DNA of 64,000 nt from assembly GCA_017792445.1 (NCBI GenBank), contig CP051232.1, positions 3,508,001 through 3,572,000 of the forward strand, given 5' to 3'. Below the pieces are notes generated by a model, which worked only from the letters and a program-made list of their open reading frames with translations, was not told where the DNA came from and made no database searches. The translations under genes and the position numbers were made by a program. This stretch comes from Maritimibacter sp. Lineage in GTDB: Bacteria; Pseudomonadota; Alphaproteobacteria; Rhodobacterales; Rhodobacteraceae. Shown here piece after piece: positions 1-64,000 of this stretch (position 1 is the first letter of the stretch; each line of letters starts with the position of its first letter).

Positions 1-817
1 CGGGGCAGATCATCGCGGACCCGGCCCATGCGGCGTCGACATGGGTGTACAGGCGGTGATTGCGGGCGACCTCGATGCATTCCGCGATCGGGTCGAAGGC
101 GCCGATCGAGGTGCCGCCGGTGCACAGCACCACGCCCGCCGGGGTGCGGTCGTTGAAGATGTCGTCGCGGATCGCGGCGTCCAGCTTGTCGGGGTCCATG
201 CGGTACTCGGCATCGGTGCCGATCTTCACGAGGTTGCGTTGACCGATCCCCGCCAGCCGCACCGCCTTGTCGACCGAGCTGTGGGTCTGGGCGGAGGCAT
301 AGATCCGCAGCCGCTGGCCGGTCAGCCCCTCGTCGACGCTGCGCCAGTCCGAGGCGCGGTCGCGCATGGTGATCACGGCGGACAGCGTGGCCACGGTGGC
401 GCTGTCGTGGATGGTGCCGATGAAGCCGTCGGGCAGACCCAGCGCCTGCCGCAGCCAGTCGGTTGTGACCTGCTCGATCTCGGTGGCGGCCGGAGACGCC
501 TGCCAGATCATGCAGTTGGAGGCGATGGAATTGGCCAGCTGCTCGGCCAGCATCGACGCGGGCGAGGCGTTGGCCGGGAAGTAGGCGAAGAACCGGGGGT
601 GCTGCCAGTGGGTCATCGCGTCGGGCACGATGCGCTCGAAATCGGCGAAGATCTCTTCCATCGGCTCGGCCGCCTCGGGCGGCGCGGCGGGCAGCTTGGC
701 GGCGGTCTCGCCGGGTTTCGTCTGGGCGCGGACCGGTCGGTCGCGCAGGGTGGCATGGTACTCGTGCGTCCAGTCGGCCGCGCGTTTTGACCAGATTTTC
801 AGCTCGTCGTGATTCAT
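1..817 (-). CDS. PLP-dependent group II (aromatic-L-amino-acid type) decarboxylase, N-terminal part
   Basis: This is the N-terminal 272 residues of a pyridoxal-phosphate-dependent amino acid decarboxylase of the aromatic/tyrosine/glutamate group II family; the C-terminus lies beyond the left edge. The ATG at 817 opens MNHDELKIWSKRAADW. The segment HPRFFAYFPANASPASMLAE is typical of the family's substrate-pocket region. HVDAAWAGSAMICP contains the Asp that binds the pyridine nitrogen of PLP. The catalytic Lys would be off-window. The substrate cannot be told from this half (Tyr, Dopa, Trp or another aromatic or acidic amino acid). The gene stands alone, 406 bp downstream of the next minus-strand gene. 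Confidence 0.85.
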   Translation of the reverse strand, partial: MNHDELKIWSKRAADWTHEYHATLRDRPVRAQTKPGETAAKLPAAPPEAAEPMEEIFADFERIVPDAMTHWQHPRFFAYFPANASPASMLAEQLANSIASNCMIWQASPAATEIEQVTTDWLRQALGLPDGFIGTIHDSATVATLSAVITMRDRASDWRSVDEGLTGQRLRIYASAQTHSSVDKAVRLAGIGQRNLVKIGTDAEYRMDPDKLDAAIRDDIFNDRTPAGVVLCTGGTSIGAFDPIAECIEVARNHRLYTHVDAAWAGSAMICP

Positions 818-1223
818 GGCGCGCAGTTGTCCACGCGGCATGGCGTTTGGCAAGCGGGAGGACGTCGCAGGGGGGCGCAAGACAGCGGCCGGACGAGGCG
901 CGGCTTTTGGGCGCCGCGCGTTTGTTGGTGCGCGATCAATCCGCGCCGGTTTGGAGCTAGGCGCGCGCGAGACAGCGGCCCACAGGGCCGCCGCGCATCG
1001 CCGGGCCGCCCCCTTGGCCCGGCGATTTGGCTGCCGTCCGTGGCAGCGCCGGAGCTTAGGACGAGCTTGGCTGCGATAAACTGCCAGCAATGAGAGGTCG
1101 GGCCGCCGCGCCGCGGCCCGTCGCCGCGCGGCTTCGTTTCAGTCGTCGCCGGGCTGTTCCGGCAGCGGATCGACCTTGGACGCCGGCATCGCTTTGGTCA
1201 GAGGGCTGACAGCGCCGCGCCCA
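818..1223. other. 406-bp intergenic region holding one copy of a dispersed repeat
   Basis: No convincing gene is seen here. Plus-strand reading frames through 1093 have no family resemblance and no start signal. Its main content is a GC-rich repeat at about 970-1136, which recurs near the other end of the window (63374-63535). The decarboxylase promoter should lie at 818-960 on the minus strand, but I could not pick out a convincing -35/-10 pair. Confidence 0.6.
970..1136. repeat. Dispersed intergenic repeat, family 2, copy A
   Basis: It begins ACAGCGGCCCACAGGGCCGC, passes through a run ending GGCCCGGCGATTTGG, and ends in CGCGCGGCTTCG. The same landmarks occur in the same order over almost the same length at 63374-63535: ACAGCGGCCC, CAGGGCCGCCGCGCATCG, CGGGCCGCCCCC, GGCCCGGCGATTTGG, an ATAAA-TGCCA core, CGCGGCCCG and GCGGCTTCG. 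The left part can fold (GGCCC/GGGCC, then GCCGGGCC/GGCCCGGC). Both copies sit at the 3' end of a gene. Confidence 0.65.
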
Positions 1224-2405
1224 TCAGGCGGCGCGCGCCTCGGCTTCGGCGAAGCGCACGAGGCGGTTCAGCGCTTCGGTCAGTTGTTCTTCGTCGACGG
1301 TCAGCGCGATGCGGATGTGCCCGGCGGCGGAGGCGCCGAAGCTTTCGCCCGGCATCACGCCGACAAGTTCGGTGTCCAGCAACGCGTTCGCGAAGGCCTC
1401 TCCCGTCAGGCCGGTCTTGCGGATGTCCAGCATCAGGTACATCGCGCCCTGGCTGGGGACGGTGACGAAATTGTCGGACCGCTCGAGGATCGCGAGCGCA
1501 GTCTCGCGCCGCTGGCGGAAGCGCTCGGAGATGTCCTCTTCGATCTCGCCGCCTTCCTCCAGCGCGTAGATCGCGGCGTCCTGGATATAGGCGGGCAGGC
1601 CATAGGTGGTGTGGGTCGACAGGTTGATCAGGTGCTCGATGGCGTCCTCGGGGCCGACGATCCAGCCGACGCGGCTGCCGGTCATCGCGTGGCTTTTCGA
1701 TAGCGAGCCGATCACCAGCGTCCGCTCGGCCATGCCGGGCAGCGCGCGGGGGCTGAGGTGCTCGCCCTCCCAGACCTGCGTGTCATAGACCTCGTCCGAG
1801 ATCAGCCACAGGTTCCGTTCCTTCATCACCTCGGCGATGCCTTCCAGCGTCTCGCGGCTGTAGACCACGCCGGTGGGATTGTGCGGCGTGTTGATCAGCA
1901 GCGAGCGGGTGCGCAGGTCGACCGCGTTTCGGATGTCCTGCGGCTGCGGCTGGAAATCGTACTCGGGCCGGGCGGGGACGGTCTTGGGGATCGCGCCGAT
2001 GCCGCGCACCGAGCCGGGGTAGGTGGCATAGTAGGGTTCCACGAACAGCGCGGTGTCGCCGTGGTCGCAGGTGGCGGCATGGGCGGCGAACAGCGCGCCC
2101 TGACCGCCGGGCATCACCACGACGTTGGCGCGGGTTGTGGGAACGCCGGTGCGCTCGGTCACGCGTTCCGCGATGGCGTCGCGCAGCTCGTCGGCGCCGG
2201 GGACCAGCGGATAGCCGGTATTGCCGTCCAGCGCCGCCTCGTGCATCGCGTCGAGGATGTCGGGGGCGGTCGGGATGTCATGGTCGCCAAGGGTCAGGTT
2301 GATGACCGGTTTGCCGGCGTCTTCCATGGCGCGTGCACGTCTGAAGACGTCCCACCCGTCGCTGCCCCCGGCGGTGAGGTTCGTGATCCGTTTTGAAAGT
2401 CGCAT
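1224..2405 (-). CDS. Class I/II PLP-dependent aminotransferase
   Basis: A 393-residue fold-type I aminotransferase that would move an amino group between an amino acid and a 2-oxoacid in the cytoplasm. NTPHNPTGVVYSRE carries the conserved Asn-Pro-x-Gly, ISDEVYDTQVWEG the PLP-binding Asp/Tyr, and SLSKSHAMTGSRVGW the Schiff-base Lys at about residue 237. The chosen ATG (2405) gives MRLSKRITNLTAGGSDGWDV with TTAGGGG just upstream. A longer reading to 2513 adds 36 residues with no homology. The exact amino donor is not visible; aspartate/alanine-type enzymes look like this. Confidence 0.9.
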   Translation of the reverse strand: MRLSKRITNLTAGGSDGWDVFRRARAMEDAGKPVINLTLGDHDIPTAPDILDAMHEAALDGNTGYPLVPGADELRDAIAERVTERTGVPTTRANVVVMPGGQGALFAAHAATCDHGDTALFVEPYYATYPGSVRGIGAIPKTVPARPEYDFQPQPQDIRNAVDLRTRSLLINTPHNPTGVVYSRETLEGIAEVMKERNLWLISDEVYDTQVWEGEHLSPRALPGMAERTLVIGSLSKSHAMTGSRVGWIVGPEDAIEHLINLSTHTTYGLPAYIQDAAIYALEEGGEIEEDISERFRQRRETALAILERSDNFVTVPSQGAMYLMLDIRKTGLTGEAFANALLDTELVGVMPGESFGASAAGHIRIALTVDEEQLTEALNRLVRFAEAEARAA

Positions 2406-2550
2406 GCCCCTAACGACGGCGTCGGGGCCGTTGTTGTCAACCTGAGGGGCCTCAAATTTTAGGGAAACTTCATCTTGACATGAGGCGATGCCGATAATGT
2501 TCGCGGTGCCCAATTTTTTGCCGGCCCCGTTTGGGCTTAAGCCCGTGACG

Positions 2551-2889
2551 TTAACCGCCCAGTGTCGCCTGCACCTTTTTGGGAAGCTTGTCGCGGATCA
2601 GGCGGTAAGAGGTCTCGATCCGGTGCCGCGCCTCGTCCGGAGCGGTCTCCCACGGCAGCAGGATCCACGAGCGGTGTAAATACGCGGCTTTCTGGCCGAT
2701 GCCTGTGTCGATCAGCATCTCGGCGGTCTCGACGCTGTCGGTTTTGACCGCCATCCCCGGCGTGACGGAGCCGATGCAGGCGAACATCTTGCCGCCCACC
2801 TTCCATGCCTCGTGGCCGCCGCCCCATGGGTCGGAGACCTCGGCGCCGGGCAGGGCGGCGCATATGGCGTTCATGTCGTCGCGGGTCAT
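2551..2889 (-). CDS. MmcQ/YjbR family protein
   Basis: A 112-residue protein of the MmcQ/YjbR family, whose CyaY-like fold is thought to bind DNA; its function is poorly known. The family pattern is clear: an early LPGAEVSDPWGGGHEAWKVGGKMFACIG block, then KTDSVETAEMLID, a YLHRSWILL block and a C-terminal helix LIRDKLPKKVQATLGG. The ATG at 2889 (MTRDDMNAIC) is the family start. The upstream extension to 3099 is unrelated and overlaps the cysS leader region. It is a monocistronic minus-strand gene, divergent from cysS. Confidence 0.88.
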   Translation of the reverse strand: MTRDDMNAICAALPGAEVSDPWGGGHEAWKVGGKMFACIGSVTPGMAVKTDSVETAEMLIDTGIGQKAAYLHRSWILLPWETAPDEARHRIETSYRLIRDKLPKKVQATLGG

Positions 2890-3009
2890 GGCGCGAGGGT
2901 AGCACGCGGCGGTGCGGGTGTCGTGGGCGGAGTTGGCGGGATGGGGGAGGATGGGGTGGGCGTAGGATGGGGTTTTACCCCATCTCGGGCCCCGCCGATC
3001 CAAAACATC

Positions 3010-3038
3010 TTGGCAACCGCGCCGCGTCCGGCTAGACA
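3010..3038 (+). promoter_or_regulatory. Putative sigma-70 promoter for the cysS leader transcript
   Basis: TTGGCA (3010-3015) and TAGACA (3033-3038) are separated by exactly 17 bp. The -35 matches consensus at 5 of 6 positions and the -10 is weaker. A start site 7-8 nt after the -10 falls at 3045-3046, on the A of the leader ORF's ATG, so the transcript would be leaderless, as is known for trpL in Sinorhizobium. Confidence 0.5.
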
Positions 3039-3045
3039 CGGGGCC

Positions 3046-3090
3046 ATGACCAAGACCGTCTGCATCATCAACTGCTGCATTATCCGCTGA
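3046..3090 (+). CDS. Candidate Cys-rich leader peptide (14 codons) upstream of cysS
   Basis: This short ORF encodes MTKTVCIINCCIIR and stops at TGA (3088-3090). Three of its fourteen codons are UGC (codons 6, 10 and 11), far above the usual Cys frequency, and the gene 92 nt downstream is cysteinyl-tRNA synthetase. Tandem codons for the cognate amino acid ahead of a tRNA synthetase gene are the hallmark of ribosome-mediated attenuation. There is no useful Shine-Dalgarno sequence, but the predicted promoter places the RNA 5' end at the ATG, so leaderless translation is plausible. The assignment is inference from codon content, position and the RNA pairings that follow. Confidence 0.6.
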   Translation: MTKTVCIINCCIIR

Positions 3091-3182
3091 CATCGTCACG
3101 CGGGCCGGTCTTTTCGTTTCCTCTCATCCTCGAAATCGCCTAAGCCCGCCGCGGCTGAGTGCGTGTGCGCGAAGGAAACGAC
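3046..3182 (+). promoter_or_regulatory. Putative cysteine-responsive attenuator, with the cysS RBS sequestered
   Basis: Visible pairings are as follows. UCGUUUCCU (3114-3122) is perfectly complementary over 9 bp to AGGAAACGA (3173-3181), which contains the cysS Shine-Dalgarno. A hairpin at the leader stop codon pairs CCGCUGAC (3084-3091) with GUCA-C-GCGG (3095-3103, one bulge). GCGGGC (3100-3105) can instead pair with GCCCGC (3144-3149). AAGACCG (3052-3058) matches CGGUCUU (3106-3112). These overlap and exclude one another, as expected of a switch. The U-rich stretch at 3111-3119 could also support termination, but it lies about 7 nt from the stop-codon hairpin. Confidence 0.5.
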
Positions 3183-4595
3183 ATGACCGAGATCTGGCTC
3201 CACAACACCCGGACACGGAAGAAGGAGCTTTTCGAGCCCCTGACCCCCGACAATGTGCGGATGTATGTCTGCGGGCCGACCGTCTATGACCGGGCGCATC
3301 TTGGCAACGCGCGGCCCGTGGTGGTGTTCGACGTGCTCTACCGCCTGCTGCGTCATGTCTACGGCGCGGACCACGTGCGCTATGTGCGGAACTTCACCGA
3401 CGTGGACGACAAGATCAACGCCACCGCGCTGGCGCGGAAGGAGGCGGGGGCCGAGGGTTCGCTGGAAGACCTGATCCACGAGCGCACCGAAGAGACGATC
3501 GGCTGGTACCTGTCGGACATGGCCGCGCTGGGGGCGCTGGAGCCCACCGACATGCCGCGCGCGACCGGCTACATCGCGCAGATGATCGCGATGATCGAGG
3601 GGCTGATCGCCGGGGGCCACGCCTATGCCGCCGAGGGGCACGTGCTGTTCCGGGTGCGGTCCTACAAGGCGTACGGCGCGCTGTCGGGGCGGTCGGTCGA
3701 CGACATGATCGCGGGCGCGCGGGTCGAGGTCGCGCCCTACAAGGAGGACCCGATGGACTTTGTCCTGTGGAAGCCGTCTTCGGACGATCTTCCGGGATGG
3801 GACAGCCCTTGGGGCCGGGGACGTCCGGGCTGGCACATCGAGTGCTCGGCCATGTCCTATGAATTGCTGGGCGACAGCTTCGACATCCACGGCGGCGGCA
3901 ACGACCTGATGTTCCCGCACCACGAGAACGAGATCGCCCAAAGCTGCTGCGCCCATCCGCAGGGCGGCTTCGCGCGGTTCTGGCTGCACAACGAGATGCT
4001 GCAGGTCGAGGGAAAGAAGATGTCGAAATCGCTCGGCAACTTCTTCACCGTACATGACCTGCTGGAGCAGGGCGTGCCGGGCGAGGTGATCCGCTTCGTG
4101 TTCCTGGGGACGCATTATCGGCGGCCGATGGACTGGACGGAGAAGAAGCGGGGCGAGGCCGAGGCGGTTCTGCGCGACTGGCGGGCGCTGACGGGTGGCG
4201 TCGCACCGGCGGAGCCGGATGCCGAGGTGGTGACCCTGCTGGCCGACGACCTGAACACGGCGGGCGCGATCACGCGGCTGCATGCCCTGGCGAAGTCGGC
4301 GTCGGATGAGGCGGCGAAGGGCGTGTTCCTCGCCTCGGCGCAGTTGATGGGCCTGCTCACCGACGATCTCGGCGGCTGGGATGCGGCGGCGGAGGTCGGA
4401 GACGACGTGGCGGCGCTGATCGAGGCGCTGCTGGCCGACCGGGCCGCGGCGCGGAAGGCGAAGGACTTCGCGCGGGCGGATGCGTTGCGGGACGGGTTCG
4501 CGGCTGCTGGGCTGATCGTGAAGGATACGCCGCAGGGCGCGGAGTGGGAGATGGGGCCGGATTTCGACGCCGCCAAGCTGGAGGCGCTGAAATGA
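3183..4595 (+). CDS. cysS: Cysteinyl-tRNA synthetase
   Basis: Charges tRNA-Cys with cysteine in the cytoplasm; 470 residues, the usual length. Cys30 in YVCGPTVYD, the Cys in WHIECSAMS and the His in [10 protein letters not shown] are the zinc ligands that recognise cysteine. The class I signature appears as HLGN (39-42), a common alphaproteobacterial form of HIGH, and KMSKS is at 279-283. The start at 3183 ([10 protein letters not shown]) has the SD GAAGGAAAC 3-8 nt upstream; the in-frame extension from 3159 has no such site. The SD lies in a potential 9-bp RNA helix described separately. Confidence 0.97.
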
Positions 4596-4800
4596 CCGTT
4601 GTGTTTGAGACCAAGGGCGGCGTCCGGCCCGTGGGTGGGCGCAGAAGCGCCCGCCCTGGGGGGCGGGTCGGGCGCTGCCCGGCGGTGCCGGGCGGGGCGT
4701 GCGTGCAAGCCCGTGGGCCGGCGAGGGGGGCTGTCTGCCCCCCGCTTGCCTGCGGCAAGCCCCCCCGAGGATATTTGCAGACCAAAGAAGGAGCCGGGGC
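4596..4800. other. cysS-cimA intergenic region with a GC-rich stem and a repeat copy
   Basis: These 205 bp are almost pure GC. GCCCCCCGCTTGCC / GGCAAGCCCCCC around 4735-4767 includes a CTTGCC/GGCAAG hairpin. It runs into a copy of the dispersed CCCCGAGG-ATATTT element. I see no U-run terminator, so readthrough from cysS into cimA is possible. Confidence 0.5.
4761..4792 (+). repeat. Dispersed intergenic repeat, family 1, copy 1
   Basis: CCCCCCGAGGATATTTGCAG followed by ACCAAAGAAGGAG. It matches three other copies at 40121-40149, 40171-40200 (inverted) and 59921-59952 (inverted). Here the 3' end of the repeat, AAGAAGGAG, also serves as the Shine-Dalgarno sequence of cimA, 8-9 nt before its ATG. 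Confidence 0.65.
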
Positions 4801-6420
4801 ATGACGAAAGAGCGGCTCTACCTGTTCGACACCACCCTGCGCGACGGGCAGCAGACGCACGGGGTGCAGTTCTCGTTTCCCGACAAGGTGGCGATTGCGC
4901 GGACGCTGGACGATCTGGGTATCGACTATATCGAGGGCGGCTGGCCGGGGGCGAACCCGACCGACAGCAGCTTCTTCGCCGAGCGGCCGAAGACGCGGGC
5001 GACCTTCACCGCGTTCGGGATGACCAAGCGGGCCGGGCGGTCTGCCGAGAACGACGAGGTGCTGGCGGGCGTGATCAACGCCGAGACGCCGGCGGTGTGT
5101 CTTGTCGGCAAAACGCATGATTTCCACGTCACCACCGCGCTGGGCATCACGCTGGAGGAAAACGTCGAGAACATCCGCGCCTCGGTCGCGCATCTTGTGA
5201 AGCTGGGGCGCGAGGCGCTGTTCGATGCCGAGCATTTCTTCGACGGCTACAAGGCGAACGCGCCCTATGCACTGGAATGCCTGAAGGCGGCTTATGACGC
5301 CGGGGCGCGCTGGATCGTGCTGTGCGACACCAACGGCGGCACGCTGCCGGGCGAGGTGGCGAAGATCGTGGGCGAGGTGATCGCAAGCGGCATTCCCGGC
5401 GACCACGTCGGCATCCACACCCATGACGACACCGGCAACGCGGTGGCCAACACGCTGGCCGCCGTCGACGCGGGCGCGCGGCAGATCCAGGGCACGCTGA
5501 ACGGGCTGGGCGAGCGCTGCGGCAACGCAAACCTTGTGACGCTGATCCCGACGCTGTTGCTGAAGGAGCCGTACGCCAGCCTCTACGAGACCGGGGTGAG
5601 CGGCGCGAAGCTGCCGGGGCTGACCCGTGCGTCGCGGGCGCTGGACGACATCCTGAACCGGGTGCCGCTGCGGAGCGCACCCTACGTGGGCGCCAGCGCG
5701 TTCGCACACAAGGCCGGGCTGCATGCCAGCGCGATCCTGAAGGATCCGACGACCTACGAACATATCGACCCCGCGGCGGTGGGCAACGCGCGCATCGTGC
5801 CGATGTCGAACCAGGCGGGGCAGTCGAACCTGCGCGCGCGGCTGTCGGACATGGGGCTGGAGGTGGAAAAGGGCGACCCGGCGCTGGCGGCGATCCTCGA
5901 CGAGGTGAAGCGCAAGGAAGGCGAGGGTTATTCCTATGACAGCGCGCAGGCGAGCTTCGAGTTGCTGGCGCGCAAGGAACTGGGGCTGAAGCCGAAGCTG
6001 TTCGACGTCGAGCGGTACCGGGTGATCTCGGAACGGCGGCGCAACGCCAAGGGTCAGATCGTGGTGGAATCCGAGGCCGTGGTGACGATCTCGACCCGCG
6101 AGGGGCCGCGCACCAGTTATTACAAGAACGACCACGCCAGCGACATGATGGACGACGGTCCGGTCAACGCGCTGTGGCAGGCGTTGAAGTCGGACCTCGG
6201 GCCCTACCAGGACGGGGTCGCGGACATGCGGCTGACCGACTTCCAGGTGCGGATCACAAACGGCGGCACCGAGGCCGTCACGCGGGTCATCATCGACTTC
6301 CAGGACGACGCCGGTCGCGACTGGTCGACGGTGGGTGTTTCCGCCAACATCGTTGACGCGAGTTTCGAGGCGCTGTTGGATGCGATCAACTGGAAGCTGA
6401 TCCAAGGCGGAGCTGCATGA
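4801..6420 (+). CDS. cimA: Citramalate synthase
   Basis: Condenses pyruvate and acetyl-CoA to (R)-citramalate, the entry to threonine-independent isoleucine synthesis. The 539 residues match the long CimA form. An N-terminal TIM barrel carries FDTTLRDGQQT near residue 10 (catalytic Arg and metal Asp), and CDTNGGTLPG and IHTHDDTGNAVANTLAA supply the metal-binding residues. It is followed by ERCGNANL, YVGASAFAHKAGLHASA and a C-terminal LeuA-type regulatory domain (about 390-539). The start at 4801 uses AAGAAGGAG. The gene overlaps the next by 4 nt (ATGA). Homocitrate or 2-isopropylmalate synthase is less likely given the length and motif spelling. Confidence 0.92.
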   Translation: MTKERLYLFDTTLRDGQQTHGVQFSFPDKVAIARTLDDLGIDYIEGGWPGANPTDSSFFAERPKTRATFTAFGMTKRAGRSAENDEVLAGVINAETPAVCLVGKTHDFHVTTALGITLEENVENIRASVAHLVKLGREALFDAEHFFDGYKANAPYALECLKAAYDAGARWIVLCDTNGGTLPGEVAKIVGEVIASGIPGDHVGIHTHDDTGNAVANTLAAVDAGARQIQGTLNGLGERCGNANLVTLIPTLLLKEPYASLYETGVSGAKLPGLTRASRALDDILNRVPLRSAPYVGASAFAHKAGLHASAILKDPTTYEHIDPAAVGNARIVPMSNQAGQSNLRARLSDMGLEVEKGDPALAAILDEVKRKEGEGYSYDSAQASFELLARKELGLKPKLFDVERYRVISERRRNAKGQIVVESEAVVTISTREGPRTSYYKNDHASDMMDDGPVNALWQALKSDLGPYQDGVADMRLTDFQVRITNGGTEAVTRVIIDFQDDAGRDWSTVGVSANIVDASFEALLDAINWKLIQGGAA

Positions 6421-7121
6421 GCGACCCGATCCTGACGTTGTATCAGGGGCTGGAGCGATTGGGACCGGGGGCGCCGGAAGACGTCGCCTGGGCCGCGCAC
6501 GTGGCCGACGTGCCCCCGGACGCGCGGATCTGCGATGCGGGCTGCGGCACCGGCGCGGACATCCCGGCCTTGATGGCGGTGGCGCCGGTCGGGCATGTGA
6601 CGGCGGTGGACGAGGCGAAGCTGTTCATCGACGAGGTTCTGGCGCGCTACGGCACCACCGTCCGCGCCTATGCCGGCGACATGGTGAAGCTGAAGGGGCC
6701 CTACGATTTCATCTGGTCGGCGGGGGCGGTCTATTTCCACGGCGTCACGAAGGTGCTGCGGGCGTGGCGCCCGGTGCTGGCGAAGGGGGGCGCGGTGGCG
6801 TTCTCGGAGCCGTGCCTGTTCACCGACACGCCGTCCGAGGCCGCAGTGGCGTTCTGGGGCGGCTACACGCCGCTGACGGATGCGGCGGGCATCGCGAAGC
6901 AGGTCGGCGCGGCGGATTACGAGGTGCTGGCGACCCGGCGTGTGTCGGACGCGGCGTGGCAATCCTATTACGGCCCGCTGGCCGAGCGGGTCGAGGCGCT
7001 GCGGCGCAATGCCGATCCGGCGCTGGCGCTGGTGCTGGACGAGGCGGCGACAGAGATCGCCGCGTGGGAGACGGTGCGCGGCGAGACGGGCTATCTGCTG
7101 AGCGTGGTCCGCCCCGCATGA
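6417..7121 (+). CDS. Class I SAM-dependent methyltransferase
   Basis: A 234-residue Rossmann-fold methyltransferase of unknown substrate. Motif I is ICDAGCGTGADIPAL (about 38-52), VTAVDEAK carries the acidic residue that binds the ribose of SAM, and AYAGDMVKLKGPYDFIWSAGAVYF is the motif III/IV region. The later AFSEPCLFTDTPSE fits the Methyltransf_11/25 type. It is translationally coupled to cimA (start overlaps the cimA stop) and to the next gene (same 4-nt overlap). The operon position suggests co-expression, not a known shared pathway. Confidence 0.85.
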   Translation: MSDPILTLYQGLERLGPGAPEDVAWAAHVADVPPDARICDAGCGTGADIPALMAVAPVGHVTAVDEAKLFIDEVLARYGTTVRAYAGDMVKLKGPYDFIWSAGAVYFHGVTKVLRAWRPVLAKGGAVAFSEPCLFTDTPSEAAVAFWGGYTPLTDAAGIAKQVGAADYEVLATRRVSDAAWQSYYGPLAERVEALRRNADPALALVLDEAATEIAAWETVRGETGYLLSVVRPA

Positions 7122-7864
7122 GCCTTCAGGCCTGCGCCGATCTCGTGCGGCAAAGCGACCCCGACCGCTTTCTTGCCGCGATGGCCGCGCCGGTGCCGGC
7201 GCGCGAGGTGCTGTTTCCGCTTTATGCCTTCAACGTCGAGGTGTCGCGTGCGCCGTGGGTCACGGCCGAGCCGATGATCGCCGAGATGCGGCTGCAATGG
7301 TGGCGCGACGTGCTGGGCGAGATCCGCGCGGGCGGGCCGGTGCGGCGGCACGAGGTGGTGGATGCGCTGGCGCCGGTGCTGGACGGCGCGGCGTGCGACC
7401 TGCTGGACGCGCTGATCGAGGCGCGGCGGTGGGACATCTATTCCGAACCTTTCGAGGATGCCGAGGCCTTCGACCGGCATATCGGCGCGACCTCGGGCAA
7501 CCTGTTCTGGGTCGCGGCGCGGGCGCTTGACCCGTCCGCGGACGAGGCGGCGGTGCGGGGGCGCGGCTGGGCCGCCGGGCTGGCGAACTGGTTTCTGGCG
7601 GTGCCGGAGCTGGAGGCGCGGGGCCGGATGCCGTTGCCGGACGGGCGAGCGGACGCGGTGCGGGACTGGGCGGAGGACGGCTTGCGGCGGCTTGGCGCGG
7701 GGCCGGTATCACGCGGGGCGCGACCGGCGGTGCTGGCCGCGTGGCGGGCGCGGGGCGTGCTGAAGCGGGCGGCGGCGGACCCGGGCCGGGTGGCCGCGGG
7801 CGCGTTGCGCGAGTCAGAGTTCCGGCGGCGGTTTTCCCTGTTGCGGGCGACGTTTACCGACTGA
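7118..7864 (+). CDS. Squalene/phytoene synthase family protein
   Basis: A 248-residue all-helical protein of the squalene/phytoene synthase superfamily, shorter than true phytoene synthases and closer to the NDUFAF6-like branch common in alphaproteobacteria. Recognisable blocks are REVLFPLYAFNVEVSRAPW near the N-terminus, MRLQWWRDVLGEI and HIGATSGNLFWVAARALD. The Asp-rich catalytic DxxxD motifs are degenerate (WRDVLGE, no clear second motif), so prenyl synthase activity is doubtful. A role as a respiratory-complex assembly factor homologue is an inference. The ATG at 7118 overlaps the methyltransferase stop by 4 nt. Confidence 0.8.
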   Translation: MSLQACADLVRQSDPDRFLAAMAAPVPAREVLFPLYAFNVEVSRAPWVTAEPMIAEMRLQWWRDVLGEIRAGGPVRRHEVVDALAPVLDGAACDLLDALIEARRWDIYSEPFEDAEAFDRHIGATSGNLFWVAARALDPSADEAAVRGRGWAAGLANWFLAVPELEARGRMPLPDGRADAVRDWAEDGLRRLGAGPVSRGARPAVLAAWRARGVLKRAAADPGRVAAGALRESEFRRRFSLLRATFTD

Positions 7865-7867
7865 GGC

Positions 7868-9094
7868 TCAGGCGTCTTTCGGGCGCATTGCCAGCCAGAT
7901 CAGCGCACCGCCGGCCAGCACGAGGAACGGCGCCATGGCAAGGTTCACCGCCGTCCAGCCGTCCTGCGGCGTGCCGCCCGAGCAGTTCATCAGCCCGCCA
8001 GAGGCCAGCGACGCGACGGTGACGCAGCCGAACACGATCATGTCGTTCATGCCCTGCACCCGGCCGCGTTCCTCGGCGGTATGGGCGCCGGCCAGCATGG
8101 TGGTCGCGCCGATGAAGCCGAAGTTCCAGCCGATGCCCAGCAGCACCAGCGCAACGAAGAAGTTGCCAAGGTCGACCCCGGCCAGACCCACGCCCCCGGC
8201 GGCGGCGAGGATCAGAAGCCCGGCGGCGACGATCTTCTCGACCCCGAAGCGGGCGATCAGGTGGCCGGTGAAAAAGCTGGGCGCGAACATCGCCAGCACG
8301 TGACCGGTGACGACGTCGGCGGCGTCGTTCTGCTCGAAGCCGCAGCCGACGACGGCCAGCGGGGTCGAGGTCATCACAAGGTTCATCAGCGCGTAGGACA
8401 CCATCGCGCAGATGATCGCCACGGCGATGCGCGGGGTGGTCAGCAGCTCCCACCGGGTGCGGCCCTTCGGGGCGTCGGCGGCGGGCGCGGGCGGGCGCGG
8501 GATGTCGAGGAACAGGAACAGGACCGAGCCGATCACGTTCACCGCGATGACGGCCAGGTAGGTGCCGAGGAACGGCACCACCAGCGCGGTGCTGGTCGCC
8601 TTGACGATCTGCGGACCGATCACGGCGCTAAGCAGGCCGCCCGCCATCACGAACGAGATCGCCTTGGGCCGAAACGCGTCGGACGCGGTGTCGGTGGCGG
8701 CGAAGCGGTAGAAGCCCTGCGCCGACATGTAGACGCCGGTAAAGGCGGAGCCCACAAGGAACAGCGTGAAATTCTGGTTCAGCAGCCCCAGCGCGCCGAT
8801 GCCGCCGCCGATGGCGCCGCAGGTGGTGCCCAGCCAGAACCCGGCACGGCGGCCGAAGCGCTGCATGACCGCCGACATCGGCGTGGCCGACAGCATCGAG
8901 AACAGCACGATCAGCGAGATCGGCAGCGTTGCGAAGCAGGGATTCGACGCCAGTGACTGCCCCGCCAGCCCGCCCAGCACGAAGATCATCGGCATCTGCG
9001 AGCCAAGGACGGCTTGGGCCGCGACAAGGATCACGACGTTGCGCTTGGCGCGGCGGTCCTGAGGACTGTCGGGGGATTGGGCGAGATCGGTCAT
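7868..9094 (-). CDS. MFS transporter
   Basis: A 408-residue major facilitator with about 12 hydrophobic segments in the inner membrane. NVVILVAAQAVLGSQMPMIF is TM1, RFGRRAGFWLG the loop 2-3 signature-like motif, and WELLTTPRIAVAIICAM begins the second half. RFGVEKIVAAGLLIL and TAEERGRVQGMNDMIVFG are typical of the second-half loops. The ATG at 9094 (MTDLAQSPDSP) is preferred over the upstream TTG. It is the third gene of cobA-cobB-MFS on the minus strand, which raises the possibility of a corrinoid-related or unrelated exporter; the sequence alone does not show the substrate. Confidence 0.85.
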   Translation of the reverse strand: MTDLAQSPDSPQDRRAKRNVVILVAAQAVLGSQMPMIFVLGGLAGQSLASNPCFATLPISLIVLFSMLSATPMSAVMQRFGRRAGFWLGTTCGAIGGGIGALGLLNQNFTLFLVGSAFTGVYMSAQGFYRFAATDTASDAFRPKAISFVMAGGLLSAVIGPQIVKATSTALVVPFLGTYLAVIAVNVIGSVLFLFLDIPRPPAPAADAPKGRTRWELLTTPRIAVAIICAMVSYALMNLVMTSTPLAVVGCGFEQNDAADVVTGHVLAMFAPSFFTGHLIARFGVEKIVAAGLLILAAAGGVGLAGVDLGNFFVALVLLGIGWNFGFIGATTMLAGAHTAEERGRVQGMNDMIVFGCVTVASLASGGLMNCSGGTPQDGWTAVNLAMAPFLVLAGGALIWLAMRPKDA

Positions 9095-9133
9095 GTCCAA
9101 TCCAGTAGACCCCGCGTCTGGGAATGGGAAGGG

Positions 9134-10396
9134 CTAGGCTGCGTCGATCAGGTGCGCGAAGGAGCCGCAGGCATGGCCCTCGATCAGGCCCATGGGCGGC
9201 AGGGCGTTGCCCTCGGCGTCGCGGGCGTCGAACAGGGGGGTGCCGGTGGCGGAGACGGTGGTGGCGTAGTGGAACTCGTGGCCCCGGAAGGTGCCGGTCA
9301 GTCCGCCGTGGCGGGCGGTGAGGTGACGGTAGCCGAGGTGGCGCTTGCGGTCGGCGAAGCTGGTGTGAAGGCGCAGCAGTCCGGCCATTCGGTGCGTGGT
9401 TCCGGTGGCGTCGGTGAGGAGGTCGCCCATGACCATGTAGCCGCCACATTCTCCATAAATATCGGTGTTTTGTGCGGCGGCCTTCAAGCTATCGATAAAA
9501 TTCGATGCATTGGCGATCCGCTCGGCGTGCAGCTCCGGGTAGCCGCCGGGAAGATAGACGCGGTCGGCGGGTGGGACGGGCTCGTCGGCGAGGGGTGAGA
9601 AGAAGGCAAGCTCGGCGCCGGCGGCGGTCCAGTCCCGCAAAAGATGCGGGTAAATGAACGAGAACGCCTGATCCCGCGCGATGGCGATGCGGCGGGGCGC
9701 TTGCGTGCGGGCCGGGGCCGGGTCGTCGGGCAGAGGCCGGGCCAGCGCGGTCAGGCGGTCGAGGTCGATGCCCTGTTCCACCGCGTCGGCGGCGTGGTCG
9801 AGGAAGGCGTCGAGCGTCGGATGCTCGCCCGCCTGCACAAGGCCCAGATGGCGTTCGGGCAGCGCGAGTTCCGCGTCGCGCATCAGTGCGCCCACCAGGG
9901 GGATGCCTGCCTTTTCAAGGCCGTGCGCCAGCATCCTAAGGTGCCGGTCGCTGCCGACGCGGTTCAGGATGACGCCCGCGACCCGCACCTTGGCGTCGGC
10001 ATGGGCGAAGCCAGCCGCAAGCGGGCCCACGGAATGCGACATGCGGGCCGCGTCGATCACCAGCACCACCGAAAGGCCCAGCATCCGGGCGAGGTCGGCG
10101 GTCGCGCCCTTGCCCTCGGGCGGTGCGCCGTCGAACAGGCCCATCGCGCCTTCGACGATCAGCAGCCCGTCGCCCTGCGCCAGCGACCGCACCCGGTCCG
10201 GGGCCATCGCCCATGCGTCCAGCGTCATCGACGGCGCGCCGCAGGCGGCTTCGTGGAAGGCGGGATCGATGTAATCGGGTCCGGACTTGGCGCCGCGCAC
10301 CGGGGTTCCGCGGCGGCTGAGCGCGCGCAGAAGGCCCAGCGTCAGGGTGGTCTTGCCGCTGCCAGAGGCGGGTGCGGACAGGATCAGGCCGGGCAC
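9134..10396 (-). CDS. cobB: Cobyrinate (hydrogenobyrinate) a,c-diamide synthase
   Basis: ATP- and glutamine-dependent amidation of the a and c side chains in cobalamin synthesis. The 420 residues hold an N-terminal dethiobiotin-synthetase-like ATPase domain with a P-loop (SAPASGSGKTTLTLG, about residues 6-20) and GPDYIDPAFHE. A C-terminal class I glutaminase domain follows: VYLPGGYPELHAE, then IYGECGGYMVMG with the nucleophilic Cys, and GHEFHYA with the catalytic His. The start is GTG at 10396. It lies 38 nt downstream of cobA, so the two are likely one operon. In an aerobic-pathway organism the substrate is expected to be hydrogenobyrinic acid. Confidence 0.93.
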   Translation of the reverse strand: MPGLILSAPASGSGKTTLTLGLLRALSRRGTPVRGAKSGPDYIDPAFHEAACGAPSMTLDAWAMAPDRVRSLAQGDGLLIVEGAMGLFDGAPPEGKGATADLARMLGLSVVLVIDAARMSHSVGPLAAGFAHADAKVRVAGVILNRVGSDRHLRMLAHGLEKAGIPLVGALMRDAELALPERHLGLVQAGEHPTLDAFLDHAADAVEQGIDLDRLTALARPLPDDPAPARTQAPRRIAIARDQAFSFIYPHLLRDWTAAGAELAFFSPLADEPVPPADRVYLPGGYPELHAERIANASNFIDSLKAAAQNTDIYGECGGYMVMGDLLTDATGTTHRMAGLLRLHTSFADRKRHLGYRHLTARHGGLTGTFRGHEFHYATTVSATGTPLFDARDAEGNALPPMGLIEGHACGSFAHLIDAA

Positions 10397-10434
10397 GGAT
10401 TGTCTTTCGGAAGCAATGCGCTGTGCATCGAAGC

Positions 10435-11286
10435 TCAGGCGGATTCGGCGGGCTTGCCGCGACCCAGCGGATCAAGGTTGCGCGGCGTCTCGCCCGCTTC
10501 CAGCGCCTGCCAGTCCAGCACCTGCCGCATCAGCACGGAGCGGCCGACGCAGATGATCGCGGGCGGCTCCATGCCGGAGGCGGCGATGTCGGCTTCCATG
10601 GTGCCCAGCGTGGTTTCCAGAACGGTTTGCGCGGCGGTGGTGGCCGAGGTGACAACGGCGCAGGGCTCGGACGCCGGGCGGCCCGCGTCCAGCAAAGCGC
10701 CGGTGATACGGGCGATGTGCTTCATGCCCATATAGATCACCAGCACCTGCGAGCCTTTCGAGATCGCCTGCCAGTCAAGGCTGCTGGGCGTTTCTCCCGA
10801 CTGGTCGTGGCCGGTTACGAAGGTGACCGACTGGTTCACGTCGCGGTGGGTGACGGGGATGCCCGCATAGGCCAGCCCGCCGATCCCGGCGCTGATGCCG
10901 GGGATGATCCGCACCGGCACACCGTGCTGGATCAGGGTCTGCGCCTCTTCGCCGCCGCGCCCGAACACGAACGGGTCGCCGCCCTTCAGCCGCAATACCC
11001 GCTTGCCCGCGCGCGCGAGTTCGACGAGATGCAGCGAGATATCGCGTTGTTTCGCCGAGGGTTTTCCGCCGCGCTTGCCGGCGTAGACATGTTCGGCCTG
11101 CGGGGCCCAGTTCAGGATGCCGGTCTCGACCAGTGCATCGTAGACGATGACATCAGCCTGCTTCAGCGCGTTCAGCGTATGCAGCGTGACCAGCCCCGGA
11201 TCGCCCGGACCCGCGCCGCACAGCCACACCCAGCCGGGCTTGAGCTCGGGCCAGTCGTGGGCGGGAAGGGCGGGTGAATCGGTCAT
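10435..11286 (-). CDS. cobA: Uroporphyrinogen-III C-methyltransferase
   Basis: Methylates uroporphyrinogen III at C2 and C7 to give precorrin-2, the branch point to cobalamin and siroheme. The 283-residue single-domain form lacks a CysG oxidase/chelatase part. Motifs are VWLCGAGPGDPGLVTLHTLNAL near residue 15, LKGGDPFVFGRGGEEA, and GIPVTHRDVNQSVTFVTGH with SAM/tetrapyrrole-pocket residues; MGMKH and CVGRSVLM follow. The ATG at 11286 has GAGGG close upstream. It begins a minus-strand cobA-cobB unit divergent from cobK. Confidence 0.94.
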   Translation of the reverse strand: MTDSPALPAHDWPELKPGWVWLCGAGPGDPGLVTLHTLNALKQADVIVYDALVETGILNWAPQAEHVYAGKRGGKPSAKQRDISLHLVELARAGKRVLRLKGGDPFVFGRGGEEAQTLIQHGVPVRIIPGISAGIGGLAYAGIPVTHRDVNQSVTFVTGHDQSGETPSSLDWQAISKGSQVLVIYMGMKHIARITGALLDAGRPASEPCAVVTSATTAAQTVLETTLGTMEADIAASGMEPPAIICVGRSVLMRQVLDWQALEAGETPRNLDPLGRGKPAESA

Positions 11287-11329
11287 GACCCTCGTTATGC
11301 CTCGCGTGCGCGGTCCGGGAAAGCGTGGA

Positions 11330-11358
11330 TTGGCGGTGCGGCGGGGCGGGCCTATAGT
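11330..11358 (+). promoter_or_regulatory. Putative sigma-70 promoter of cobK
   Basis: TTGGCG (11330-11335) and TATAGT (11353-11358) are spaced by exactly 17 bp; the -10 matches consensus at 5 of 6 positions. Transcription would start near 11365, about 50 nt before the cobK ATG. I found no B12-box or other cobalamin riboswitch core in the 130-bp divergent region. Confidence 0.5.
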
Positions 11359-11416
11359 CCCGGCGGCGCGCGCGACGGGCGCGCGGAGGAGCAAACGGAA
11401 AGATGGATCTGGCGGA

Positions 11417-12151
11417 ATGAAACTGTTGCTGCTGGCCGGAACGGGCGAGGCGCGGCGCATCGCCGAGGCGTTGCCGGGGATCGCGGGGGTCGAGGTCGTC
11501 GCCTCGCTTGCCGGCGGCACCCGTGTGCCCGCGCGGATGCCGGTGCCGGTGCGGTCGGGCGGGTTCGGCGGGCGGGAGCGTTTCGTCGACTACCTGACGG
11601 CGGAAGGCATCGGCGCGGTGCTGGACGCGACGCATCCCTTTGCCATCGACATGACCCGCCGCACCGCCGGGGTCTGCGCCGAGATGGGACTGCCCTATGC
11701 GCAGGTGTTGCGGCCGGGCTGGGAGCCGGGGCCGGGGGACCGCTGGACCTTCGTCGAGCGCGAGGAAGAGGTGGCCGGGCTGGTGCCCGAGGGGGCCACG
11801 GTGTTCCTGGGCACCGGGACCAAGGAGCTTGACCGCTTCGCCAACCTTCAGGGGCGCGAGGTGATCTGCCGCCGGATCGAGACGCCCGGCGCGCCGTTTC
11901 CGTTTCCCGGCGGGCGGTTCCTGCAAGGCAGGCCGCCGTTCAGCGTGGCAGAGGAGAAGGCGCTGTTCGCCGAGTTGGGCGTTGACTGGCTGGTGGTGAA
12001 GAACTCGGGCGGCGACGCGAGCCGGTCGAAGCTGGACGCGGCGCGCGAGATGGGGCTGCCGGTGGCGCTGATCAACCGGCCCGCGCAACCCGACGCCATC
12101 CGCTTCGAGACCGAGGCAGAGGCGCTGGACTGGATCAGGGGGCTGGCATGA
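11417..12151 (+). CDS. cobK: Precorrin-6A reductase
   Basis: NADPH-dependent reduction of the corrin ring intermediate precorrin-6A in aerobic cobalamin synthesis. The 244 residues start MKLLLLAGTGEARRIAEAL, the family's nucleotide-binding N-terminus. VLDATHPFAIDMTRRTAGVC and LGTGTKELDRFANL are signature blocks, and WLVVKNSGGDASRSKLDAAREMGLPVALINRP is the conserved C-terminal block. The start at 11417 is supported by the upstream promoter and by family length. It overlaps the following glycosylase by 4 nt. Confidence 0.94.
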   Translation: MKLLLLAGTGEARRIAEALPGIAGVEVVASLAGGTRVPARMPVPVRSGGFGGRERFVDYLTAEGIGAVLDATHPFAIDMTRRTAGVCAEMGLPYAQVLRPGWEPGPGDRWTFVEREEEVAGLVPEGATVFLGTGTKELDRFANLQGREVICRRIETPGAPFPFPGGRFLQGRPPFSVAEEKALFAELGVDWLVVKNSGGDASRSKLDAAREMGLPVALINRPAQPDAIRFETEAEALDWIRGLA

Positions 12152-12777
12152 TCGGTCGGATCATAGAGACGCCGGATTGTGTGGCGGAGGGGGCAGAGTA
12201 CCTTGCCCGGATCGAGCCCCGGTTCGCACGGGCTTTGCAGCAGACCGGGCCGCTGCCGCTGCGGCGCAAGAAAGACGGGTTCGAGCCGTTGCTGTCGGCC
12301 ATCGTCAGCCAGCAGGTCAGCGTGGCGGCGGCGAATGCGATCTGGAGCCGGCTGAAGGCGGCAAAGCTGACCGGGCCGCGCAAGATCCTGTGGGCCAGCG
12401 ACGACGACCTGCGGGCCTGCGGGCTGTCGCGGCAGAAGATCCGCTATGCCCGCGCGCTGGCCGAGGCGCGGATCAACTTCGGCGACCTGCGCGGAGTGCC
12501 GGACGAAGATGTGGTCGCGACGCTGGTCGAGGTGCCCGGCATCGGGCGCTGGACCGCCGAGATCTACGCGATGTTCTCGCTGGGGCGGGCCGATGTCTTC
12601 GCGCCCGCCGATCTTGCGTTGCAGGAATCCGCGCGCATCCTGTTCGAAACAGAGGCACGTCCGACCGAGAAACAGCTTCGCGTCATGGCAGAGCCGTGGG
12701 CGCCGTGGCGTGCGGTTGCGGCGCGGCTGCTGTGGGCCTACTACCATGTGGCCAAGGACAGGGAAGGGATCCGGTAA
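12148..12777 (+). CDS. DNA-3-methyladenine glycosylase (AlkA-like, HhH-GPD)
   Basis: Removes alkylated purines from DNA to start base-excision repair. The 209 residues form a compact HhH-GPD protein without the N-terminal AlkA domain. PLLSAIVSQQVSVAAANAIWSRL is the first conserved block, VEVPGIGRWTAEIYAMFSLG the helix-hairpin-helix, and DVFAPADLALQES carries the catalytic Asp. No Cys cluster for Fe-S is seen, which argues against endonuclease III or MutY. It overlaps cobK by 4 nt and the next gene by 1 nt, so it is part of the cobK transcript. Confidence 0.9.
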   Translation: MIGRIIETPDCVAEGAEYLARIEPRFARALQQTGPLPLRRKKDGFEPLLSAIVSQQVSVAAANAIWSRLKAAKLTGPRKILWASDDDLRACGLSRQKIRYARALAEARINFGDLRGVPDEDVVATLVEVPGIGRWTAEIYAMFSLGRADVFAPADLALQESARILFETEARPTEKQLRVMAEPWAPWRAVAARLLWAYYHVAKDREGIR

Positions 12778-13436
12778 TGCGCGAACTGGAAAGCGGACGC
12801 CGCGCGGCGGCCTCGGGGCAGACGAAATCGGTGGTCGTGTTCCTGCATGGCTATGGCGCCGACGGCAACGACCTGCTGGGGTTGGCCGATCCGCTGGCGC
12901 CGCACATGCCGGATACCGTCTTCGTCGCGCCGAACGCGCCCGAGAAGTGCGTCAACAACCCGTTCGGTTTCCAGTGGTTCCCGATCCCATGGCTGGACGG
13001 CTCGTCCGAGGCGGCGGCCGCCGCGTCGATGGCGCAGTCGGTCGAGGATCTGAACGCCTTTCTCGACCGGGTGATCGAGGAAGAAGGCATTACGCCCGCG
13101 CAGCTTCTGCTGCTGGGCTTCTCGCAAGGCACGATGATGAGCCTGCACGTGGCGCCGCGCCGAGACGAGGCGATTGCCGGGGTCGTGGGCTTCTCGGGGC
13201 GGCTTTTGCACCCCGAGACGCTTGAAGCCGAGGTGAAGTCGAAGATGCCGATCCTGCTGATCCACGGCGATCAGGACGAGGTGGTGCCGCCGCAGTCGCT
13301 GCCCGAGGCGGGCAACGCCCTGCAGGCCGCGGGCTTCGAGGTCTACGCTCATGTGATGGAAGGCACCGGCCACGGGATCGCGCCTGACGGGCTGTCGGTG
13401 GCGCTGGCCTTCATGCGCGAGCGGCTGCCGGGATAG
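12777..13436 (+). CDS. Alpha/beta-hydrolase, phospholipase/carboxylesterase family
   Basis: A 219-residue serine esterase of the phospholipase/carboxylesterase (acyl-protein thioesterase-like) family. VVVFLHGYGADGNDLLGLA carries the oxyanion-hole HGYG, LLLLGFSQGTMMSLHV the nucleophile elbow GFSQG, ILLIHGDQDEVVP the acid Asp, and GTGHGIAPDG the catalytic His. The complete triad implies an active enzyme; the natural substrate is unknown. The ATG at 12777 overlaps the previous stop (TAATG) by 1 nt. No terminator is obvious downstream. Confidence 0.9.
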   Translation: MRELESGRRAAASGQTKSVVVFLHGYGADGNDLLGLADPLAPHMPDTVFVAPNAPEKCVNNPFGFQWFPIPWLDGSSEAAAAASMAQSVEDLNAFLDRVIEEEGITPAQLLLLGFSQGTMMSLHVAPRRDEAIAGVVGFSGRLLHPETLEAEVKSKMPILLIHGDQDEVVPPQSLPEAGNALQAAGFEVYAHVMEGTGHGIAPDGLSVALAFMRERLPG

Positions 13437-13485
13437 GTCCGGCGGGCCTGTGACAATATCCGCACGACGAATTTCGCTTTGAAGA

Positions 13486-13502
13486 ACCGGACTTTGTCCG
13501 GT
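13486..13502. promoter_or_regulatory. Perfect inverted repeat upstream of the outer-membrane protein gene
   Basis: ACCGGAC-TTT-GTCCGGT is a perfect 7-bp inverted repeat with a 3-bp centre, 52 bp before the ATG at 13555. It lacks a following T-run, so it could be an operator or an mRNA 5' hairpin. No regulator is suggested by the sequence alone. Confidence 0.35.
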
Positions 13503-13554
13503 GCCGCCGCTACGGCATACTGCGCGCAAAACAATACTCGCGTGTGGAGCAGTC

Positions 13555-15192
13555 ATGCGTCGAACCCTTTCCAGCGTCCTTCGCCGCGGCGCCGCCCTTC
13601 TGGCGCTGTCCACCGGCCTGACAGGCATAGCGCAGGCGCAGCCTTTCGAGCCCGAATTCGCCCCGCTTGAGACCGGCATCTTCGACATGCCCGGCATCGC
13701 CGTGGCGGCCACCATGCCCAAGGGCACGTGGCACGGGCACATCGGACAGCTGTTCGCCGACCGGGGCAACGCGGGCGGCACTGGCAAGCAGCTGTATTTC
13801 TACGGAGCGGATGTGGCGCTGACCGACCGGTTGCAGTTCGGTGTCGAATACACCCGCCATTCGGACCCGGCGATCATCGGCGGTATCGACGGCAAGCTGG
13901 CGTTTCAGGCGGTCAGCTTCCACGGCAAGTACAAGATCGCCGAGGTCAACGGCTTCACCGTCTCGGCGCGGGCGGCGGGGGGGTATTTCTACTTCTCGTC
14001 GGATTACTACGACACCAATACCGACGGCCACGACCAGTGGGCCGCGTCGTTCTACGTTCCCGTCAGCTACGAGATGTCGCCGCGCCTGACCTTCCACGTC
14101 TCGCCCGGCGTTAGCGTCTTCCCGGACCAGTTGAAGGGCAAGGACTTCTACGGCGTCGTGCCCAGCGTTGGCGCGGGCGCGACCTTTCAGGCGTCGCGGC
14201 GGCTGGCGTTCTACGGCAACGTGAACGTCCCGTTCGGCGACAACGGCAACACGGTGATGACCGACGGCTCGGTCAAGAACGTGCCGGTTTGGACGGTGGG
14301 CGGGCGCTATCTCGTGTCGCCGCAGGTGGCGCTGGACGTCTACCTGACCAACGGCTTCGGGACCACGCCGCTGACCGAAATACAAGCCTTCATCCCGGAC
14401 GGTGAAGAGCCTGTGCTGGGCTTCCAGATGAACTATACCCCCGGCCACGCGCCGAACTACCGGGCGAACTATCGGGGCGTCCGGCCGCTGACCGACCGCG
14501 AGCGGCATTTGCAGTTCCGGGGGCTGACGCTGGCCTCGGCGGATACGCTGGACCCGGGCATGTTCCTGTTCACCGGCAGCTACGGCACCGACGACAACGC
14601 CAGCTTCGGCGGCGTGTTCGCGCCGACCTACGACATGGAGATCGGCTATTACGTCGAGCGCCTGTCGGACGACGGCAGCCGCGGGCCGGACCGCACCGTG
14701 GGCCGCGACCGCGAGGAGCGCTACATGGCGGTCGGCAAGCTGCGGTTCATGGATCAGAACAACGGCAGCCCGTTCTCCTTGTCCGCGAACGTGCAGGCGG
14801 GGCGCGAGTTCAAAAGCCGGTTCGGCGTGTTCTACGCAAGCCTTCCGATGTCCTACAAGTTCGCCAACGGCCTGGCTTTGACCGCCGAGCCGAAAGCGGC
14901 GGGCTACAGCGACGAGCGGCTGATGGGTCTTGGCCTTGGCGCCAACTACGAGCTGTGGCGCGGGCTGGAGGTGATCGCCGAGGTGACGCCGATGACCGGC
15001 GGAGACGCGGCGACATGGTCGCTGGGCGCGCGCTATCACGTGCCGGACACGCCCGTTAGCTTCGAGGCGCAGGCGACCAACACCATCGGCAACTACGGTG
15101 TCGGCACGATGATTGCGCAGGACGAGATCCGCTATTCCGTTGGCATGAACGTCGCGCTGGACGTGGGGCGGTTCTGGGAGCGGCTGTTCTGA
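13555..15192 (+). CDS. Outer-membrane beta-barrel protein (YjbH-like), function unknown
   Basis: A 545-residue secreted protein. The first 27 residues form a signal peptide (Arg-rich start, hydrophobic core, cleavage after AQA). The rest alternates short hydrophobic strands ending in aromatic residues with polar turns (for example QLYFYGADVALTDRLQFGVEYTRH and RLAFYGNVNVPFGDNGN). It ends in Phe (WERLF), the usual signal for BAM-dependent insertion. Two similar halves each hold repeated YYV-type strands, giving a long or double barrel. YjbH-like exopolysaccharide-associated porins look similar, but no polysaccharide genes are near. The start at 13555 has a GGAG site. Confidence 0.7.
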   Translation: MRRTLSSVLRRGAALLALSTGLTGIAQAQPFEPEFAPLETGIFDMPGIAVAATMPKGTWHGHIGQLFADRGNAGGTGKQLYFYGADVALTDRLQFGVEYTRHSDPAIIGGIDGKLAFQAVSFHGKYKIAEVNGFTVSARAAGGYFYFSSDYYDTNTDGHDQWAASFYVPVSYEMSPRLTFHVSPGVSVFPDQLKGKDFYGVVPSVGAGATFQASRRLAFYGNVNVPFGDNGNTVMTDGSVKNVPVWTVGGRYLVSPQVALDVYLTNGFGTTPLTEIQAFIPDGEEPVLGFQMNYTPGHAPNYRANYRGVRPLTDRERHLQFRGLTLASADTLDPGMFLFTGSYGTDDNASFGGVFAPTYDMEIGYYVERLSDDGSRGPDRTVGRDREERYMAVGKLRFMDQNNGSPFSLSANVQAGREFKSRFGVFYASLPMSYKFANGLALTAEPKAAGYSDERLMGLGLGANYELWRGLEVIAEVTPMTGGDAATWSLGARYHVPDTPVSFEAQATNTIGNYGVGTMIAQDEIRYSVGMNVALDVGRFWERLF

Positions 15193-15278
15193 TCGCCTGA
15201 GGGCCGGGGCAGGGCGCTGATTGCGCTTGGCTTCGACGCCTTTCCCGTGCGGCAATCTCCGTTTCGCCGGTCGCGTGC

Positions 15279-15303
15279 GCAGACCGGCGGTCTGCCCGTT
15301 TTT
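15279..15303 (+). terminator. Intrinsic terminator after the barrel protein gene
   Basis: GCAGACC-GGC-GGTCTGC, a 7-bp stem with a 3-nt loop, is followed by CCG and five T residues. It lies 87 bp after the stop codon and directly before the Fnr-like site of the next gene. Confidence 0.65.
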
Positions 15304-15315
15304 GATCTATCTCAA
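15302..15315 (+). promoter_or_regulatory. Putative Fnr/FnrL-type binding site
   Basis: TTGATCTATCTCAA matches the TTGAT-N4-ATCAA consensus at 9 of 10 positions and keeps the TTGA-N6-TCAA core. It is centred about 68 bp before the ATG of a c-type cytochrome, a typical target of oxygen-responsive Fnr-family activators. A TTACGTAA palindrome at 15348-15355 lies between it and the gene. Confidence 0.55.
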
Positions 15316-15376
15316 CGACCGATCCCGTCTTCGAGCTCAATCTTCCCTTACGTAATCCTGGGAGGAGGGATTGGTG

Positions 15377-15784
15377 ATGAACAGACTGTTGATCTGCACG
15401 GCAGGCCTTTGTGCCTTGCTCGCTCCGTTGCCTGTCATGGCGCAAGACCGCGAAGTGGAGCTTGGTAAGCAAGAGTACCTCGTCGCCTGTGCCGGGTGTC
15501 ACGGAGAAAGCGCGATGGGTGACGGACCCATTGCCGGCCTTTTGAACGTATCCACCCCGAACCTGTTGGAACTCTCGCAGGCGAATGACGGCGTCTTCCC
15601 CTTCGAGGCCGTCCTGACCACCATTGATGGAACCGGTGGCGCAAGGGCGCATGGCAGCACGATGCCGATCTGGGGCGAGCGCTTTCAGACGTCGGCGATG
15701 AGCCAGCGTGGCGAGACGGCGGACATGGTGGCGATGGGGCGCATACTGTCGCTCGTCTATTACCTGCGCTCGGTCCAGCAATAG
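15377..15784 (+). CDS. Small periplasmic c-type cytochrome
   Basis: A 135-residue monohaem cytochrome c. The first 22 residues (MNRLLICTAGLCALLAPLPVMA) form a signal peptide. CAGCH in YLVACAGCHGESAMGDG is the haem-attachment motif, and a Met in GSTMPIWGERF is the likely sixth ligand. It would carry electrons in the periplasm, and the upstream Fnr-like box suggests low-oxygen control. The ATG at 15377 has GGGAGGAGGGA at ideal spacing; GTG and TTG codons just upstream are alternatives. The next gene follows 38 nt downstream, probably in one operon. Confidence 0.88.
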   Translation: MNRLLICTAGLCALLAPLPVMAQDREVELGKQEYLVACAGCHGESAMGDGPIAGLLNVSTPNLLELSQANDGVFPFEAVLTTIDGTGGARAHGSTMPIWGERFQTSAMSQRGETADMVAMGRILSLVYYLRSVQQ

Positions 15785-15822
15785 GCGCGGCCGTTCGGCC
15801 GCTCCTTTGGGAGAAAGCAACG

Positions 15823-16512
15823 ATGTGTGAGACGCAGCAGCGCTGGCTTGCAGCGGTGACGTTCGCCATCGCCATTGGATCGGCCGCGGAATCCGGCGCG
15901 GCCGATCCGGTGCTTTGCGACGATCCGGGCTTCCGGGTCGATGCAACGGATGCGTCCGAGCAAGACGTGATCTGCGCGGCGGCTGCGGATGCCCGCAGGG
16001 CGCTTGAAACATGCGGCCTTGCCCAGACCGCACCGATCACGATCGAGGTCGTCGACAGCCCCATTCACAATATCGGCCAATGCCTTGCGGCTTTTGATTG
16101 CGAACGGGACCGTATCCAGATCATCGGGCGGACACTGCTGCGTGAGTACCTTGAACCAGAGGATGCCTATGCCGCGTTGCCGGACGATGTGGTCTTTCGC
16201 TCGCTGCTCACGCACGAGATGGCCCACGCGTTTGTCAGCCAGACGTCGGGGGATCGAAGGATCGCGCCCGTCGACCACGAGTACATCGCCAACGCCCTGG
16301 AGCTGAAGGCGCTGGCGCCCGCCGACCGCGATGTGCTTCTGGATGCCGTCGACCTAGAGCCGCCGATCACTGCCGGAGAGATCAACATCTTCATTTACGG
16401 GATCGCCCCGCGCCGGTTCGCCGCCGCGGCTTATCTGTATTTCGAAGATCACGGCTGCGAGACGATTGCGGGCATCCTTGATGGCTCTGCATCGTTTCGG
16501 GTCGAAGAATAG
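15823..16512 (+). CDS. Secreted HEXXH-containing protein (DUF6639-like)
   Basis: A 229-residue protein with an N-terminal signal sequence (about 1-27, ending ESGAADP) and THEMAHAFVSQ, a HEXXH zinc-metallopeptidase motif at about 131-135. The seven cysteines, most in the N-terminal half (CDD, VICA, ETCGLA, GQCLAAFDCERD), could form periplasmic disulphides. A Glu in the helix after the motif (YIANALELKALA) could be the third metal ligand. I do not recognise a characterised relative; my match to the DUF6639 group is from memory and uncertain. SD is GGGAGAAAG. It follows the cytochrome gene closely, so the two may share the Fnr-like control. Confidence 0.65.
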   Translation: MCETQQRWLAAVTFAIAIGSAAESGAADPVLCDDPGFRVDATDASEQDVICAAAADARRALETCGLAQTAPITIEVVDSPIHNIGQCLAAFDCERDRIQIIGRTLLREYLEPEDAYAALPDDVVFRSLLTHEMAHAFVSQTSGDRRIAPVDHEYIANALELKALAPADRDVLLDAVDLEPPITAGEINIFIYGIAPRRFAAAAYLYFEDHGCETIAGILDGSASFRVEE

Positions 16513-16713
16513 GCGGATGCGTTGGAACCTCGCGACGTGCCGGGCGCCGCCTGCCGCCTGCCGCCGCGCAAGCTGGTCGGCATATGCCCCGGGCGAAGTG
16601 GCGGGCCCTGATGGCTTTGCAGCATCGGTCACGCGCGCGCGGCCCTAACACCGTTCCTTTTGACCGCGCGCCCTGCGGTGTGGCATCCTTGGAAGGCTCG
16701 GGAGGGGCGAGAG

Positions 16714-17400
16714 GTGGGCACGGCGAACGAGGTGAACAAGCGCGAAGGTCTGGACGCAGCCGAGATCGGGGCGATTGCACATCTTTATCGTGCAGAGGTC
16801 TACCGCTCGACGCTCTGGCGCACGCGGCTGGACACGACGACGAACTGGGCGGTCGTCACGCTGGGCATTGCCTTGTCGCTTACCTTCGCGTCGCCAAACG
16901 CCTCGGCGCTTCCGCTGGTCCTTGTCGGCGTGCTGTTGCTGTTCTTCCTGTTCCTCGAAGCCCGCCGTTACCGGTTCTTCAACGTCTGGCGCGCCCGGTG
17001 CCGCTGGATGGAGACGCATTTCTACGCGCCGATGCTGAACGACGGCGATCTGCATCTGGAAGAAGACTGGCAGAAGACGCTGGCGCAGGATTACTGGCGT
17101 CCGAAGTATCACATCGGGCTGATGGTGGCGGTCGGGCGGCGGGTGCGCAGTTCCTACCTGTGGCTGCTGCTGATTCAGGGGCTGGCCTATGCGGGCAAGC
17201 TGGTGGTCCACCCGACGCCCGCGCAGTCCGTGGGCCAGATCGTCGAGCGGGCGGTGGTGGGGCCGATCCCCGGCGAGATGATGATCGGGCTGGGGCTGGT
17301 CTACGTCGGCCTCAGCACCGCGGTCGCGGTGTGGAGCCTTCTGTACGACCGGAAACGCGCCCTTAGCCGGGGCGGCGGGCGGGGCAGCAGCATGGGCTGA
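16714..17400 (+). CDS. DUF2270-like integral membrane protein
   Basis: A 228-residue inner-membrane protein with about four hydrophobic segments: NWAVVTLGIALSLTFAS and LPLVLVGVLLLFFLFLEARR close together, then SSYLWLLLIQGLAYAGKLVV and MMIGLGLVYVGLSTAVAVWSLL. The arrangement and the EIGAIAHLYRAEVYRSTLWRTRLD N-terminus match the DUF2270 group of unknown function. The GTG at 16714 is chosen because GGGAGGGG lies 7-8 nt upstream; a TTG at 16660 has no SD. It is monocistronic. Confidence 0.75.
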   Translation: MGTANEVNKREGLDAAEIGAIAHLYRAEVYRSTLWRTRLDTTTNWAVVTLGIALSLTFASPNASALPLVLVGVLLLFFLFLEARRYRFFNVWRARCRWMETHFYAPMLNDGDLHLEEDWQKTLAQDYWRPKYHIGLMVAVGRRVRSSYLWLLLIQGLAYAGKLVVHPTPAQSVGQIVERAVVGPIPGEMMIGLGLVYVGLSTAVAVWSLLYDRKRALSRGGGRGSSMG

Positions 17401-17433
17401 AAGCGCCGCTGCGGGGCTTCCATTTTCCGGCGA

Positions 17434-17483
17434 TTCGAACCGTTCCGAAGCTGCCCGCTTCTTAGGCGGCACGAAGGTTCGAA
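17434..17483. repeat. Nested inverted repeats ahead of the HNH gene
   Basis: TTCGAACC (17434-17441) and GGTTCGAA (17476-17483) are perfect 8-bp inverted arms, and a second hairpin GAAGC/GCTTC (17447-17451/17457-17461) is nested inside. It sits in the 251-bp gap between the DUF2270-like gene and the HNH gene. It is not a tRNA: there is no acceptor or anticodon arm. It could be an operator pair or a structured 5' region. Confidence 0.35.
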
Positions 17484-17651
17484 ATGTCATATGCCTGTCG
17501 TTTTGCCGATTTAACCAGTCCGCAGCGGTACTGCATCTAGCGGGACTTGCCAGGTCGGTAACGCCATATATAGTCAACGTGTAGCTGGGGCGGTTTTCCC
17601 CGCTCTGGTGCCACGAAAAATGGGCAGACCGGGCGGAGACGGAGTCGCAGA

Positions 17652-18236
17652 ATGACGGCGGATTTCAGGACGAGTTTCGTAAGGGAGCCGAACTCCCTCA
17701 GGCATCATCCCGCGTTGGTGCTGAACGCGGACTACCGTCCGCTTTCCTACTACCCCCTCTCGCTGTGGCCGTGGCAGGAGGCGGTGAAGGCGGCCTTCCT
17801 CGACCGGGTCGACATCGTCGCCGAGTACGACCAGGTGGTCCGCAGCCCCTCGACCGAGATCCGAATACCGTCGGTCGTTGTGCTGAAAGATTACGTAAAA
17901 CCTCAAAAGCGCGTGGCCTTCACGCGCTTTAATCTTTTCTTGAGGGACGAATTCAGCTGCCAGTACTGCGGCGCGAAGGGCGATCTGACCTTCGACCACG
18001 TGGTGCCGCGCGCACGGGGCGGCGTGACAAGCTGGGAGAACGTGGTCGCGGCCTGCTCGCCCTGCAACCTCAAGAAGGGGTCGAAAAGCCTGCGCCAGCT
18101 TGGCATGAGCCTGCGCAAGACGCCGCGCCAGCCGGGGGCCGAAGAGCTGCGCAACATGGGCCGGCGGTTCCCGCCCAACCACCTGCACGACACCTGGATC
18201 GACTTCCTGTACTGGGACGCCGAACTGGAGGCCTGA
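17652..18236 (+). CDS. HNH endonuclease family protein
   Basis: A 194-residue HNH-fold protein. CQYCGAKGDLTFDHVVPRARGG gives the zinc CxxC and the catalytic His (DHV), TSWENVVAACSPCNLKKGSKS gives the Asn and the second CxxC. The N-terminal LNADYRPLSYYPLSLWPWQEAVKAAFLDRVDIV is typical of a widespread, chromosomally conserved bacterial HNH group (about 180-200 aa) of unknown biological role. It is not linked to phage or restriction genes here. The ATG at 17652 has an upstream GGAGACGGAG. tRNA-Leu follows 45 nt after the stop. Confidence 0.88.
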   Translation: MTADFRTSFVREPNSLRHHPALVLNADYRPLSYYPLSLWPWQEAVKAAFLDRVDIVAEYDQVVRSPSTEIRIPSVVVLKDYVKPQKRVAFTRFNLFLRDEFSCQYCGAKGDLTFDHVVPRARGGVTSWENVVAACSPCNLKKGSKSLRQLGMSLRKTPRQPGAEELRNMGRRFPPNHLHDTWIDFLYWDAELEA

Positions 18237-18281
18237 TTCCCTCTTACCTTGTCCGTCCGGCTTTGCTAGAAGCGCGCCCGT

Positions 18282-18365
18282 GCGGGTGTGGCGGAACTGG
18301 TAGACGCACCAGATTTAGGTTCTGGCGCCTTTGGCGTGGGGGTTCGAGTCCCTTCACCCGCACCA
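18282..18365 (+). tRNA. tRNA-Leu (anticodon UAG)
   Basis: An 84-nt cloverleaf. GCGGGTG (18282-18288) pairs with CACCCGC (18355-18361), followed by discriminator A and an encoded CCA. The anticodon stem CCAGA/TCTGG encloses TTTAGGT with TAG at 18316-18318, reading CUA (and CUG by wobble). The extended variable arm GCGCCTTTGGCGT is typical of tRNA-Leu, and GGTTCGAGTCC is the T arm. Confidence 0.96.
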
Positions 18366-18397
18366 CTTCTCTTCGATCACCGGTTCCCCGCCAAACT

Positions 18398-18421
18398 GGC
18401 CGCGACGTGTCCGCCGCGGCC
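18398..18421. terminator. GC-rich hairpin between tRNA-Leu and the P-type ATPase gene
   Basis: GGCCGCG and CGCGGCC pair across a 10-nt loop. It lies between the tRNA end and the convergent 3' end of the minus-strand ATPase gene. Only short T-rich stretches flank it, so it is a weak candidate for a shared terminator. Confidence 0.4.
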
Positions 18422-18432
18422 TTGTGGTTTCT

Positions 18433-21171
18433 TCAGAGGAACTTGAAGCCGAAGATTTCCTTCAGTCCCGACAGCACGAAGGTCGGCAGGGCGGCGAGGA
18501 ACAGGCAGCCCAGCAGGATGCGGCCGGACAGGCTTTCGGTGCCCAGAACGAAGTGGCCCGCCGGCGAATAGACCGCGAGCGCCGACAGGGCGATCGCAAG
18601 ACCCACCGCCATCAGCAGCTTGGGATTGCCCAGCGGCGATTTGCGGAACAGCGTCGTTGTCGTCCGGGCGTCGAAGATGTGCCACATCTGGGCGAACATC
18701 AGCGTCACGAAAGCCATCGTCTGCGCGACAGGCAGGCCAAGGTCGCGCCCCAGCGCCCAGTAGAAGGCATAGAAGCTGACCCCGCCCACCGCGAGGCCAC
18801 GGATAAGGATGCGTTCCTTCATGCCGCCCGAGAACAGGTCCTCGTTGCGGCCACGGGGCGGGCGGTTCATCACGTTCTCTTCCGCCTCCTCGAAGCCAAG
18901 CGCCAGCGCCGGGATCCCGTCCGAGACGAGGTTGACCCACAGGATCATCAGCGGCGCCAGCGGCACCAGTGGGTCAGAGCCCATGAGGATGAAGGCGAAC
19001 AGGATGGTCGAGACCTCGGCCACGTTCGCGGTCAGCGCCTGCCGGATGAATTTCAGCAGGTTGTCGTAGATCCGGCGGCCCTCGCGGACGGCCCTGACGA
19101 TGGTGGTGAAGTTGTCGTCCAGCAGCACCAGCGCGGCGCTGTCCTTGGCGACGGACGTGCCGGTGATGCCCATCGCCACGCCGATGTCGGCGGTGCGCAG
19201 GGCAGGGGCGTCGTTGACCCCGTCGCCGGTCATCGAGGCGACGTCGCCGTTGGCCTGGATCGCGTTCACGATGCGCAGCTTGTGCTCTGGCGTGACGCGG
19301 GCAAAGACCGCGGCATGCGGCGCGATGGCCTTCAGTTCGGCGTCGGTCATCCGGTCGATCTCGGTCCCGGTGTGGACTGTCTGTTCGTCCGTGGTCTTGA
19401 TGCCGATGCTTTCGGCGATGGCCTGCGCGGTGACCGCGTGGTCGCCGGTGATCATCACCGTGCGGATGCCGGCGGCGGTGGCGTCGGCCACGGCGGCGGC
19501 GACCTCGGGGCGGGGCGGGTCCATGATGCCGTGGATGCCCAGCAGGCAGATGTCCTGCTCCGGGTTCTCGGGGTCGAAGGTGCCGTCCTCGGCGCGGCGG
19601 AAGGCGACGGCGAGGGTGCGCAGGGCGCGGCTGCCGAAGTCCTCGATCACCGCGTTGACCCTTGCGCGCATCGCGTCGTCCAGCGGGCGGGCCTCGCCGT
19701 CGATGTAGATCTCCTTGGCGCGGCGCATGATGACGTCGGGCGCGCCCTTGGCGGCCAGAAGCTTCACGCCATCGGGCATCCGCACATGGACGCTCATCAT
19801 CTTGCGGGTGGAATCGAAGGGGAAGGCCTGCAGCGTCTCGACGTTCTGGTCCTTCAGGCCCTGACGGCTGACGCCCACCTTGGCGCCGGCGACGACCAGC
19901 GCGCCCTCGGTCGGGTTGCCCTGCACCGCGGGGCGGCCGTCGACCTCGGTCAGGACCGCGTCGTTGCAGTAGACGGACACCTCGAGCATGTGCAGCAGGT
20001 CTTCTTCCTCTGCCATGACGGCGGCGTTGCCATCGGCGTCAAGGAATTCACCGTGCGGGTCGAAGCCCTCGCCCGAAACGGTCCACGTCTTGCCGCCGGC
20101 CCAGCAGCGCATCACCTGCATCTGGTTCTGGGTCAGCGTGCCGGTCTTGTCCGAGCAGATGACCGAGGTGGTGCCCAGCGTCTCGACCGCCGACAGCTTG
20201 CGTGCGAGCGCGTTGTTCGCCGCCATCCGCTGCGAGCCGAGCGTCAGCACGATGGTCACGATCGTCGGCAGACCTTCGGGGATCGCCGCGACGGACAGCG
20301 AGATCGCGGTGTTCAGCATCTCGGTCGGGTCCATGCCGTGAAAGATGCCGATGCCGATCACCACGGCGACCACGAAGAGCGCGGCGGCGATCAGGATCTT
20401 GGACAGCTTCTCGATGCGTTCCTGAAGCGGCGTTTTCGGTTCCTCGGTGGTGGCCATCATATGCGCGATGTGGCCGACCTCGGTCGCCATGCCGGTGGAG
20501 GTCACGATGCCTTCGGCGGTGCCGTTGGTCACTTTGGTGGACATGAAGCCCATGTTCAGCCGGTCGGCGAGGGTCAGGTCCGGATCGTCGATGGCGAGGG
20601 TGTGCTTGTCGACAGGCTCGGATTCGCCGGTCAGCGCGGCCTCGTCGACCGCAAGGCGCGCGGCTTCGGCAAAGCGGACATCGGCGGCAAGGATGTCCCC
20701 GGCCTTGAAGCGCAGGATGTCGCCTGGAACGATGTCCGAGGCGGGGATTTCGGACCACGTGCCGTCGCGTTTCACGAAGGCTTGCGGCGCGGCCATTTCC
20801 TTCAGCGCGGCCAGCGAACGGGCGGCGCTGTATTCCTGGTAGAAGCTGATGACGGCGTTCAGCAGAACGATGACCGCGATGGCGATCGCGTCGACCATGT
20901 GGCCGGTGTAGGCCGAGATGCCCGCGCCGATCATCAGGATGATCAGCAGCGGGTTCTTGAACTGCATCAGGAACAGGACGATCGCGGGCGTGGACTTGCC
21001 CTCGGCCAGCCGGTTCGGGCCGACTTCGGCCAGCCGCATCTGCGCCGCCTGCGCGCTGAGGCCCGACGAAAGGTCGCTTTGCAGGGCCGCGGCCACCGCT
21101 TGCGTTTCGGCTGTCCAGGGGGTGTCGGGGGCGCGGTCCTTCGCCGCAAGCACGGGCGCCTGCTGGTTCAT
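18433..21171 (-). CDS. P2-type cation-transporting ATPase
   Basis: A 912-residue inner-membrane ion pump. TGES (181-184) is the actuator, PEGLP (298-302) is the M4 ion site with Glu299, DKTGTLT holds phospho-Asp341, and TGDGVNDAPAL is the hinge. NVAEV in M5 and NLVSDG in M6 preserve the Asn/Glu and Asn/Asp of SERCA-type sites. The M8 glutamate of SERCA site I is not kept (FAQMW has Gln), so a single-site Ca2+/Mn2+ pump (PMR1-like) or Na+ pump is likely. The SD is GGAAGGA. It is 58 nt downstream of arcC, so it appears to be the last gene of the arginine deiminase operon. Confidence 0.92.
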   Translation of the reverse strand: MNQQAPVLAAKDRAPDTPWTAETQAVAAALQSDLSSGLSAQAAQMRLAEVGPNRLAEGKSTPAIVLFLMQFKNPLLIILMIGAGISAYTGHMVDAIAIAVIVLLNAVISFYQEYSAARSLAALKEMAAPQAFVKRDGTWSEIPASDIVPGDILRFKAGDILAADVRFAEAARLAVDEAALTGESEPVDKHTLAIDDPDLTLADRLNMGFMSTKVTNGTAEGIVTSTGMATEVGHIAHMMATTEEPKTPLQERIEKLSKILIAAALFVVAVVIGIGIFHGMDPTEMLNTAISLSVAAIPEGLPTIVTIVLTLGSQRMAANNALARKLSAVETLGTTSVICSDKTGTLTQNQMQVMRCWAGGKTWTVSGEGFDPHGEFLDADGNAAVMAEEEDLLHMLEVSVYCNDAVLTEVDGRPAVQGNPTEGALVVAGAKVGVSRQGLKDQNVETLQAFPFDSTRKMMSVHVRMPDGVKLLAAKGAPDVIMRRAKEIYIDGEARPLDDAMRARVNAVIEDFGSRALRTLAVAFRRAEDGTFDPENPEQDICLLGIHGIMDPPRPEVAAAVADATAAGIRTVMITGDHAVTAQAIAESIGIKTTDEQTVHTGTEIDRMTDAELKAIAPHAAVFARVTPEHKLRIVNAIQANGDVASMTGDGVNDAPALRTADIGVAMGITGTSVAKDSAALVLLDDNFTTIVRAVREGRRIYDNLLKFIRQALTANVAEVSTILFAFILMGSDPLVPLAPLMILWVNLVSDGIPALALGFEEAEENVMNRPPRGRNEDLFSGGMKERILIRGLAVGGVSFYAFYWALGRDLGLPVAQTMAFVTLMFAQMWHIFDARTTTTLFRKSPLGNPKLLMAVGLAIALSALAVYSPAGHFVLGTESLSGRILLGCLFLAALPTFVLSGLKEIFGFKFL

Positions 21172-21229
21172 CGTCTTATCCTTCCATTCTTGCGCGGACC
21201 GGCCCCTTGATGCGGGGCCGGACCGGTCG

Positions 21230-22165
21230 TCAGCCGGGAACCTTGACCAGTTCCGTGGCCGCCGGATCGACCGTCGTGCCCGTCTCGCCGCGCAGGGCGG
21301 CGGACACGTCCTTCAGGGCGCAGATCACCGCGGGCTTGCCGCTGGCGCGGGCGAAGTCCTGTGCTGCCTTTACCTTGGGACCCATCGAGCCCGCTGGGAA
21401 GTCGAAATCGTCCATCATGTCCGGCGTCGCGCGTCGGATCGCGGTCTGCTGCGGCGTGCCCCAGTCCAGGAACACCGCCTCGGCATCGGTGGCCACGACG
21501 AAGACGTCGGCCTCGATCTCGGTCGCCAGCAGCGACGAGCAGAAATCCTTGTCGATGACGCATTCCACGCCGGTCAGTTTGCCGTCCTTGTCGTACATCG
21601 TCGGGATGCCGCCGCCGCCGGCGGCGATCACCACAGCGCCGTTGTCCAGCATCCAGCGGATCGGGCGCACCTCGAAGATGCGCTTGGGCTGGGGCGAGGG
21701 GACCACGCGGCGCCACTTGTCGCCATCGGGCTTGATCGACCAGCCTTTCTCGGCGGCGTTGGCCTTCGCCTCGGCCTCGGAATAGACCGGACCGATGAAC
21801 TTGGTCGGGTCCTGAAAGGCCGGGTCGTCGGGGTCGACCTCGACCATGGTCAGCACCGTCGCGAGCGGTTTCTCGAAGGGCAGAAGGTTGCCCATCTCCT
21901 GCTCGATCATGTAGCCGATCATGCCCATGGTCTCGCCCACCAGCACATCCAGCGGGTATTCGTCGACTTCGGTATAGGCGGCCTCCTGCAAGGCAAGAAG
22001 GCCGACCTGCGGGCCGTTCCCGTGGGTCACGACCAGTTCATTGTCCGCGGCGAGGGGCGCAAGCGCCTCGGCCGCGGTGCGGACATTCTCGCGCTGGTTC
22101 TCCGCCGTGAGCGCCTGCCCACGGCGAAGGAGCGCGTTGCCGCCAAGGGCCACAACGACGCGCAT
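21230..22165 (-). CDS. arcC: Carbamate kinase
   Basis: Transfers phosphate from carbamoyl phosphate to ADP, giving ATP, CO2 and ammonia: the energy-yielding last step of the arginine deiminase pathway. The 311 residues begin [16 protein letters not shown], the family N-terminus; [14 protein letters not shown] and [34 protein letters not shown] are signature blocks, with the catalytic Lys in VIDKD. The gap to argF/arcB is 3 nt, implying coupling. The C-terminus is complete. Confidence 0.96.
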
Positions 22166-22168
22166 GGG

Positions 22169-23167
22169 TCAGGCCCCCAGCGTCGCGACGAGGATCGCCT
22201 TGATGGTGTGCATCCGGTTCTCGGCCTGTTCGAACGCGATGTTCATCGGGCTTTCGAAGACCTCTTCGGTCACTTCCATCTCGGTGATGCCGAACTTCTC
22301 GGCGATATCCGCGCCGACCTTGGTGTCGGTGTTGTGGAAGGCGGGCAGGCAGTGCATGAACTTGGCGTTCGGATTGCCGGTCTTCTTCATCAGGTCCATG
22401 TTCACCTGATAGGGCGTCAGCAGCTTGATGCGTTCGGCCCAGACCTCTTTCGCCTCGCCCATCGAGACCCAGACGTCGGTGTGCACGAAGTCCACGCCCT
22501 CGACCGCGTTGATGTCGTCGGTGATGGTGATCCGGGCGCCTGTCTCGGCGGCGCGGGCCTTGGCCATTTCGATGACGTCGTCGTGGTTCTGGTTCGCTTT
22601 CGGCGCGATCATCCTCACGTCCATGCCCATGATGGCGCCCAGCATCAGCAGCGAGTTGCCCATGTTGTTGCGGGCGTCGCCGAGGAAGGCATAGGAAATC
22701 TGGCTGCGCGGCTTGTCGGCATTCTCGACCATGGTCAGCATGTCGGCCAGCATCTGCGTCGGGTGCCAGTCATCGGTCAGCCCGTTGTAGACCGGTACGC
22801 CCGCGAAGTCGGACAGTTCCTGCACCATGTCCTGACCGGCGCCACGGAATTCGATGGCGTCGAACATGCGGCCCAGAACGCGGGCGGTGTCCTTCATCGA
22901 CTCTTTGTGGCCGATCTGGCTGCCCGACGGATCGAGATAGGTGATGTGCGCGCCCTGATCGTGGGCCGCCACCTCGAAGGCGCAGCGGGTGCGGGTCGAG
23001 GTCTTTTCGAAGATCAGGCAGATGTTCTTGCCGTCCAGCGCCTTCTGTTCGGACCGCGAGTATTTCGCGCGCTTCAGGTCGCGGGCGAGGTCCAGAAGGT
23101 AAAGCATCTCACGCTGGGTGAAGTCGGAAATCTTGAGGTAGCTACGACCCCGGAGATTGAAAGCCAT
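22169..23167 (-). CDS. argF: Ornithine carbamoyltransferase (catabolic context)
   Basis: Interconverts citrulline plus phosphate and ornithine plus carbamoyl phosphate. The 332 residues carry STRTRCAFE (carbamoyl-phosphate binding), [12 protein letters not shown], and MHCLPAFHN with the ornithine-site Cys. The length and position between arcA and arcC indicate the catabolic role (arcB). It starts at ATG 23167, 30 nt after arcA, with GGGAGTAATT as SD region. Confidence 0.95.
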
Positions 23168-23197
23168 GGTAATTACTCCCGTAAATAAGGGGTTGGG

Positions 23198-24424
23198 TCA
23201 GAAAGCGGGATCGCGGGACAGGGGGCAGGTCATGCAGTGACCGCCACCTCTGCCGCGGCCGAGTTCCTGGCCGTTGATTTCGACGACGTCGATACCGGCG
23301 TCGCGAAGTTTCTTGTTGGTGAAGGTGTTGCGCGAGTAGCCGACAACGACCCCCGGAGACAGGGCGACCACGTTGTTGCCGTCGTCCCATTGTTCGCGTT
23401 CGGCCTGGAATTCGTTGCCGCCGGTCGAGATAACGTCGAGCGACGAGATGCCCATGACCTCTTTGTAGGTGTCGAACAGAGACCCCTTGTCGGGCGTGAT
23501 CGAAAGCTTGCCGCCATCGCCCGGACGGGCCGAGAAGCAGCGCACCTGTTCGGCGACTTCGAGATAGGCGGTGACCTTGTCGACCTCGAGGCACGAGAAG
23601 ACCGTGTCGAGGTGCATCGCGGCGCGCGACTTGGGCATGACGCAGGCGACGACGCGTTCCGCGCCGCCCTTGTCGAACAGCGCCTGCGCGACCTGCGTGA
23701 CGGCCTGCCGCGTGGTGCGTTCGCCCATACCGATCATGACGGTGCCATTGCCAACGGGCATGACGTCGCCGCCTTCCATCGAGGAATGCTGGAAGTTCTC
23801 GTCGCTGTCGCCCCACCAGATCTGGAAATCCGCGTCTCGGAACATCGGGTGGAACTTGTAGACCGTGCGCTGGAACATCGTCTCGGGCTGGCGGGCGGGC
23901 CAGAACATCGGGTTCACGGTGACGCCGCCGAAGATCCAGCAGGACGGGTCGCGCTGGAACTGGGCGTTGGGCACGGCGGGGATGATGAAGTCGGTGTGAC
24001 CCATCACGGTCGCCGCGGTCTCGCGCATGCCTTTCTCGGGCAGGTCATCGACGATGATGCCGCCCATCAGTTGCCACGCAAGATCCTTCGGGGCCATCTC
24101 GTCCAGCCAGGGCCGCATGTCGCGGGCAAGGCCGGGGCCGCAGAGGTTCGGGGTGATCAGCCGGTCCAGCAGGAAGGGCCGCGCATCGTCGGTCTTTTCA
24201 AAGGCTTCGGCCAGCAAGTCCTGGATGTCGAACACCTCGACACCGCGGGTTTGCATCTCGTGGACGAAATAGGCGTGGTCCTTGCGGGCTTGCTCGACCC
24301 ACAAGACATCGTCGAACAGCAGCTCTTCGCAATTGCGCGGGGTCAGGCGTTCATGCGCCAGCGACGGGCGCGACACCATGACCTTGTTGAGTTTTCCAAC
24401 CTCGGAATAAACACCAAATTTCAT
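23198..24424 (-). CDS. arcA: Arginine deiminase
   Basis: Hydrolyses arginine to citrulline and ammonia in the cytoplasm. The 408 residues match the family. [18 protein letters not shown] is the N-terminal strand region, and [23 protein letters not shown] carries the Asp and Arg of the guanidinium pocket. [14 protein letters not shown] includes the catalytic His, and the C-terminal GGGHCMTCP holds the nucleophile, here Cys397. All catalytic residues are present. It is 92 nt downstream of the carrier gene. Confidence 0.97.
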
Positions 24425-24516
24425 TGTACTGGGTCCTGTCTTAAGAAACGGGGCTGCGCGCGGGCCCGGCGCTAATGCCGGGCCGGGCCTGCGCCGGCCC
24501 TGCGAAGGTGTGAGGC

Positions 24517-25959
24517 TCAGGTCAGCAGCGCGCCGACGCTGAGAAGGATCATGATGAGCACGGCCAGCCCGATCACGAGCGGCAGCACGAACCGCAGCCA
24601 GCGGTCATAGGACACCCGTCCGATGGCCAGCCCGCCCATCACCACCGCGAAGGTGGGGTTGAACAGGTTCACGAGGCCGTTCGCGGACTGGTAGGCCGTC
24701 ACCACGAGATCACGACCGACGCCGGCGAAATCGGCCATCGGCGCCATGATCGGCATCGACAGCGTCGCCAGCCCCGAAGACGAGGGCACCAGGAACGACA
24801 TCAGAATCTGGATGAAGAACATCGCGTTGATAAACAGGAACTCGCTGAGTCCCGACACGAAGCCTTCGGCAGAGAACAGGATGGTGTCGGTAATCCGGCC
24901 CGCATCCATGATTACGACCACGCCGCGCGCCACCCCGATGATCAGCGCGACCCCCAGAAGGTCCCGCGCGCCATCGACGAACGTGTCGACGAATGTCTTC
25001 TCATCCATCTTGGTATCGGCATCGAACTTTGCAACCACGTAGACGACGATTGCCATCGCGAGGAACAGGCCGGACATCTCGCCCATCCACCAGTCCAGCG
25101 CCACGACGCCGAAGATCATCACCGCGAAGGTCAGTCCGAACAGCACGAGGATCAGCGACCGGACGCCGGTCAGGGCAGGCAGGACCTCGCCCTCTCCTTC
25201 GCCGGATTTCAGGAAATAATTGCGGTTTTCCTCGGCCATGTCGGCCACGATAGACCGCGACGGCTCGGCCTTGACGCGCTTGGCGTAGCGCATGACGTAG
25301 AAGATCCCAAGCGCCAGTCCGGTGGCGAGGATCACGAAGCGCAGGACGATGCCTTGCGTAAACGGAATACCCGCCCCTTGCGAAGCGACAACGGTGGCGA
25401 AGGCGTTGAAGGTGGACCCGAGGGTGCCGATGCCCGCGCCCAGCATGATCACCGCGACGCCGGTCAGCGAGTCATAGCCCGCGCGTATGAAAACCGGGAT
25501 GATCAGCGCATAGAAGGCCAGCGTCTCTTCCGCCATGCCATAGCTGGTGCCGCCGAAAGCGAAGGCGATCATCAGGATCGGGATCATCAGGATCTCGCGG
25601 CCCTGCAACCGGTTCAGCAGCGCGCCGATGCCCGCGTCGATGGCGCCGGTGTGTGTCACCACCATCAGGAAGCCGCCGATCACGAGCACGAAGATCGCGA
25701 CGTCGATCGCCGCGCTTGAGGCCGAGCCAAGAAGGCTGGGGTCATACATGCCTGCGATCGGGGCGAGAATGACGTCGACGATGCCCTGCGGATTGGGTTC
25801 GACCAGTTCGTAGGTACCCGGAACCGGCGCGGCAGAGCCAAGCGCCTCGTTCATCTCGCGTTGGTATTCGCCGGCCGGAATGATCCACGTCAGTATTGCG
25901 ACGACGGCGATCAGTGCGAATAGAATGGTAAAGGCCGTCGGAAATCGAAATTTCGACAT
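24517..25959 (-). CDS. YfcC-family carrier, probable arginine/ornithine antiporter
   Basis: A 480-residue, 12-13 TM carrier of the YfcC/DcuC-related group often annotated as a basic amino acid antiporter. [15 protein letters not shown] near the N-terminus and [23 protein letters not shown] are conserved family blocks, while [22 protein letters not shown] and [23 protein letters not shown] form the C-terminal re-entrant-loop region. As first gene of the ADI operon it most likely exchanges arginine for ornithine (the arcD role). The ATG at 25959 has GGGGGACAG as SD. Specificity is inferred from context. Confidence 0.88.
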
Positions 25960-26066
25960 ATCTGTCCCCCATCAAATATACATCTGAGACGCATCTTTTG
26001 CGGGGCACTCACTACGCTGGGTTTCATAACAATAATCCCGTGCGCTCGTAATAATTTTAATAGATT

Positions 26067-26076
26067 AATCATGATT
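26067..26076. promoter_or_regulatory. AATCATGATT palindrome in the arc/DUF1622 divergent region
   Basis: A perfect 10-bp palindrome in an unusually AT-rich patch (26031-26100) of the 229-bp divergent region. It may mark an operator for either unit. I looked for a TTGAT-N4-ATCAA Fnr site here and found only half-sites. Confidence 0.3.
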
Positions 26077-26188
26077 CGAGAATGCGACAATCTAAAGCAG
26101 TTTGGTTCGACCTTGGGCGTGGCAGGGTTGTACTTGACTGAATCCGCGCGGTTCGGTGTGTAACGTGTTTGCAATCAGAGGGTTGAAC

Positions 26189-26563
26189 GTGATCAGTGTG
26201 CTCGCCTCCATCATCGACGCCGTGGCGGTCGCGGTCCTTCTGGCCGGGCTGGTGATCGCAAGCGTCATGGGGTGGCGGACCTATGCCGCCGCATCCGGGC
26301 GTCCGTTCGAGCGGCTGTCGGGGCCGGTGCTGATCCGCTTCCGGCTGACGCTGGGCCGCTGGATGCTTGCGGGGCTGGAGGTGCTGATCGTGTCGGATAT
26401 CCTGCATTCGATCGTTCACCGCAGCTTTACGGAAATCGGCATCCTCGGGCTGATCGTGCTGATCAGGTCCGTGATGTCCTACATGCTCGATCTCGAGATC
26501 GCGCGCATCGACAAGGCAGAGGCCCTGACCGAGGGGGCCGCCGCAGAGGGGAAGTTCTCGTGA
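26189..26563 (+). CDS. DUF1622-like membrane protein
   Basis: A 124-residue inner-membrane protein with three hydrophobic segments: SIIDAVAVAVLLAGLVIASVM, MLAGLEVLIVSDILHSIVHR and EIGILGLIVLIRSVMSYML. Conserved Arg/Glu pairs in LGRWMLAGLEV and LDLEIARID fit the DUF1622 group, whose function is unknown. The GTG at 26189 is chosen because AGAGGG is 7 nt upstream. It overlaps the NhaC gene by 4 nt (GTGA), so the two are translationally coupled. Confidence 0.75.
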   Translation: MISVLASIIDAVAVAVLLAGLVIASVMGWRTYAAASGRPFERLSGPVLIRFRLTLGRWMLAGLEVLIVSDILHSIVHRSFTEIGILGLIVLIRSVMSYMLDLEIARIDKAEALTEGAAAEGKFS

Positions 26564-28041
26564 CCAAAACCGACAAGACGCCGCCCGCCCCGCAAAAGCC
26601 CACGGTCGCCTGGGCCCTGCTGCCGATCGTCGTGCTGGTGGTGATGCTGGCGGGTGCCTATGGCCTGTACGGGGACGAGGCGGCGGGCGGAGCGAACCAG
26701 ATCGCGCTGTTGTTGGCGACGGTGGTGGCGGTGCTGGTCGGGCTGCGGTTCCATCAGCCGATGGAGGCGATGCGCGACGCGGCGCTGGAAAGCGTGGGCA
26801 CGGGCTTGCCGGCGCTGTTCATCCTGCTGGCGGTCGGGGCGCTGATCGGCACATGGGCGATGAGCGGCACGCTGGTCGCGATGGTCTACTGGGGCCTGCA
26901 AATCCTGTCGCCGGATTACTTCTATTTCACCGTGGTCCTGATCTGTGCCGTCGTGGCGCTGTGCATTGGCAGTTCGTGGACGGTGGCGGGCACCATTGGC
27001 ATCGGTCTGATGGGCGTCTCGATCGAGATGGGGCTGAACCCGGCGATTACCGCGGGCGCGGTGATCTCGGGCGCGTATTTCGGCGACAAGTCCTCGCCCC
27101 TGTCGGACGCCACCAACCTTGCCACTGCGGCTGCGGGGTCGGACCTGTACAGCCACATCGTCGAGACGCTGTGGACCTCGGTCCCGGCGCTGCTGATCAG
27201 CCTTGTGCTGTTCTGGGTGCTGGGCTCGCCCGGCGAGTTCGACGCCTCGGGGCTGACAGACGGGCTGGCAGAGCGGTTCAACGTCGGGCTGCCGGCCTTC
27301 CTGCCGCTGATCCTTGTGCTGGTGCTTGCGGTGCTGAGGGTGCCGCCGTTCCTGACGATCTTCACCGGCGCGGTGGCGGGCGGGCTGATGGCGGTCATCC
27401 TGAACCCGGCCATCGTGATCGAGGCGGCAGAGGCCCCGGACCTGCCGGACGTGCTGGCGCTGATCAAGGGCGTGTGGACGGCGATGGCGAACGGCTATGT
27501 CTCGGATAGCGGCGACGCGTCGCTGGACCAGCTGCTCAGCCGTGGCGGAATGGAAAGCATGCTGGTGACGATCTGGCTGATCCTGACCGCGCTGGCCTTT
27601 GGCGGGGTGGTGGACCGGATCGGGGTGCTGGACCGGCTGCTGACGCCGATCCTGCAAGCCGCGCGCACCACGGGGCGGCTGATCCTGTCGCTGGTGGTGG
27701 CGGGGCTGGGGACGAACATTCTTGCCTCGGACCAGTACATCGCCATCGTCCTGCCCGGGAAGCTGTTCCAGTCCGCGTTCCGGCGGATGGGGCTGGCGCC
27801 GGTGGTGCTGTCGCGGGCAGTGGGGGATTCCTCGACCGTGACCAGCGCGCTGATCCCGTGGAACAGCTGCGGCGCCTACATGGCGGTGACGCTTGGGGTG
27901 GCGACCTTCGACTACCTGCCGTTCGCGTTCTTCAACCTCGCGAACCCGCTGATCACGGTGCTGTTCGGGTTCATGGGGTGGCGGATGATCTCGGCCAAGG
28001 ACGCTCCGCCGGCCCGGCCTGCCGCGACGCCCGAGCCCTGA
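26560..28041 (+). CDS. nhaC: NhaC-type Na+/H+ antiporter
   Basis: A 493-residue, about 12-TM antiporter of the NhaC family. IGSSWTVAGTIGIGLMGVSIEMG and GAVISGAYFGDKSSPLSDATNLA are the strongest signature, with the Asp-Lys pair of the ion site. LAFGGVVDRIGVLDRLL and LGTNILASDQYIAIVLPGKLF follow, and VGDSSTVTSALIPWNSCGAYMAVTLGV is the C-terminal re-entrant region. The GTG start at 26560 overlaps the stop of the DUF1622-like gene. Divergence from the ammonia-producing arc operon fits a shared pH/Na+ role. Malate/lactate exchange (MleN-like) is a possible alternative. Confidence 0.9.
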   Translation: MTKTDKTPPAPQKPTVAWALLPIVVLVVMLAGAYGLYGDEAAGGANQIALLLATVVAVLVGLRFHQPMEAMRDAALESVGTGLPALFILLAVGALIGTWAMSGTLVAMVYWGLQILSPDYFYFTVVLICAVVALCIGSSWTVAGTIGIGLMGVSIEMGLNPAITAGAVISGAYFGDKSSPLSDATNLATAAAGSDLYSHIVETLWTSVPALLISLVLFWVLGSPGEFDASGLTDGLAERFNVGLPAFLPLILVLVLAVLRVPPFLTIFTGAVAGGLMAVILNPAIVIEAAEAPDLPDVLALIKGVWTAMANGYVSDSGDASLDQLLSRGGMESMLVTIWLILTALAFGGVVDRIGVLDRLLTPILQAARTTGRLILSLVVAGLGTNILASDQYIAIVLPGKLFQSAFRRMGLAPVVLSRAVGDSSTVTSALIPWNSCGAYMAVTLGVATFDYLPFAFFNLANPLITVLFGFMGWRMISAKDAPPARPAATPEP

Positions 28042-28106
28042 GTTTCGGCGGGGTAACGGCGCCCTGTGAACCGAACGGAATTAGGTAATTCCGGGGCGCT
28101 GCCTCA

Positions 28107-28124
28107 TTCCGGCCTTGGCCGGAA
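28107..28124 (+). terminator. 18-bp inverted repeat after nhaC
   Basis: TTCCGGCC-TT-GGCCGGAA is a perfect inverted repeat 66 bp after the nhaC stop. The following bases are GGGGAGG, not T, so it would be a weak or factor-assisted terminator at best. Confidence 0.35.
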
Positions 28125-28184
28125 GGGGAGGATCGCCAAATTGTCGCCGCCCAAGCCAAGTGTCTCCGCAATGTTCGGGTACTC

Positions 28185-28204
28185 TTGGTCAAAGGTTGGT
28201 CAAA
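28185..28204 (+). promoter_or_regulatory. Direct repeats TTGGTCAAA spaced one helical turn
   Basis: TTGGTCAAA occurs at 28185-28193 and again at 28196-28204, an 11-bp period, immediately before the small zinc-ribbon gene. Such spacing suits a dimeric activator, but no regulator is known from the sequence. Confidence 0.3.
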
Positions 28205-28218
28205 AGCTGGAGCGTGCG

Positions 28219-28398
28219 ATGAACGGAGCCTGTCGGGAATGCGAGCACAAGTGCACGCACCGGGCAAGAACTTGTCCGCATTGTGGAGCACGCCGGCGCA
28301 GTTGGATCGACGGTATCGTCTCGGGCGCGAACGATGCAGTGGTCGCATTGATCCTTGTCATGGCATTACTTGCCCTTATCGGAGCTGTGATGAACTGA
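28219..28398 (+). CDS. Small zinc-ribbon membrane protein (59 aa)
   Basis: A 59-residue protein. Residues 5-25 (CRECEHKCTHRARTCPHCG) hold two CxxC pairs and a fifth Cys, a rubredoxin/zinc-ribbon-like knuckle. They are followed by one transmembrane helix (AVVALILVMALLALIGAVM) to the C-terminus. This is not an obvious shadow of another gene: the opposite strand has no known gene here and the codon use is normal. The SD is weak (GGAGCG), so the start at 28219 is a best guess. Function unknown. Confidence 0.5.
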   Translation: MNGACRECEHKCTHRARTCPHCGARRRSWIDGIVSGANDAVVALILVMALLALIGAVMN

Positions 28399-28467
28399 TC
28401 TGCATTGCGTGCGTTGTGTAATACAGGCATCAAGCTGTTTACGCCTGAAGGTGAGGAGACGGGTGCG

Positions 28468-29127
28468 ATGATGAGGACGATTACAGCGAGCGACGGCCAT
28501 ACGCTCGATTGCTGGTTTCAGTCGGCAAATGGAACCCCGCGCGGCGGGCTTGTGATCCTTCAGGAGATCTTCGGCGTCACCGAACAGCTGAAGGGTGTCG
28601 CCCGGCACTATGCGGCGCAAAGCTACGAGGTCGCGATCCCGGCGCTGTTCGACAGGCAGCGCCCCGGCGCCGTCGTCGATTTTTCGGACATCGCCACCGC
28701 CCGCGAACTGATGCAGGGCGCGGATCCGGACAAGGCGATGCTGGACATCGACGCCGCGGTCTCGGAGCTGTCGGGGCGGGGGCTGAAGGTCGGTGTCATG
28801 GGCTTTTGCTGGGGCGGCGGTCTGGCGGTGCGCGCGGCGCAGGAACTGGACGTCGCGGGCGCGGTGGTCTTCTACGGCACGCGGCTGCACAAGTATTTCG
28901 GCGCGCCGGTCAAGGCCCCGGTGCAGGGGCACTTCGGCGACACCGACGACCACACCCCGCCCGAAATCCTTGAAGCGGCGCAGGCGGAGTGGCCGGAGAT
29001 GGAGATGTTCGTCTATGCGGCGGGCCATGCCTTCGCCAATGACGAGCGTCCGCAGGTCCACGACCCCGAGGCGACCGCCGTCGCGCACGAGCGCAGCGCC
29101 GCGTTCCTTGCGCGGGTCACCGGCTAG
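28468..29127 (+). CDS. Dienelactone hydrolase family protein
   Basis: A 219-residue alpha/beta-hydrolase with the dienelactone hydrolase layout. LVILQEIFGVTEQLKG carries the conserved Glu, VGVMGFCWGGGLAV the nucleophilic Cys, GHFGDTDDHTPP the Asp, and MFVYAAGHAFAND the His. A Cys nucleophile with the Glu is characteristic of DLH, not lipases. No ring-cleavage genes are nearby, so a natural chloroaromatic substrate is not implied. The ATG at 28468 has GTGAGGAG 9 nt upstream; 28471 is an alternative. Its stop overlaps the convergent kinase stop in CTAG. Confidence 0.9.
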   Translation: MMRTITASDGHTLDCWFQSANGTPRGGLVILQEIFGVTEQLKGVARHYAAQSYEVAIPALFDRQRPGAVVDFSDIATARELMQGADPDKAMLDIDAAVSELSGRGLKVGVMGFCWGGGLAVRAAQELDVAGAVVFYGTRLHKYFGAPVKAPVQGHFGDTDDHTPPEILEAAQAEWPEMEMFVYAAGHAFANDERPQVHDPEATAVAHERSAAFLARVTG

Positions 29128-29756
29128 GCGTTGACGATCCGGTAATCCGCCGGCGCGCTACGCGTCTGTACAAGGCGGACATTCGGCAGGTCGTTGCCTT
29201 CCATCTTCACCTCGAAATTGTCGGGCGCCAGCGCCTTCCAGCGCTGGGCCAATCGCGCCTTCAGCGTGTCGTAGGGGACATCCAGAAATACCGTCGTGTC
29301 GAACCGGTCGGCCAGCGTGTTCCACGGATCGTCCTGTAACAGCAGGTAGTTGCCTTCAACCACGATGTGCCGCACCGACTGCGGAATGATCCGCGCGGCG
29401 TTGCGGGAAGTCTCGATGGCGCGGTCGAAGACCGGCACCGCGACCTCGGGCTCGTCGTTGGCGCGCAGGCGGTCCAGCATATGACCGAAGCCGCGCACGT
29501 CGAAGGTGTGGGGCGCACCTTTGCGGGGCCGCCAGCCGCGCGCGTTCAGGATCATGTCGTCGTAATGGAAGCCGTCCATTGGGAAGACGGCGGCGCTGTC
29601 CGGCTCGGCCTCGTTCAGAAGCTCGGCAAGGCGGTCCGACACGGTCGATTTGCCCGCGCCGGGCGGGCCGGCGATGGCGGTGATCGTGCGGCCCTTCGCG
29701 CTTTTCGACCGCACCACGTCGGGCAGGTCCTGGATGTCGATGATCTTGCTGTCCAT
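29124..29756 (-). CDS. Phosphoribulokinase/uridine kinase-like small-molecule kinase
   Basis: A 210-residue P-loop kinase. AIAGPPGAGKSTVSDRLAELL (Walker A at about 30-37), FPMDGFHYDDMIL (the DGFH that binds substrate), RGWRPRKGAPHTFD and VPVFDRAIETSRNAARII are conserved, and IVVEGNYLLLQDDPW is the Walker B-like part. This group includes FrcK, encoded with the fructose ABC transporter of rhizobia. It lies 50 nt downstream of the disaccharide-phosphate synthase, so phosphorylation of fructose or another released sugar is a reasonable inference. Uridine or pantothenate kinase activity cannot be excluded. Confidence 0.82.
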   Translation of the reverse strand: MDSKIIDIQDLPDVVRSKSAKGRTITAIAGPPGAGKSTVSDRLAELLNEAEPDSAAVFPMDGFHYDDMILNARGWRPRKGAPHTFDVRGFGHMLDRLRANDEPEVAVPVFDRAIETSRNAARIIPQSVRHIVVEGNYLLLQDDPWNTLADRFDTTVFLDVPYDTLKARLAQRWKALAPDNFEVKMEGNDLPNVRLVQTRSAPADYRIVNA

Positions 29757-29806
29757 CCGCGCGTTCTAGCCGGGCGAGGCCGTTGCGGCAATCGCCGGAA
29801 GGCCGG

Positions 29807-31114
29807 TCAGGCGTCGGCGTCGGCCATGGTGCCGGGCGTCAGGTACTTTCCGCGATACTGCTCGAACAGAGCCACCGTCCGCCGCGCGATGCCGGTCCAG
29901 CCAAAGGTGCGGCGGGCGAACCGCGCGCCTTCCACGTTCAGCTTGTGGCGCAACCAGTCGTGCTGCATCGGCATGTTCACCATCGCGGCGAATTCGACCG
30001 GGCGGGTGGGGTCGGCGACCAGCGCATGCTCGCCGAAGGTCACCTGCTCGAACAGGCCGCCGCGCGTGGTCAGCACCGTGGGCGTGCCGCAGGCCATCGC
30101 CTCGACCGCCGTCATCCCGAAGGGCTCATAGCGCGAGGGCAGGGCAAAGACGCCCGGCGCGCGGTAATAGTCGGCAAGGTCGTCATCCTCGACATACCCG
30201 CGCCAGTCGATCCGGTCGCCGATCTCAAGCTCGCCCGCCAGCTTCTGCCACGAGGCCAGCAGCTCCTTGTCCTTGTCCGAATTCGCCCCGGCCGCCAGAA
30301 CCAGCCGCGCGTTGGGCTGCAACTCGGCGAGGTAGGGCATCGCCTTCAGGATCAGGTCATACCCCTTGTTGGTGGCGGCGCGGCCCACGACATAGACGTC
30401 GTCCGACGACATCCCAAGCCGCTGGCGCAGTTCGGCCAACTGGTCGGGCGTCACGGCGGTGAAGCGCTGTTCGTCGATGCCGGGCGGGATCATCGTGATG
30501 TGCTCGGCGGGCAGGTCGTAGTGATCCTCGATCAGTTGCGCCTGCTGCTCGGTGGTGGCGATAACGTGGTCGCAGGCGCGGTATAGGACGAATTCTTTCT
30601 GGATGCGCTCTTTGAAGCGGTAGTTGCCTTCGCCGTCGTCCTTGCCCAGCGACTTCATGTCCTTCTGCTTCCACCAGCCAAGGCTGTGGGGCGTGTGGAC
30701 GTGGGGGATCTGCAATTCCTCGGCAATCTTCTGACCAGAGACGCCCGCGTCCCAATAGTGCGAGTTCACCACGTCGTAGCGCAGGTCCTGCGCGCGGATC
30801 GCGGCCAGCAGGTTCGACACGAAGTCGCCGTACCAGTCGTGCATGTCCTCCTTGCGGATGAAGTCGCGGCCGCCGAAGGGAATGCGCCAGACACGAAGGT
30901 TGTCGTTGATGCGATCCTCGGGGGGCTGATCCTCGAACTGGCGGGTGACCACGTCGACCTTGTAGCCCAGCCGGGCAAAGCGTTTCGCAAGCTCCATGAC
31001 GAAGACGACCTGACCGCCGGTGTCGGGCTTGCCGAGTTCCGGCGAGCCGGCGACGTAGCCGTGCAGGGAGATCATCATCAAAGAGCCCATCGAGTCGACG
31101 GTGTCGCGTGGCAT
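29807..31114 (-). CDS. Sucrose-phosphate/mannosylfructose-phosphate synthase-like glycosyltransferase (GT4)
   Basis: A 435-residue GT-B glycosyltransferase. ISLHGYVAGSPELGKPDTGG near the N-terminus, FVMELAKRFARLGYKVDVVT, VNSHYWDAGVSGQKIAEEL and HVHTPHSLGWWKQ are the sucrose-phosphate-synthase-type acceptor domain. IPPGIDEQRF and SRYEPFGMTAVEAMACGTP (E-x7-E donor site) are in the C-terminal domain. As I recall it, Agrobacterium mannosylfructose-phosphate synthase is very similar, so GDP-mannose plus fructose-6-phosphate is as likely as UDP-glucose plus fructose-6-phosphate. The ATG at 31114 has AAGGAAAAC 7 nt upstream; one at 31135 adds seven residues. A matching phosphatase gene precedes it by 20 nt. 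Confidence 0.88.
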   Translation of the reverse strand: MPRDTVDSMGSLMMISLHGYVAGSPELGKPDTGGQVVFVMELAKRFARLGYKVDVVTRQFEDQPPEDRINDNLRVWRIPFGGRDFIRKEDMHDWYGDFVSNLLAAIRAQDLRYDVVNSHYWDAGVSGQKIAEELQIPHVHTPHSLGWWKQKDMKSLGKDDGEGNYRFKERIQKEFVLYRACDHVIATTEQQAQLIEDHYDLPAEHITMIPPGIDEQRFTAVTPDQLAELRQRLGMSSDDVYVVGRAATNKGYDLILKAMPYLAELQPNARLVLAAGANSDKDKELLASWQKLAGELEIGDRIDWRGYVEDDDLADYYRAPGVFALPSRYEPFGMTAVEAMACGTPTVLTTRGGLFEQVTFGEHALVADPTRPVEFAAMVNMPMQHDWLRHKLNVEGARFARRTFGWTGIARRTVALFEQYRGKYLTPGTMADADA

Positions 31115-31134
31115 CTGTTTTCCTTGTCTGTCCA

Positions 31135-31866
31135 TCAGTCCGCTGTCTTGCCGGGAAGCGCGCCGTAATGGCGAAGCCCTTCCAGCACACCGCCCGCGTG
31201 GGGGGCTTGGGCGTGGTGAAAGGTTCCGGGAACAAGCGCGTCCAGCAATTCGGAACGCGCGTTGCGCACGGCGATCCCCATCTGGGTAACCCGGAACATC
31301 GCCAGATCGTTCCCGCTGTCGCCGGCCACAATCAGGTCATCCGGGTCAAGCCCCAGATAACGCGTGAGAAAAAGGGCGGCCTTGTCCTTACCGCCGGCGG
31401 TTGGGATGACGTCGAAATCGTCGCTGCCAGAGGCGATGACAGTGCAATCGTAGTCCGCCAGCGCATCCCGCGCGGCGCCCTGCGCGTCGGGCGGGACGGC
31501 GAAGCTGACCTTGCGCGGGGTCTGGTAGACCTCGGCGTGGGGCCGGTGGCCCAGACGTTCCAGCGTCGCGAAAATCCTGTCGTGCGGCCAGCCGTGGAAC
31601 CGCTGCTCCCAGCCCTCAAGCGGCGCGCCCTGCCATGCGATCTCGGTCCCCAGCGCGGTGATCACGCCATCGGGTTGCAGCGCGGGCGGAAAGACTGTGG
31701 CCAGCGTTTCGGCCACGCTTCCGGCGGGGCGGCTGGAATTCACCGCGAACCACAGCCGGTCGCGGTCCGCCGCCATCGCCTTGCCAAGCGCCTCCATCGC
31801 GGCGGGGTCGCCGGTCAGGGTGTCGTCGATGTCGCTGACCAGAAGCCAGGGGCGGGCAGGGGTCAT
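31135..31866 (-). CDS. HAD-IIB sugar-phosphate phosphatase (sucrose-/mannosylfructose-phosphate phosphatase-like)
   Basis: A 243-residue Cof-type HAD phosphatase. LLVSDIDDTLTGD is motif I (DxDxT), FAVNSSRPAGSVAE motif II, TAGGKDKAALFLTRYLG carries the motif III Lys, and VAGDSGNDLAMF is motif IV. It ends in GVLEGLRHYG, a pattern shared by sucrose-phosphate and mannosylfructose-phosphate phosphatases. It would dephosphorylate the product of the downstream synthase, pulling the pathway forward. The ATG at 31866 is 2 nt after the stop of the GH32-like gene, indicating coupling. Confidence 0.88.
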   Translation of the reverse strand: MTPARPWLLVSDIDDTLTGDPAAMEALGKAMAADRDRLWFAVNSSRPAGSVAETLATVFPPALQPDGVITALGTEIAWQGAPLEGWEQRFHGWPHDRIFATLERLGHRPHAEVYQTPRKVSFAVPPDAQGAARDALADYDCTVIASGSDDFDVIPTAGGKDKAALFLTRYLGLDPDDLIVAGDSGNDLAMFRVTQMGIAVRNARSELLDALVPGTFHHAQAPHAGGVLEGLRHYGALPGKTAD

Positions 31867-31868
31867 GG

Positions 31869-33443
31869 TCACGTGTCCGATGGAGGCTCCAGTTGCGGTT
31901 GCACGTCGACGAGGTGGAACTGCGGGTCCGGAGGGTTGTGGCGCGTGGCGGTATAGACCGGCTCTTCCTCGGCCAGACGGCGGTCGAGCTTCTCGATGAA
32001 GATGTCCTCGGCCCGGACCGTTGCGCTTTCTGCGTAAAAGCCCACGTGCCCGTCGCAATAGCCATCATCGACCACGCACAGCGTCACCTGACCGTTCAGC
32101 GAGAACTCGATGTAAGAGCCGTGCGTGACGACCTCGACGTCTATGTCGGTGGCTTGGAACAGCGGGACGAAGTTGCCGGCCTGAAGCGTCTCGTACCGGA
32201 AGGCGTGTTCGAACTCGGGCCGGGGATTGGCGCCCCAGCGGCGCAGCTGGGCGTAGCCCTTCCACAGGTCGAGCGCGAGGTAATAGCCGTCGCCGTCCTC
32301 GTTGACCCGCAGCACAAGCCCGCATTTGCCTTGCCCGTCCAGCGAGATCCGGGCGCGCAGGCGGAAGTCCTCGTGCTGGCCGGGCAGCAGGAACGCCTCG
32401 AAGCCCGAGGGGCAGGACATGGTGACCGCGTCCTCGCCGCAGGTCAGAGTGGCATTGGGGTTGCCGTAAAGCTGGGTCATCTCGGTGCTGCGGGTGACCT
32501 GCACCGCGCGGCCCGCCAGCGCGTCGAAGCCCGAGAAGGATTTCAGCATCAGCCGCCCGCGCCGGTCGGTGATCAGTTCCTTCGGCGGCGGCAGCATCCG
32601 GGCGATCACCTCGCGGCCATAGATGACTTCCTTGCGCTGGAAGAAGTTGAACAGCAGGTAACGGTCGCCCGCCTTGCAGACCCGCGCGGCGTAGTTGCCC
32701 TTGGGCAGCAGCACGTTGTCGGCGAAGTTCATGAACGGCCCGCCGATGTCGTCGGCGTACCAGTAATGGATCTTCACGTCCTCGCGGATCGACCCGATCA
32801 GGTAGACCCTGTCGTCCAGCTTGAACAGGTTCGGCACCTCGACATCGTCGTACAGGCCGGGGCGGTACAGAGGCGGTTCGAACTGCCACTGGTCGGCGGC
32901 GGTCTCGCGGGTGACGCTGACGCAGCCGCGCCGGATCACCGGGCCCTCGTTCACCCGCGCCGCCGCCAGCAGCAGGCGGTCGCCGGTGTCGGGGTCGTGG
33001 TAGAAGAACGGATCGCGGAACGAGACCCAGTTGCGGCCCTCGTCCGAGCTGCATTCGTACCATTGGCCCGAGACTTCGAGCGGGTAGGCGGGGTCCTCGT
33101 TCCGGGTCCACGTGTAAAGATCGTCCGACACCGCCAGCCCGACGCGTTGCACCCGGCCGTATTCGTGGCGGCTGAGGCCGGTGTAGAACATGCGCCAGCG
33201 GCCCGGCACGTCCGGGTCCGCCGAGACATGCATCGTCCACAGCATGTCGTCGTCCCACGCGCCGGGATCGTCCACGAACAGCGCGTTCTGGACCCGGCGC
33301 CACGTCATCCCGTCGCGGCTGACCGCGTGGGCGATGAAATCGTGGTTCGGCAGGACGAGGTGGAACAGGTGATATTCGCCGTCATGATAGACGACATCGA
33401 CGTCCCCGATGTCGGAGCGCAGGAAACCGTGAGAAGCGTACAT
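31869..33443 (-). CDS. GH32/GH68-clan-like glycoside hydrolase
   Basis: A 524-residue protein with a five-bladed beta-propeller (about 1-330) and a beta-sandwich (about 330-490), the layout of GH32 fructosidases. GDVDVVYHDGEYHLFHLV corresponds to the nucleophile blade, SFRDPFFYHD holds the RDP motif of the transition-state stabiliser, and VEVPNLFKLDDRVYLIGS corresponds to the acid/base Glu of the usual ECP motif, here EVP. It lacks a signal peptide, so it acts in the cytoplasm. As the first gene of the synthase/phosphatase operon it may cleave the beta-fructosidic bond of the product, or act as a transglycosidase. The specificity is not certain. Confidence 0.78.
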   Translation of the reverse strand: MYASHGFLRSDIGDVDVVYHDGEYHLFHLVLPNHDFIAHAVSRDGMTWRRVQNALFVDDPGAWDDDMLWTMHVSADPDVPGRWRMFYTGLSRHEYGRVQRVGLAVSDDLYTWTRNEDPAYPLEVSGQWYECSSDEGRNWVSFRDPFFYHDPDTGDRLLLAAARVNEGPVIRRGCVSVTRETAADQWQFEPPLYRPGLYDDVEVPNLFKLDDRVYLIGSIREDVKIHYWYADDIGGPFMNFADNVLLPKGNYAARVCKAGDRYLLFNFFQRKEVIYGREVIARMLPPPKELITDRRGRLMLKSFSGFDALAGRAVQVTRSTEMTQLYGNPNATLTCGEDAVTMSCPSGFEAFLLPGQHEDFRLRARISLDGQGKCGLVLRVNEDGDGYYLALDLWKGYAQLRRWGANPRPEFEHAFRYETLQAGNFVPLFQATDIDVEVVTHGSYIEFSLNGQVTLCVVDDGYCDGHVGFYAESATVRAEDIFIEKLDRRLAEEEPVYTATRHNPPDPQFHLVDVQPQLEPPSDT

Positions 33444-33896
33444 GGGCGAAGCATGTAGTGCGGACGGCCTCGTTGCAAATCCCGACTGCCGTTAAGGAAG
33501 ATCGCGCGCCGGGCCGCGCGCATGCGGGCGGTCGGTCGGCGCGGATCGGGACGCGGCATGCGATGTGCGCATAACGAACCGCCTGCAAAATAAACAGGGC
33601 GATGCTTCCCGCTCAAATTATGGGCATACGGGGCGGCTGCGTGGGCCGGTTTGACCCCATTTCAACCCGAGACGCTGCGTCGCGCTGCACCCTCACCGTA
33701 TCAACTCGCTCGGGAGTTCCGAATCCATTCGGACCTCTCGAAAGTGCCGGCGCCGCGTTCATGGCTGTCCGCGATGCCCGGCACGGGTGCAACAAGATAG
33801 GCGGGGGGACAGCCGGCAGCACACAGCGTTACGGGAGAGGTTCCGCTCCGGTCTGCCAGCATCGATCTTCACGCCAAATTCCGAAGGGATGGATTA
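33444..33896. other. 453-bp divergent intergenic region (GH32-like operon / urtA)
   Basis: It contains the promoters of both units. Visible structure: an inverted repeat TCCGAAT-CC-ATTCGGA at 33718-33733, and CGGCACGGGTGCAACAAG at about 33780, which looks like a sigma-54 site but has the wrong GG/GC spacing. TGCACC (about 33687) and GGTGCA (about 33786) are lone NtrC-like half-sites far apart. No gene is seen; frames here lack start signals and family resemblance. Confidence 0.55.
33718..33733. promoter_or_regulatory. Inverted repeat upstream of urtA
   Basis: TCCGAAT-CC-ATTCGGA is a perfect 7-bp inverted repeat with a 2-bp centre, 164 bp before the urtA ATG. It could be an operator for nitrogen-related control of the urea transporter or an mRNA hairpin; the regulator is unknown. 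Confidence 0.3.
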
Positions 33897-35186
33897 ATGT
33901 CTAAATTCACCAAGGCTCTGCTCGGCGCGACCGCCGCTGCCGCTTTCGCCAGCCACGCGTCCGCTCAGGACGTGGCCTGCCCGATCAAGGTCGGCGTGCT
34001 GCACTCGCTGTCGGGCACGATGGCGATCTCCGAGACCACGCTGAAAGACACCATGCTGATGCTGGTCGAGCAGCAGAACGCCAAGGGTGGCGTGCTGGGC
34101 TGCGAACTGGAAGCCGTCGTCGTCGACCCGGCCTCGGACTGGCCGCTGTTCGCTGAAAAAGCGCGTGAACTGCTGACCGTCCACGAAGTCGACGTGATGT
34201 TCGGCAACTGGACCTCGGTGTCGCGGAAGTCGGTTCTGCCGGTGATCGAAGAGCTGAACGGCCTGCTGTTCTACCCGGTGCAGTACGAAGGTGAAGAGTC
34301 GTCCAAGAACGTGTTCTACACCGGCGCTGCTCCCAACCAGCAGGCGATCCCGGCGGTTGACTACTTCCTGGAAGAACTGGGCGTCGAGAAATTCGCGCTG
34401 CTGGGCACCGACTATGTCTACCCGCGCACCACGAACAACATTCTCGAGTCCTACCTGCAGGACAAGGGCATCGCCGCCGAAGACATCTTCGTCAACTACA
34501 CTCCCTTCGGCCACTCGGACTGGGCGACCATCGTCGCCGACGTCAAGGAACTGGCCGCTGACGGCAGCCAGGTCGGCGTGATCTCGACCATCAACGGCGA
34601 CGCCAACGTCGGCTTCTACAAGGAACTCGCGGCTGCCGGCATCGACGCCGCCGACATCCCCGTCGTCGCCTTCTCGGTGGGTGAAGAGGAACTGTCGGGT
34701 CTCGACACCTCGAACCTCGTCGGCCACCTGGCTGCGTGGAACTACTTCATGTCCGCCGACACCGACGCGAACGAAGAGTTCATCGCCGCGTGGCACGAGT
34801 TCATCGGCGACGACAGCCGCGTGACCAACGACCCGATGGAAGCCCACTACATCGGCTTCAACATGTGGGTGAACGCGGTCGAAGCCGCCGGCACCACCGA
34901 CGTCGACGCCGTGCGCGAAAACATGTGGGGCCAGGAGTTCCCGAACCTGACCGGCGGCACCGCCGTGATGGGCGTGAACCACCACCTGTCCAAGCCGGTC
35001 CTGATCGGCGAGATCCTGGCCGACGGCCAGTTCGACATCATCTCGGAAACCGATCCGGTTCCGGGCGACGCATGGACCGACTTCCTGCCGGAATCCGCCG
35101 TCCTCGTGTCGGACTGGAAGGATCTCGAGTGCGGCATGTACAACACCGAGACCGAGACCTGCGTGCAGATCGAATCCAACTACTGA
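33897..35186 (+). CDS. urtA: Urea ABC transporter substrate-binding protein
   Basis: A 429-residue periplasmic binding protein for urea (and possibly short amides). The first 23 residues (MSKFTKALLGATAAAAFASHASA) are a signal peptide. CPIKVGVLHSLSGTMAISETTLKDTMLMLVE is the N-terminal lobe typical of UrtA, and LLFYPVQYEGEESSKNVFYTGAAPNQQAIPAVDYF is its strongest signature. Codon choice is markedly biased to the common GC codons, consistent with high expression. The SD is GAAGGGA. It is followed by a strong hairpin before urtB. Confidence 0.96.
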   Translation: MSKFTKALLGATAAAAFASHASAQDVACPIKVGVLHSLSGTMAISETTLKDTMLMLVEQQNAKGGVLGCELEAVVVDPASDWPLFAEKARELLTVHEVDVMFGNWTSVSRKSVLPVIEELNGLLFYPVQYEGEESSKNVFYTGAAPNQQAIPAVDYFLEELGVEKFALLGTDYVYPRTTNNILESYLQDKGIAAEDIFVNYTPFGHSDWATIVADVKELAADGSQVGVISTINGDANVGFYKELAAAGIDAADIPVVAFSVGEEELSGLDTSNLVGHLAAWNYFMSADTDANEEFIAAWHEFIGDDSRVTNDPMEAHYIGFNMWVNAVEAAGTTDVDAVRENMWGQEFPNLTGGTAVMGVNHHLSKPVLIGEILADGQFDIISETDPVPGDAWTDFLPESAVLVSDWKDLECGMYNTETETCVQIESNY

Positions 35187-35202
35187 TCTGACCTGACCAT
35201 CG

Positions 35203-35230
35203 GGCGGGGGGCCGGTTCCGGTTCCCCGCC
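35203..35230 (+). promoter_or_regulatory. Intercistronic hairpin between urtA and urtB
   Basis: GGCGGGG (35203-35209) pairs with CCCCGCC (35224-35230) over a 14-nt loop. There is no T-run. A stem-loop directly after a binding-protein gene commonly protects its mRNA 3' end and lowers downstream expression, matching the need for excess UrtA. Confidence 0.5.
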
Positions 35231-35284
35231 TGCATATCCAGAAGTCCGCGGCATCGCGATGCTGCACAATGTCCGGGACCGCGC

Positions 35285-37273
35285 ATGACCCGTCTCCTTC
35301 GACTTCTTGCCGCTTGTCTGTTCGCCCTGCTTCCCGCCGCCGCGATGGCGCAGGACACCGACGACCTCAGCGAGATACAGGCCCTCCTTCAGGAACATCG
35401 CGAAATCATCGAGAAAAGCTCGCGCCGCACCATCGGCCCGGCCATCGATGCCATCGCCGCCAGCGGTCTGCCCGCCGCGCAGGACGTGCTGGAACGCTGG
35501 CAGGCCCGCGAGATGTGGCAGCGCACCGATGACGGTCTGTTCTTCTTCACCGAGGAAGCCGGCGAGGACGCGAACGGCGAGGACCTGCTGACCCTGTTCG
35601 ACATCGCGACCGGGGAAGAGGTGGGCACCGTCCTTGAAGACGACATGGACCAGCTGAAGCCCAACAGCGGCATCCGCGCCATGATGGGCGCGGCGCTTGT
35701 GCGCTTCCAGCTGACCGACCCCAACGACCGGGTGCGCAACCGCGCCCTGACCGCCATCGAGCGCGACGCGCAGGACTCGCACCTTGCCACGCTGCGCTCG
35801 GTCATCGCCGAGGAAACGAACCCCGCCATCGCCGCCCGCATGGCGCGGCTGGAGCGGCTGCTGACCATCCGGTTCGGCGAGGACGATGCCGAGCGGATCG
35901 AGGCCATCGAAAGCTTCTCGGGCGATCTTGGCGTCGACCTTCGCGCGACGCTCAATCCGCTGGTGCAGACCGAACTGCGCGTTGCCGAGGGCGAGGCGCC
36001 CGAAGGCGAAGACGTCGCCCGCGTGCTGCGCCCCGGCTCGGAGGCGCTGAGCAAGGCCGATGCCTATACCCTGCTGGTCCGCGAGGAACTGGCCCCGCCG
36101 CTGATCAGCGGTGACGACCAGAAGGCGGCTCTGGTGGCGAACATCATCGACGGGCAGGTGGCGGGCATTCAGGTCGCCGACCTGAACACCGACGACGCCC
36201 GCGACCTCGCCTATGCGGAACTGGTCCGGCAGGGCGCGGTCGAGGCCGCCGCGACCGAGGATGAAATCGACGAGATCATCGACGGCTACGCTTTTTACGA
36301 GGTCTACACCGCCACCTCGCCCGAGGTCGTGGCCGCCGCGCTGGGCGCGCTTCGGTCGATCGATACCAAGGTCGCGGTGAACCAGTTCCTTGACCTGACG
36401 CTGGACGCGCTGTCGCTGGCGTCGATCTATTTCCTTGCCGCCATCGGCCTTGCGATCACCTTCGGCGTGATGCGGGTGATCAACATGGCGCATGGCGAGT
36501 TCATCATGATGGGCGCCTACACCGGTTACGTGGTGCAGCAGATCATCCCGAACTACACCGCGTCCATCGCCGTCGCGATCCCGCTGGCCTTCGTGGTGAC
36601 CTTCGCCGCGGGCGTGGCGATGGAGCGGCTGGTGATCCGCTGGCTGTATCACCGCCCGCTGGAAACCCTGCTGGCGACGTTCGGCATTTCGATCGCGCTG
36701 CAGCAGCTGGCCAAGAACATCTTCGGCACACAAGCGCGTCCGCTGACCTCGCCCGACTGGCTGGGCGGCGCGCTGGTGTTTAACGACGTGGTCTCGATCA
36801 GCTATATCCGGGTCGCGATCTTCGTGCTGGCGCTGATCTTCCTTGGCGTCTTCCTGTTCATCATGAACAGGACCCGCGTCGGGCTGGAAGTCCGCGCGGT
36901 GACCCAGAACCCGCGGATGGCGGCGTCGATGGGGATCAACCCCGACAAGATCAATATGCTGACCTTCGGGCTTGGCTCTGGCATCGCCGGGATCGCGGGG
37001 GTCGCCATCGGGCTGTACGCGCAGGTCACATCCGAGCTGGGGCAGGGCTATATCGTGCAGTCGTTCATGACGGTCGTCGTCGGCGGCGTCGGCAACATCT
37101 GGGGCACGCTGCTGGGTGCGACGCTGATCGGCTTCCTTCAGAAGTTCATCGAGTGGTTCAACCCGTCCAACACGCTGGCGGCGCAGACCTACATGATCAT
37201 CTTCATCATCATCTTCATCCAGTTCCGGCCACGGGGGCTTATCGCCCTCAAGGGCCGCGCGGCGGAGGCCTGA
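35285..37273 (+). CDS. urtB: Urea ABC transporter permease
   Basis: A 662-residue inner-membrane permease of the LivH type with the long N-terminal extension usual for proteobacterial UrtB. The extension (about 1-360) starts with a signal-like segment ending AAAMAQ and has alpha-helical repeat character (LVRFQLTDPNDRVRNRALTAIE). The permease part begins near residue 370 with LDLTLDALSLASIYFLAAIGLAITFGVMRVINMAHGEFIMMGAY and ends QFRPRGLIALKGRAAEA. It pairs with UrtC to form the channel. The next gene starts 3 nt later. Confidence 0.95.
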   Translation: MTRLLRLLAACLFALLPAAAMAQDTDDLSEIQALLQEHREIIEKSSRRTIGPAIDAIAASGLPAAQDVLERWQAREMWQRTDDGLFFFTEEAGEDANGEDLLTLFDIATGEEVGTVLEDDMDQLKPNSGIRAMMGAALVRFQLTDPNDRVRNRALTAIERDAQDSHLATLRSVIAEETNPAIAARMARLERLLTIRFGEDDAERIEAIESFSGDLGVDLRATLNPLVQTELRVAEGEAPEGEDVARVLRPGSEALSKADAYTLLVREELAPPLISGDDQKAALVANIIDGQVAGIQVADLNTDDARDLAYAELVRQGAVEAAATEDEIDEIIDGYAFYEVYTATSPEVVAAALGALRSIDTKVAVNQFLDLTLDALSLASIYFLAAIGLAITFGVMRVINMAHGEFIMMGAYTGYVVQQIIPNYTASIAVAIPLAFVVTFAAGVAMERLVIRWLYHRPLETLLATFGISIALQQLAKNIFGTQARPLTSPDWLGGALVFNDVVSISYIRVAIFVLALIFLGVFLFIMNRTRVGLEVRAVTQNPRMAASMGINPDKINMLTFGLGSGIAGIAGVAIGLYAQVTSELGQGYIVQSFMTVVVGGVGNIWGTLLGATLIGFLQKFIEWFNPSNTLAAQTYMIIFIIIFIQFRPRGLIALKGRAAEA

Positions 37274-37276
37274 CCG

Positions 37277-38545
37277 ATGACCGCCACCACAACCAACCCC
37301 GCCTTCGGTCCGGGCCGCCGCAAGCCCTTCGTGATGCGCAACCCGTCGGTGCTGGTGTTCCTCGCCTGCCTTGCGATCTTCACCGTGGGCGTCACGATCC
37401 TGTCCGAGGGCTTCGGCATCGGCGTGATCTCGACCTCGTTCATCAAGACGCTGGGCAAGACGCTGTGCCTGTGCCTGATCGCCGTCGCGATGGACGTGGT
37501 CTGGGGCTATACCGGCATCCTGTCGCTGGGCCATTTCGCCTTCTTCGGTCTTGGCGGCTATGCCATCGGCATGTGGCTGATGTACGAGCGCACCCGGCTG
37601 ATCGTGGCCGAGTCGATGTCCAACGCCGCCCTGCCGCCAACGCCCGAAGAAATCTCCAGCGGCATCGCCACGCAGATTTTCGGCGTGGTGGGGGCGTCCG
37701 AGTTCCCGCCGATCTGGGCCTTCGCCCACTCGCTGCCGTTGCAGCTGCTGGCGGTGGTGCTGGTGCCGGGGCTTCTGGCGCTGGTGTTCGGCTGGCTCGC
37801 CTTCCGCAGCCGGGTGACGGGCGTGTACCTGTCGATCCTGACGCAGGCGATGACGCTGGCGCTGTCGCTGTACCTGTTCCAGAACGACAGCGGCCTGCGC
37901 GGCAACAACGGCCTCTCGGGGCTGCAGAACCTGCCCGGTGTCACCGCCAGTCAGGACATCGTGTCGATGTGGTTCCTGTGGGCCTCGGCCTTCGCGCTTG
38001 GCGCGGGCTACCTGCTGTGCGCATGGGTGGTGTCGGGCAAGTTCGGCTCGGTGATCCGCGGCATCCGGGACGACGAGGCGCGGGTGCGGTTCCTCGGCTA
38101 CTCGGTCGAGGGCTACAAGCTGTTCGTCTTCACCTTCACCGCCGTGATCGCGGGCATCGCCGGGGCGCTGTACTACCCGCAGGCGGGCATCATCAACCCG
38201 GCCGAGATCGCGCCCATCGCGTCGATCTACCTTGCGGTCTGGGTGGCGATCGGCGGTCGCGGACGGCTGTATGGCGCAGTGATCGGCGCGGCCTTCGTGT
38301 CGCTGGTGTCGACCTATTTCACCGGCGGGCAGGCGCCCTCGATCAACCTCGGCTTCTACACGATCAACTGGGTCGACTGGTGGCTGATCCTGCTGGGCCT
38401 GACCTTCGTGCTGGTCACGCTGTTCTTCCCGAAAGGCATCGGCGGGCTGTTCGACCTGATCACCGACCGCCGCTCGCCCGACCGCCACGGCGCCGACCTT
38501 GGCCCCGATCAGGGCGCCCTGCGTGAGAAGGAGGCCGAAGAATGA
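37277..38545 (+). CDS. urtC: Urea ABC transporter permease
   Basis: The LivM-type permease partner of UrtB, 422 residues with about ten membrane segments. GYTGILSLGHFAFFGLGGYAIGMWLMYE and RDDEARVRFLGYSVEGYKLFVFTFTAVIAGIAGALYYPQ are the family blocks, the second holding the EAA-like loop that contacts the ATPases. GFYTINWVDWWLILLGL and LFFPKGIGGL are near the C-terminus. It overlaps urtD by 4 nt. Confidence 0.95.
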   Translation: MTATTTNPAFGPGRRKPFVMRNPSVLVFLACLAIFTVGVTILSEGFGIGVISTSFIKTLGKTLCLCLIAVAMDVVWGYTGILSLGHFAFFGLGGYAIGMWLMYERTRLIVAESMSNAALPPTPEEISSGIATQIFGVVGASEFPPIWAFAHSLPLQLLAVVLVPGLLALVFGWLAFRSRVTGVYLSILTQAMTLALSLYLFQNDSGLRGNNGLSGLQNLPGVTASQDIVSMWFLWASAFALGAGYLLCAWVVSGKFGSVIRGIRDDEARVRFLGYSVEGYKLFVFTFTAVIAGIAGALYYPQAGIINPAEIAPIASIYLAVWVAIGGRGRLYGAVIGAAFVSLVSTYFTGGQAPSINLGFYTINWVDWWLILLGLTFVLVTLFFPKGIGGLFDLITDRRSPDRHGADLGPDQGALREKEAEE

Positions 38546-39318
38546 ACGCCGCCGCCGCTACCGCCGCCGCCCCGCGCAACGACCGCCTGCTGGAAGTCTC
38601 CGGCGTGTCGGTCTCGTTCGACGGGTTCAAGGCGATCAACAACCTGTCCTTCTCGATCGGCAAGGCCGAGCTGCGCGCGGTCATCGGACCGAACGGGGCG
38701 GGCAAGACCACCTTCATGGATATCGTCACCGGCAAGACCCGCCCGGACGAGGGCAAGGTCATCTGGGGCGACCGCAGCGTCTCGCTGCTGCGGATGAACG
38801 AAGCGAAAATCGCGCAGGCCGGGGTCGGGCGCAAATTCCAGCGGCCCACGGTGTTCGAGGACCAGTCGGTGTTCGACAACCTGCTGATGGCCCTGCGCAA
38901 CGGGCGCAGCGCGTGGACGGTGCTGTTCTACAAGCCATCCGACGAGGACCGGGCGCGGGTGGTGGCGCTGGCCGAAGAGATCGGGCTGGAAACCCAGCTT
39001 GCCCGCAAGTCGGGCGAGCTGTCGCACGGCCAGAAGCAATGGCTGGAGATCGGCATGCTGCTGGCGCAGGAGCCGCAGCTTCTGCTGGTCGACGAACCCG
39101 CCGCAGGCATGACCCCGGCCGAGCGCGAGCACACGACCGACATCCTGAAGGAAGCGGCGAAGACCCGCGCCGTGGTGGTGGTCGAGCACGACATGGAATT
39201 CGTGCGGCGGCTGGACTGCAAGGTGACCGTTCTGCATGAAGGCTCGGTGCTGGCCGAAGGCTCGCTGGACCACGTAACGAAGAACGAGCAGGTCATCGAA
39301 GTGTATCTGGGGCGGTGA
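38542..39318 (+). CDS. urtD: Urea ABC transporter ATP-binding protein
   Basis: A 258-residue LivG-type ATPase. GPNGAGKTTFMDIVTG is Walker A, LSHGQKQWLEIGMLLA the ABC signature (SHGQ in place of SGGQ, as usual in UrtD), and LLLVDEPAAGMT is Walker B. VEHDMEFV is the switch His. It forms a heterodimer with UrtE on the cytoplasmic face. The ATG overlaps urtC by 4 nt. Confidence 0.95.
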   Translation: MNAAAATAAAPRNDRLLEVSGVSVSFDGFKAINNLSFSIGKAELRAVIGPNGAGKTTFMDIVTGKTRPDEGKVIWGDRSVSLLRMNEAKIAQAGVGRKFQRPTVFEDQSVFDNLLMALRNGRSAWTVLFYKPSDEDRARVVALAEEIGLETQLARKSGELSHGQKQWLEIGMLLAQEPQLLLVDEPAAGMTPAEREHTTDILKEAAKTRAVVVVEHDMEFVRRLDCKVTVLHEGSVLAEGSLDHVTKNEQVIEVYLGR

Positions 39319-39379
39319 CACGGATGACCGGCCCCCTGACCTTGCCGCCCCCGCCGCGCGGAAACAGAGAGACCCCGAC

Positions 39380-40075
39380 ATGCTAGACACCCGCGATCTC
39401 ACGCTTCACTACGGCGGCAGCCAGATCCTGTACGGCATCGACCTGTCGGCGCAGGCGGGCAAGGTGACCTGCGTGATGGGAACGAACGGGGTCGGCAAGA
39501 CCTCGCTTCTGAAGGCGCTGTCGGGCACCCACCAGCGCACCGCCGGCAGTTACACGCTGGACGGCGAGGACATCGGCCGCATCCCGGCGCATATGCTGGC
39601 GCAGAAGGGCATCGGCTACGTGCCGCAGGGGCGCGACATCTTCCCGCTGATGACGGTGCGCGAGAACATGGAGACGGCTTATGCCTGCCTGCCCAAGTCC
39701 GAGCACCACATCCCCGACGAGATCTTCGAGCTGTTCCCGATCCTGAAGGAATTCATGAACCGCCGTGGCGGCGACCTGTCGGGCGGCCAGCAGCAGCAGC
39801 TTGCCATTGCCCGCGCGATGATCACCAAGCCCAAGGTCCTGCTCCTGGACGAGCCGACCGAGGGCATTCAGCCCAACATCATCCAGCAGATCGGCCGGGT
39901 GATCGAATACCTGCGCGACCGCGGCGACATGGCGATCATCCTTGTCGAACAGTATTTCGCCTTCGCCTACGACCTTGCCGATACGTTCTACGTGCTGGAG
40001 CGCGGCTCGGTCACCATGTCGGGCGCGAAGTCCGAGCTGGAACGCGACGAGCTGCTCGCCGCCGTCTCGGTCTGA
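39380..40075 (+). CDS. urtE: Urea ABC transporter ATP-binding protein
   Basis: A 231-residue LivF-type ATPase. MGTNGVGKTSLLKALSG is Walker A, DLSGGQQQQLAIARAM the signature, and LLLDEPTEGIQPN is Walker B plus D-loop. VEQYFAFAYDLADTFYVLERG is the switch region specific to the LivF/UrtE group. The 61-nt gap from urtD contains an SD-like AGAGAGA. It is the last gene of the operon: a terminator follows and no urease genes are in this window. Confidence 0.95.
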   Translation: MLDTRDLTLHYGGSQILYGIDLSAQAGKVTCVMGTNGVGKTSLLKALSGTHQRTAGSYTLDGEDIGRIPAHMLAQKGIGYVPQGRDIFPLMTVRENMETAYACLPKSEHHIPDEIFELFPILKEFMNRRGGDLSGGQQQQLAIARAMITKPKVLLLDEPTEGIQPNIIQQIGRVIEYLRDRGDMAIILVEQYFAFAYDLADTFYVLERGSVTMSGAKSELERDELLAAVSV

Positions 40076-40120
40076 ACGGACGGCGCAAAGGGGGCGCTGC
40101 CCCCGCCGCCTGACGGCGGC

Positions 40121-40149
40121 TCCCCCGAGGTATTTGGAAAGAGAAGAAG
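40121..40149 (+). repeat. Dispersed intergenic repeat, family 1, copy 2
   Basis: TCCCCCGAGGTATTTGGAAA followed by GAGAAGAAG. Same element as 4761-4792. Here its 3' end forms the left arm of the terminator at 40144-40174 and faces copy 3. Confidence 0.65.
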
Positions 40150-40174
40150 CCAGGTCGCGCGCCCCTGGCTTCTT
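40144..40174. terminator. Bidirectional terminator between urtE and tamB
   Basis: AAGAAGCCAGG (40144-40154) and CCTGGCTTCTT (40164-40174) form a perfect 11-bp stem with a 9-nt loop. Purine-rich sequence on the left and CTTCTTTGG on the right give U-rich tails on both strands. The stem lies between the convergent 3' ends of urtE and tamB. Confidence 0.75.
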
Positions 40175-40200
40175 TGGTTCGGAAATATCCTGGGGGGAGG
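40171..40200 (-). repeat. Dispersed intergenic repeat, family 1, copy 3 (inverted)
   Basis: Read on the minus strand: CCTCCCCCCAGGATATTTCC then GAACCAAAGA. It is closest to copy 1 (GGATATTT and ACCAAAGA are shared). With copy 2 it makes a large imperfect palindrome around the terminator. Confidence 0.6.
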
Positions 40201-40242
40201 CCCGCAGGGCCGGGGGGCAAAGCCCCCTTGCCCGGGTGGCCC

Positions 40243-43200
40243 CTAGTAATCCCGCTCGAAGTAGATGCCGATCCCGGTGTCGCCGTCCGATGTGACGCGG
40301 CCGCGGGCGGTGACCGAGGGGGTGATCTGCAGGTTCAGTTCCACCTCGGTCTCACCGGAGGAATCCACGGTCACGTCGGAATAAAGGCGATCACTCAGGT
40401 ATTTGCCCGCCGTGACCTCGGCGGTGCCATCGGTGCCGGTGGTGACGTCGAGGTCGTCGAGACCCACGTTGGTGCGCAGGCGTCCGACGATGCCCTCGCC
40501 ACCGCCGCCCGCCAGCGTGCGGACCGCGAGCGCAAGCTGGACCGCCTGCAGCGCCGAGATTTCCTCGATCCCGCGCTCGAACAGAAGGCGTGCGAGCACC
40601 TCTTCTTCGGGGAGTTCGGGTTGCGAGGTGACCACGAGGTCGGGGTTCGAGGCGAAGCCCTCGATCACGATCTGAACGGTGATGTCGCCCGAGGTGGTCG
40701 CCGCGACGAGCCGGACGTAGGGGTCGAAGTTGCCCTGCAATTGCAGGCTGCCTTCGGTCAGGCTGAGCCGTTCGCCAAGGATGTCGAGCCGGCCGCGGAT
40801 CAGCTCGAACGAGCCCTCGGTGAAGATGTTGTTGGTGGTGCCGCCCAGTCTCAGCTGGCCGCCCATCTCGGCGTCGAGGCCGCGGCCGCGGATGAAGATC
40901 TGCTGCGGCGCGCGGATCACGATGTTCAGCCCGTAGCCGGGGCCGGACGCGCCGCCGCCGCTGCTGTCACCCATGTCGCGCAGCAGGCCGGCGCGGTCGC
41001 GGGTGCGGCGCACGTCGGCGGGCTCGTTGATGTGGACGAGGCTGGGCAGGCTGCCGGAGGACAGTCCGCCGGTGTTCGGGATGCGCACCTCGACCGCGTC
41101 CAGCGTCATGTCGCCCGAGATGTTCGCGCCGCCGGTCAGGCCGCCGTCGATGCCGACGTTGCCCGAGACGGTCGTTTCATAGAAGCCCGGCTCTGCCACC
41201 ACGACGCGTTGCAGCGAGATCGCGAGATTGGCATTGAAGGGGGCGCTCAGGCTGATCGGTCCCGATGCGGTGATCCGCCCGCCGTTCGACACGCCGGTGT
41301 CGGCGGTGACGTTGACGCTGTCGCCGCCAAGCTGTGCGGTCACGTTCAGCGGCGTCAGGCGGATGCGCAGCGAGGGCAGGGTGACGCCCGCTCCGTTGGC
41401 GCTGACGGTGCCCGACAGCGAGTTCAGAGCCAGCGGGCCGTTCAGGTTCAGATTGAACCGGGCCAGACCGTCGACCAGCCGGGGCGCGATGAAGCCGTTG
41501 GCGAGTTCCAGGGGCGCGTTGCCGTTGATCGACAGGTTCGCGGTCGAGAAGTCCTGCGCGAAGCTGCCCGCGGTGGTGGCGGACATGCCGCCCGGACCGG
41601 TCAGCGATGTGTCGATCTGCCAGCCGTTGCCCGACGAGGACAGGGTGCCGGTCGCGGTGGCGGGGCCGTTGATGCCGGGCGCCAGCAGGCCGACGTTGGC
41701 AAGCCGCAGGTCGTAGCGCCCCGAACCGCCGTCGGGGCTGCCCTCTCCCGAGACCTCGGCGCTTAGCTGCGGGTTCTCGAAGGTGGCGCGTTCGATGGTC
41801 AACACGCCCTCGGCATCGCGGGCGACCGCGACGTTCAGCTGGCTGGTGCCGGCCAGCAGCGGATCCGCCGCCGAGATGCCCGAGCGCAGGCCGGTGCCGG
41901 TGGCGGAGACGTCCGCATCGAAGGTCAGGTCGGTCAGGTCGCCGTCGGCGCTGGCGTCCAGCGTCAGCGCGCCGCCGAGGTTGAGGTTGGCGATGGCGCC
42001 GAAAGGCGCGAGCGAGGCGATGTCGGCGTTCACGTCGGCGCTGAACGGTCCGGGCTGGCCGTCGACCAGCGTCAACGCCGCGAGGATGTCGCCCTCGGTG
42101 TCGCCGGGGCCGGTCAGGTCGGCGTCGAGGCTCACGTCGTCGCCGTCGCGGGTCAGTTGCCCGCTGAGTCCGATGGCGCCGGTCAGGCCCTGCGCCACCG
42201 CGCCGGCGCTGGCCAGTTGCACGTCGAACCGGACGTCGGCGGTGGTGGGGGCGACCGAGCCCTCGACCATGGCCATCAGCTGATCGCTCTCGAACCGGGC
42301 GCGGTCGAAGGTCAGGACGCCCGCCGCGTCGCGGTTCACCGCCACGTCCAGCTCGCTTGCGCCGCCGATCAGCGGGTCGACGGCGGTGATGCCGGTGGCG
42401 AGGTTGTCGCCTTCCGCGTTCAGCGTCGCGGAAAGGCTCATGTCCGACAAATCGCCCTCGGCGCCGAAGCGCAGCGACAGGCCGCCGGACAGGTCCATGT
42501 TGGCGAGGCTGGCGAAGGGGGCGAGGCTGCCGATCTCGGCATCGCCGCTGGCGCGGAACGGGCCGGGGCCGTCGTCGCCCAGCGTGACCTCGGCGGTGAT
42601 GTCGCCGCCGGTGTCGCCGGGGGCCGAGAAGCCGCCGTCGAGCTGGAAGTCCTGTCCGTCGCGGGTCAGGGTGCCGTCCAGGGTCGCCGGGCCGCTCAGG
42701 TTGTCGAGGATCAGGGCCACGTCGACCAGCCGCGCGTCGAATTCGATGGCGCCGGTCTGGCCGTCGATGGTGCCGTCGAGGTCGGCGGTCACCTGATCGT
42801 TCTCGAAACTGGTGTCGCGGAAGCTGATCGTGCCGTCGGCGTCGCGGGTCAGGTCGATGGCCAGCGTGCTGGTGCCGGCCATCAGCGTGTCCGCCACGTC
42901 GCTGCCGATGCGGATGTCCGAAGCGGTGCCGTTGACGCTGGCCTCGAAGCTCATGTCCGAAAGGTCGCCGCGGCCCGCCAGCGTGACGTTGGCGGCGCCG
43001 TTCAGGTCGGCGCCCGCGATCTCGGAATAGGCGGACAGGTCGGCGATGGCGATCTCGGCGATGCCGTTGACCGGGCCGGGTTCGCCGTCGGGAAGCGAGA
43101 TGTTGGCGTCGATGTCGGCGCGCACGCCGCCGGGCGCTTCGAGGTTGGTGGTCAGCGTCCAGTCCTCGCCCACTTGCACCGCGGTGCCGGTCAGCGAGAC

Positions 43201-45081
43201 GGGGCCGTCCAGGCCTTCGGCGACGATGCCCGCTTCGCGCAGGTTCAGGGCGAACTGCGCCTGGCTGTCGCCGGTGGCGAGGTCGGCGGTGGCGGTCAGT
43301 TCGGTCTCGGGCGTGGTGATGCCGAAGTCGGTCAGGCGGGTGCCGTCCTGGTCGCGGGTGATCTGGCCCTGCAACTGTCCGTCGCCGCCGATCAGCGGGT
43401 CGACCATGGCGTTGCCGATCGCCAGATCGCCGGTGCTGCCGCCCAGCGTCAGGTCGAAGCTGCCGCTGAGCGGCTCGATTTCGCCGCTGACGGACAGGTC
43501 TGCCGAGCCGCTGAGGTCGATCCCCGCCAGCGCGGCAAAGCGCGACAGGTCTCCGGCGCGCAGGCCGACGCGGCCGAGGATTTCCAGCCCCAGCCCTTCT
43601 TCGGGCAGATCGAGCGTGGCGTCGCCGCTAAGCACGGTGTCGCCCGCGGTCAGGTCCAGCCCGGTGAAGCGCAGGGTCTGGCCCTCGACGAAGTCGAACC
43701 CAAGCGCGCCGGTCACGGTCTCGCCCACCGCTTCCTGCAACGCGGGGTCGGGCAGGGCGATGGCGTCGACGTCCAAAGCCATCTGGCCGGTTACCTCGCC
43801 GATGGCGTTGCCTTCACCGCGGACGATGCCGCCCTGTCCGGTCAGCGCGGCGCGGCCGATCTCGATCCCGTCGCGGCGGAAGCCGTCTGCGGTCAGCGAG
43901 GCGGTCCACGTGTCGCCGTCGGTGCTGTCGAAGTCGATGGCGAGTTCGACGTCGCGCACCCATGTCTCGGGGCCGGTCAGGGGCAGCAGCACCTCGTCGC
44001 CCTCGGGCGGGGTGATCGCGCCGGTGATGTCGATCCGGACGGGCCAGCTGTCGCTGTCCAGTTGCACCGCGCCGTTCAGCACGAGCGACTGCGTTTCGAC
44101 GTCCAGTTGTTCAAGGTCGAGGCCGCCTTCGCCCAACAGGGTGCCGTTGACGGTCAGAGCCACGCTGTTGCCGAGAAAGTCCTGATAATCCGGCAGGAAC
44201 AGCGGCGCGAGATCGCCCGAAAGGTCAAGGCCAAAGCGGCGGTCGGTGGCGCCTTCGCCGTCCTCCGCGCCGAACGCGCCAAGGGTCGCGGTGCCGCTCA
44301 GGCGTTCCTCGCCGTCGGTCAGCAGCAGGATGTCGGCGTTGAAGTCGTCGGCCGAGCCGTCGCCCTGCACGGTGAGGTCGACCGAGGGTTCGCCCGGCAG
44401 GCCGATCAGGCTGGCCGCGATGCCGCCGGGACCTTCGCGGAACGACAGGTCGAGGTTCAGCGCGCCGGTCGCGTTGGAGTAGGACCCGGCAATCGAGATG
44501 TCCCCTTCAGGGCCGTCGAGACGGGTGATCTGCAGGTCGGTCGTGCCTTCGCCACCGGCAAGGCTGGCGCTGCCGTCCAGCGTGATCGCGACGTCTTCGC
44601 CCAGAAGCGGTGCGCCCAGTTCGGCGCGCTCGATCGCGAGGGTGGCGATGTCGATGGAGACGGGCAGTTCCGGCAGGGCGAAAGGCGTGGCCTCGGGCGA
44701 GGGAAGATCGTCGGAGGTGCCGCTGTCGGGCACCCGTTCGATGACCAGCCGTTCGGCGGAAAGCTCGTTGATGTTGACCCGGCCGCGCAGGATGGCGGCG
44801 CGGTTCCAGTTCAGCACCGCGCCTTCCAGCCGCAACCAGACGCCGTCCGCGTCGGCGATGGTCAGGCTTTCCAGCGTCGCGTTGGACGACAGCGCGCCCC
44901 GGAAGCCCTCGATCCGGACTTCGCGGCCCGCGCCGGACAGGTTGTCTTCGATGAAGGCCTGAAGGATGCCGCGGTCGCGTTCCTCTTCCTCGGCGGGAGC
45001 GTCCGGGACGCTGTCCGGGCCGGCCTGAGCAAGAAGCTGACCCGGCAGGGCCAGCATGAGAATCAACAGGATGTGGCGCAT
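40243..45081 (-). CDS. tamB: Translocation and assembly module protein TamB
   Basis: A 1612-residue inner-membrane-anchored periplasm-spanning protein that works with TamA in outer-membrane biogenesis and, in later work on the family, lipid transport. The first 18 residues are a signal anchor (MRHILLILMLALPGQLLAQ). The long beta-rich body is typical of AsmA-like proteins. The C-terminal TamB domain holds SEGSLQLQGNFDPYVRLVA and ends IGIYFERDY. Residues about 561-1243 contain four tandem units of 170-171 residues, marked by D-P-L-I/L-G/A-G then RDADG. The ATG overlaps the tamA stop by 1 nt (TAATG). Confidence 0.93.
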   Translation of the reverse strand: MRHILLILMLALPGQLLAQAGPDSVPDAPAEEEERDRGILQAFIEDNLSGAGREVRIEGFRGALSSNATLESLTIADADGVWLRLEGAVLNWNRAAILRGRVNINELSAERLVIERVPDSGTSDDLPSPEATPFALPELPVSIDIATLAIERAELGAPLLGEDVAITLDGSASLAGGEGTTDLQITRLDGPEGDISIAGSYSNATGALNLDLSFREGPGGIAASLIGLPGEPSVDLTVQGDGSADDFNADILLLTDGEERLSGTATLGAFGAEDGEGATDRRFGLDLSGDLAPLFLPDYQDFLGNSVALTVNGTLLGEGGLDLEQLDVETQSLVLNGAVQLDSDSWPVRIDITGAITPPEGDEVLLPLTGPETWVRDVELAIDFDSTDGDTWTASLTADGFRRDGIEIGRAALTGQGGIVRGEGNAIGEVTGQMALDVDAIALPDPALQEAVGETVTGALGFDFVEGQTLRFTGLDLTAGDTVLSGDATLDLPEEGLGLEILGRVGLRAGDLSRFAALAGIDLSGSADLSVSGEIEPLSGSFDLTLGGSTGDLAIGNAMVDPLIGGDGQLQGQITRDQDGTRLTDFGITTPETELTATADLATGDSQAQFALNLREAGIVAEGLDGPVSLTGTAVQVGEDWTLTTNLEAPGGVRADIDANISLPDGEPGPVNGIAEIAIADLSAYSEIAGADLNGAANVTLAGRGDLSDMSFEASVNGTASDIRIGSDVADTLMAGTSTLAIDLTRDADGTISFRDTSFENDQVTADLDGTIDGQTGAIEFDARLVDVALILDNLSGPATLDGTLTRDGQDFQLDGGFSAPGDTGGDITAEVTLGDDGPGPFRASGDAEIGSLAPFASLANMDLSGGLSLRFGAEGDLSDMSLSATLNAEGDNLATGITAVDPLIGGASELDVAVNRDAAGVLTFDRARFESDQLMAMVEGSVAPTTADVRFDVQLASAGAVAQGLTGAIGLSGQLTRDGDDVSLDADLTGPGDTEGDILAALTLVDGQPGPFSADVNADIASLAPFGAIANLNLGGALTLDASADGDLTDLTFDADVSATGTGLRSGISAADPLLAGTSQLNVAVARDAEGVLTIERATFENPQLSAEVSGEGSPDGGSGRYDLRLANVGLLAPGINGPATATGTLSSSGNGWQIDTSLTGPGGMSATTAGSFAQDFSTANLSINGNAPLELANGFIAPRLVDGLARFNLNLNGPLALNSLSGTVSANGAGVTLPSLRIRLTPLNVTAQLGGDSVNVTADTGVSNGGRITASGPISLSAPFNANLAISLQRVVVAEPGFYETTVSGNVGIDGGLTGGANISGDMTLDAVEVRIPNTGGLSSGSLPSLVHINEPADVRRTRDRAGLLRDMGDSSGGGASGPGYGLNIVIRAPQQIFIRGRGLDAEMGGQLRLGGTTNNIFTEGSFELIRGRLDILGERLSLTEGSLQLQGNFDPYVRLVAATTSGDITVQIVIEGFASNPDLVVTSQPELPEEEVLARLLFERGIEEISALQAVQLALAVRTLAGGGGEGIVGRLRTNVGLDDLDVTTGTDGTAEVTAGKYLSDRLYSDVTVDSSGETEVELNLQITPSVTARGRVTSDGDTGIGIYFERDY
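41353..43401 (-). repeat. Four tandem 170-171-residue repeats inside tamB
   Basis: The landmark D-P-L-I-G-G (or D-T-L-M-A-G, D-P-L-L-A-G) recurs at residues 561, 731, 902 and 1073, that is every 170, 171 and 171 residues (about 513 bp). Each unit then shows RD-x-DG, LTRDG at about +75, PGDT-x-GDI at about +90, GPF at +109, and GDL-D at about +146. Units 2-4 are most alike; unit 1 is more diverged. Confidence 0.75.
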
Positions 45082-46889
45082 TAGAATGCCTGCCCGATAC
45101 CGATGTAGATCTGGACACCGTCGCCGGTGTCGCCGCTGGTGGGATAGGCCACGTCAAGCCGGATCGGCCCGATGCCCGTCATGTACCGCAGACCGAGCCC
45201 CGCGCCGGAATGCCACTCGCCGCTGCCGTCGTAGAATTCCTCGGCGCCGATGTAACCGGCGTCGGCGAAGGCCACGAGGCCGATGGTGTCGGTGACATGG
45301 GTCCGCAATTCGGCCGAGAGGCCAAGGAAGCTGCGGCCGCCCAGCGTGTCGCCGCCGCCGATGTCGACGTTCAGCGACTGGTAGGGATGGCCGCGCACGG
45401 TGCCCGAACCGCCCGAGTAGAACAGCATGTCGGGGTGCGTGCCGGTGATGCTGGACCCGGCGATGGAGCCGAATTGCAGCCGCCCCGCAAGCACCACGCG
45501 TTTCTCATCGCCAAAACCGTAGTAGCCGCGCGCGTCGCCATAGGTGCGCACGCCGCTCTCGGTGTCGTTCAGACCGGCGAAGGGGGTGATGTCGAGGTTG
45601 ATGAAGAAGCCCTGCCGCGGATCCAGCGCATTGTCGCGGCGGTCGTAGGTGGCGCTGATGGGCAGCTTCAGAAGCGAGAATTTCCGTTCTCCCAGAGCGT
45701 CTTTCGTCTCGGAGTAGAAGTAGGCGATAGAGGCGTCGAGCTGGAAATTGCCGCCGACGCGGCGGGTGATGCCGAAGCCGATCTCGACCTGATCGGATTC
45801 GTAATCCGCCTCGTCCAGCAGTTCCAGCGTGCCATAGGTGAAGGCGGTGGTTTCGGGGCCGATGGGCGCGGGCACGGTCAGGCGGCCGCCAAGGGTGTAG
45901 TCGGTGCCGCTGGTGCCGCTGCCGATGTTCGCCACCTCGGCGTCAAAGCGCAAACGCTCGGCGCCGCCGAAGATGTTGCGATGCAGCCAGAAGGCCGTGA
46001 CCTTGCCGCCGTCGAGCGAGGACACCTCGGCGCCCACGCCGATCCGCCGCCGCTTGGCGTCGTCCAGCGTCAGCAGCATGTCCATCTCGCCGTCCGCGCT
46101 GAGCGTCTCGGCCTCTTCAAGCGACACGGCCTTCCACGCACCGGCGCGGCGCAGGCGGTCGGCGACGCGCTTGGCCTCTTCGGGCGAGAAGGGATCGCCG
46201 CGATCCAGCCCGGCGATCCGGCGGATCGCCTCTGCCCGGACGCGGCTTTCGCTTTGGATCACCAGCCGCCCGAACTTGACCGGCGGGCCGGGGTTCAGCG
46301 CGATGACGCTGTCCAGCGTGGCGTTGTCGTGATCCGCGACGACACGTTCGCCCGCGACCTCGACCTTGGCATAGCTCGCATCGCGCCAGCCGTCCGAGGC
46401 GGCGTCGACGGCGCTGCGCACCACCGGGGCCTTCGCGGGCTCGCCGGGGGCGAATTCGTCGGGGATCTCGGTGCCGGGGGCAAGCGGGCCGATCCGGGCG
46501 TCGCCAAAGCGGAAGGGCCGCCCCGGACGCACGTTGATCGCGACCTCGTTGATCCGGTCGGGCGCCCGCAGCAGGGGGGTCGACGCAGCCTCGCGCCCGT
46601 CCACGTAAATGTTGATGACGCCGCCGTAATACCCTTCGGCGTACAGCACATCGAGAAGGCGGGCATAGTCGGACAGCGCCGAAGCGAACACGTTGTCGGC
46701 CTCGGTCCGTCCCTCGGTCTTCGCGGCGACCACAAGGGACGCGCTTACGATCGCGTCCTGAAGGTCTTTGTCGTTGCCTTCCACGTGGATCCGGATGCGA
46801 TCCAAGGCTTGTGCACTGGTTGTCAGGAAGAGCCCGGCCAGCGTCGCCGCCGCAAGCTTTCCGAAATACCCGACGACGTCGGTTGTCAC
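45081..46889 (-). CDS. tamA: Outer-membrane assembly protein TamA (BamA/Omp85 family)
   Basis: A 602-residue Omp85-family outer-membrane protein. The GTG at 46889 gives a signal peptide VTTDVVGYFGKLAAATLAGLFLTTSAQA (about 1-28), with GGGGGCAG as SD. POTRA-type domains occupy about 30-260 (for example PGPPVKFGRLVIQSESRVRAEAIRRIAGLDRGDPFSPEEAKRV). A C-terminal 16-strand barrel ends with TGDGVQIYIGIGQAF, carrying the terminal Phe. GSGTVRGHPYQSL is the conserved L6 VRGY-type motif. It is the first gene of the tamA-tamB operon. Confidence 0.93.
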   Translation of the reverse strand: MTTDVVGYFGKLAAATLAGLFLTTSAQALDRIRIHVEGNDKDLQDAIVSASLVVAAKTEGRTEADNVFASALSDYARLLDVLYAEGYYGGVINIYVDGREAASTPLLRAPDRINEVAINVRPGRPFRFGDARIGPLAPGTEIPDEFAPGEPAKAPVVRSAVDAASDGWRDASYAKVEVAGERVVADHDNATLDSVIALNPGPPVKFGRLVIQSESRVRAEAIRRIAGLDRGDPFSPEEAKRVADRLRRAGAWKAVSLEEAETLSADGEMDMLLTLDDAKRRRIGVGAEVSSLDGGKVTAFWLHRNIFGGAERLRFDAEVANIGSGTSGTDYTLGGRLTVPAPIGPETTAFTYGTLELLDEADYESDQVEIGFGITRRVGGNFQLDASIAYFYSETKDALGERKFSLLKLPISATYDRRDNALDPRQGFFINLDITPFAGLNDTESGVRTYGDARGYYGFGDEKRVVLAGRLQFGSIAGSSITGTHPDMLFYSGGSGTVRGHPYQSLNVDIGGGDTLGGRSFLGLSAELRTHVTDTIGLVAFADAGYIGAEEFYDGSGEWHSGAGLGLRYMTGIGPIRLDVAYPTSGDTGDGVQIYIGIGQAF

Positions 46890-47016
46890 GCTACTGCCCC
46901 CTTACATCTCCGCAAAATCCGGAGTGCCCCGAGGCTATCCGCCATTCCAGCGGTCATCTACCACAAATAGCCTGCGGGGCGGCTTTTCGGACTAGATAGG
47001 CGGCGTATGGCCGAAG

Positions 47017-48321
47017 TCACGCGTGATTTTCGGGCAGGTTTTCCTGAGTGTCCGCAGGGGGTTCCGGAGTGGCATTCAATTCTTCGCGAATTTCGGCGTC
47101 GCTTGCGGCAAGCACCGCCGTCTCGGGGGTTGCATTCTTCGCCATAGGCGTCGCCGAGAAGGACTGCTTCGCCTCGGTCGGCACGGCAGAGCGGGTGCGA
47201 ATCCGGTAGACTGCGAACAGGATCAGGACGATATGCGACGCGATTGAAGTGGCGAACAATCCCGAAGGTCCGATCTGTGACATTCCCACGCCGGCAACCA
47301 GCGGGCCGGCGATTCCCCCGAATCCGAACACCATCAGAAGACCGCCCGAAACCTGGATCGCGGTGCCCTCTGCGGCGTGGTCGTTCGCATGGGCAAGGAT
47401 CACCGGATACATCGAGAAGATCGCCGCGCCGAAGGCCGCCGACAGGGCGAGGTTGATCGCCTGGTTGTCGGGCTGAAGCAGGATGAAGGCCAGCTCGGTC
47501 CCCGCCGCGGCGACCGCCAGCCCGACCAGCACCCAGCGCCGGTCGGTGCGGTCCGACAGGTAGCCTACCGGCACCTGCGCCACCGCGCCCGCCAAAACGG
47601 GAAGCGAGGCGAACAAGGCGATGGAGGTCAGGCCCAGCCCCACGCGCTCGGCATAGACCGCGCTAAGCGTGCCGAAGGCGCTGTTGGAGATGCCGACGAG
47701 GAACACGCCGAACAGCGCCACCGGCGAATTGCGCCACAGCCCGCGCAGGTCGATCTTCACGTTGACCAGCGGCTTGGGCGAGGCGCTGGACGAGATCGCG
47801 GTGGGCACCAGCGCCATGCAGTAGAAGATCGCGCCCAGCACGAAGAAGAAGAACCCCCGCGTGTCGCCCAGCGTCAGCACCATCTGGCCGGCGGTGGACG
47901 AGAACAGGTTGACCATCGTGTAGATGCCGAACACCCGGCCGCGCTCGGAAGGGGCGGCGCGCTCGCTCAGCCAGCTTTCCACGATCATCGCGGCGCCCGC
48001 GAAGCAGAAGCCCGAGATCGCGCGCAGCGGCACCCAGGCCCAGGGCGACAGCATCAGCAGCGAGGCGAGAATCGAGATCGCCGCCAGCGCCGCCATCACA
48101 CCAAAGGACCGGATGTGACCCACCCGGGACACCAGCCCCGGCGTCGCAAGGCAGCCCGAGACGTAGCCGATCGCCCACCCGGTGCCGAGCAGACCCAGCG
48201 AGAAGCTCGAGAAGCCTTCCGCCGTGCCGCGCACGGGCAGGATCAGACCGTTGACCCCGCCGGCGAACAGTAGGAAGGCGGACCCCAGAAGAAGGGCGGA
48301 GATCGGTAGGAACTGGCGCAT
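47017..48321 (-). CDS. MFS transporter (YcaD-like)
   Basis: A 434-residue major facilitator with about 12 membrane segments. FSLGLLGTGWAIGYVSGCLATPGLVSRVGHIRSFG covers TM2 and the loop 2-3 motif. FCFAGAAMIVESWLSERAAPSERGRVFGIYTMVN (ESWL) is a hallmark of the YcaD-like group. VPVGYLSDRTDRRWVLVGL is the loop 8-9 motif. The last 50 residues (NATPETAVLAASDAEIREELN) form a hydrophilic cytoplasmic tail rich in Ala, Glu and Pro. The SD is CCGGAG. It is divergent from coxS, substrate unknown. Confidence 0.87.
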   Translation of the reverse strand: MRQFLPISALLLGSAFLLFAGGVNGLILPVRGTAEGFSSFSLGLLGTGWAIGYVSGCLATPGLVSRVGHIRSFGVMAALAAISILASLLMLSPWAWVPLRAISGFCFAGAAMIVESWLSERAAPSERGRVFGIYTMVNLFSSTAGQMVLTLGDTRGFFFFVLGAIFYCMALVPTAISSSASPKPLVNVKIDLRGLWRNSPVALFGVFLVGISNSAFGTLSAVYAERVGLGLTSIALFASLPVLAGAVAQVPVGYLSDRTDRRWVLVGLAVAAAGTELAFILLQPDNQAINLALSAAFGAAIFSMYPVILAHANDHAAEGTAIQVSGGLLMVFGFGGIAGPLVAGVGMSQIGPSGLFATSIASHIVLILFAVYRIRTRSAVPTEAKQSFSATPMAKNATPETAVLAASDAEIREELNATPEPPADTQENLPENHA

Positions 48322-48452
48322 CGGGGCTCCGGCAGTATCTGGACGCGGGCCACAGCATAGGGGCTCGGTCCCGGCTTTTCACGGTCGACTTGCCCTCGCT
48401 TACCATCGGCGGCGGCGGTCGTCTGCCCTGACATTGGGCGCGCGCGGAAATT

Positions 48453-48466
48453 TGCGGCCTGCCGCA
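48453..48466. promoter_or_regulatory. Palindrome in the MFS/coxS divergent region
   Basis: TGCGGC-CT-GCCGCA is a perfect 6-bp inverted repeat with a 2-bp centre, 80 bp before the coxS ATG. Its place between divergent genes suits an operator. No known regulator site is matched. Confidence 0.35.
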
Positions 48467-48545
48467 GATACCCGGTTTCCAAAAGCGAAATCCCATGGTT
48501 AGCTGCCCGCAAAAGCCAGTCGAAAGCTACCAGGGAGGAACCCAG

Positions 48546-49031
48546 ATGCCGACAGTTTCCATGACGGTGAACGGCAAGCCCACGACAGCCGAGGCCGAGG
48601 GCCGGACGCTTCTCGTCGAATTCCTGCGCGGGCCTCTGGGCCTGACAGGAACGCATGTCGGTTGCGATACGTCCCAGTGCGGCGCCTGCGTCGTGCACGT
48701 CAACGGCGAGGCCGTGAAGGCCTGCACCATGTTCGCGGCCGAGGCCGAGGGCGCCGATGTCCAGACCATCGAAGGCATGGCGAATGCCGATGGCTCGCTG
48801 GGTGTGATCCAGCAGGCGTTTCAGGATCATCACGGTCTTCAGTGCGGGTTCTGCACGCCCGGCATGGTGATGTCCGCCGCCGCGCTGCTGAAGGAAAACC
48901 CCAAGCCGACCGAGACCGAGATCCGCGACTATCTCGAGGGCAATATCTGCCGCTGCACGGGCTACCACAACATCGTCAAGGCGATCATGGCGGCCTCGGG
49001 GCAGGACGTGACGGCCATCGCCGCCGAGTAG
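48546..49031 (+). CDS. coxS: Carbon monoxide dehydrogenase-type small subunit (2Fe-2S)
   Basis: A 161-residue iron-sulphur subunit of a molybdenum hydroxylase. The plant-type [2Fe-2S] cluster ligands are C40, C45, C48 and C60. The second cluster in the C-terminal helical domain uses C100, C103, C135 and C137 (CGFC and CRC). It passes electrons from the molybdenum site to FAD. The ATG at 48546 has a strong SD, AGGGAGGA. It heads coxS-coxL-coxM, the gene order typical of form II enzymes. Confidence 0.93.
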
Positions 49032-49183
49032 GCGGCGACCGCGACACGGTGCTGTCACGCACTCTTCCGCGCCGCCCGCCGGGCGTCGCGGGGGCCACGC
49101 AGAGGAGGCGGGGCCCGCAGCATACCCAAGGCACATAACGCGGCGCGTCTGCGGACGCTTTGCACCCCAGGGAGGAGATCAAG

Positions 49184-51547
<2,364 letters not shown>

Positions 51548-51636
51548 TCCCTCCGGCGGTGTCCCACGTGGCCGCCGCCGGTTGCGCGAAATTGGACCAA
51601 GATGAAGACCAGCGGGTCTTCGCAAGGAGAAACGAG

Positions 51637-52425
51637 ATGTACGACTTCGAACTGGTGAAACCAACGACGGTCGAAGAAGCGGTCGCGGCGCTGTCCGGCG
51701 ACGAGGCGCAGCCCCTTGGCGGCGGCCAGACCCTGATCCCGACGATGAAGCAGCGTCTGGCGATGCCGGGCACGCTGGTGTCGACCTCGGGTATCGCGTC
51801 GATGAAGGGCGTCAGCGCTTCGGGCGGCGTTCTGACCGTGGGCGGTGCGACCACCCATGGCACCGTGGCCGCCGAGGCTGCGTCGAGCTATCCGGCGCTG
51901 GCGGCTTTGGCTGGCGGCATCGGCGACCCGGCGGTGCGCAACCGTGGCACGGTGGGCGGCAGCCTGGCCAACAACGACCCTGCGGCGTGCTACCCGGCTG
52001 GCCTGCTTGGCTCGGGCGGCGTGGTGGTGACCAACACGCGCGAGATCGCGGCGGACGACTTCTTTCAGGGCATGTTTACCACGGCGCTGGAAGAGGGCGA
52101 GCTGATCACGGCGGTCAAGTTCAACATCCCCGAGAAGGCGGCCTATGCCAAGTTCGCGCAACCCGCGTCGCGGTTCCCGCTGACGGCGGCCTTCGTGGCG
52201 AAGACCTCGGACGGGGTGCGGGTGGCGATCACCGGCGCGTCGGAAGAGGGCGTGTTCCGCTGGACCGAGGCGGAAGAGGCGCTGTCGTCGAACTTCTCGG
52301 CGGACGCGGTCGACGGGCTGTCGGTCGATGCCGATGGCATGATCGGCGACATCCACGGCACCCCGGCCTACCGCGCGCATCTGGTGAAGGTGATGACCAA
52401 GCGGGCCGTCACCGCCGCCGGGTGA
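51637..52425 (+). CDS. coxM: CO dehydrogenase-type medium (FAD) subunit
   Basis: A 262-residue FAD-binding subunit. PLGGGQTLIPTMKQRLAMPGTLV and TVGGSLANNDPAACYPAGLLGSGG are the two FAD-binding motifs, and SRFPLTAAFVAK lies in the C-terminal domain. It accepts electrons from CoxS and passes them to a quinone or other acceptor. The ATG at 51637 follows CAAGGAGAAACG. It ends the operon at a clear terminator; no coxD/E/F/G maturation genes follow in this window. Confidence 0.93.
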   Translation: MYDFELVKPTTVEEAVAALSGDEAQPLGGGQTLIPTMKQRLAMPGTLVSTSGIASMKGVSASGGVLTVGGATTHGTVAAEAASSYPALAALAGGIGDPAVRNRGTVGGSLANNDPAACYPAGLLGSGGVVVTNTREIAADDFFQGMFTTALEEGELITAVKFNIPEKAAYAKFAQPASRFPLTAAFVAKTSDGVRVAITGASEEGVFRWTEAEEALSSNFSADAVDGLSVDADGMIGDIHGTPAYRAHLVKVMTKRAVTAAG

Positions 52426-52450
52426 GCCCTGCCTTCAGATGAATGAAAAT

Positions 52451-52482
52451 GGCCCGTCAGCAAAAGCTGGCGGGTCTTTTTT
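52451..52482 (+). terminator. Intrinsic terminator of coxSLM
   Basis: GGCCCGTCAGC and GCTGGCGGGTC pair over 11 positions (two G-U) with an AAAA loop, followed directly by six T residues. It lies 26 bp after the coxM stop and separates it from the convergent SDR gene. Confidence 0.9.
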
Positions 52483-52531
52483 GTCTCGTGTAGGCCGCGC
52501 ATCGCCGATGCGCGGCGACCCCGCGATGCGC

Positions 52532-53281
52532 CTACCGCCCGCCGCTGACGTCGAAGGTGGTGCCGGTCGCATAGCTGGCCTTGTCCGACAACAGCCACAG
52601 CACCGCCTCGCCGATTTCTTCCGGCTCGCCGATGCGCTGCATCGGGATCGTGTGGGCCAGTTCCTTGGGCCGGTCGGCATAGCCGCCCTTGGCGTGGATC
52701 GGCGTGTAGATCATGCCGGGGCGCACGCCGTTCACGCGAATGCCCTCTCCGGCGACTTCCAGCGCAAGCCCGCGGGTGAAGGTGTCGATGGCGCCCTTCG
52801 AGGCGGCGTAGTCCACGAACAGACCGGGCGACCCGATCTTGGCGGCCACCGAAGAGATGTTGACGATCGCGCCGCCCTTGCCGCCGTGGCGGGTGGACAT
52901 GCGTTTCACCGCGCCCTGCGCCACCAGCATCGCGCCGGTGACGTTGACCGTCATCATGCGCGCGATGCGCTCGGGCGACATCTCGTCCAGCCGTGCGCTG
53001 ACATCCACGATGCCCGCGTTGTTGACCAGACCGCTCATCACCGGGAAAGCGGCGTCGAACCCGGCATAGACCGCCTCGATGCCGGCTGGGTCCGCGACGT
53101 CGCCCTGCAACAGAACGGCGCGGCCCCCGGCGGTCTCGACAGCCTCTGCCGTCGTCTCGGCCCCGGCGCGCTCGCTGCGGAAGCCGATGCCCACGTCCCA
53201 GCCCGCCTCGGCGCACAGCCGCGCCGTCGCCGCACCGATGCCCGAGCTTGCGCCGGTGATCAGAACCGCGGGCCGGGTCAT
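52532..53281 (-). CDS. SDR-family NAD(P)-dependent oxidoreductase
   Basis: A 249-residue classical short-chain dehydrogenase. ITGASSGIGAATARL is the TGxxxGxG cofactor motif, LVNNAGI the NNAG, NISSVAAKIGSPGLFVDYAASKGA supplies the catalytic Ser, Tyr and Lys (YxxxK), and RVNGVRPGMIYTPIH is the PG motif. FRSERAG after strand 2 suggests NADP. Substrate unknown; the layout resembles FabG-like and glucose-dehydrogenase-like SDRs. The ATG overlaps the pepN stop by 4 nt, so it is translated from the pepN transcript. Confidence 0.88.
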   Translation of the reverse strand: MTRPAVLITGASSGIGAATARLCAEAGWDVGIGFRSERAGAETTAEAVETAGGRAVLLQGDVADPAGIEAVYAGFDAAFPVMSGLVNNAGIVDVSARLDEMSPERIARMMTVNVTGAMLVAQGAVKRMSTRHGGKGGAIVNISSVAAKIGSPGLFVDYAASKGAIDTFTRGLALEVAGEGIRVNGVRPGMIYTPIHAKGGYADRPKELAHTIPMQRIGEPEEIGEAVLWLLSDKASYATGTTFDVSGGR

Positions 53282-55854
53282 GCCGACCCCAGGATGCGGC
53301 CGACCATCTCGGTCGTGTCGCGGCTCAGGCCGGGGGTGGCTGCGATCCGTTCCAGCGCGCCGCGGATCAGCGCCTGCCGGTCGGCGTCGTAGCGTCTCCA
53401 GGTTTCGAACACGGTGCTCATCCTTGCGGTCGTCTGCGGGTTCATCGGATCAAGCCGGATCAGCCAGTCGGCCACCAGTTCATAGCTTGCTCCCGACGCA
53501 TCGTGGAACCCGGCGGCGTTCATCGCAAGCCCGCCGATGACCGAGCGGAAGCGGTTGGGGTTCTTCCAGTCGAAATCGGGGTGCCGGGTCAGCGCCAGCG
53601 TGGTGTCCGCCGCCTTGCGGGGGGCGGCGGTAGAGCTTTGCAGCGCGAACCACTTGTCGATCACCAGCCGGTCGGACTGCCACTGGCGGTAGAAGGTGCC
53701 CAGTTCTTCCTGCCCGTGGCCGACGCTCAGCAGCACTCCCAGCGCGCCCAGCTGCTCGGTCATGTTGTCGGCGTCGCGGAACTGCTTCGCCGCCGTCTTG
53801 CCATCGTCGAGCCGGGCCAGCATCGCCAGCGCGGTCTGGCGCAGCGCGCGGCACCCGGCGGCCTTGCTGTCGGGCGAGTAGGGGCCGGGGATGTTCATCG
53901 CCTCGTACAGGCGGGGGAGCGACGCGGACAGATGCTCGGCCAGCGCCAGCATCAGCTTCTCGCGGGCGTCGTGGATCGCCAGCGGGTCCGGTGTCACGCC
54001 CGCGTCGAACAGCGTCTGCGCCATGTCGTCCTCGGACGGCAGCCGCAGGGCAAGCGCGCGGAACGCGGGGTCGAGCGTGTCGTCGCGTGCCACGCGTTCC
54101 AGCGCGTCGAGGTAGGCGGGTCCGGGCGCGGCGCGCTCGGTCACCATACGGGCCAGCACGTCCTTGGCCAGCGCGCGGCCCGCTTCCCACTTGTTGAACG
54201 GGTCGGTGTCGTGGGCCAGCAGGAAGGCGCGTTCCTCGGTCGTGGTCTTGCGGTCAAGGATCACCGGGGCCGAGAAGCCGCGCAGGATCGACGGCACCGG
54301 CTTGGCAGAGAGGCCGTCGAAGGTGAAGCTTTGCTCGGCTTCGGTCAGTTCCAGCACGGTGGTCGGCTGCACCTCGTCACCGTTGGGGTTCAGAAGCCCC
54401 ACCGCCACCGGGATCACCTGTGGCTGCTTCGCCGGCTGGCCGGGAGTGGCGGGTGTTTCCTGTTTCAGGTGAAGGGTATAGGTGCCGTCCTTGAAGTCGT
54501 CCGTCACCGACACGCGCGGGGTGCCTGCCTGCGTGTACCAGCGTCCGAACTGCGACAGGTCGCGGCCCGTGGCATCCTGAAACACCGCCAGCCAATCCTC
54601 GATCGTGGCCGCGTCGCCATCGTGGCGGTCGAAATACAGGTCCAGCGCCTTGGCATAGCCGTCATCGCCCACCAGCCGCTTGAGCATGCCGATCACCTCG
54701 GCGCCCTTTTCGTAGACGGTGGCGGTGTAGAAGTTGTTGATCTCGATATAGGACGAGGGGCGCACAGGGTGCGCCAGCGGGCCGTTGTCCTCGCGGAACT
54801 GGCGGGCGCGAAGCTGAAGCACGTCCTGAATGCGCTTGACCGGCTTCGACCGCATGTCGCCCGAGAACTGCTGGTCGCGGAAGACCGTCAGACCTTCCTT
54901 CAGGCACAGCTGGAACCAGTCGCGGCAGGTGATGCGGTTGCCGGTCCAGTTGTGGAAATACTCGTGGGCGATGATGCCCTCGATGTTCTCGTAATCGGTA
55001 TCGGTCGCCGTGGCGGGGCTGGCGAGGACGTATTTGGAGTTGAAGATGTTCAGCCCCTTGTTCTCCATCGCGCCCATGTTGAAGTCGTCGACGGCCACGA
55101 TGTTGAACACGTCGAGGTCATACTCGCGGCCATAGACGTCCTCGTCCCACTTCATCGACCGTTTCAGGGCGTCCAGCGCATAGTCGCATTTGCCCTCGTC
55201 GCCGGGCCGCACCCAGATGCCCAGTTCGACCGGCGTGCCGGAGCGGGTGGTGAAGCTGTCCTTCACGGCCACCAGATCGCCCGCGACCAGCGCGAAGAGG
55301 TAGGCGGGCTTGGGCCACGGATCGGTCCACTCTGCAAAGCCGTCGCCGCTGTCGCCGGGGTTGCCGTTCGACAGCAGCACCGGCATGTCCGACTCGATCC
55401 GCACATGGAACGGCGCCATCACGTCGGGGCGGTCGGGGTAATAGGTGATCCGGCGGAAGCCCTCGGCCTCGCACTGGGTGCAGTACATGCCGTTCGACAT
55501 ATACAGGCCCTCCAGCGCGGTGTTGGCGGAGGGGTCGATCTCGACCTCGGCCTCGAACACGAACGGGCCGTCGGGCAGACGGCTGGCCGGGATCGTCAGG
55601 GCGGTATCGGTCAGAGAATGTTCGCCGTCCTGCAGCGCTTCGCCCGCAACCGCCGCGCCGATCAGCTTCAGCTTCTCGCCGTCAAGTTTCAGCGGCTGGC
55701 CAGAGGCGGCGTCGGGGTTCGGGCGGAACTCGATCCGCGACAGAACGCGGGTGGCCGCCGGGTCCAGCCGGAACACCAGCGAGACCTTGTCCACCAGATA
55801 GGCGGGCGGTGTGTAATCCGAGAGATAGACCGCCTGCGGGCTTGCGTCCTTCAT
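53278..55854 (-). CDS. pepN: Aminopeptidase N
   Basis: An 858-residue M1-family zinc aminopeptidase that trims N-terminal residues from peptides in the cytoplasm. GAMEN (261-265) binds the substrate N-terminus; HEYFH (297-301) with Glu320 (KEGLTVF) binds zinc. The four-domain layout (beta saddle, thermolysin-like, beta sandwich, helical C-terminus ending EMVGRILGSA) matches PepN of proteobacteria. The start at 55854 (MKDASPQAVYLSDYTPPAY) agrees with relatives and has CAGGA upstream; 55872 is an alternative. Confidence 0.95.
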   Translation of the reverse strand: MKDASPQAVYLSDYTPPAYLVDKVSLVFRLDPAATRVLSRIEFRPNPDAASGQPLKLDGEKLKLIGAAVAGEALQDGEHSLTDTALTIPASRLPDGPFVFEAEVEIDPSANTALEGLYMSNGMYCTQCEAEGFRRITYYPDRPDVMAPFHVRIESDMPVLLSNGNPGDSGDGFAEWTDPWPKPAYLFALVAGDLVAVKDSFTTRSGTPVELGIWVRPGDEGKCDYALDALKRSMKWDEDVYGREYDLDVFNIVAVDDFNMGAMENKGLNIFNSKYVLASPATATDTDYENIEGIIAHEYFHNWTGNRITCRDWFQLCLKEGLTVFRDQQFSGDMRSKPVKRIQDVLQLRARQFREDNGPLAHPVRPSSYIEINNFYTATVYEKGAEVIGMLKRLVGDDGYAKALDLYFDRHDGDAATIEDWLAVFQDATGRDLSQFGRWYTQAGTPRVSVTDDFKDGTYTLHLKQETPATPGQPAKQPQVIPVAVGLLNPNGDEVQPTTVLELTEAEQSFTFDGLSAKPVPSILRGFSAPVILDRKTTTEERAFLLAHDTDPFNKWEAGRALAKDVLARMVTERAAPGPAYLDALERVARDDTLDPAFRALALRLPSEDDMAQTLFDAGVTPDPLAIHDAREKLMLALAEHLSASLPRLYEAMNIPGPYSPDSKAAGCRALRQTALAMLARLDDGKTAAKQFRDADNMTEQLGALGVLLSVGHGQEELGTFYRQWQSDRLVIDKWFALQSSTAAPRKAADTTLALTRHPDFDWKNPNRFRSVIGGLAMNAAGFHDASGASYELVADWLIRLDPMNPQTTARMSTVFETWRRYDADRQALIRGALERIAATPGLSRDTTEMVGRILGSA

Positions 55855-55957
55855 TCCGTATCCTGCCTTCATCCGTTCCGGTTTCGGGGCAAGGTAGTCG
55901 GCGGACCGGCAGGCTTCAATGGCCGTAGGCGGGTGGCGTCGCGGGAAGGTGGCGGTC

Positions 55958-56611
55958 TCAGACCAACCCGTCGAGCAACCGCTTCGCCTCGTCGCGCGGA
56001 TCGGCCAGCGCGCTGCGGTCCTCGCCGGGGAAGAACCGGGCGCGGACGGCGGTGGGCATCGGCTGCGGCTGAAGGATGCGGACGGTCAGGTCCATCGCCT
56101 CGGTCTCGGCCTGCCACGCACGGGCCAGCGCGATCTGCGCCTGCTTGGACGCGGCATAAGCGCCGAAGAACTTCTCGCCCGCGTGGTCGTCGGCAAAGAA
56201 CAACGCCTGCGCGCCGGGACGGTTCAGCAGGGGCGAGACATAGGGGATCAGCACCGAAGTGGCGGTGACGTTGACCGTCATCGTCTTGGTGAAGTCCTTG
56301 CCGTCGACATGATCGGCGGGGGACAGCGGCGGCGCGTGGACCGCCGTGTGCGCCCACAGGTCGATGCCGCCCCAGCGGTCGTAGACCGAGCGGCACAGGT
56401 GCGCCATGGCGTCGGGCACGGTCACATCCATCGGCGCAAGCGTGGCCTGATGCCCGGCGGCCTGAATGCGGTCGTCGAGTTCCTCCAGCGCGCCCGTCGT
56501 GCGCGCCACGGCGATCACGTGATGGGTGGCCGCAAGGGCTTCGGCCAAGGCAGCGCCCAGCCCGCGGGAGGCGCCCGTTACGAGCGCGATTTTTTCGGCT
56601 TTGTCAGTCAC
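55958..56611 (-). CDS. SDR-family oxidoreductase
   Basis: A 217-residue short-chain dehydrogenase-like protein. LVTGASRGLGAALAEAL is the cofactor motif, while the usual NNAG is replaced by AHTAVHAPPL (WAHTAVHAP). The active-site block reads FFADDHAGEKFFGAYAASKQA: YAASK (YxxxK) is present, but the catalytic Ser position is in an Asp-rich FADD stretch. It ends shortly after QPQPMPTAVRARFFPG. This pattern fits divergent atypical SDRs, so enzymatic activity is uncertain. It lies 103 nt upstream of pepN on the same strand. Confidence 0.82.
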   Translation of the reverse strand: MTDKAEKIALVTGASRGLGAALAEALAATHHVIAVARTTGALEELDDRIQAAGHQATLAPMDVTVPDAMAHLCRSVYDRWGGIDLWAHTAVHAPPLSPADHVDGKDFTKTMTVNVTATSVLIPYVSPLLNRPGAQALFFADDHAGEKFFGAYAASKQAQIALARAWQAETEAMDLTVRILQPQPMPTAVRARFFPGEDRSALADPRDEAKRLLDGLV

Positions 56612-56831
56612 GCGCGTGGTGTGTCGCGGGGCGGGGGAAAGGTCAAGAGAGGAACGCGGCCCCGCGACGTCGGCGCCGTTTCACGGGGTGGAACGCGGGG
56701 GCGGCGGGCCTCGACAGGGGCGCATCGGGACGGATCATGGCAGGCAGGAAACCCGCGCCGTGCTTGACTTGCCTCGCGCCGCGCCGCAGAACGTCCTTTA
56801 ACCAAGAGACACTTGCAACGAGGAGTGCCCC

Positions 56832-57425
56832 ATGACCCTTACCCAAGCCGCGCTGGGTGAACGGACCCTTCTGAAGAACATCGCCCTGATCGTGGGCGGG
56901 TCGGCGTTCATCGGTATCGCCGCGCAGATCGCCGTGCCGATGTGGCCGGTGCCGATCACCCTGCAGTCGCTGGCCATCCTGATGGTCGGCCTGACCTTCG
57001 GCGCGCGTCTTGGCGCCGCGACGCTGGTGGCCTACCTCGCCGAGGGCCTTGCCGGTCTTCCGGTGTTCTCGAACGGTGGCGCGGGCGCCGCCTACTTCTT
57101 CGGCCCGACCTGCGGCTTCCTGCTCGGCTTCGTGCTGACCGCGTGGATCGCGGGCTTCGCCGCCGACCGTGGCTGGACCAAGGGCTTCCTGTCGACCTTC
57201 GCCGTGGCGCTGGTCGCCGGCGCCGCGATGTACCTGCCGGGCGTGGCCTGGCCGATGGGCGTCGCCTCGGTCTTCGGTGTGGACGCCGCCTGGGTCGGCA
57301 CCTCGGCCGCCAAGATCTGGGCCGGCTGGGTCAGCCCGTTCCTGCTGGGCGACGCGATCAAGGCCGCCATCGCCGCGATGGTCGTCTCGGGCGCATGGGC
57401 CGCGCTGAAGTCGCGCAAGGCCTGA
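56832..57425 (+). CDS. bioY: Biotin transporter BioY (ECF S component)
   Basis: A 197-residue inner-membrane biotin-uptake protein with six hydrophobic segments. IAAQIAVPMWPVPITLQSLAILMVGLTFGARLGAATLVAYLAEGLAGLPVFSNGG is the strong family signature (PVPxTLQ). GPTCGFLLGFVLTAWIAG and LPGVAWPMGVASVFG complete the biotin pocket. It works alone or with BioMN; no bioM/N is nearby. SD is AACGAGGAG. No TTATnnATAA-type BioR box is seen in the 220 bp upstream. A terminator follows. Confidence 0.95.
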   Translation: MTLTQAALGERTLLKNIALIVGGSAFIGIAAQIAVPMWPVPITLQSLAILMVGLTFGARLGAATLVAYLAEGLAGLPVFSNGGAGAAYFFGPTCGFLLGFVLTAWIAGFAADRGWTKGFLSTFAVALVAGAAMYLPGVAWPMGVASVFGVDAAWVGTSAAKIWAGWVSPFLLGDAIKAAIAAMVVSGAWAALKSRKA

Positions 57426-57445
57426 TCCAACGTCAGAAATTCGGT

Positions 57446-57476
57446 AAAAGGCCCGTCGGTTCCGGCGGGCCTTTTG
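57446..57476 (+). terminator. Intrinsic terminator of bioY
   Basis: AAAAGGCCCGTCG and CGGCGGGCCTTTT pair (one G-U) around a 4-nt loop, giving a GC-rich stem with an A-tract and T-tract at its base. It is 20 bp after the stop and could act on both strands, serving the convergent small gene too. Confidence 0.88.
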
Positions 57477-57513
57477 CGTTTCGGGCGGGCGACCCTGCGC
57501 CGCCCCGGCCTGT

Positions 57514-57807
57514 CTACTCTGCCAGCGTCAGCGCCAGAACGTGCCCGAAGCTCGTCTTCAGCTGGACCTGATCCGCGCCGATGGCCAGCACCGTTCCGCT
57601 GGGCGTGCGGTCGCCGCGGCCCGCCCGGATCACCTCGCCGGTCTTCATCAGAAGGATCGCCCGAGGGTCGGTCGTCTTGCCGGCGATGCCCAGCAGGAAC
57701 GGGCCCTTGCCCTGCAACACGTCGCTTCGGGTGGCGGTGGCCCCTGCGGGCGAGGTGACGTTGGCCTGCGGATACCCGGCGTCCCGCGCCAGTTTCGGCG
57801 TCGTCAT
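57514..57807 (-). CDS. Small GspC/PilP HR-domain-like protein
   Basis: A 97-residue protein. Residues about 38-97 (GPFLLGIAGKTTDPRAILLMKTGEVIRAGRGDRTPSGTVLAIGADQVQLK) resemble the small beta-rich HR domain of GspC/PilP, where a phrase of the type LLG-x-x-x-x-x-x-x-RALL-x-x-x-x-G-x-V-x-x-x-x-GD is usual. It has no signal peptide or membrane segment and no secretion genes nearby, so it is probably an orphan. The ATG at 57807 is chosen (GTACAGGACAG upstream); the frame upstream is unrelated. Function unknown. Confidence 0.6.
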   Translation of the reverse strand: MTTPKLARDAGYPQANVTSPAGATATRSDVLQGKGPFLLGIAGKTTDPRAILLMKTGEVIRAGRGDRTPSGTVLAIGADQVQLKTSFGHVLALTLAE

Positions 57808-57967
57808 AAGTCTGTCCTGTACGTTCCGTGAGTGGTGGTGCCCGGCCGAAATGCGCCGGGAAGCCGCGGCACCTAGACCCGCGCCGCGCGGGTGTAAAGC
57901 GCGTCCGGCGGAAACCCGCCGCGCCGGGGCGCTTGCAGCCGCCGCGCGGGGCGGGCAGAAAGCGGCC

Positions 57968-59329
57968 ATGGCCAAGTCTCCCGCCTTCGTTTGCGCCAAC
58001 TGCGGCGCGTCCTACACCAAGTGGTCCGGCCGCTGCGAAGCGTGCGGCGAATGGAACACGATCCAGGAAGAGGCGCCGCTGTCGGCGGGGCCCTCGGGCA
58101 AGTCGCTGGGCGCCTCGCGCGGGGCCTCGGTCGTGCTGACCGACCTTGCCACCGAAGAAGCGCCGCCGCCGCGCGCCACCAGCGGCATCGAGGAACTCGA
58201 CCGCGTGCTGGGCGGCGGGCTGGTGCCCGCGTCGGCGATCCTTGTGGGGGGCGATCCGGGCATCGGCAAGTCGACGCTGCTGCTGCAGGCCACCGCGGCC
58301 TTCGCTCGGCGGGGGCTGAAGTGTCTGTATATCTCGGGCGAGGAAGCCTCGGCGCAGGTGCGGATGCGCGCGCAGCGGCTGGGGCTGGCCGAAGCGCCGG
58401 TGCGGCTGGGGGCCGAGACGAACCTGCGCGATATCCTGACCACTCTGGAGACCGAAAAGCCGCAGCTGGCGATCATCGACTCGATCCAGACGATGTGGGC
58501 CGACAACGTCGACAGCGCGCCGGGCTCGGTGACGCAGGTGCGCGCCGCCGCGCACGAGCTGACCCAGTTCGCCAAGCGCCGGAACACCGCCGTCATCCTT
58601 GTGGGCCACGTCACCAAGGAAGGCCAGATCGCCGGCCCCCGCGTGGTCGAGCATATGGTCGACACGGTGCTGTATTTCGAGGGCGAGCGCGGCCACCAGT
58701 TCCGCATTCTGCGCGCGGTGAAGAACCGTTTCGGCCCCGCCGACGAGATCGGCGTGTTCGAGATGACCGGCGGCGGGCTGCAAGAGGTCCCGAACCCCTC
58801 GGCGCTGTTCCTGTCCGAACGCGGCGAGCCCGCGCCGGGCTCTGCCGTTTTCGCCGGGATCGAGGGGACGCGCCCGGTGCTGACCGAATTGCAGGCGCTG
58901 GTCGCGCCGACGCCCCACAGCCAGCCGCGCCGTTCGGTCGTGGGCTGGGACGGCGGGCGGCTGGCGATGATCCTTGCCGTGCTCGAGGCGCGCTGCGGCA
59001 TTCCCTTCGCGGGTCTCGACGTCTATCTGAACGTCGCGGGCGGCATGAAGATCGGCGAACCGGCCGCCGATCTGGCGGTTGCCGCAGCGTTGCTTTCTGC
59101 GCGGGAAGACGCGGCTTTGCCCGCAGATTGTGTCGTTTTCGGCGAAATCAGCCTATCCGGAGCCCTGCGTCCGGTCAGTCAGGCGGAAAACAGGTTGAAA
59201 GAAGCGGCGAAACTTGGTTTCAGCACCGCCATCGTGCCCAAAAGCAGCAAGGCCGGCGGTACGGGTATGCAATTGCGGCCGATGGCCGACCTTGCCCAGG
59301 TTGTGGGCGAGATTTTCGGAGCGGGCTGA
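57968..59329 (+). CDS. radA: DNA repair protein RadA
   Basis: A 453-residue RecA-like branch-migration ATPase of homologous recombination. The zinc finger uses C9, C12, C23 and C26. GGDPGIGKSTLLLQATA is Walker A, and AVKNRFGPADEIG holds the RadA-specific KNRFG. The C-terminal Lon-like domain includes YLNVAGGMKIGEPAADLAVAAALLSA. The ATG at 57968 is the family start; the frame upstream to 57581 is open but unrelated. cvpA begins 29 nt after its stop. Confidence 0.96.
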   Translation: MAKSPAFVCANCGASYTKWSGRCEACGEWNTIQEEAPLSAGPSGKSLGASRGASVVLTDLATEEAPPPRATSGIEELDRVLGGGLVPASAILVGGDPGIGKSTLLLQATAAFARRGLKCLYISGEEASAQVRMRAQRLGLAEAPVRLGAETNLRDILTTLETEKPQLAIIDSIQTMWADNVDSAPGSVTQVRAAAHELTQFAKRRNTAVILVGHVTKEGQIAGPRVVEHMVDTVLYFEGERGHQFRILRAVKNRFGPADEIGVFEMTGGGLQEVPNPSALFLSERGEPAPGSAVFAGIEGTRPVLTELQALVAPTPHSQPRRSVVGWDGGRLAMILAVLEARCGIPFAGLDVYLNVAGGMKIGEPAADLAVAAALLSAREDAALPADCVVFGEISLSGALRPVSQAENRLKEAAKLGFSTAIVPKSSKAGGTGMQLRPMADLAQVVGEIFGAG

Positions 59330-59358
59330 CGCCCCAGGAAAGACGGGCAGGAGAAGGC

Positions 59359-59913
59359 ATGGACGGCTTCACTATTGTCGACGGCGTCGTCGCGGCTGTG
59401 ATCATCATTTCGGCCATTCTGGCCTATTCGCGGGGCTTCGTGCGCGAGGCCATGGCGATCATCGGCTGGATCATCGCCGCCGTGCTGGCCTTCCTCTTCG
59501 CCGCCAAGGCGGAACCGCTGGTCAAGGAAATCCCCTACGTGGGCGACTACCTGCGCGACAGCTGCGAGCTGTCGATCATCGCGGCCTTCGCGGCGGTCTT
59601 CGCCATCGCGCTGGTGCTGGTATCGCTGTTCACGCCGCTGTTCGCCAGCGTCGTCCAGCGCTCGGCGCTGGGGGGGCTGGATCGCGGGCTCGGCTTCTTC
59701 TTCGGCGTGCTGCGCGGCCTGCTTCTGGTCGCGGTGGCGTTGGTGGTCTACGACCGTGTCGTCGTCAGCGAGGAGATCGCGATGGTCGACAACAGCCGCA
59801 CCGCGAAGATCTTCGAGCGGGTTCGCGGCGACATCGACAACCAGATCCCCGACGACGCGCCGGGCTGGATCGTGTCGCGCTACGAGACGCTGGTCTCGAA
59901 CTGCACCGAATAA
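59359..59913 (+). CDS. cvpA: CvpA family protein
   Basis: A 184-residue inner-membrane protein with four hydrophobic segments (GVVAAVIIISAILAYS, AMAIIGWIIAAVLAFLFAA, LSIIAAFAAVFAIALVLVSLFTPLF and LGFFFGVLRGLLLVAVALVVYD) and a C-terminal hydrophilic tail. The LDRGLGFFFGVLRG block is the CvpA signature; the family is linked to colicin V production and envelope stress. SD is CAGGAGAAGG. In relatives cvpA is usually followed directly by purF; here two other genes intervene. Confidence 0.93.
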   Translation: MDGFTIVDGVVAAVIIISAILAYSRGFVREAMAIIGWIIAAVLAFLFAAKAEPLVKEIPYVGDYLRDSCELSIIAAFAAVFAIALVLVSLFTPLFASVVQRSALGGLDRGLGFFFGVLRGLLLVAVALVVYDRVVVSEEIAMVDNSRTAKIFERVRGDIDNQIPDDAPGWIVSRYETLVSNCTE

Positions 59914-59920
59914 GTCCCAG

Positions 59921-59952
59921 GGCTTCTTCTCTTCCGAAATACCTCGGGGGAG
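59921..59952 (-). repeat. Dispersed intergenic repeat, family 1, copy 4 (inverted)
   Basis: On the minus strand it reads CTCCCCCGAGGTATTTCGGA then AGAGAAGAAGCC, nearly identical to copy 2. It begins 8 bp after the cvpA stop and runs into the 48-bp tandem repeats. Confidence 0.65.
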
Positions 59953-59961
59953 TCGCGGAAC

Positions 59962-60097
59962 GCGACGGGGGCGGAGCCCCCATCGCCGTTGTCTAGGCGC
60001 ACCTGTGGTGCGACGGGGGCAGAGCCCCCATCGCCGTTTAATTGGCGCACCTGCGGTGCGACGGGGGGCAGAGCCCCCATCACAGCTTCAAATTGGC
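59962..60097. repeat. 48-bp tandem repeat, about 2.8 copies
   Basis: Units at 59962-60009 and 60010-60057 are 48 bp each, and a partial third unit runs from 60058 to about 60097. Each holds GCGACGGGGGC-(A/G)GAGCCCCCAT, a GGGGGC/GCCCCC hairpin, then CGCCGTT and GGCGCACCTG-GGT. Units 1 and 2 differ at a handful of positions. The array lies between cvpA and the minus-strand hydrolase gene. No spacer-type diversity is seen, so it is not CRISPR. Confidence 0.85.
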
Positions 60098-60118
60098 TAG
60101 ACCAGCAAGACCGCCCAC

Positions 60119-61294
60119 TCAGCCGGCGACGGTCTCCGCGGCAAGGAAGCGGTCCACTTCCTTGGCGCAGCGCGCCCACATCGGGTCGCTGGGCACCAGC
60201 ACGTGATTGGGCGAGTCGAGCAGCTGGTATTCGGCATCCGGTAGCCGCCGCGCCAGCAGTTTGGACTGTTCCGGGTCCTGCACCGAGTCGCCCGACGAAT
60301 GCATGACCAGCACCGGACAGGTGACCTTTTCCAGCCTGTCCCGCACGTCGATCTCTGCGATGACCGTGCGGATGTCCGCGGCGATGTCGGCGCTGGCGGA
60401 CAGGCCCTGCATTTCCTCGAAACTCGCCAGTTCCTCGGGGGTGGCACGGGGCATGAACACCGTGGCGACCGCCTTCATGAAGGCCGAGCCGGGCACCGCC
60501 CAGCCGCTGCGGATCATGCCGACGATGGTGTCGGTCCGGGCCTTGTCGCCGGCGGCGGTGCTGCCCTGCACCAGCCCGTTGACCAGCACCATGCGGCTGA
60601 CGCGTTCGGGCCTGCGGGCGGCGAAGGCGATGGCAACCGGCACGCTTTGCGAGATGGCGTACAGCGGGAAGCGGTCCAGCCCGGCGGCGTCGGCCACCGC
60701 TTCCAGATCGTCGGCCAGTTTCTCGACATCCGCATCGTTCAGAACGCGGTCGGACAGGCCGGTCCCGCGCGGGTCGTAGCGGATCAGCCGCCGGCCGCGC
60801 GACAGGTCGTCCAGCACCGGCTGCCAGACCGGACTGTCCCAGTCGTATTCGAGGTGGCTCAGCCAATGGCCGCCGCGCAGCAGGGGCGGGCCCTCGCCGG
60901 TTTCGGACCATGCGATTGCGGTGCCGTCGCGCGAGGTGGTGTAGCGGATCGACTGCCGCCGCGCGGTCGCGCCCTTAGGCGAATCGCCGCCCGCCACCGG
61001 CACCGCCAGTTGCACGCCACGGCGGGGCAGGGTGCGGATCACCGCCTGCCGCCGTCCGTCGTCGCCCACCGCCGCCCGTGCCGCGCTGATCCGGGCGGCC
61101 ATGGTGGCGTCTGACACGATGCGGCCCTGCCAGACCTGCGCGATCAGGTCGTCATAGGTCACCAGCGCGCCGCGCGCGGCGACAAGGCAGGCGATCAGAT
61201 CGAAGACCTGCGGCTCGACATGCACCGGCGCCCCGCCGCGCAGCAGGCTGTGTTGGGCGAGGTCCAGCTCGCAGTCGGCGAAACTCATACGCAT
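60119..61294 (-). CDS. Winged-helix DNA-binding domain fused to an alpha/beta-hydrolase
   Basis: A 391-residue two-domain protein. Residues about 1-100 are an OmpR/CadC-type winged helix (VEPQVFDLIACLVAARGALVTYDDLIAQVWQGRIVSDATMAARISAARAAVGDDG). Residues about 120-391 are an alpha/beta-hydrolase (LIRYDPRGTGLSDR, then LVMHSSGDSVQDPEQSKLLARRLP and LDSPNHVLV). The nucleophile elbow reads AISQSVPVA, so the Ser is present but both flanking Gly of GxSxG are replaced. Asp and His of the triad are visible. It may be a regulator with a ligand-sensing hydrolase domain, or an enzyme. No membrane segment is seen. The start at 61294 (or 61288) lacks a clear SD. Confidence 0.83.
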   Translation of the reverse strand: MRMSFADCELDLAQHSLLRGGAPVHVEPQVFDLIACLVAARGALVTYDDLIAQVWQGRIVSDATMAARISAARAAVGDDGRRQAVIRTLPRRGVQLAVPVAGGDSPKGATARRQSIRYTTSRDGTAIAWSETGEGPPLLRGGHWLSHLEYDWDSPVWQPVLDDLSRGRRLIRYDPRGTGLSDRVLNDADVEKLADDLEAVADAAGLDRFPLYAISQSVPVAIAFAARRPERVSRMVLVNGLVQGSTAAGDKARTDTIVGMIRSGWAVPGSAFMKAVATVFMPRATPEELASFEEMQGLSASADIAADIRTVIAEIDVRDRLEKVTCPVLVMHSSGDSVQDPEQSKLLARRLPDAEYQLLDSPNHVLVPSDPMWARCAKEVDRFLAAETVAG

Positions 61295-61436
61295 GGAGGC
61301 AGAATGCGTGGGGCGGGCGGGGGTCTCAAGCCTTTCCGGGCGCTTCTTCAGACATCTAAAGGGAATCCCAAGACCGTCTTCAAGCGCGCGGGGCGGGAAA
61401 GGCGCAGGGTTGTTCCCAGAGCAAAGGAGATTTGCG

Positions 61437-61655
61437 ATGACCGACCAGATCAAAATTCGCCGCCGCCCCGACGGGTCCATCGACACCGCCTACCACATGC
61501 AGCAGGGCCGCATCGCCCGCAGCCGCGCCGCCACCGGGGCTGCCTCGGGGGGCGCCGCCGGGGCCGCGTCCGGCCTTGCCCACAAGGGCCGCGGGCCGTT
61601 TGCGCTGTTGGCCGCGCTGCTGGTTCTGCTGCCCGTCTTCGGCGGCCGCGCCTGA
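61437..61655 (+). CDS. Small single-pass membrane protein (72 aa)
   Basis: A 72-residue protein with a strong SD, AAAGGAGA, 8 nt before the ATG. MTDQIKIRRRPDGSIDTAYHMQQGRIARSRAA is a basic N-terminus, AASGGAAGAASGLAHKG is a Gly/Ala-rich linker, and FALLAALLVLLPVF is a C-terminal membrane helix. It looks like a tail-anchored protein. I do not recognise a family. It lies divergent from the winged-helix/hydrolase gene and upstream of purF. Confidence 0.65.
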   Translation: MTDQIKIRRRPDGSIDTAYHMQQGRIARSRAATGAASGGAAGAASGLAHKGRGPFALLAALLVLLPVFGGRA

Positions 61656-61798
61656 CGCGCGCGGCGGTTTCGGCAGTAGGCCGCAGGGGCCACGATTGTC
61701 GTAGAACTGTCGCAATTCGGTGATCGCACCGTGACAGGCTCGTCCTGAGCCTCTATGTGAGGGGCAACCGCTGCCACCGGATTCGGAGCCCCGCTGAG

Positions 61799-63289
61799 AT
61801 GCGTGAGACCTCCCGCCCCCTGTCTCTTGACGACAGGATGCCTCGCCACCCCTTCGACGACGACAAACTGCATGAAGAATGCGGCGTGTTCGGCGTGATC
61901 GGCGTGGCTGACGCCGCCAACTTCGTTGCCCTTGGCCTGCACGCGTTGCAGCACCGGGGTCAGGAAGCCGGGGGTATCGTCAGTTACCATCCCGACAGCG
62001 GATTCAATTCCGCCCGCCGGTTCGGTTATGTCCGCGACAATTTCACCAAGGCGTCGCTGATGGAGACGCTGCCGGGCGCGCTGTCGATCGGGCATGTGCG
62101 CTATTCGACCAGCGGGTCGAAGGGCGCCACGCAGATCCGCGACGTGCAGCCGTTCTTCGGCGAGTTCTCGGTCGGCGGCGTGGCGATTGCCCACAACGGC
62201 AACATCACCAACGCGGACGCTCTGCGGCGCGAACTGATCGAGCGTGGCTCGATCTTCCAGTCCTCGTCGGACAGCGAGTGCATCATTCACCTGATGGCCC
62301 GGTCTCTGCAACGCACCATCCCCGAGCGGATGAAGGACGCGCTGCGACGGGTCGAGGGGGCGTTCTCGGTCGTCGCGATGACCCGCACCAAGCTGATGGG
62401 CGTGCGCGACCCGCTGGGCGTGCGGCCGCTGGTTCTGGGCAAGGTCGGCGACGGTTATGCGCTGTCGTCCGAGACCTGCGCGCTGGACATCATCGGCGCC
62501 GAGTTCATCCGCGAGATCGAGCCGGGCGAGATGGTGGTCATCACGTCGAAGGGCGTGGAAAGCTTCCATCCGTTCGAGCGCAAGAAGTCGCGCTTCTGCA
62601 TCTTCGAGCAGGTCTATTTCAGCCGCCCGGATTCGATCCTGGGCGGCCGTTCCGTCTATGAGACGCGCCGCCAGATCGGCATCGAATTGGCCAAGGAAGC
62701 CCCGGTCGAGGCGGATCTGGTCTGCCCGGTGCCCGACAGCGGCACGCCCGCGGCCATCGGCTATTCCTTCGAAAGCGGCATTCCCTACGGCATGGGGATC
62801 ATCCGCAACCAGTACATGGGCCGGACCTTCATCGAGCCGACCGAGCAGATCCGGAACATGGGCGTGCGGCTGAAGCTGAACGTCAACCGCGCCCTGATCG
62901 AGGGAAAGCGGGTGATCCTGGTCGACGACTCGGTGGTGCGCGGGACCACGTCGCTGAAGATCAAGCAGATGATCCTCGACGCAGGCGCGAAGGAGGTCCA
63001 CTTCCGCATCGCCTCGCCGCCGACCGCGTGGCCCTGCTTCTACGGCGTGGATACGCCCGAACGGTCCAAGCTGCTGGCCGCCACCATGAGCGAGGACGAG
63101 ATGCGCGACCACCTTGGTGTGGATTCGCTGCGGTTCATCTCGCTGGACGGCCTGTACCGCGCCGCCGGCGAGGTGAAGGGCCGCGACCCGGCCTCGCCGC
63201 AGTTCTGCGACGCCTGTTTCTCGGGGGAGTACCCGGTCGAGCCTGCGGACATGATCGAGCGGGGGTTCGAGCTGAAAGCGGCAGAGTAG
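61799..63289 (+). CDS. purF: Amidophosphoribosyltransferase
   Basis: Makes 5-phosphoribosylamine from PRPP and glutamine, the first step of de novo purine synthesis. The 496 residues hold an N-terminal Ntn glutaminase domain whose mature nucleophile is the Cys in HEECGVFGVIG (residue 28 from this start, preceded by a propeptide), and a PRTase domain with VILVDDSVVRGTTS. Four Cys (RFCIF, WPCFY, FCDACF) indicate the Bacillus-type enzyme with a [4Fe-4S] cluster. The ATG at 61799 has GGAG 10 nt upstream; 61838 (MPRHPFDDDK) is an alternative. A terminator follows. Confidence 0.95.
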   Translation: MRETSRPLSLDDRMPRHPFDDDKLHEECGVFGVIGVADAANFVALGLHALQHRGQEAGGIVSYHPDSGFNSARRFGYVRDNFTKASLMETLPGALSIGHVRYSTSGSKGATQIRDVQPFFGEFSVGGVAIAHNGNITNADALRRELIERGSIFQSSSDSECIIHLMARSLQRTIPERMKDALRRVEGAFSVVAMTRTKLMGVRDPLGVRPLVLGKVGDGYALSSETCALDIIGAEFIREIEPGEMVVITSKGVESFHPFERKKSRFCIFEQVYFSRPDSILGGRSVYETRRQIGIELAKEAPVEADLVCPVPDSGTPAAIGYSFESGIPYGMGIIRNQYMGRTFIEPTEQIRNMGVRLKLNVNRALIEGKRVILVDDSVVRGTTSLKIKQMILDAGAKEVHFRIASPPTAWPCFYGVDTPERSKLLAATMSEDEMRDHLGVDSLRFISLDGLYRAAGEVKGRDPASPQFCDACFSGEYPVEPADMIERGFELKAAE

Positions 63290-63313
63290 GCGGCTTCTGC
63301 TTCAAAGATCAGG

Positions 63314-63344
63314 GCGCGCCCGGTTCCGCCGTGGCGCGCTTTTT
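63314..63344 (+). terminator. Intrinsic terminator of purF
   Basis: GCGCGCC (63314-63320) pairs with GGCGCGC (63333-63339) across a 12-nt loop, followed by five T residues. It is 24 bp after the purF stop. Confidence 0.85.
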
Positions 63345-63373
63345 GTTTGGCTTTGTGTTTGCTTCGGCGCGAT

Positions 63374-63535
63374 ACAGCGGCCCGCAGGGCCGCCGCGCAT
63401 CGTCGGGCCGCCCCCCGGCCCGGCGATTTGGCCGAGGGCATCACGATACTGAATGGTCAGAGGGTCTTGGCGACCATAAAGTGCCACATCTCCGGGTCAG
63501 ATCGCCGAACCGCGGCCCGACGCTGCGCGGCTTCG
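63374..63535. repeat. Dispersed intergenic repeat, family 2, copy B
   Basis: Same landmarks in the same order as 970-1136: ACAGCGGCCCGCAGGGCCGC, GGCCCGGCGATTTGG, an ATAAAGTGCCA core, CCGCGGCCCG and GCGCGGCTTCG. The flanks of the element are well conserved and the middle is diverged. It fills the space between the purF terminator and the tpiA stop codon. Confidence 0.65.
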
Positions 63536-63539
63536 CAGA

Positions 63540-64000
63540 CTACTCCGCCCGTTCCAGCGCCTCGATGATCCCGCCGAAATCCGCCGCCTTCAGCGAGGCG
63601 CCGCCCACCAGCGCGCCGTCGACGTTCGACACGCCGAAGATCTCGTCCGCGTTCGAGGGCTTCACCGAGCCGCCGTACAGAAGCGGAATGCCAGCACCCT
63701 CGGCGCCGAAACGCTCTTCCAGTCGCGCCCGCAGGAAGTCGTGCACCTCGGCGATCTGGTCCAGCGTCGGAACCTTGCCGGTGCCGATGGCCCAGACGGG
63801 TTCATAGGCGACCACGGTGTTCGCGGCGGTGCAGCCGTCGGGAAGCGAGCCCGCAAGCTGGCCGCCGACGATGTCCAACGTTTCGCCGTCCTCGCGCTCG
63901 CCCAGCGTCTCGCCGATGCAGACGATGGCGACGAGGTCCGCCGACCACGCGGCCTGCGTCTTCAGGCGGACGCTGGCGTCGGTCTCGTAGTGATCGGTCC
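63540..64000 (-). CDS. tpiA: Triose-phosphate isomerase, C-terminal part
   Basis: Interconverts dihydroxyacetone phosphate and glyceraldehyde-3-phosphate. The visible C-terminal 153 or so residues carry [31 protein letters not shown] (catalytic Glu and the mobile loop 6) and [14 protein letters not shown] (phosphate loop), ending [23 protein letters not shown]. The N-terminus, with the Lys and His catalytic residues, lies beyond the right edge. It is convergent with purF. Confidence 0.94.

Follow-up and report, generated by a model that had tools for sequence, protein, structure and literature searches.

A cysteine- and isoleucine-rich leader before cysS and cimA as a candidate two-input transcription attenuator in Rhodobacteraceae

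The window analysed here, a stretch of 64,000 nucleotides from a Maritimibacter sp. genome assembled as a single contig, carries the cysteine--tRNA ligase gene cysS and, behind it, cimA, whose product, citramalate synthase, serves isoleucine biosynthesis. The cysS sequence is 92-93% identical to that of a genome of the same genus (G002) and 92% identical to that of Maritimibacter sp. NAT7 (L077), and these two relatives have identical 200 nt 5' of cysS. Since cimA lies 205 nt 3' of cysS in the window, co-transcription of the two genes is not assured; among 132 loci the cimA start is found 60 nt or less from the cysS end in 41. The features discussed, all on the plus strand, are the following.

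3010..3038, + strand: predicted promoter P1, TTGGCA (3010-3015)-N17-TAGACA (3033-3038), read from the sequence, with a spacing conserved in relatives
3046..3090, + strand: putatively leaderless uORF MTKTVCIINCCIIR, 14 codons, with Cys at codons 6, 10 and 11 and Ile at codons 7, 8, 12 and 13
3052..3058, + strand: 5' arm of helix A, AAGACCG (uORF codons 3-5), from covariation and fold
3084..3103, + strand: helix B, a stop-codon hairpin pairing 3084-3091 with 3095-3098 and 3100-3103, from covariation and fold
3106..3112, + strand: 3' arm of helix A, CGGUCUU, adjoining the U-tract, from covariation and fold
3111..3119, + strand: U-tract of a proposed intrinsic terminator, overlapping the end of helix A, from T enrichment across loci
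3118..3146, + strand: probable second promoter P2, TTCCTC-N17-TAAGCC, inferred from relatives and overlapping the terminator region
3144..3149, + strand: GCCCGC, complement of the G-box at 3100-3105 (stem C), conserved, overlapping P2
3173..3181, + strand: cysS SD region (AGGAA at 3173-3177), AGGAAACGA, complementary to 3114-3122, the pairing not being conserved
3183..4595, + strand: cysS, cysteine--tRNA ligase (NCBIfam TIGR00435, 436.8 bits against a cut-off of 340)
4801..6420, + strand: cimA, citramalate synthase (NCBIfam TIGR00977, 571.6 bits against a cut-off of 450)

All three Cys codons of the uORF are UGC, and its stop lies 92 nt before the cysS ATG at 3183. An earlier note on this DNA had described the ORF with its three UGC codons, the promoter boxes, the spacings and the complementarities, all of which agree with the sequence; it overlooked the helix 3052-3058 x 3106-3112, the Ile codons, the presence of cimA behind cysS and a published motif to which we return below.

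For the comparison 110 loci (one homologue set among them being the best 80 of 584 stretches) were joined by 130 more to give 240, with named Rhodobacteraceae records such as Maritimibacter sp. NAT7 included and, among those that have the leader, Phaeobacter sp. (L059), Ruegeria sp. (L031) and Paracoccus limosus (L061); one locus had no start codon and was dropped (L068), and the remaining 239 gave 229 unique upstream regions. Using no promoter or structure criteria, we picked ATG uORFs with tandem Cys codons that end 40-160 nt 5' of cysS. Such a uORF is present at 153 of 227 loci. Five dinucleotide shuffles of the 227 regions gave 1, 2, 2, 1 and 1, the reverse strand gave none, and a chance origin of the leader is thereby rejected. 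The earlier reading of the window's ORF as a Cys-codon leader of the ribosome-mediated kind is supported. By a relaxed definition the leader is found in 199 of 229 loci, a count that includes one probably spurious non-family row (L029), and the other 30 comprise 5 non-family loci, 2 with at most 100 nt of upstream sequence and several evident variants. Loci that keep cysS and have lost the mini-ORF, which according to the earlier note would speak against the model, do occur in a minority of the family, with and without cimA, and not in the majority.

A covariance model, R1, was built from tandem-Cys leaders, 106 out of 139, among them that of the window. The only structure in it is one 4-pair stem between a Cys codon and the G-box, so that R1 comes close to a sequence profile. 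It recovers the window's site in its own genome at E 6.9e-16, and as the next matches have E values of 0.3, 2.2 and 7.5, further copies of the leader in this genome are rejected. At E 0.01 it scores in 167 of 218 family genomes, and it matches 4 of 289 genomes of the class, all 4 from the same family.

The Cys codons (a TGC/TGT pair) are the most conserved part of the leader, and the pair begins at codon 9 or 10 in 116 of the 153 uORFs. Such residue-level conservation around the pair is what would be expected if an IICCI-like nascent peptide, and not uncharged tRNA, arrested the ribosome, perhaps in response to another signal. We consider this very unlikely, given that the number and spacing of the Cys residues vary among leaders (CC, CIC, GC, CCC) and that the targets are one Cys enzyme and one Ile enzyme. 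As a separate observation, the codon that follows the Cys pair (3079-3081 in the window) is ATT in 140 of 153 uORFs, and leaders as a whole use ATT 418 times and ATC 336 times, compared with 268 and 1100 times, respectively, in the sampled cysS genes.

By its position and sequence the window's leader is, in our assessment, a member of the described motif uORFC-8-2, and the attenuator as such is thus already published. In what we have of the source, the motif has 145 examples, exclusively 5' of cysS in Rhodobacterales, with tandem Cys codons, two stems and a terminal U-run, and transcription attenuation is presumed (PMC8632094). The statement of the earlier note that there was no described cysS case in this group was therefore wrong. 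The window shares with the motif the position directly 5' of cysS in Rhodobacterales, the AUG uORF and the tandem Cys codons, which stand here at codons 10-11 and not, as usually reported, at codons 14 and 15. The two published stems, the first of which holds the Cys codons, and the U-run have as their counterparts helix A, which encloses the Cys codons, helix B and the U-tract at 3111-3119, so that we infer the two published stems to be helices A and B. In the portion of PMC8632094 considered here isoleucine, cimA, citramalate and leaderless are all absent and no experimental test of uORFC-8-2 was found; no other open-licence paper was found to use this name. Membership in an Rfam family is rejected, since cmscan of Rfam 15 returned 3 weak, unrelated matches.

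The position of the uORF relative to P1 is conserved. A TTG stands 35 or 36 nt 5' of the uORF ATG in 108 of 153 loci, every other offset from 20 to 59 accounting for fewer than 10, and TA is found at -12 from the ATG in 83 loci and at -13 in 44. Of the 153 uORFs, 14 have an SD-like tetramer in front, compared with 139 of 153 cysS starts. From this geometry the RNA would start on or beside the AUG of the uORF, as had been proposed for the window, and because the TTG keeps its distance in 108 of 153 loci, leaderless initiation at the attenuator uORF looks conserved. A generic scan of the leader region for promoters and terminators called neither a promoter nor a terminator. A comparable arrangement is described, in the part of the report consulted, for trpL/rnTrpL of Sinorhizobium meliloti, likewise an alphaproteobacterial attenuator, in which a leaderless uORF of 14 codons opens the RNA with its AUG; that system differs in its Trp codons, in its target trpE(G) and in having a described antiterminator, none being found in the window (PMC7298713). 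The leaders of actinobacterial cys operons similarly carry Cys codons in runs, close to the stop codon of a small uORF; unlike the present leader they precede, in the part of that paper at hand, biosynthesis operons and not cysS, and no terminators were found there (PMC1262725).

Pairing within the leader RNA was evaluated on 189 loci, chosen by a uORF score that counts Cys, Ile, TTG and G-box and by the presence of GCGG at most 14 nt from the stop, L029 being among them. By covariation, the best-supported helix is helix A, 3052-3058 x 3106-3112, whose 3' arm lies between the G-box and the U-tract. Its mean duplex energy is -8.96, compared with -6.74 when permuted (z -14.6), and helix B covaries as well (z -11.6), which upholds the stop-codon hairpin with the GCGGG box predicted earlier; the permutations for helices A and B do not remove kinship. 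Two control pairings were free of this effect, with z +5.3 (uORF x SD) and z +1.3 (promoter x post-G-box). A Watson-Crick helix A of at least 5 bp is present in 72% of the 189 loci and in 25% when permuted (maximum of 30 permutations 30%), and the 136 loci that have it display 80 distinct helices, for example AACCGG/CCGGTT, AACCAG/CTGGTT and GAACGG/CCGTTC, and within the genus AAGACCG/CGGTCTT, AAGACCGG/CCGGTCTT and AAAACCGG/CCGGTTTT. In helix B the GCGG at 3100-3103 can pair with CCGC at 3084-3087. Six loci (L008, L110, L132, L146, L150, L151) have, 3' of the uORF stop and 5' of the GCGGG box, an additional short stretch that is self-complementary.

At the U-tract the T fraction across loci is 0.55 over 12 nt, compared with 0.24 in the following 12 nt. 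Since helix A covaries directly beside this tract, termination near 3111-3119 is the likely switch, and on this comparative evidence we regard termination as a more likely output of the attenuator than SD masking. The 74 nt of the window fold into A and B at -22.5 kcal/mol (z -2.42, 4 of 200 shuffles equally good). Folding of the RNA out to 3200 gave no significant structure (z -0.95), and its MFE lacks helix A, which must therefore act during RNA synthesis. RNAalifold on a MAFFT alignment of 106 of the 139 tandem-Cys leaders recovered neither A nor B and gave instead the 4-pair stem in which the G-box pairs with a Cys codon, a result that we take as misalignment of arms whose register varies, and which still counts against the model.

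The output step proposed for the window earlier was a different one, in which stalled ribosomes would free the cysS SD from an anti-SD at 3114-3122. It has an evident attraction here, because UCGUUUCCU (3114-3122) is perfectly complementary to AGGAAACGA (3173-3181) over 9 bp and the duplex of the window is strong (-13.7, the mean being -9.37). Across the 189 loci, however, an anti-SD/SD helix of at least 6 Watson-Crick pairs is found in 9%, which is the permuted level (9%; energy z -2.5). Among loci of the genus, the window and L002 have a perfect helix, L003 needs a G-U pair for it, in L023 the register is different, and in L006 the helix is broken. When the window's RNA was folded to 3200 the anti-SD helix was present both without a ribosome and in each of the eight stall states, and a stall would therefore not switch it. 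With no conserved or ribosome-dependent SD/anti-SD helix, anti-SD switching is rejected as the mechanism of the family, and such a translational switch seems to us very unlikely in the window too; in this genus the helix may lower translation of the read-through RNA.

The last of the three stems whose covariation the earlier note suggested checking is stem C. The GCGGGC at 3100-3105 can pair with GCCCGC at 3144-3149, the six core pairs are nearly invariant, and a seventh pair covaries (G-C 54, C-G 28, A-G 31 and C-C 15 of 140). The pairing is thus conserved, but the antiterminator-type role given to it does not hold: its 3' arm, lying 25 nt past the U-tract, would be made too late to act as one, and stem C is rejected as an antiterminator. 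Its conservation cannot be credited to RNA pairing alone either, as GCCCGC lies in and behind the -10 box of P2.

From this analysis it would be logical to propose, with a probability of roughly 0.6, that a ribosome-controlled transcription attenuator precedes a cysS-cimA operon. P1 would give rise to an RNA that begins at the AUG of the 14-codon leaderless uORF. When both Cys-tRNA and Ile-tRNA are charged, the ribosome would complete the uORF and depart, codons 3-5 would form helix A with the bases just 5' of the U-tract, enclosing helix B, and transcription would terminate at about 3112-3119. A stall on the Cys or Ile codons 6-11 would place the ribosome body over the 5' arm of helix A, and a stall at codon 11, and partly at codon 10, would mask the 5' arm of helix B as well; the terminator being thus prevented, cysS and cimA would be transcribed, while P2 would supply a basal transcript that bypasses the attenuator. 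In folds with an assumed ribosome footprint from -12 to +15 relative to the P site, helix A is missing when the A-site is anywhere from codon 4 to codon 11; it is present for codons 12-15 and without ribosome. Helix B disappears once the A-site reaches codon 11, and partly at codon 10. As in attenuators of the trp type, there are a uORF with regulatory codons and a terminator hairpin with a U-run, both read from sequence and covariation only; a competing antiterminator transcribed before the terminator is not among the features, and none appeared in folds of the window's RNA with a masked ribosome. An antiterminator would be unnecessary, because the stalled ribosome is itself the block.

The gene after cysS serves isoleucine biosynthesis, and this suggests that the leader also senses Ile. 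Directly behind cysS, cimA is found in 212 of 218 family loci, and also in four loci of other families (L025, L027, L028, L030). In 198 uORFs of loci with cimA, Ile makes up 30.2% and Cys 22.4% of residues, with Asn at 4.0%, Lys at 2.9% and Phe at 0.6%, and at least two Ile are found in 195 of the 198, the remaining three having one Ile or none. Leaders with at least two Ile occur at 195 of 212 loci with cimA behind cysS and at 0 of 13 lacking it (Fisher p 2.8e-13, without kinship correction). Six of these 13 come from the even sample and seven from a search aimed at cimA-less genomes. The six comprise three with no uORF (L018, L069, L230) and three with a Cys-uORF that has one Ile (L035, L099, L213), the latter representing two lineages, as L035 and L213 look related. 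A cimA match is lacking in 17 of 395 family genomes, none of the 17 having one above the citramalate-synthase cut-off; 16 have a cysS locus, and the 9 of these that show at least 650 nt behind cysS include none with an Ile-rich leader. The other 7, which retain Ile-containing leaders, were not counted: their sequence breaks off inside cysS or shortly behind it, no more than 154 nt from the last cysS match. In L069 and L230 cimA lies elsewhere in the genome. For two cimA genes no longer next to cysS (L342, L343), no Ile leader was found in the 500 nt before cimA.

Kinship was taken into account on a cysS tree (FastTree) with 129 of 133 rows and 11 of the 13 cimA-less loci, the leader labels of 7 being set by hand. 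Linkage to cimA changes 9 times on it, and 7 independent pairs are supported; in these the leader changes in the same direction in 6.2 pairs on average and in the opposite direction in 0. The kinship-corrected p has a median of 0.03 and a range of 0.016-0.125, a spread that counts against the model. Linkage to cimA is not the sole factor, because the leader can be absent where cimA is present: 14 of the 212 are without an accepted uORF, 2 of them with at most 100 nt of upstream sequence and one (L022) with a uORF rich in Ile and devoid of Cys. This last locus belongs to a genus (g15) with Ile-rich leaders that have no Cys in L022 (MNAPNRIIGIIIGG) and one Cys in L361 (MDAPNRLIGIIICG), with a TTG 36 nt upstream.

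These data suggest that one leader senses both Cys-tRNA and Ile-tRNA for the cysS-cimA operon. The published reading of uORFC-8-2, as far as the source at hand gives it, is of an attenuator of cysS that answers to Cys only, in which case the Ile codons would be incidental, for instance an unstructured A/U-rich filler. The strongest conservation is indeed that of the Cys codons, and most cimA-less loci have lost the leader entirely, which could be general decay. Yet the enrichment is specific to Ile, with Asn, Lys and Phe remaining at the low levels given above, ATT and ATC are equally common before the Cys pair (55 and 54), and the two cimA-less lineages that keep a leader retain Cys and lose Ile. 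We therefore hold the Cys-only attenuator to be rather unlikely, and we lean, somewhat beyond even odds, towards a two-input switch in which a leaderless peptide reads Cys-tRNA and Ile-tRNA, the Ile input follows cimA and P2 is nested in the terminator region.

P2 is a probable second promoter, overlapping the terminator region, and its conservation was assessed in 141 loci picked by likeness to a 16-base consensus. As the TAAGCC-like box lies inside this anchor, the figures for TG, TA and GCCCGC are partly built in; TT at -24/-23 (0.99, 1.00), 17 nt before the TAAGCC-like box, lies outside the consensus. The arrangement is kept in 8 of 14 uORF-less loci, these 14 being chosen by eye from 30, compared with 0.1 in shuffles, and one of the uORF-less loci, L173, reads TTGGCG-N17-TAAGCC. 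In relatives the box often has an upstream TG (extended), which is missing in the window, and P2 may therefore be weaker here. The -10 box is without T at -7; such promoters are reported in Alphaproteobacteria, in the part of the source consulted, which also lists 3,015 transcription start sites of R. sphaeroides (PMC8407463).

A single leader peptide that reports on several amino acids is known from thrL and ilvL of E. coli, where the sensed amino acids belong to one pathway. The present leader resembles them in that its codons fit the downstream products, Cys with cysS and Ile with cimA, and differs in that Cys and Ile belong to different pathways and one target is a tRNA synthetase. In the open-licence literature no report was found that joins Ile and Cys leader-peptide attenuation in Alphaproteobacteria, and among the matches listed one open-licence paper joins cimA, cysS and citramalate synthase, by its title a last-common-ancestor reconstruction. 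What our comparison adds to the published motif is a probable Ile input tied to cimA, together with the apparently conserved leaderless geometry and the putative nested promoter. If this is true, a supposedly plain Cys attenuator couples two unrelated amino-acid pathways via a 14-codon sensor, and the family becomes a comparative example, on a broad scale, of leaderless initiation in attenuation and of a promoter overlapping the terminator of another transcript. Codon-by-codon sensing is directly testable, because nature supplies the control variants: leaders with Cys and little Ile where cimA is gone, and leaders with Ile and little or no Cys in one genus.

Two further observations concern the surroundings of cimA. 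In several cimA-less loci (L018, L035, L346, L351, L352, L353, L357) the ORF behind cysS resembles, by eye, the window's ORF at about 7118-7864, two genes behind cimA, which suggests that cimA was excised there from an otherwise stable gene order. Just 5' of cimA, a stretch at about 4765-4800 of the window (GGATATTTG...GAAGAAGGA) has a similar counterpart 5' of the cimA of L342, perhaps a repeated intergenic element.
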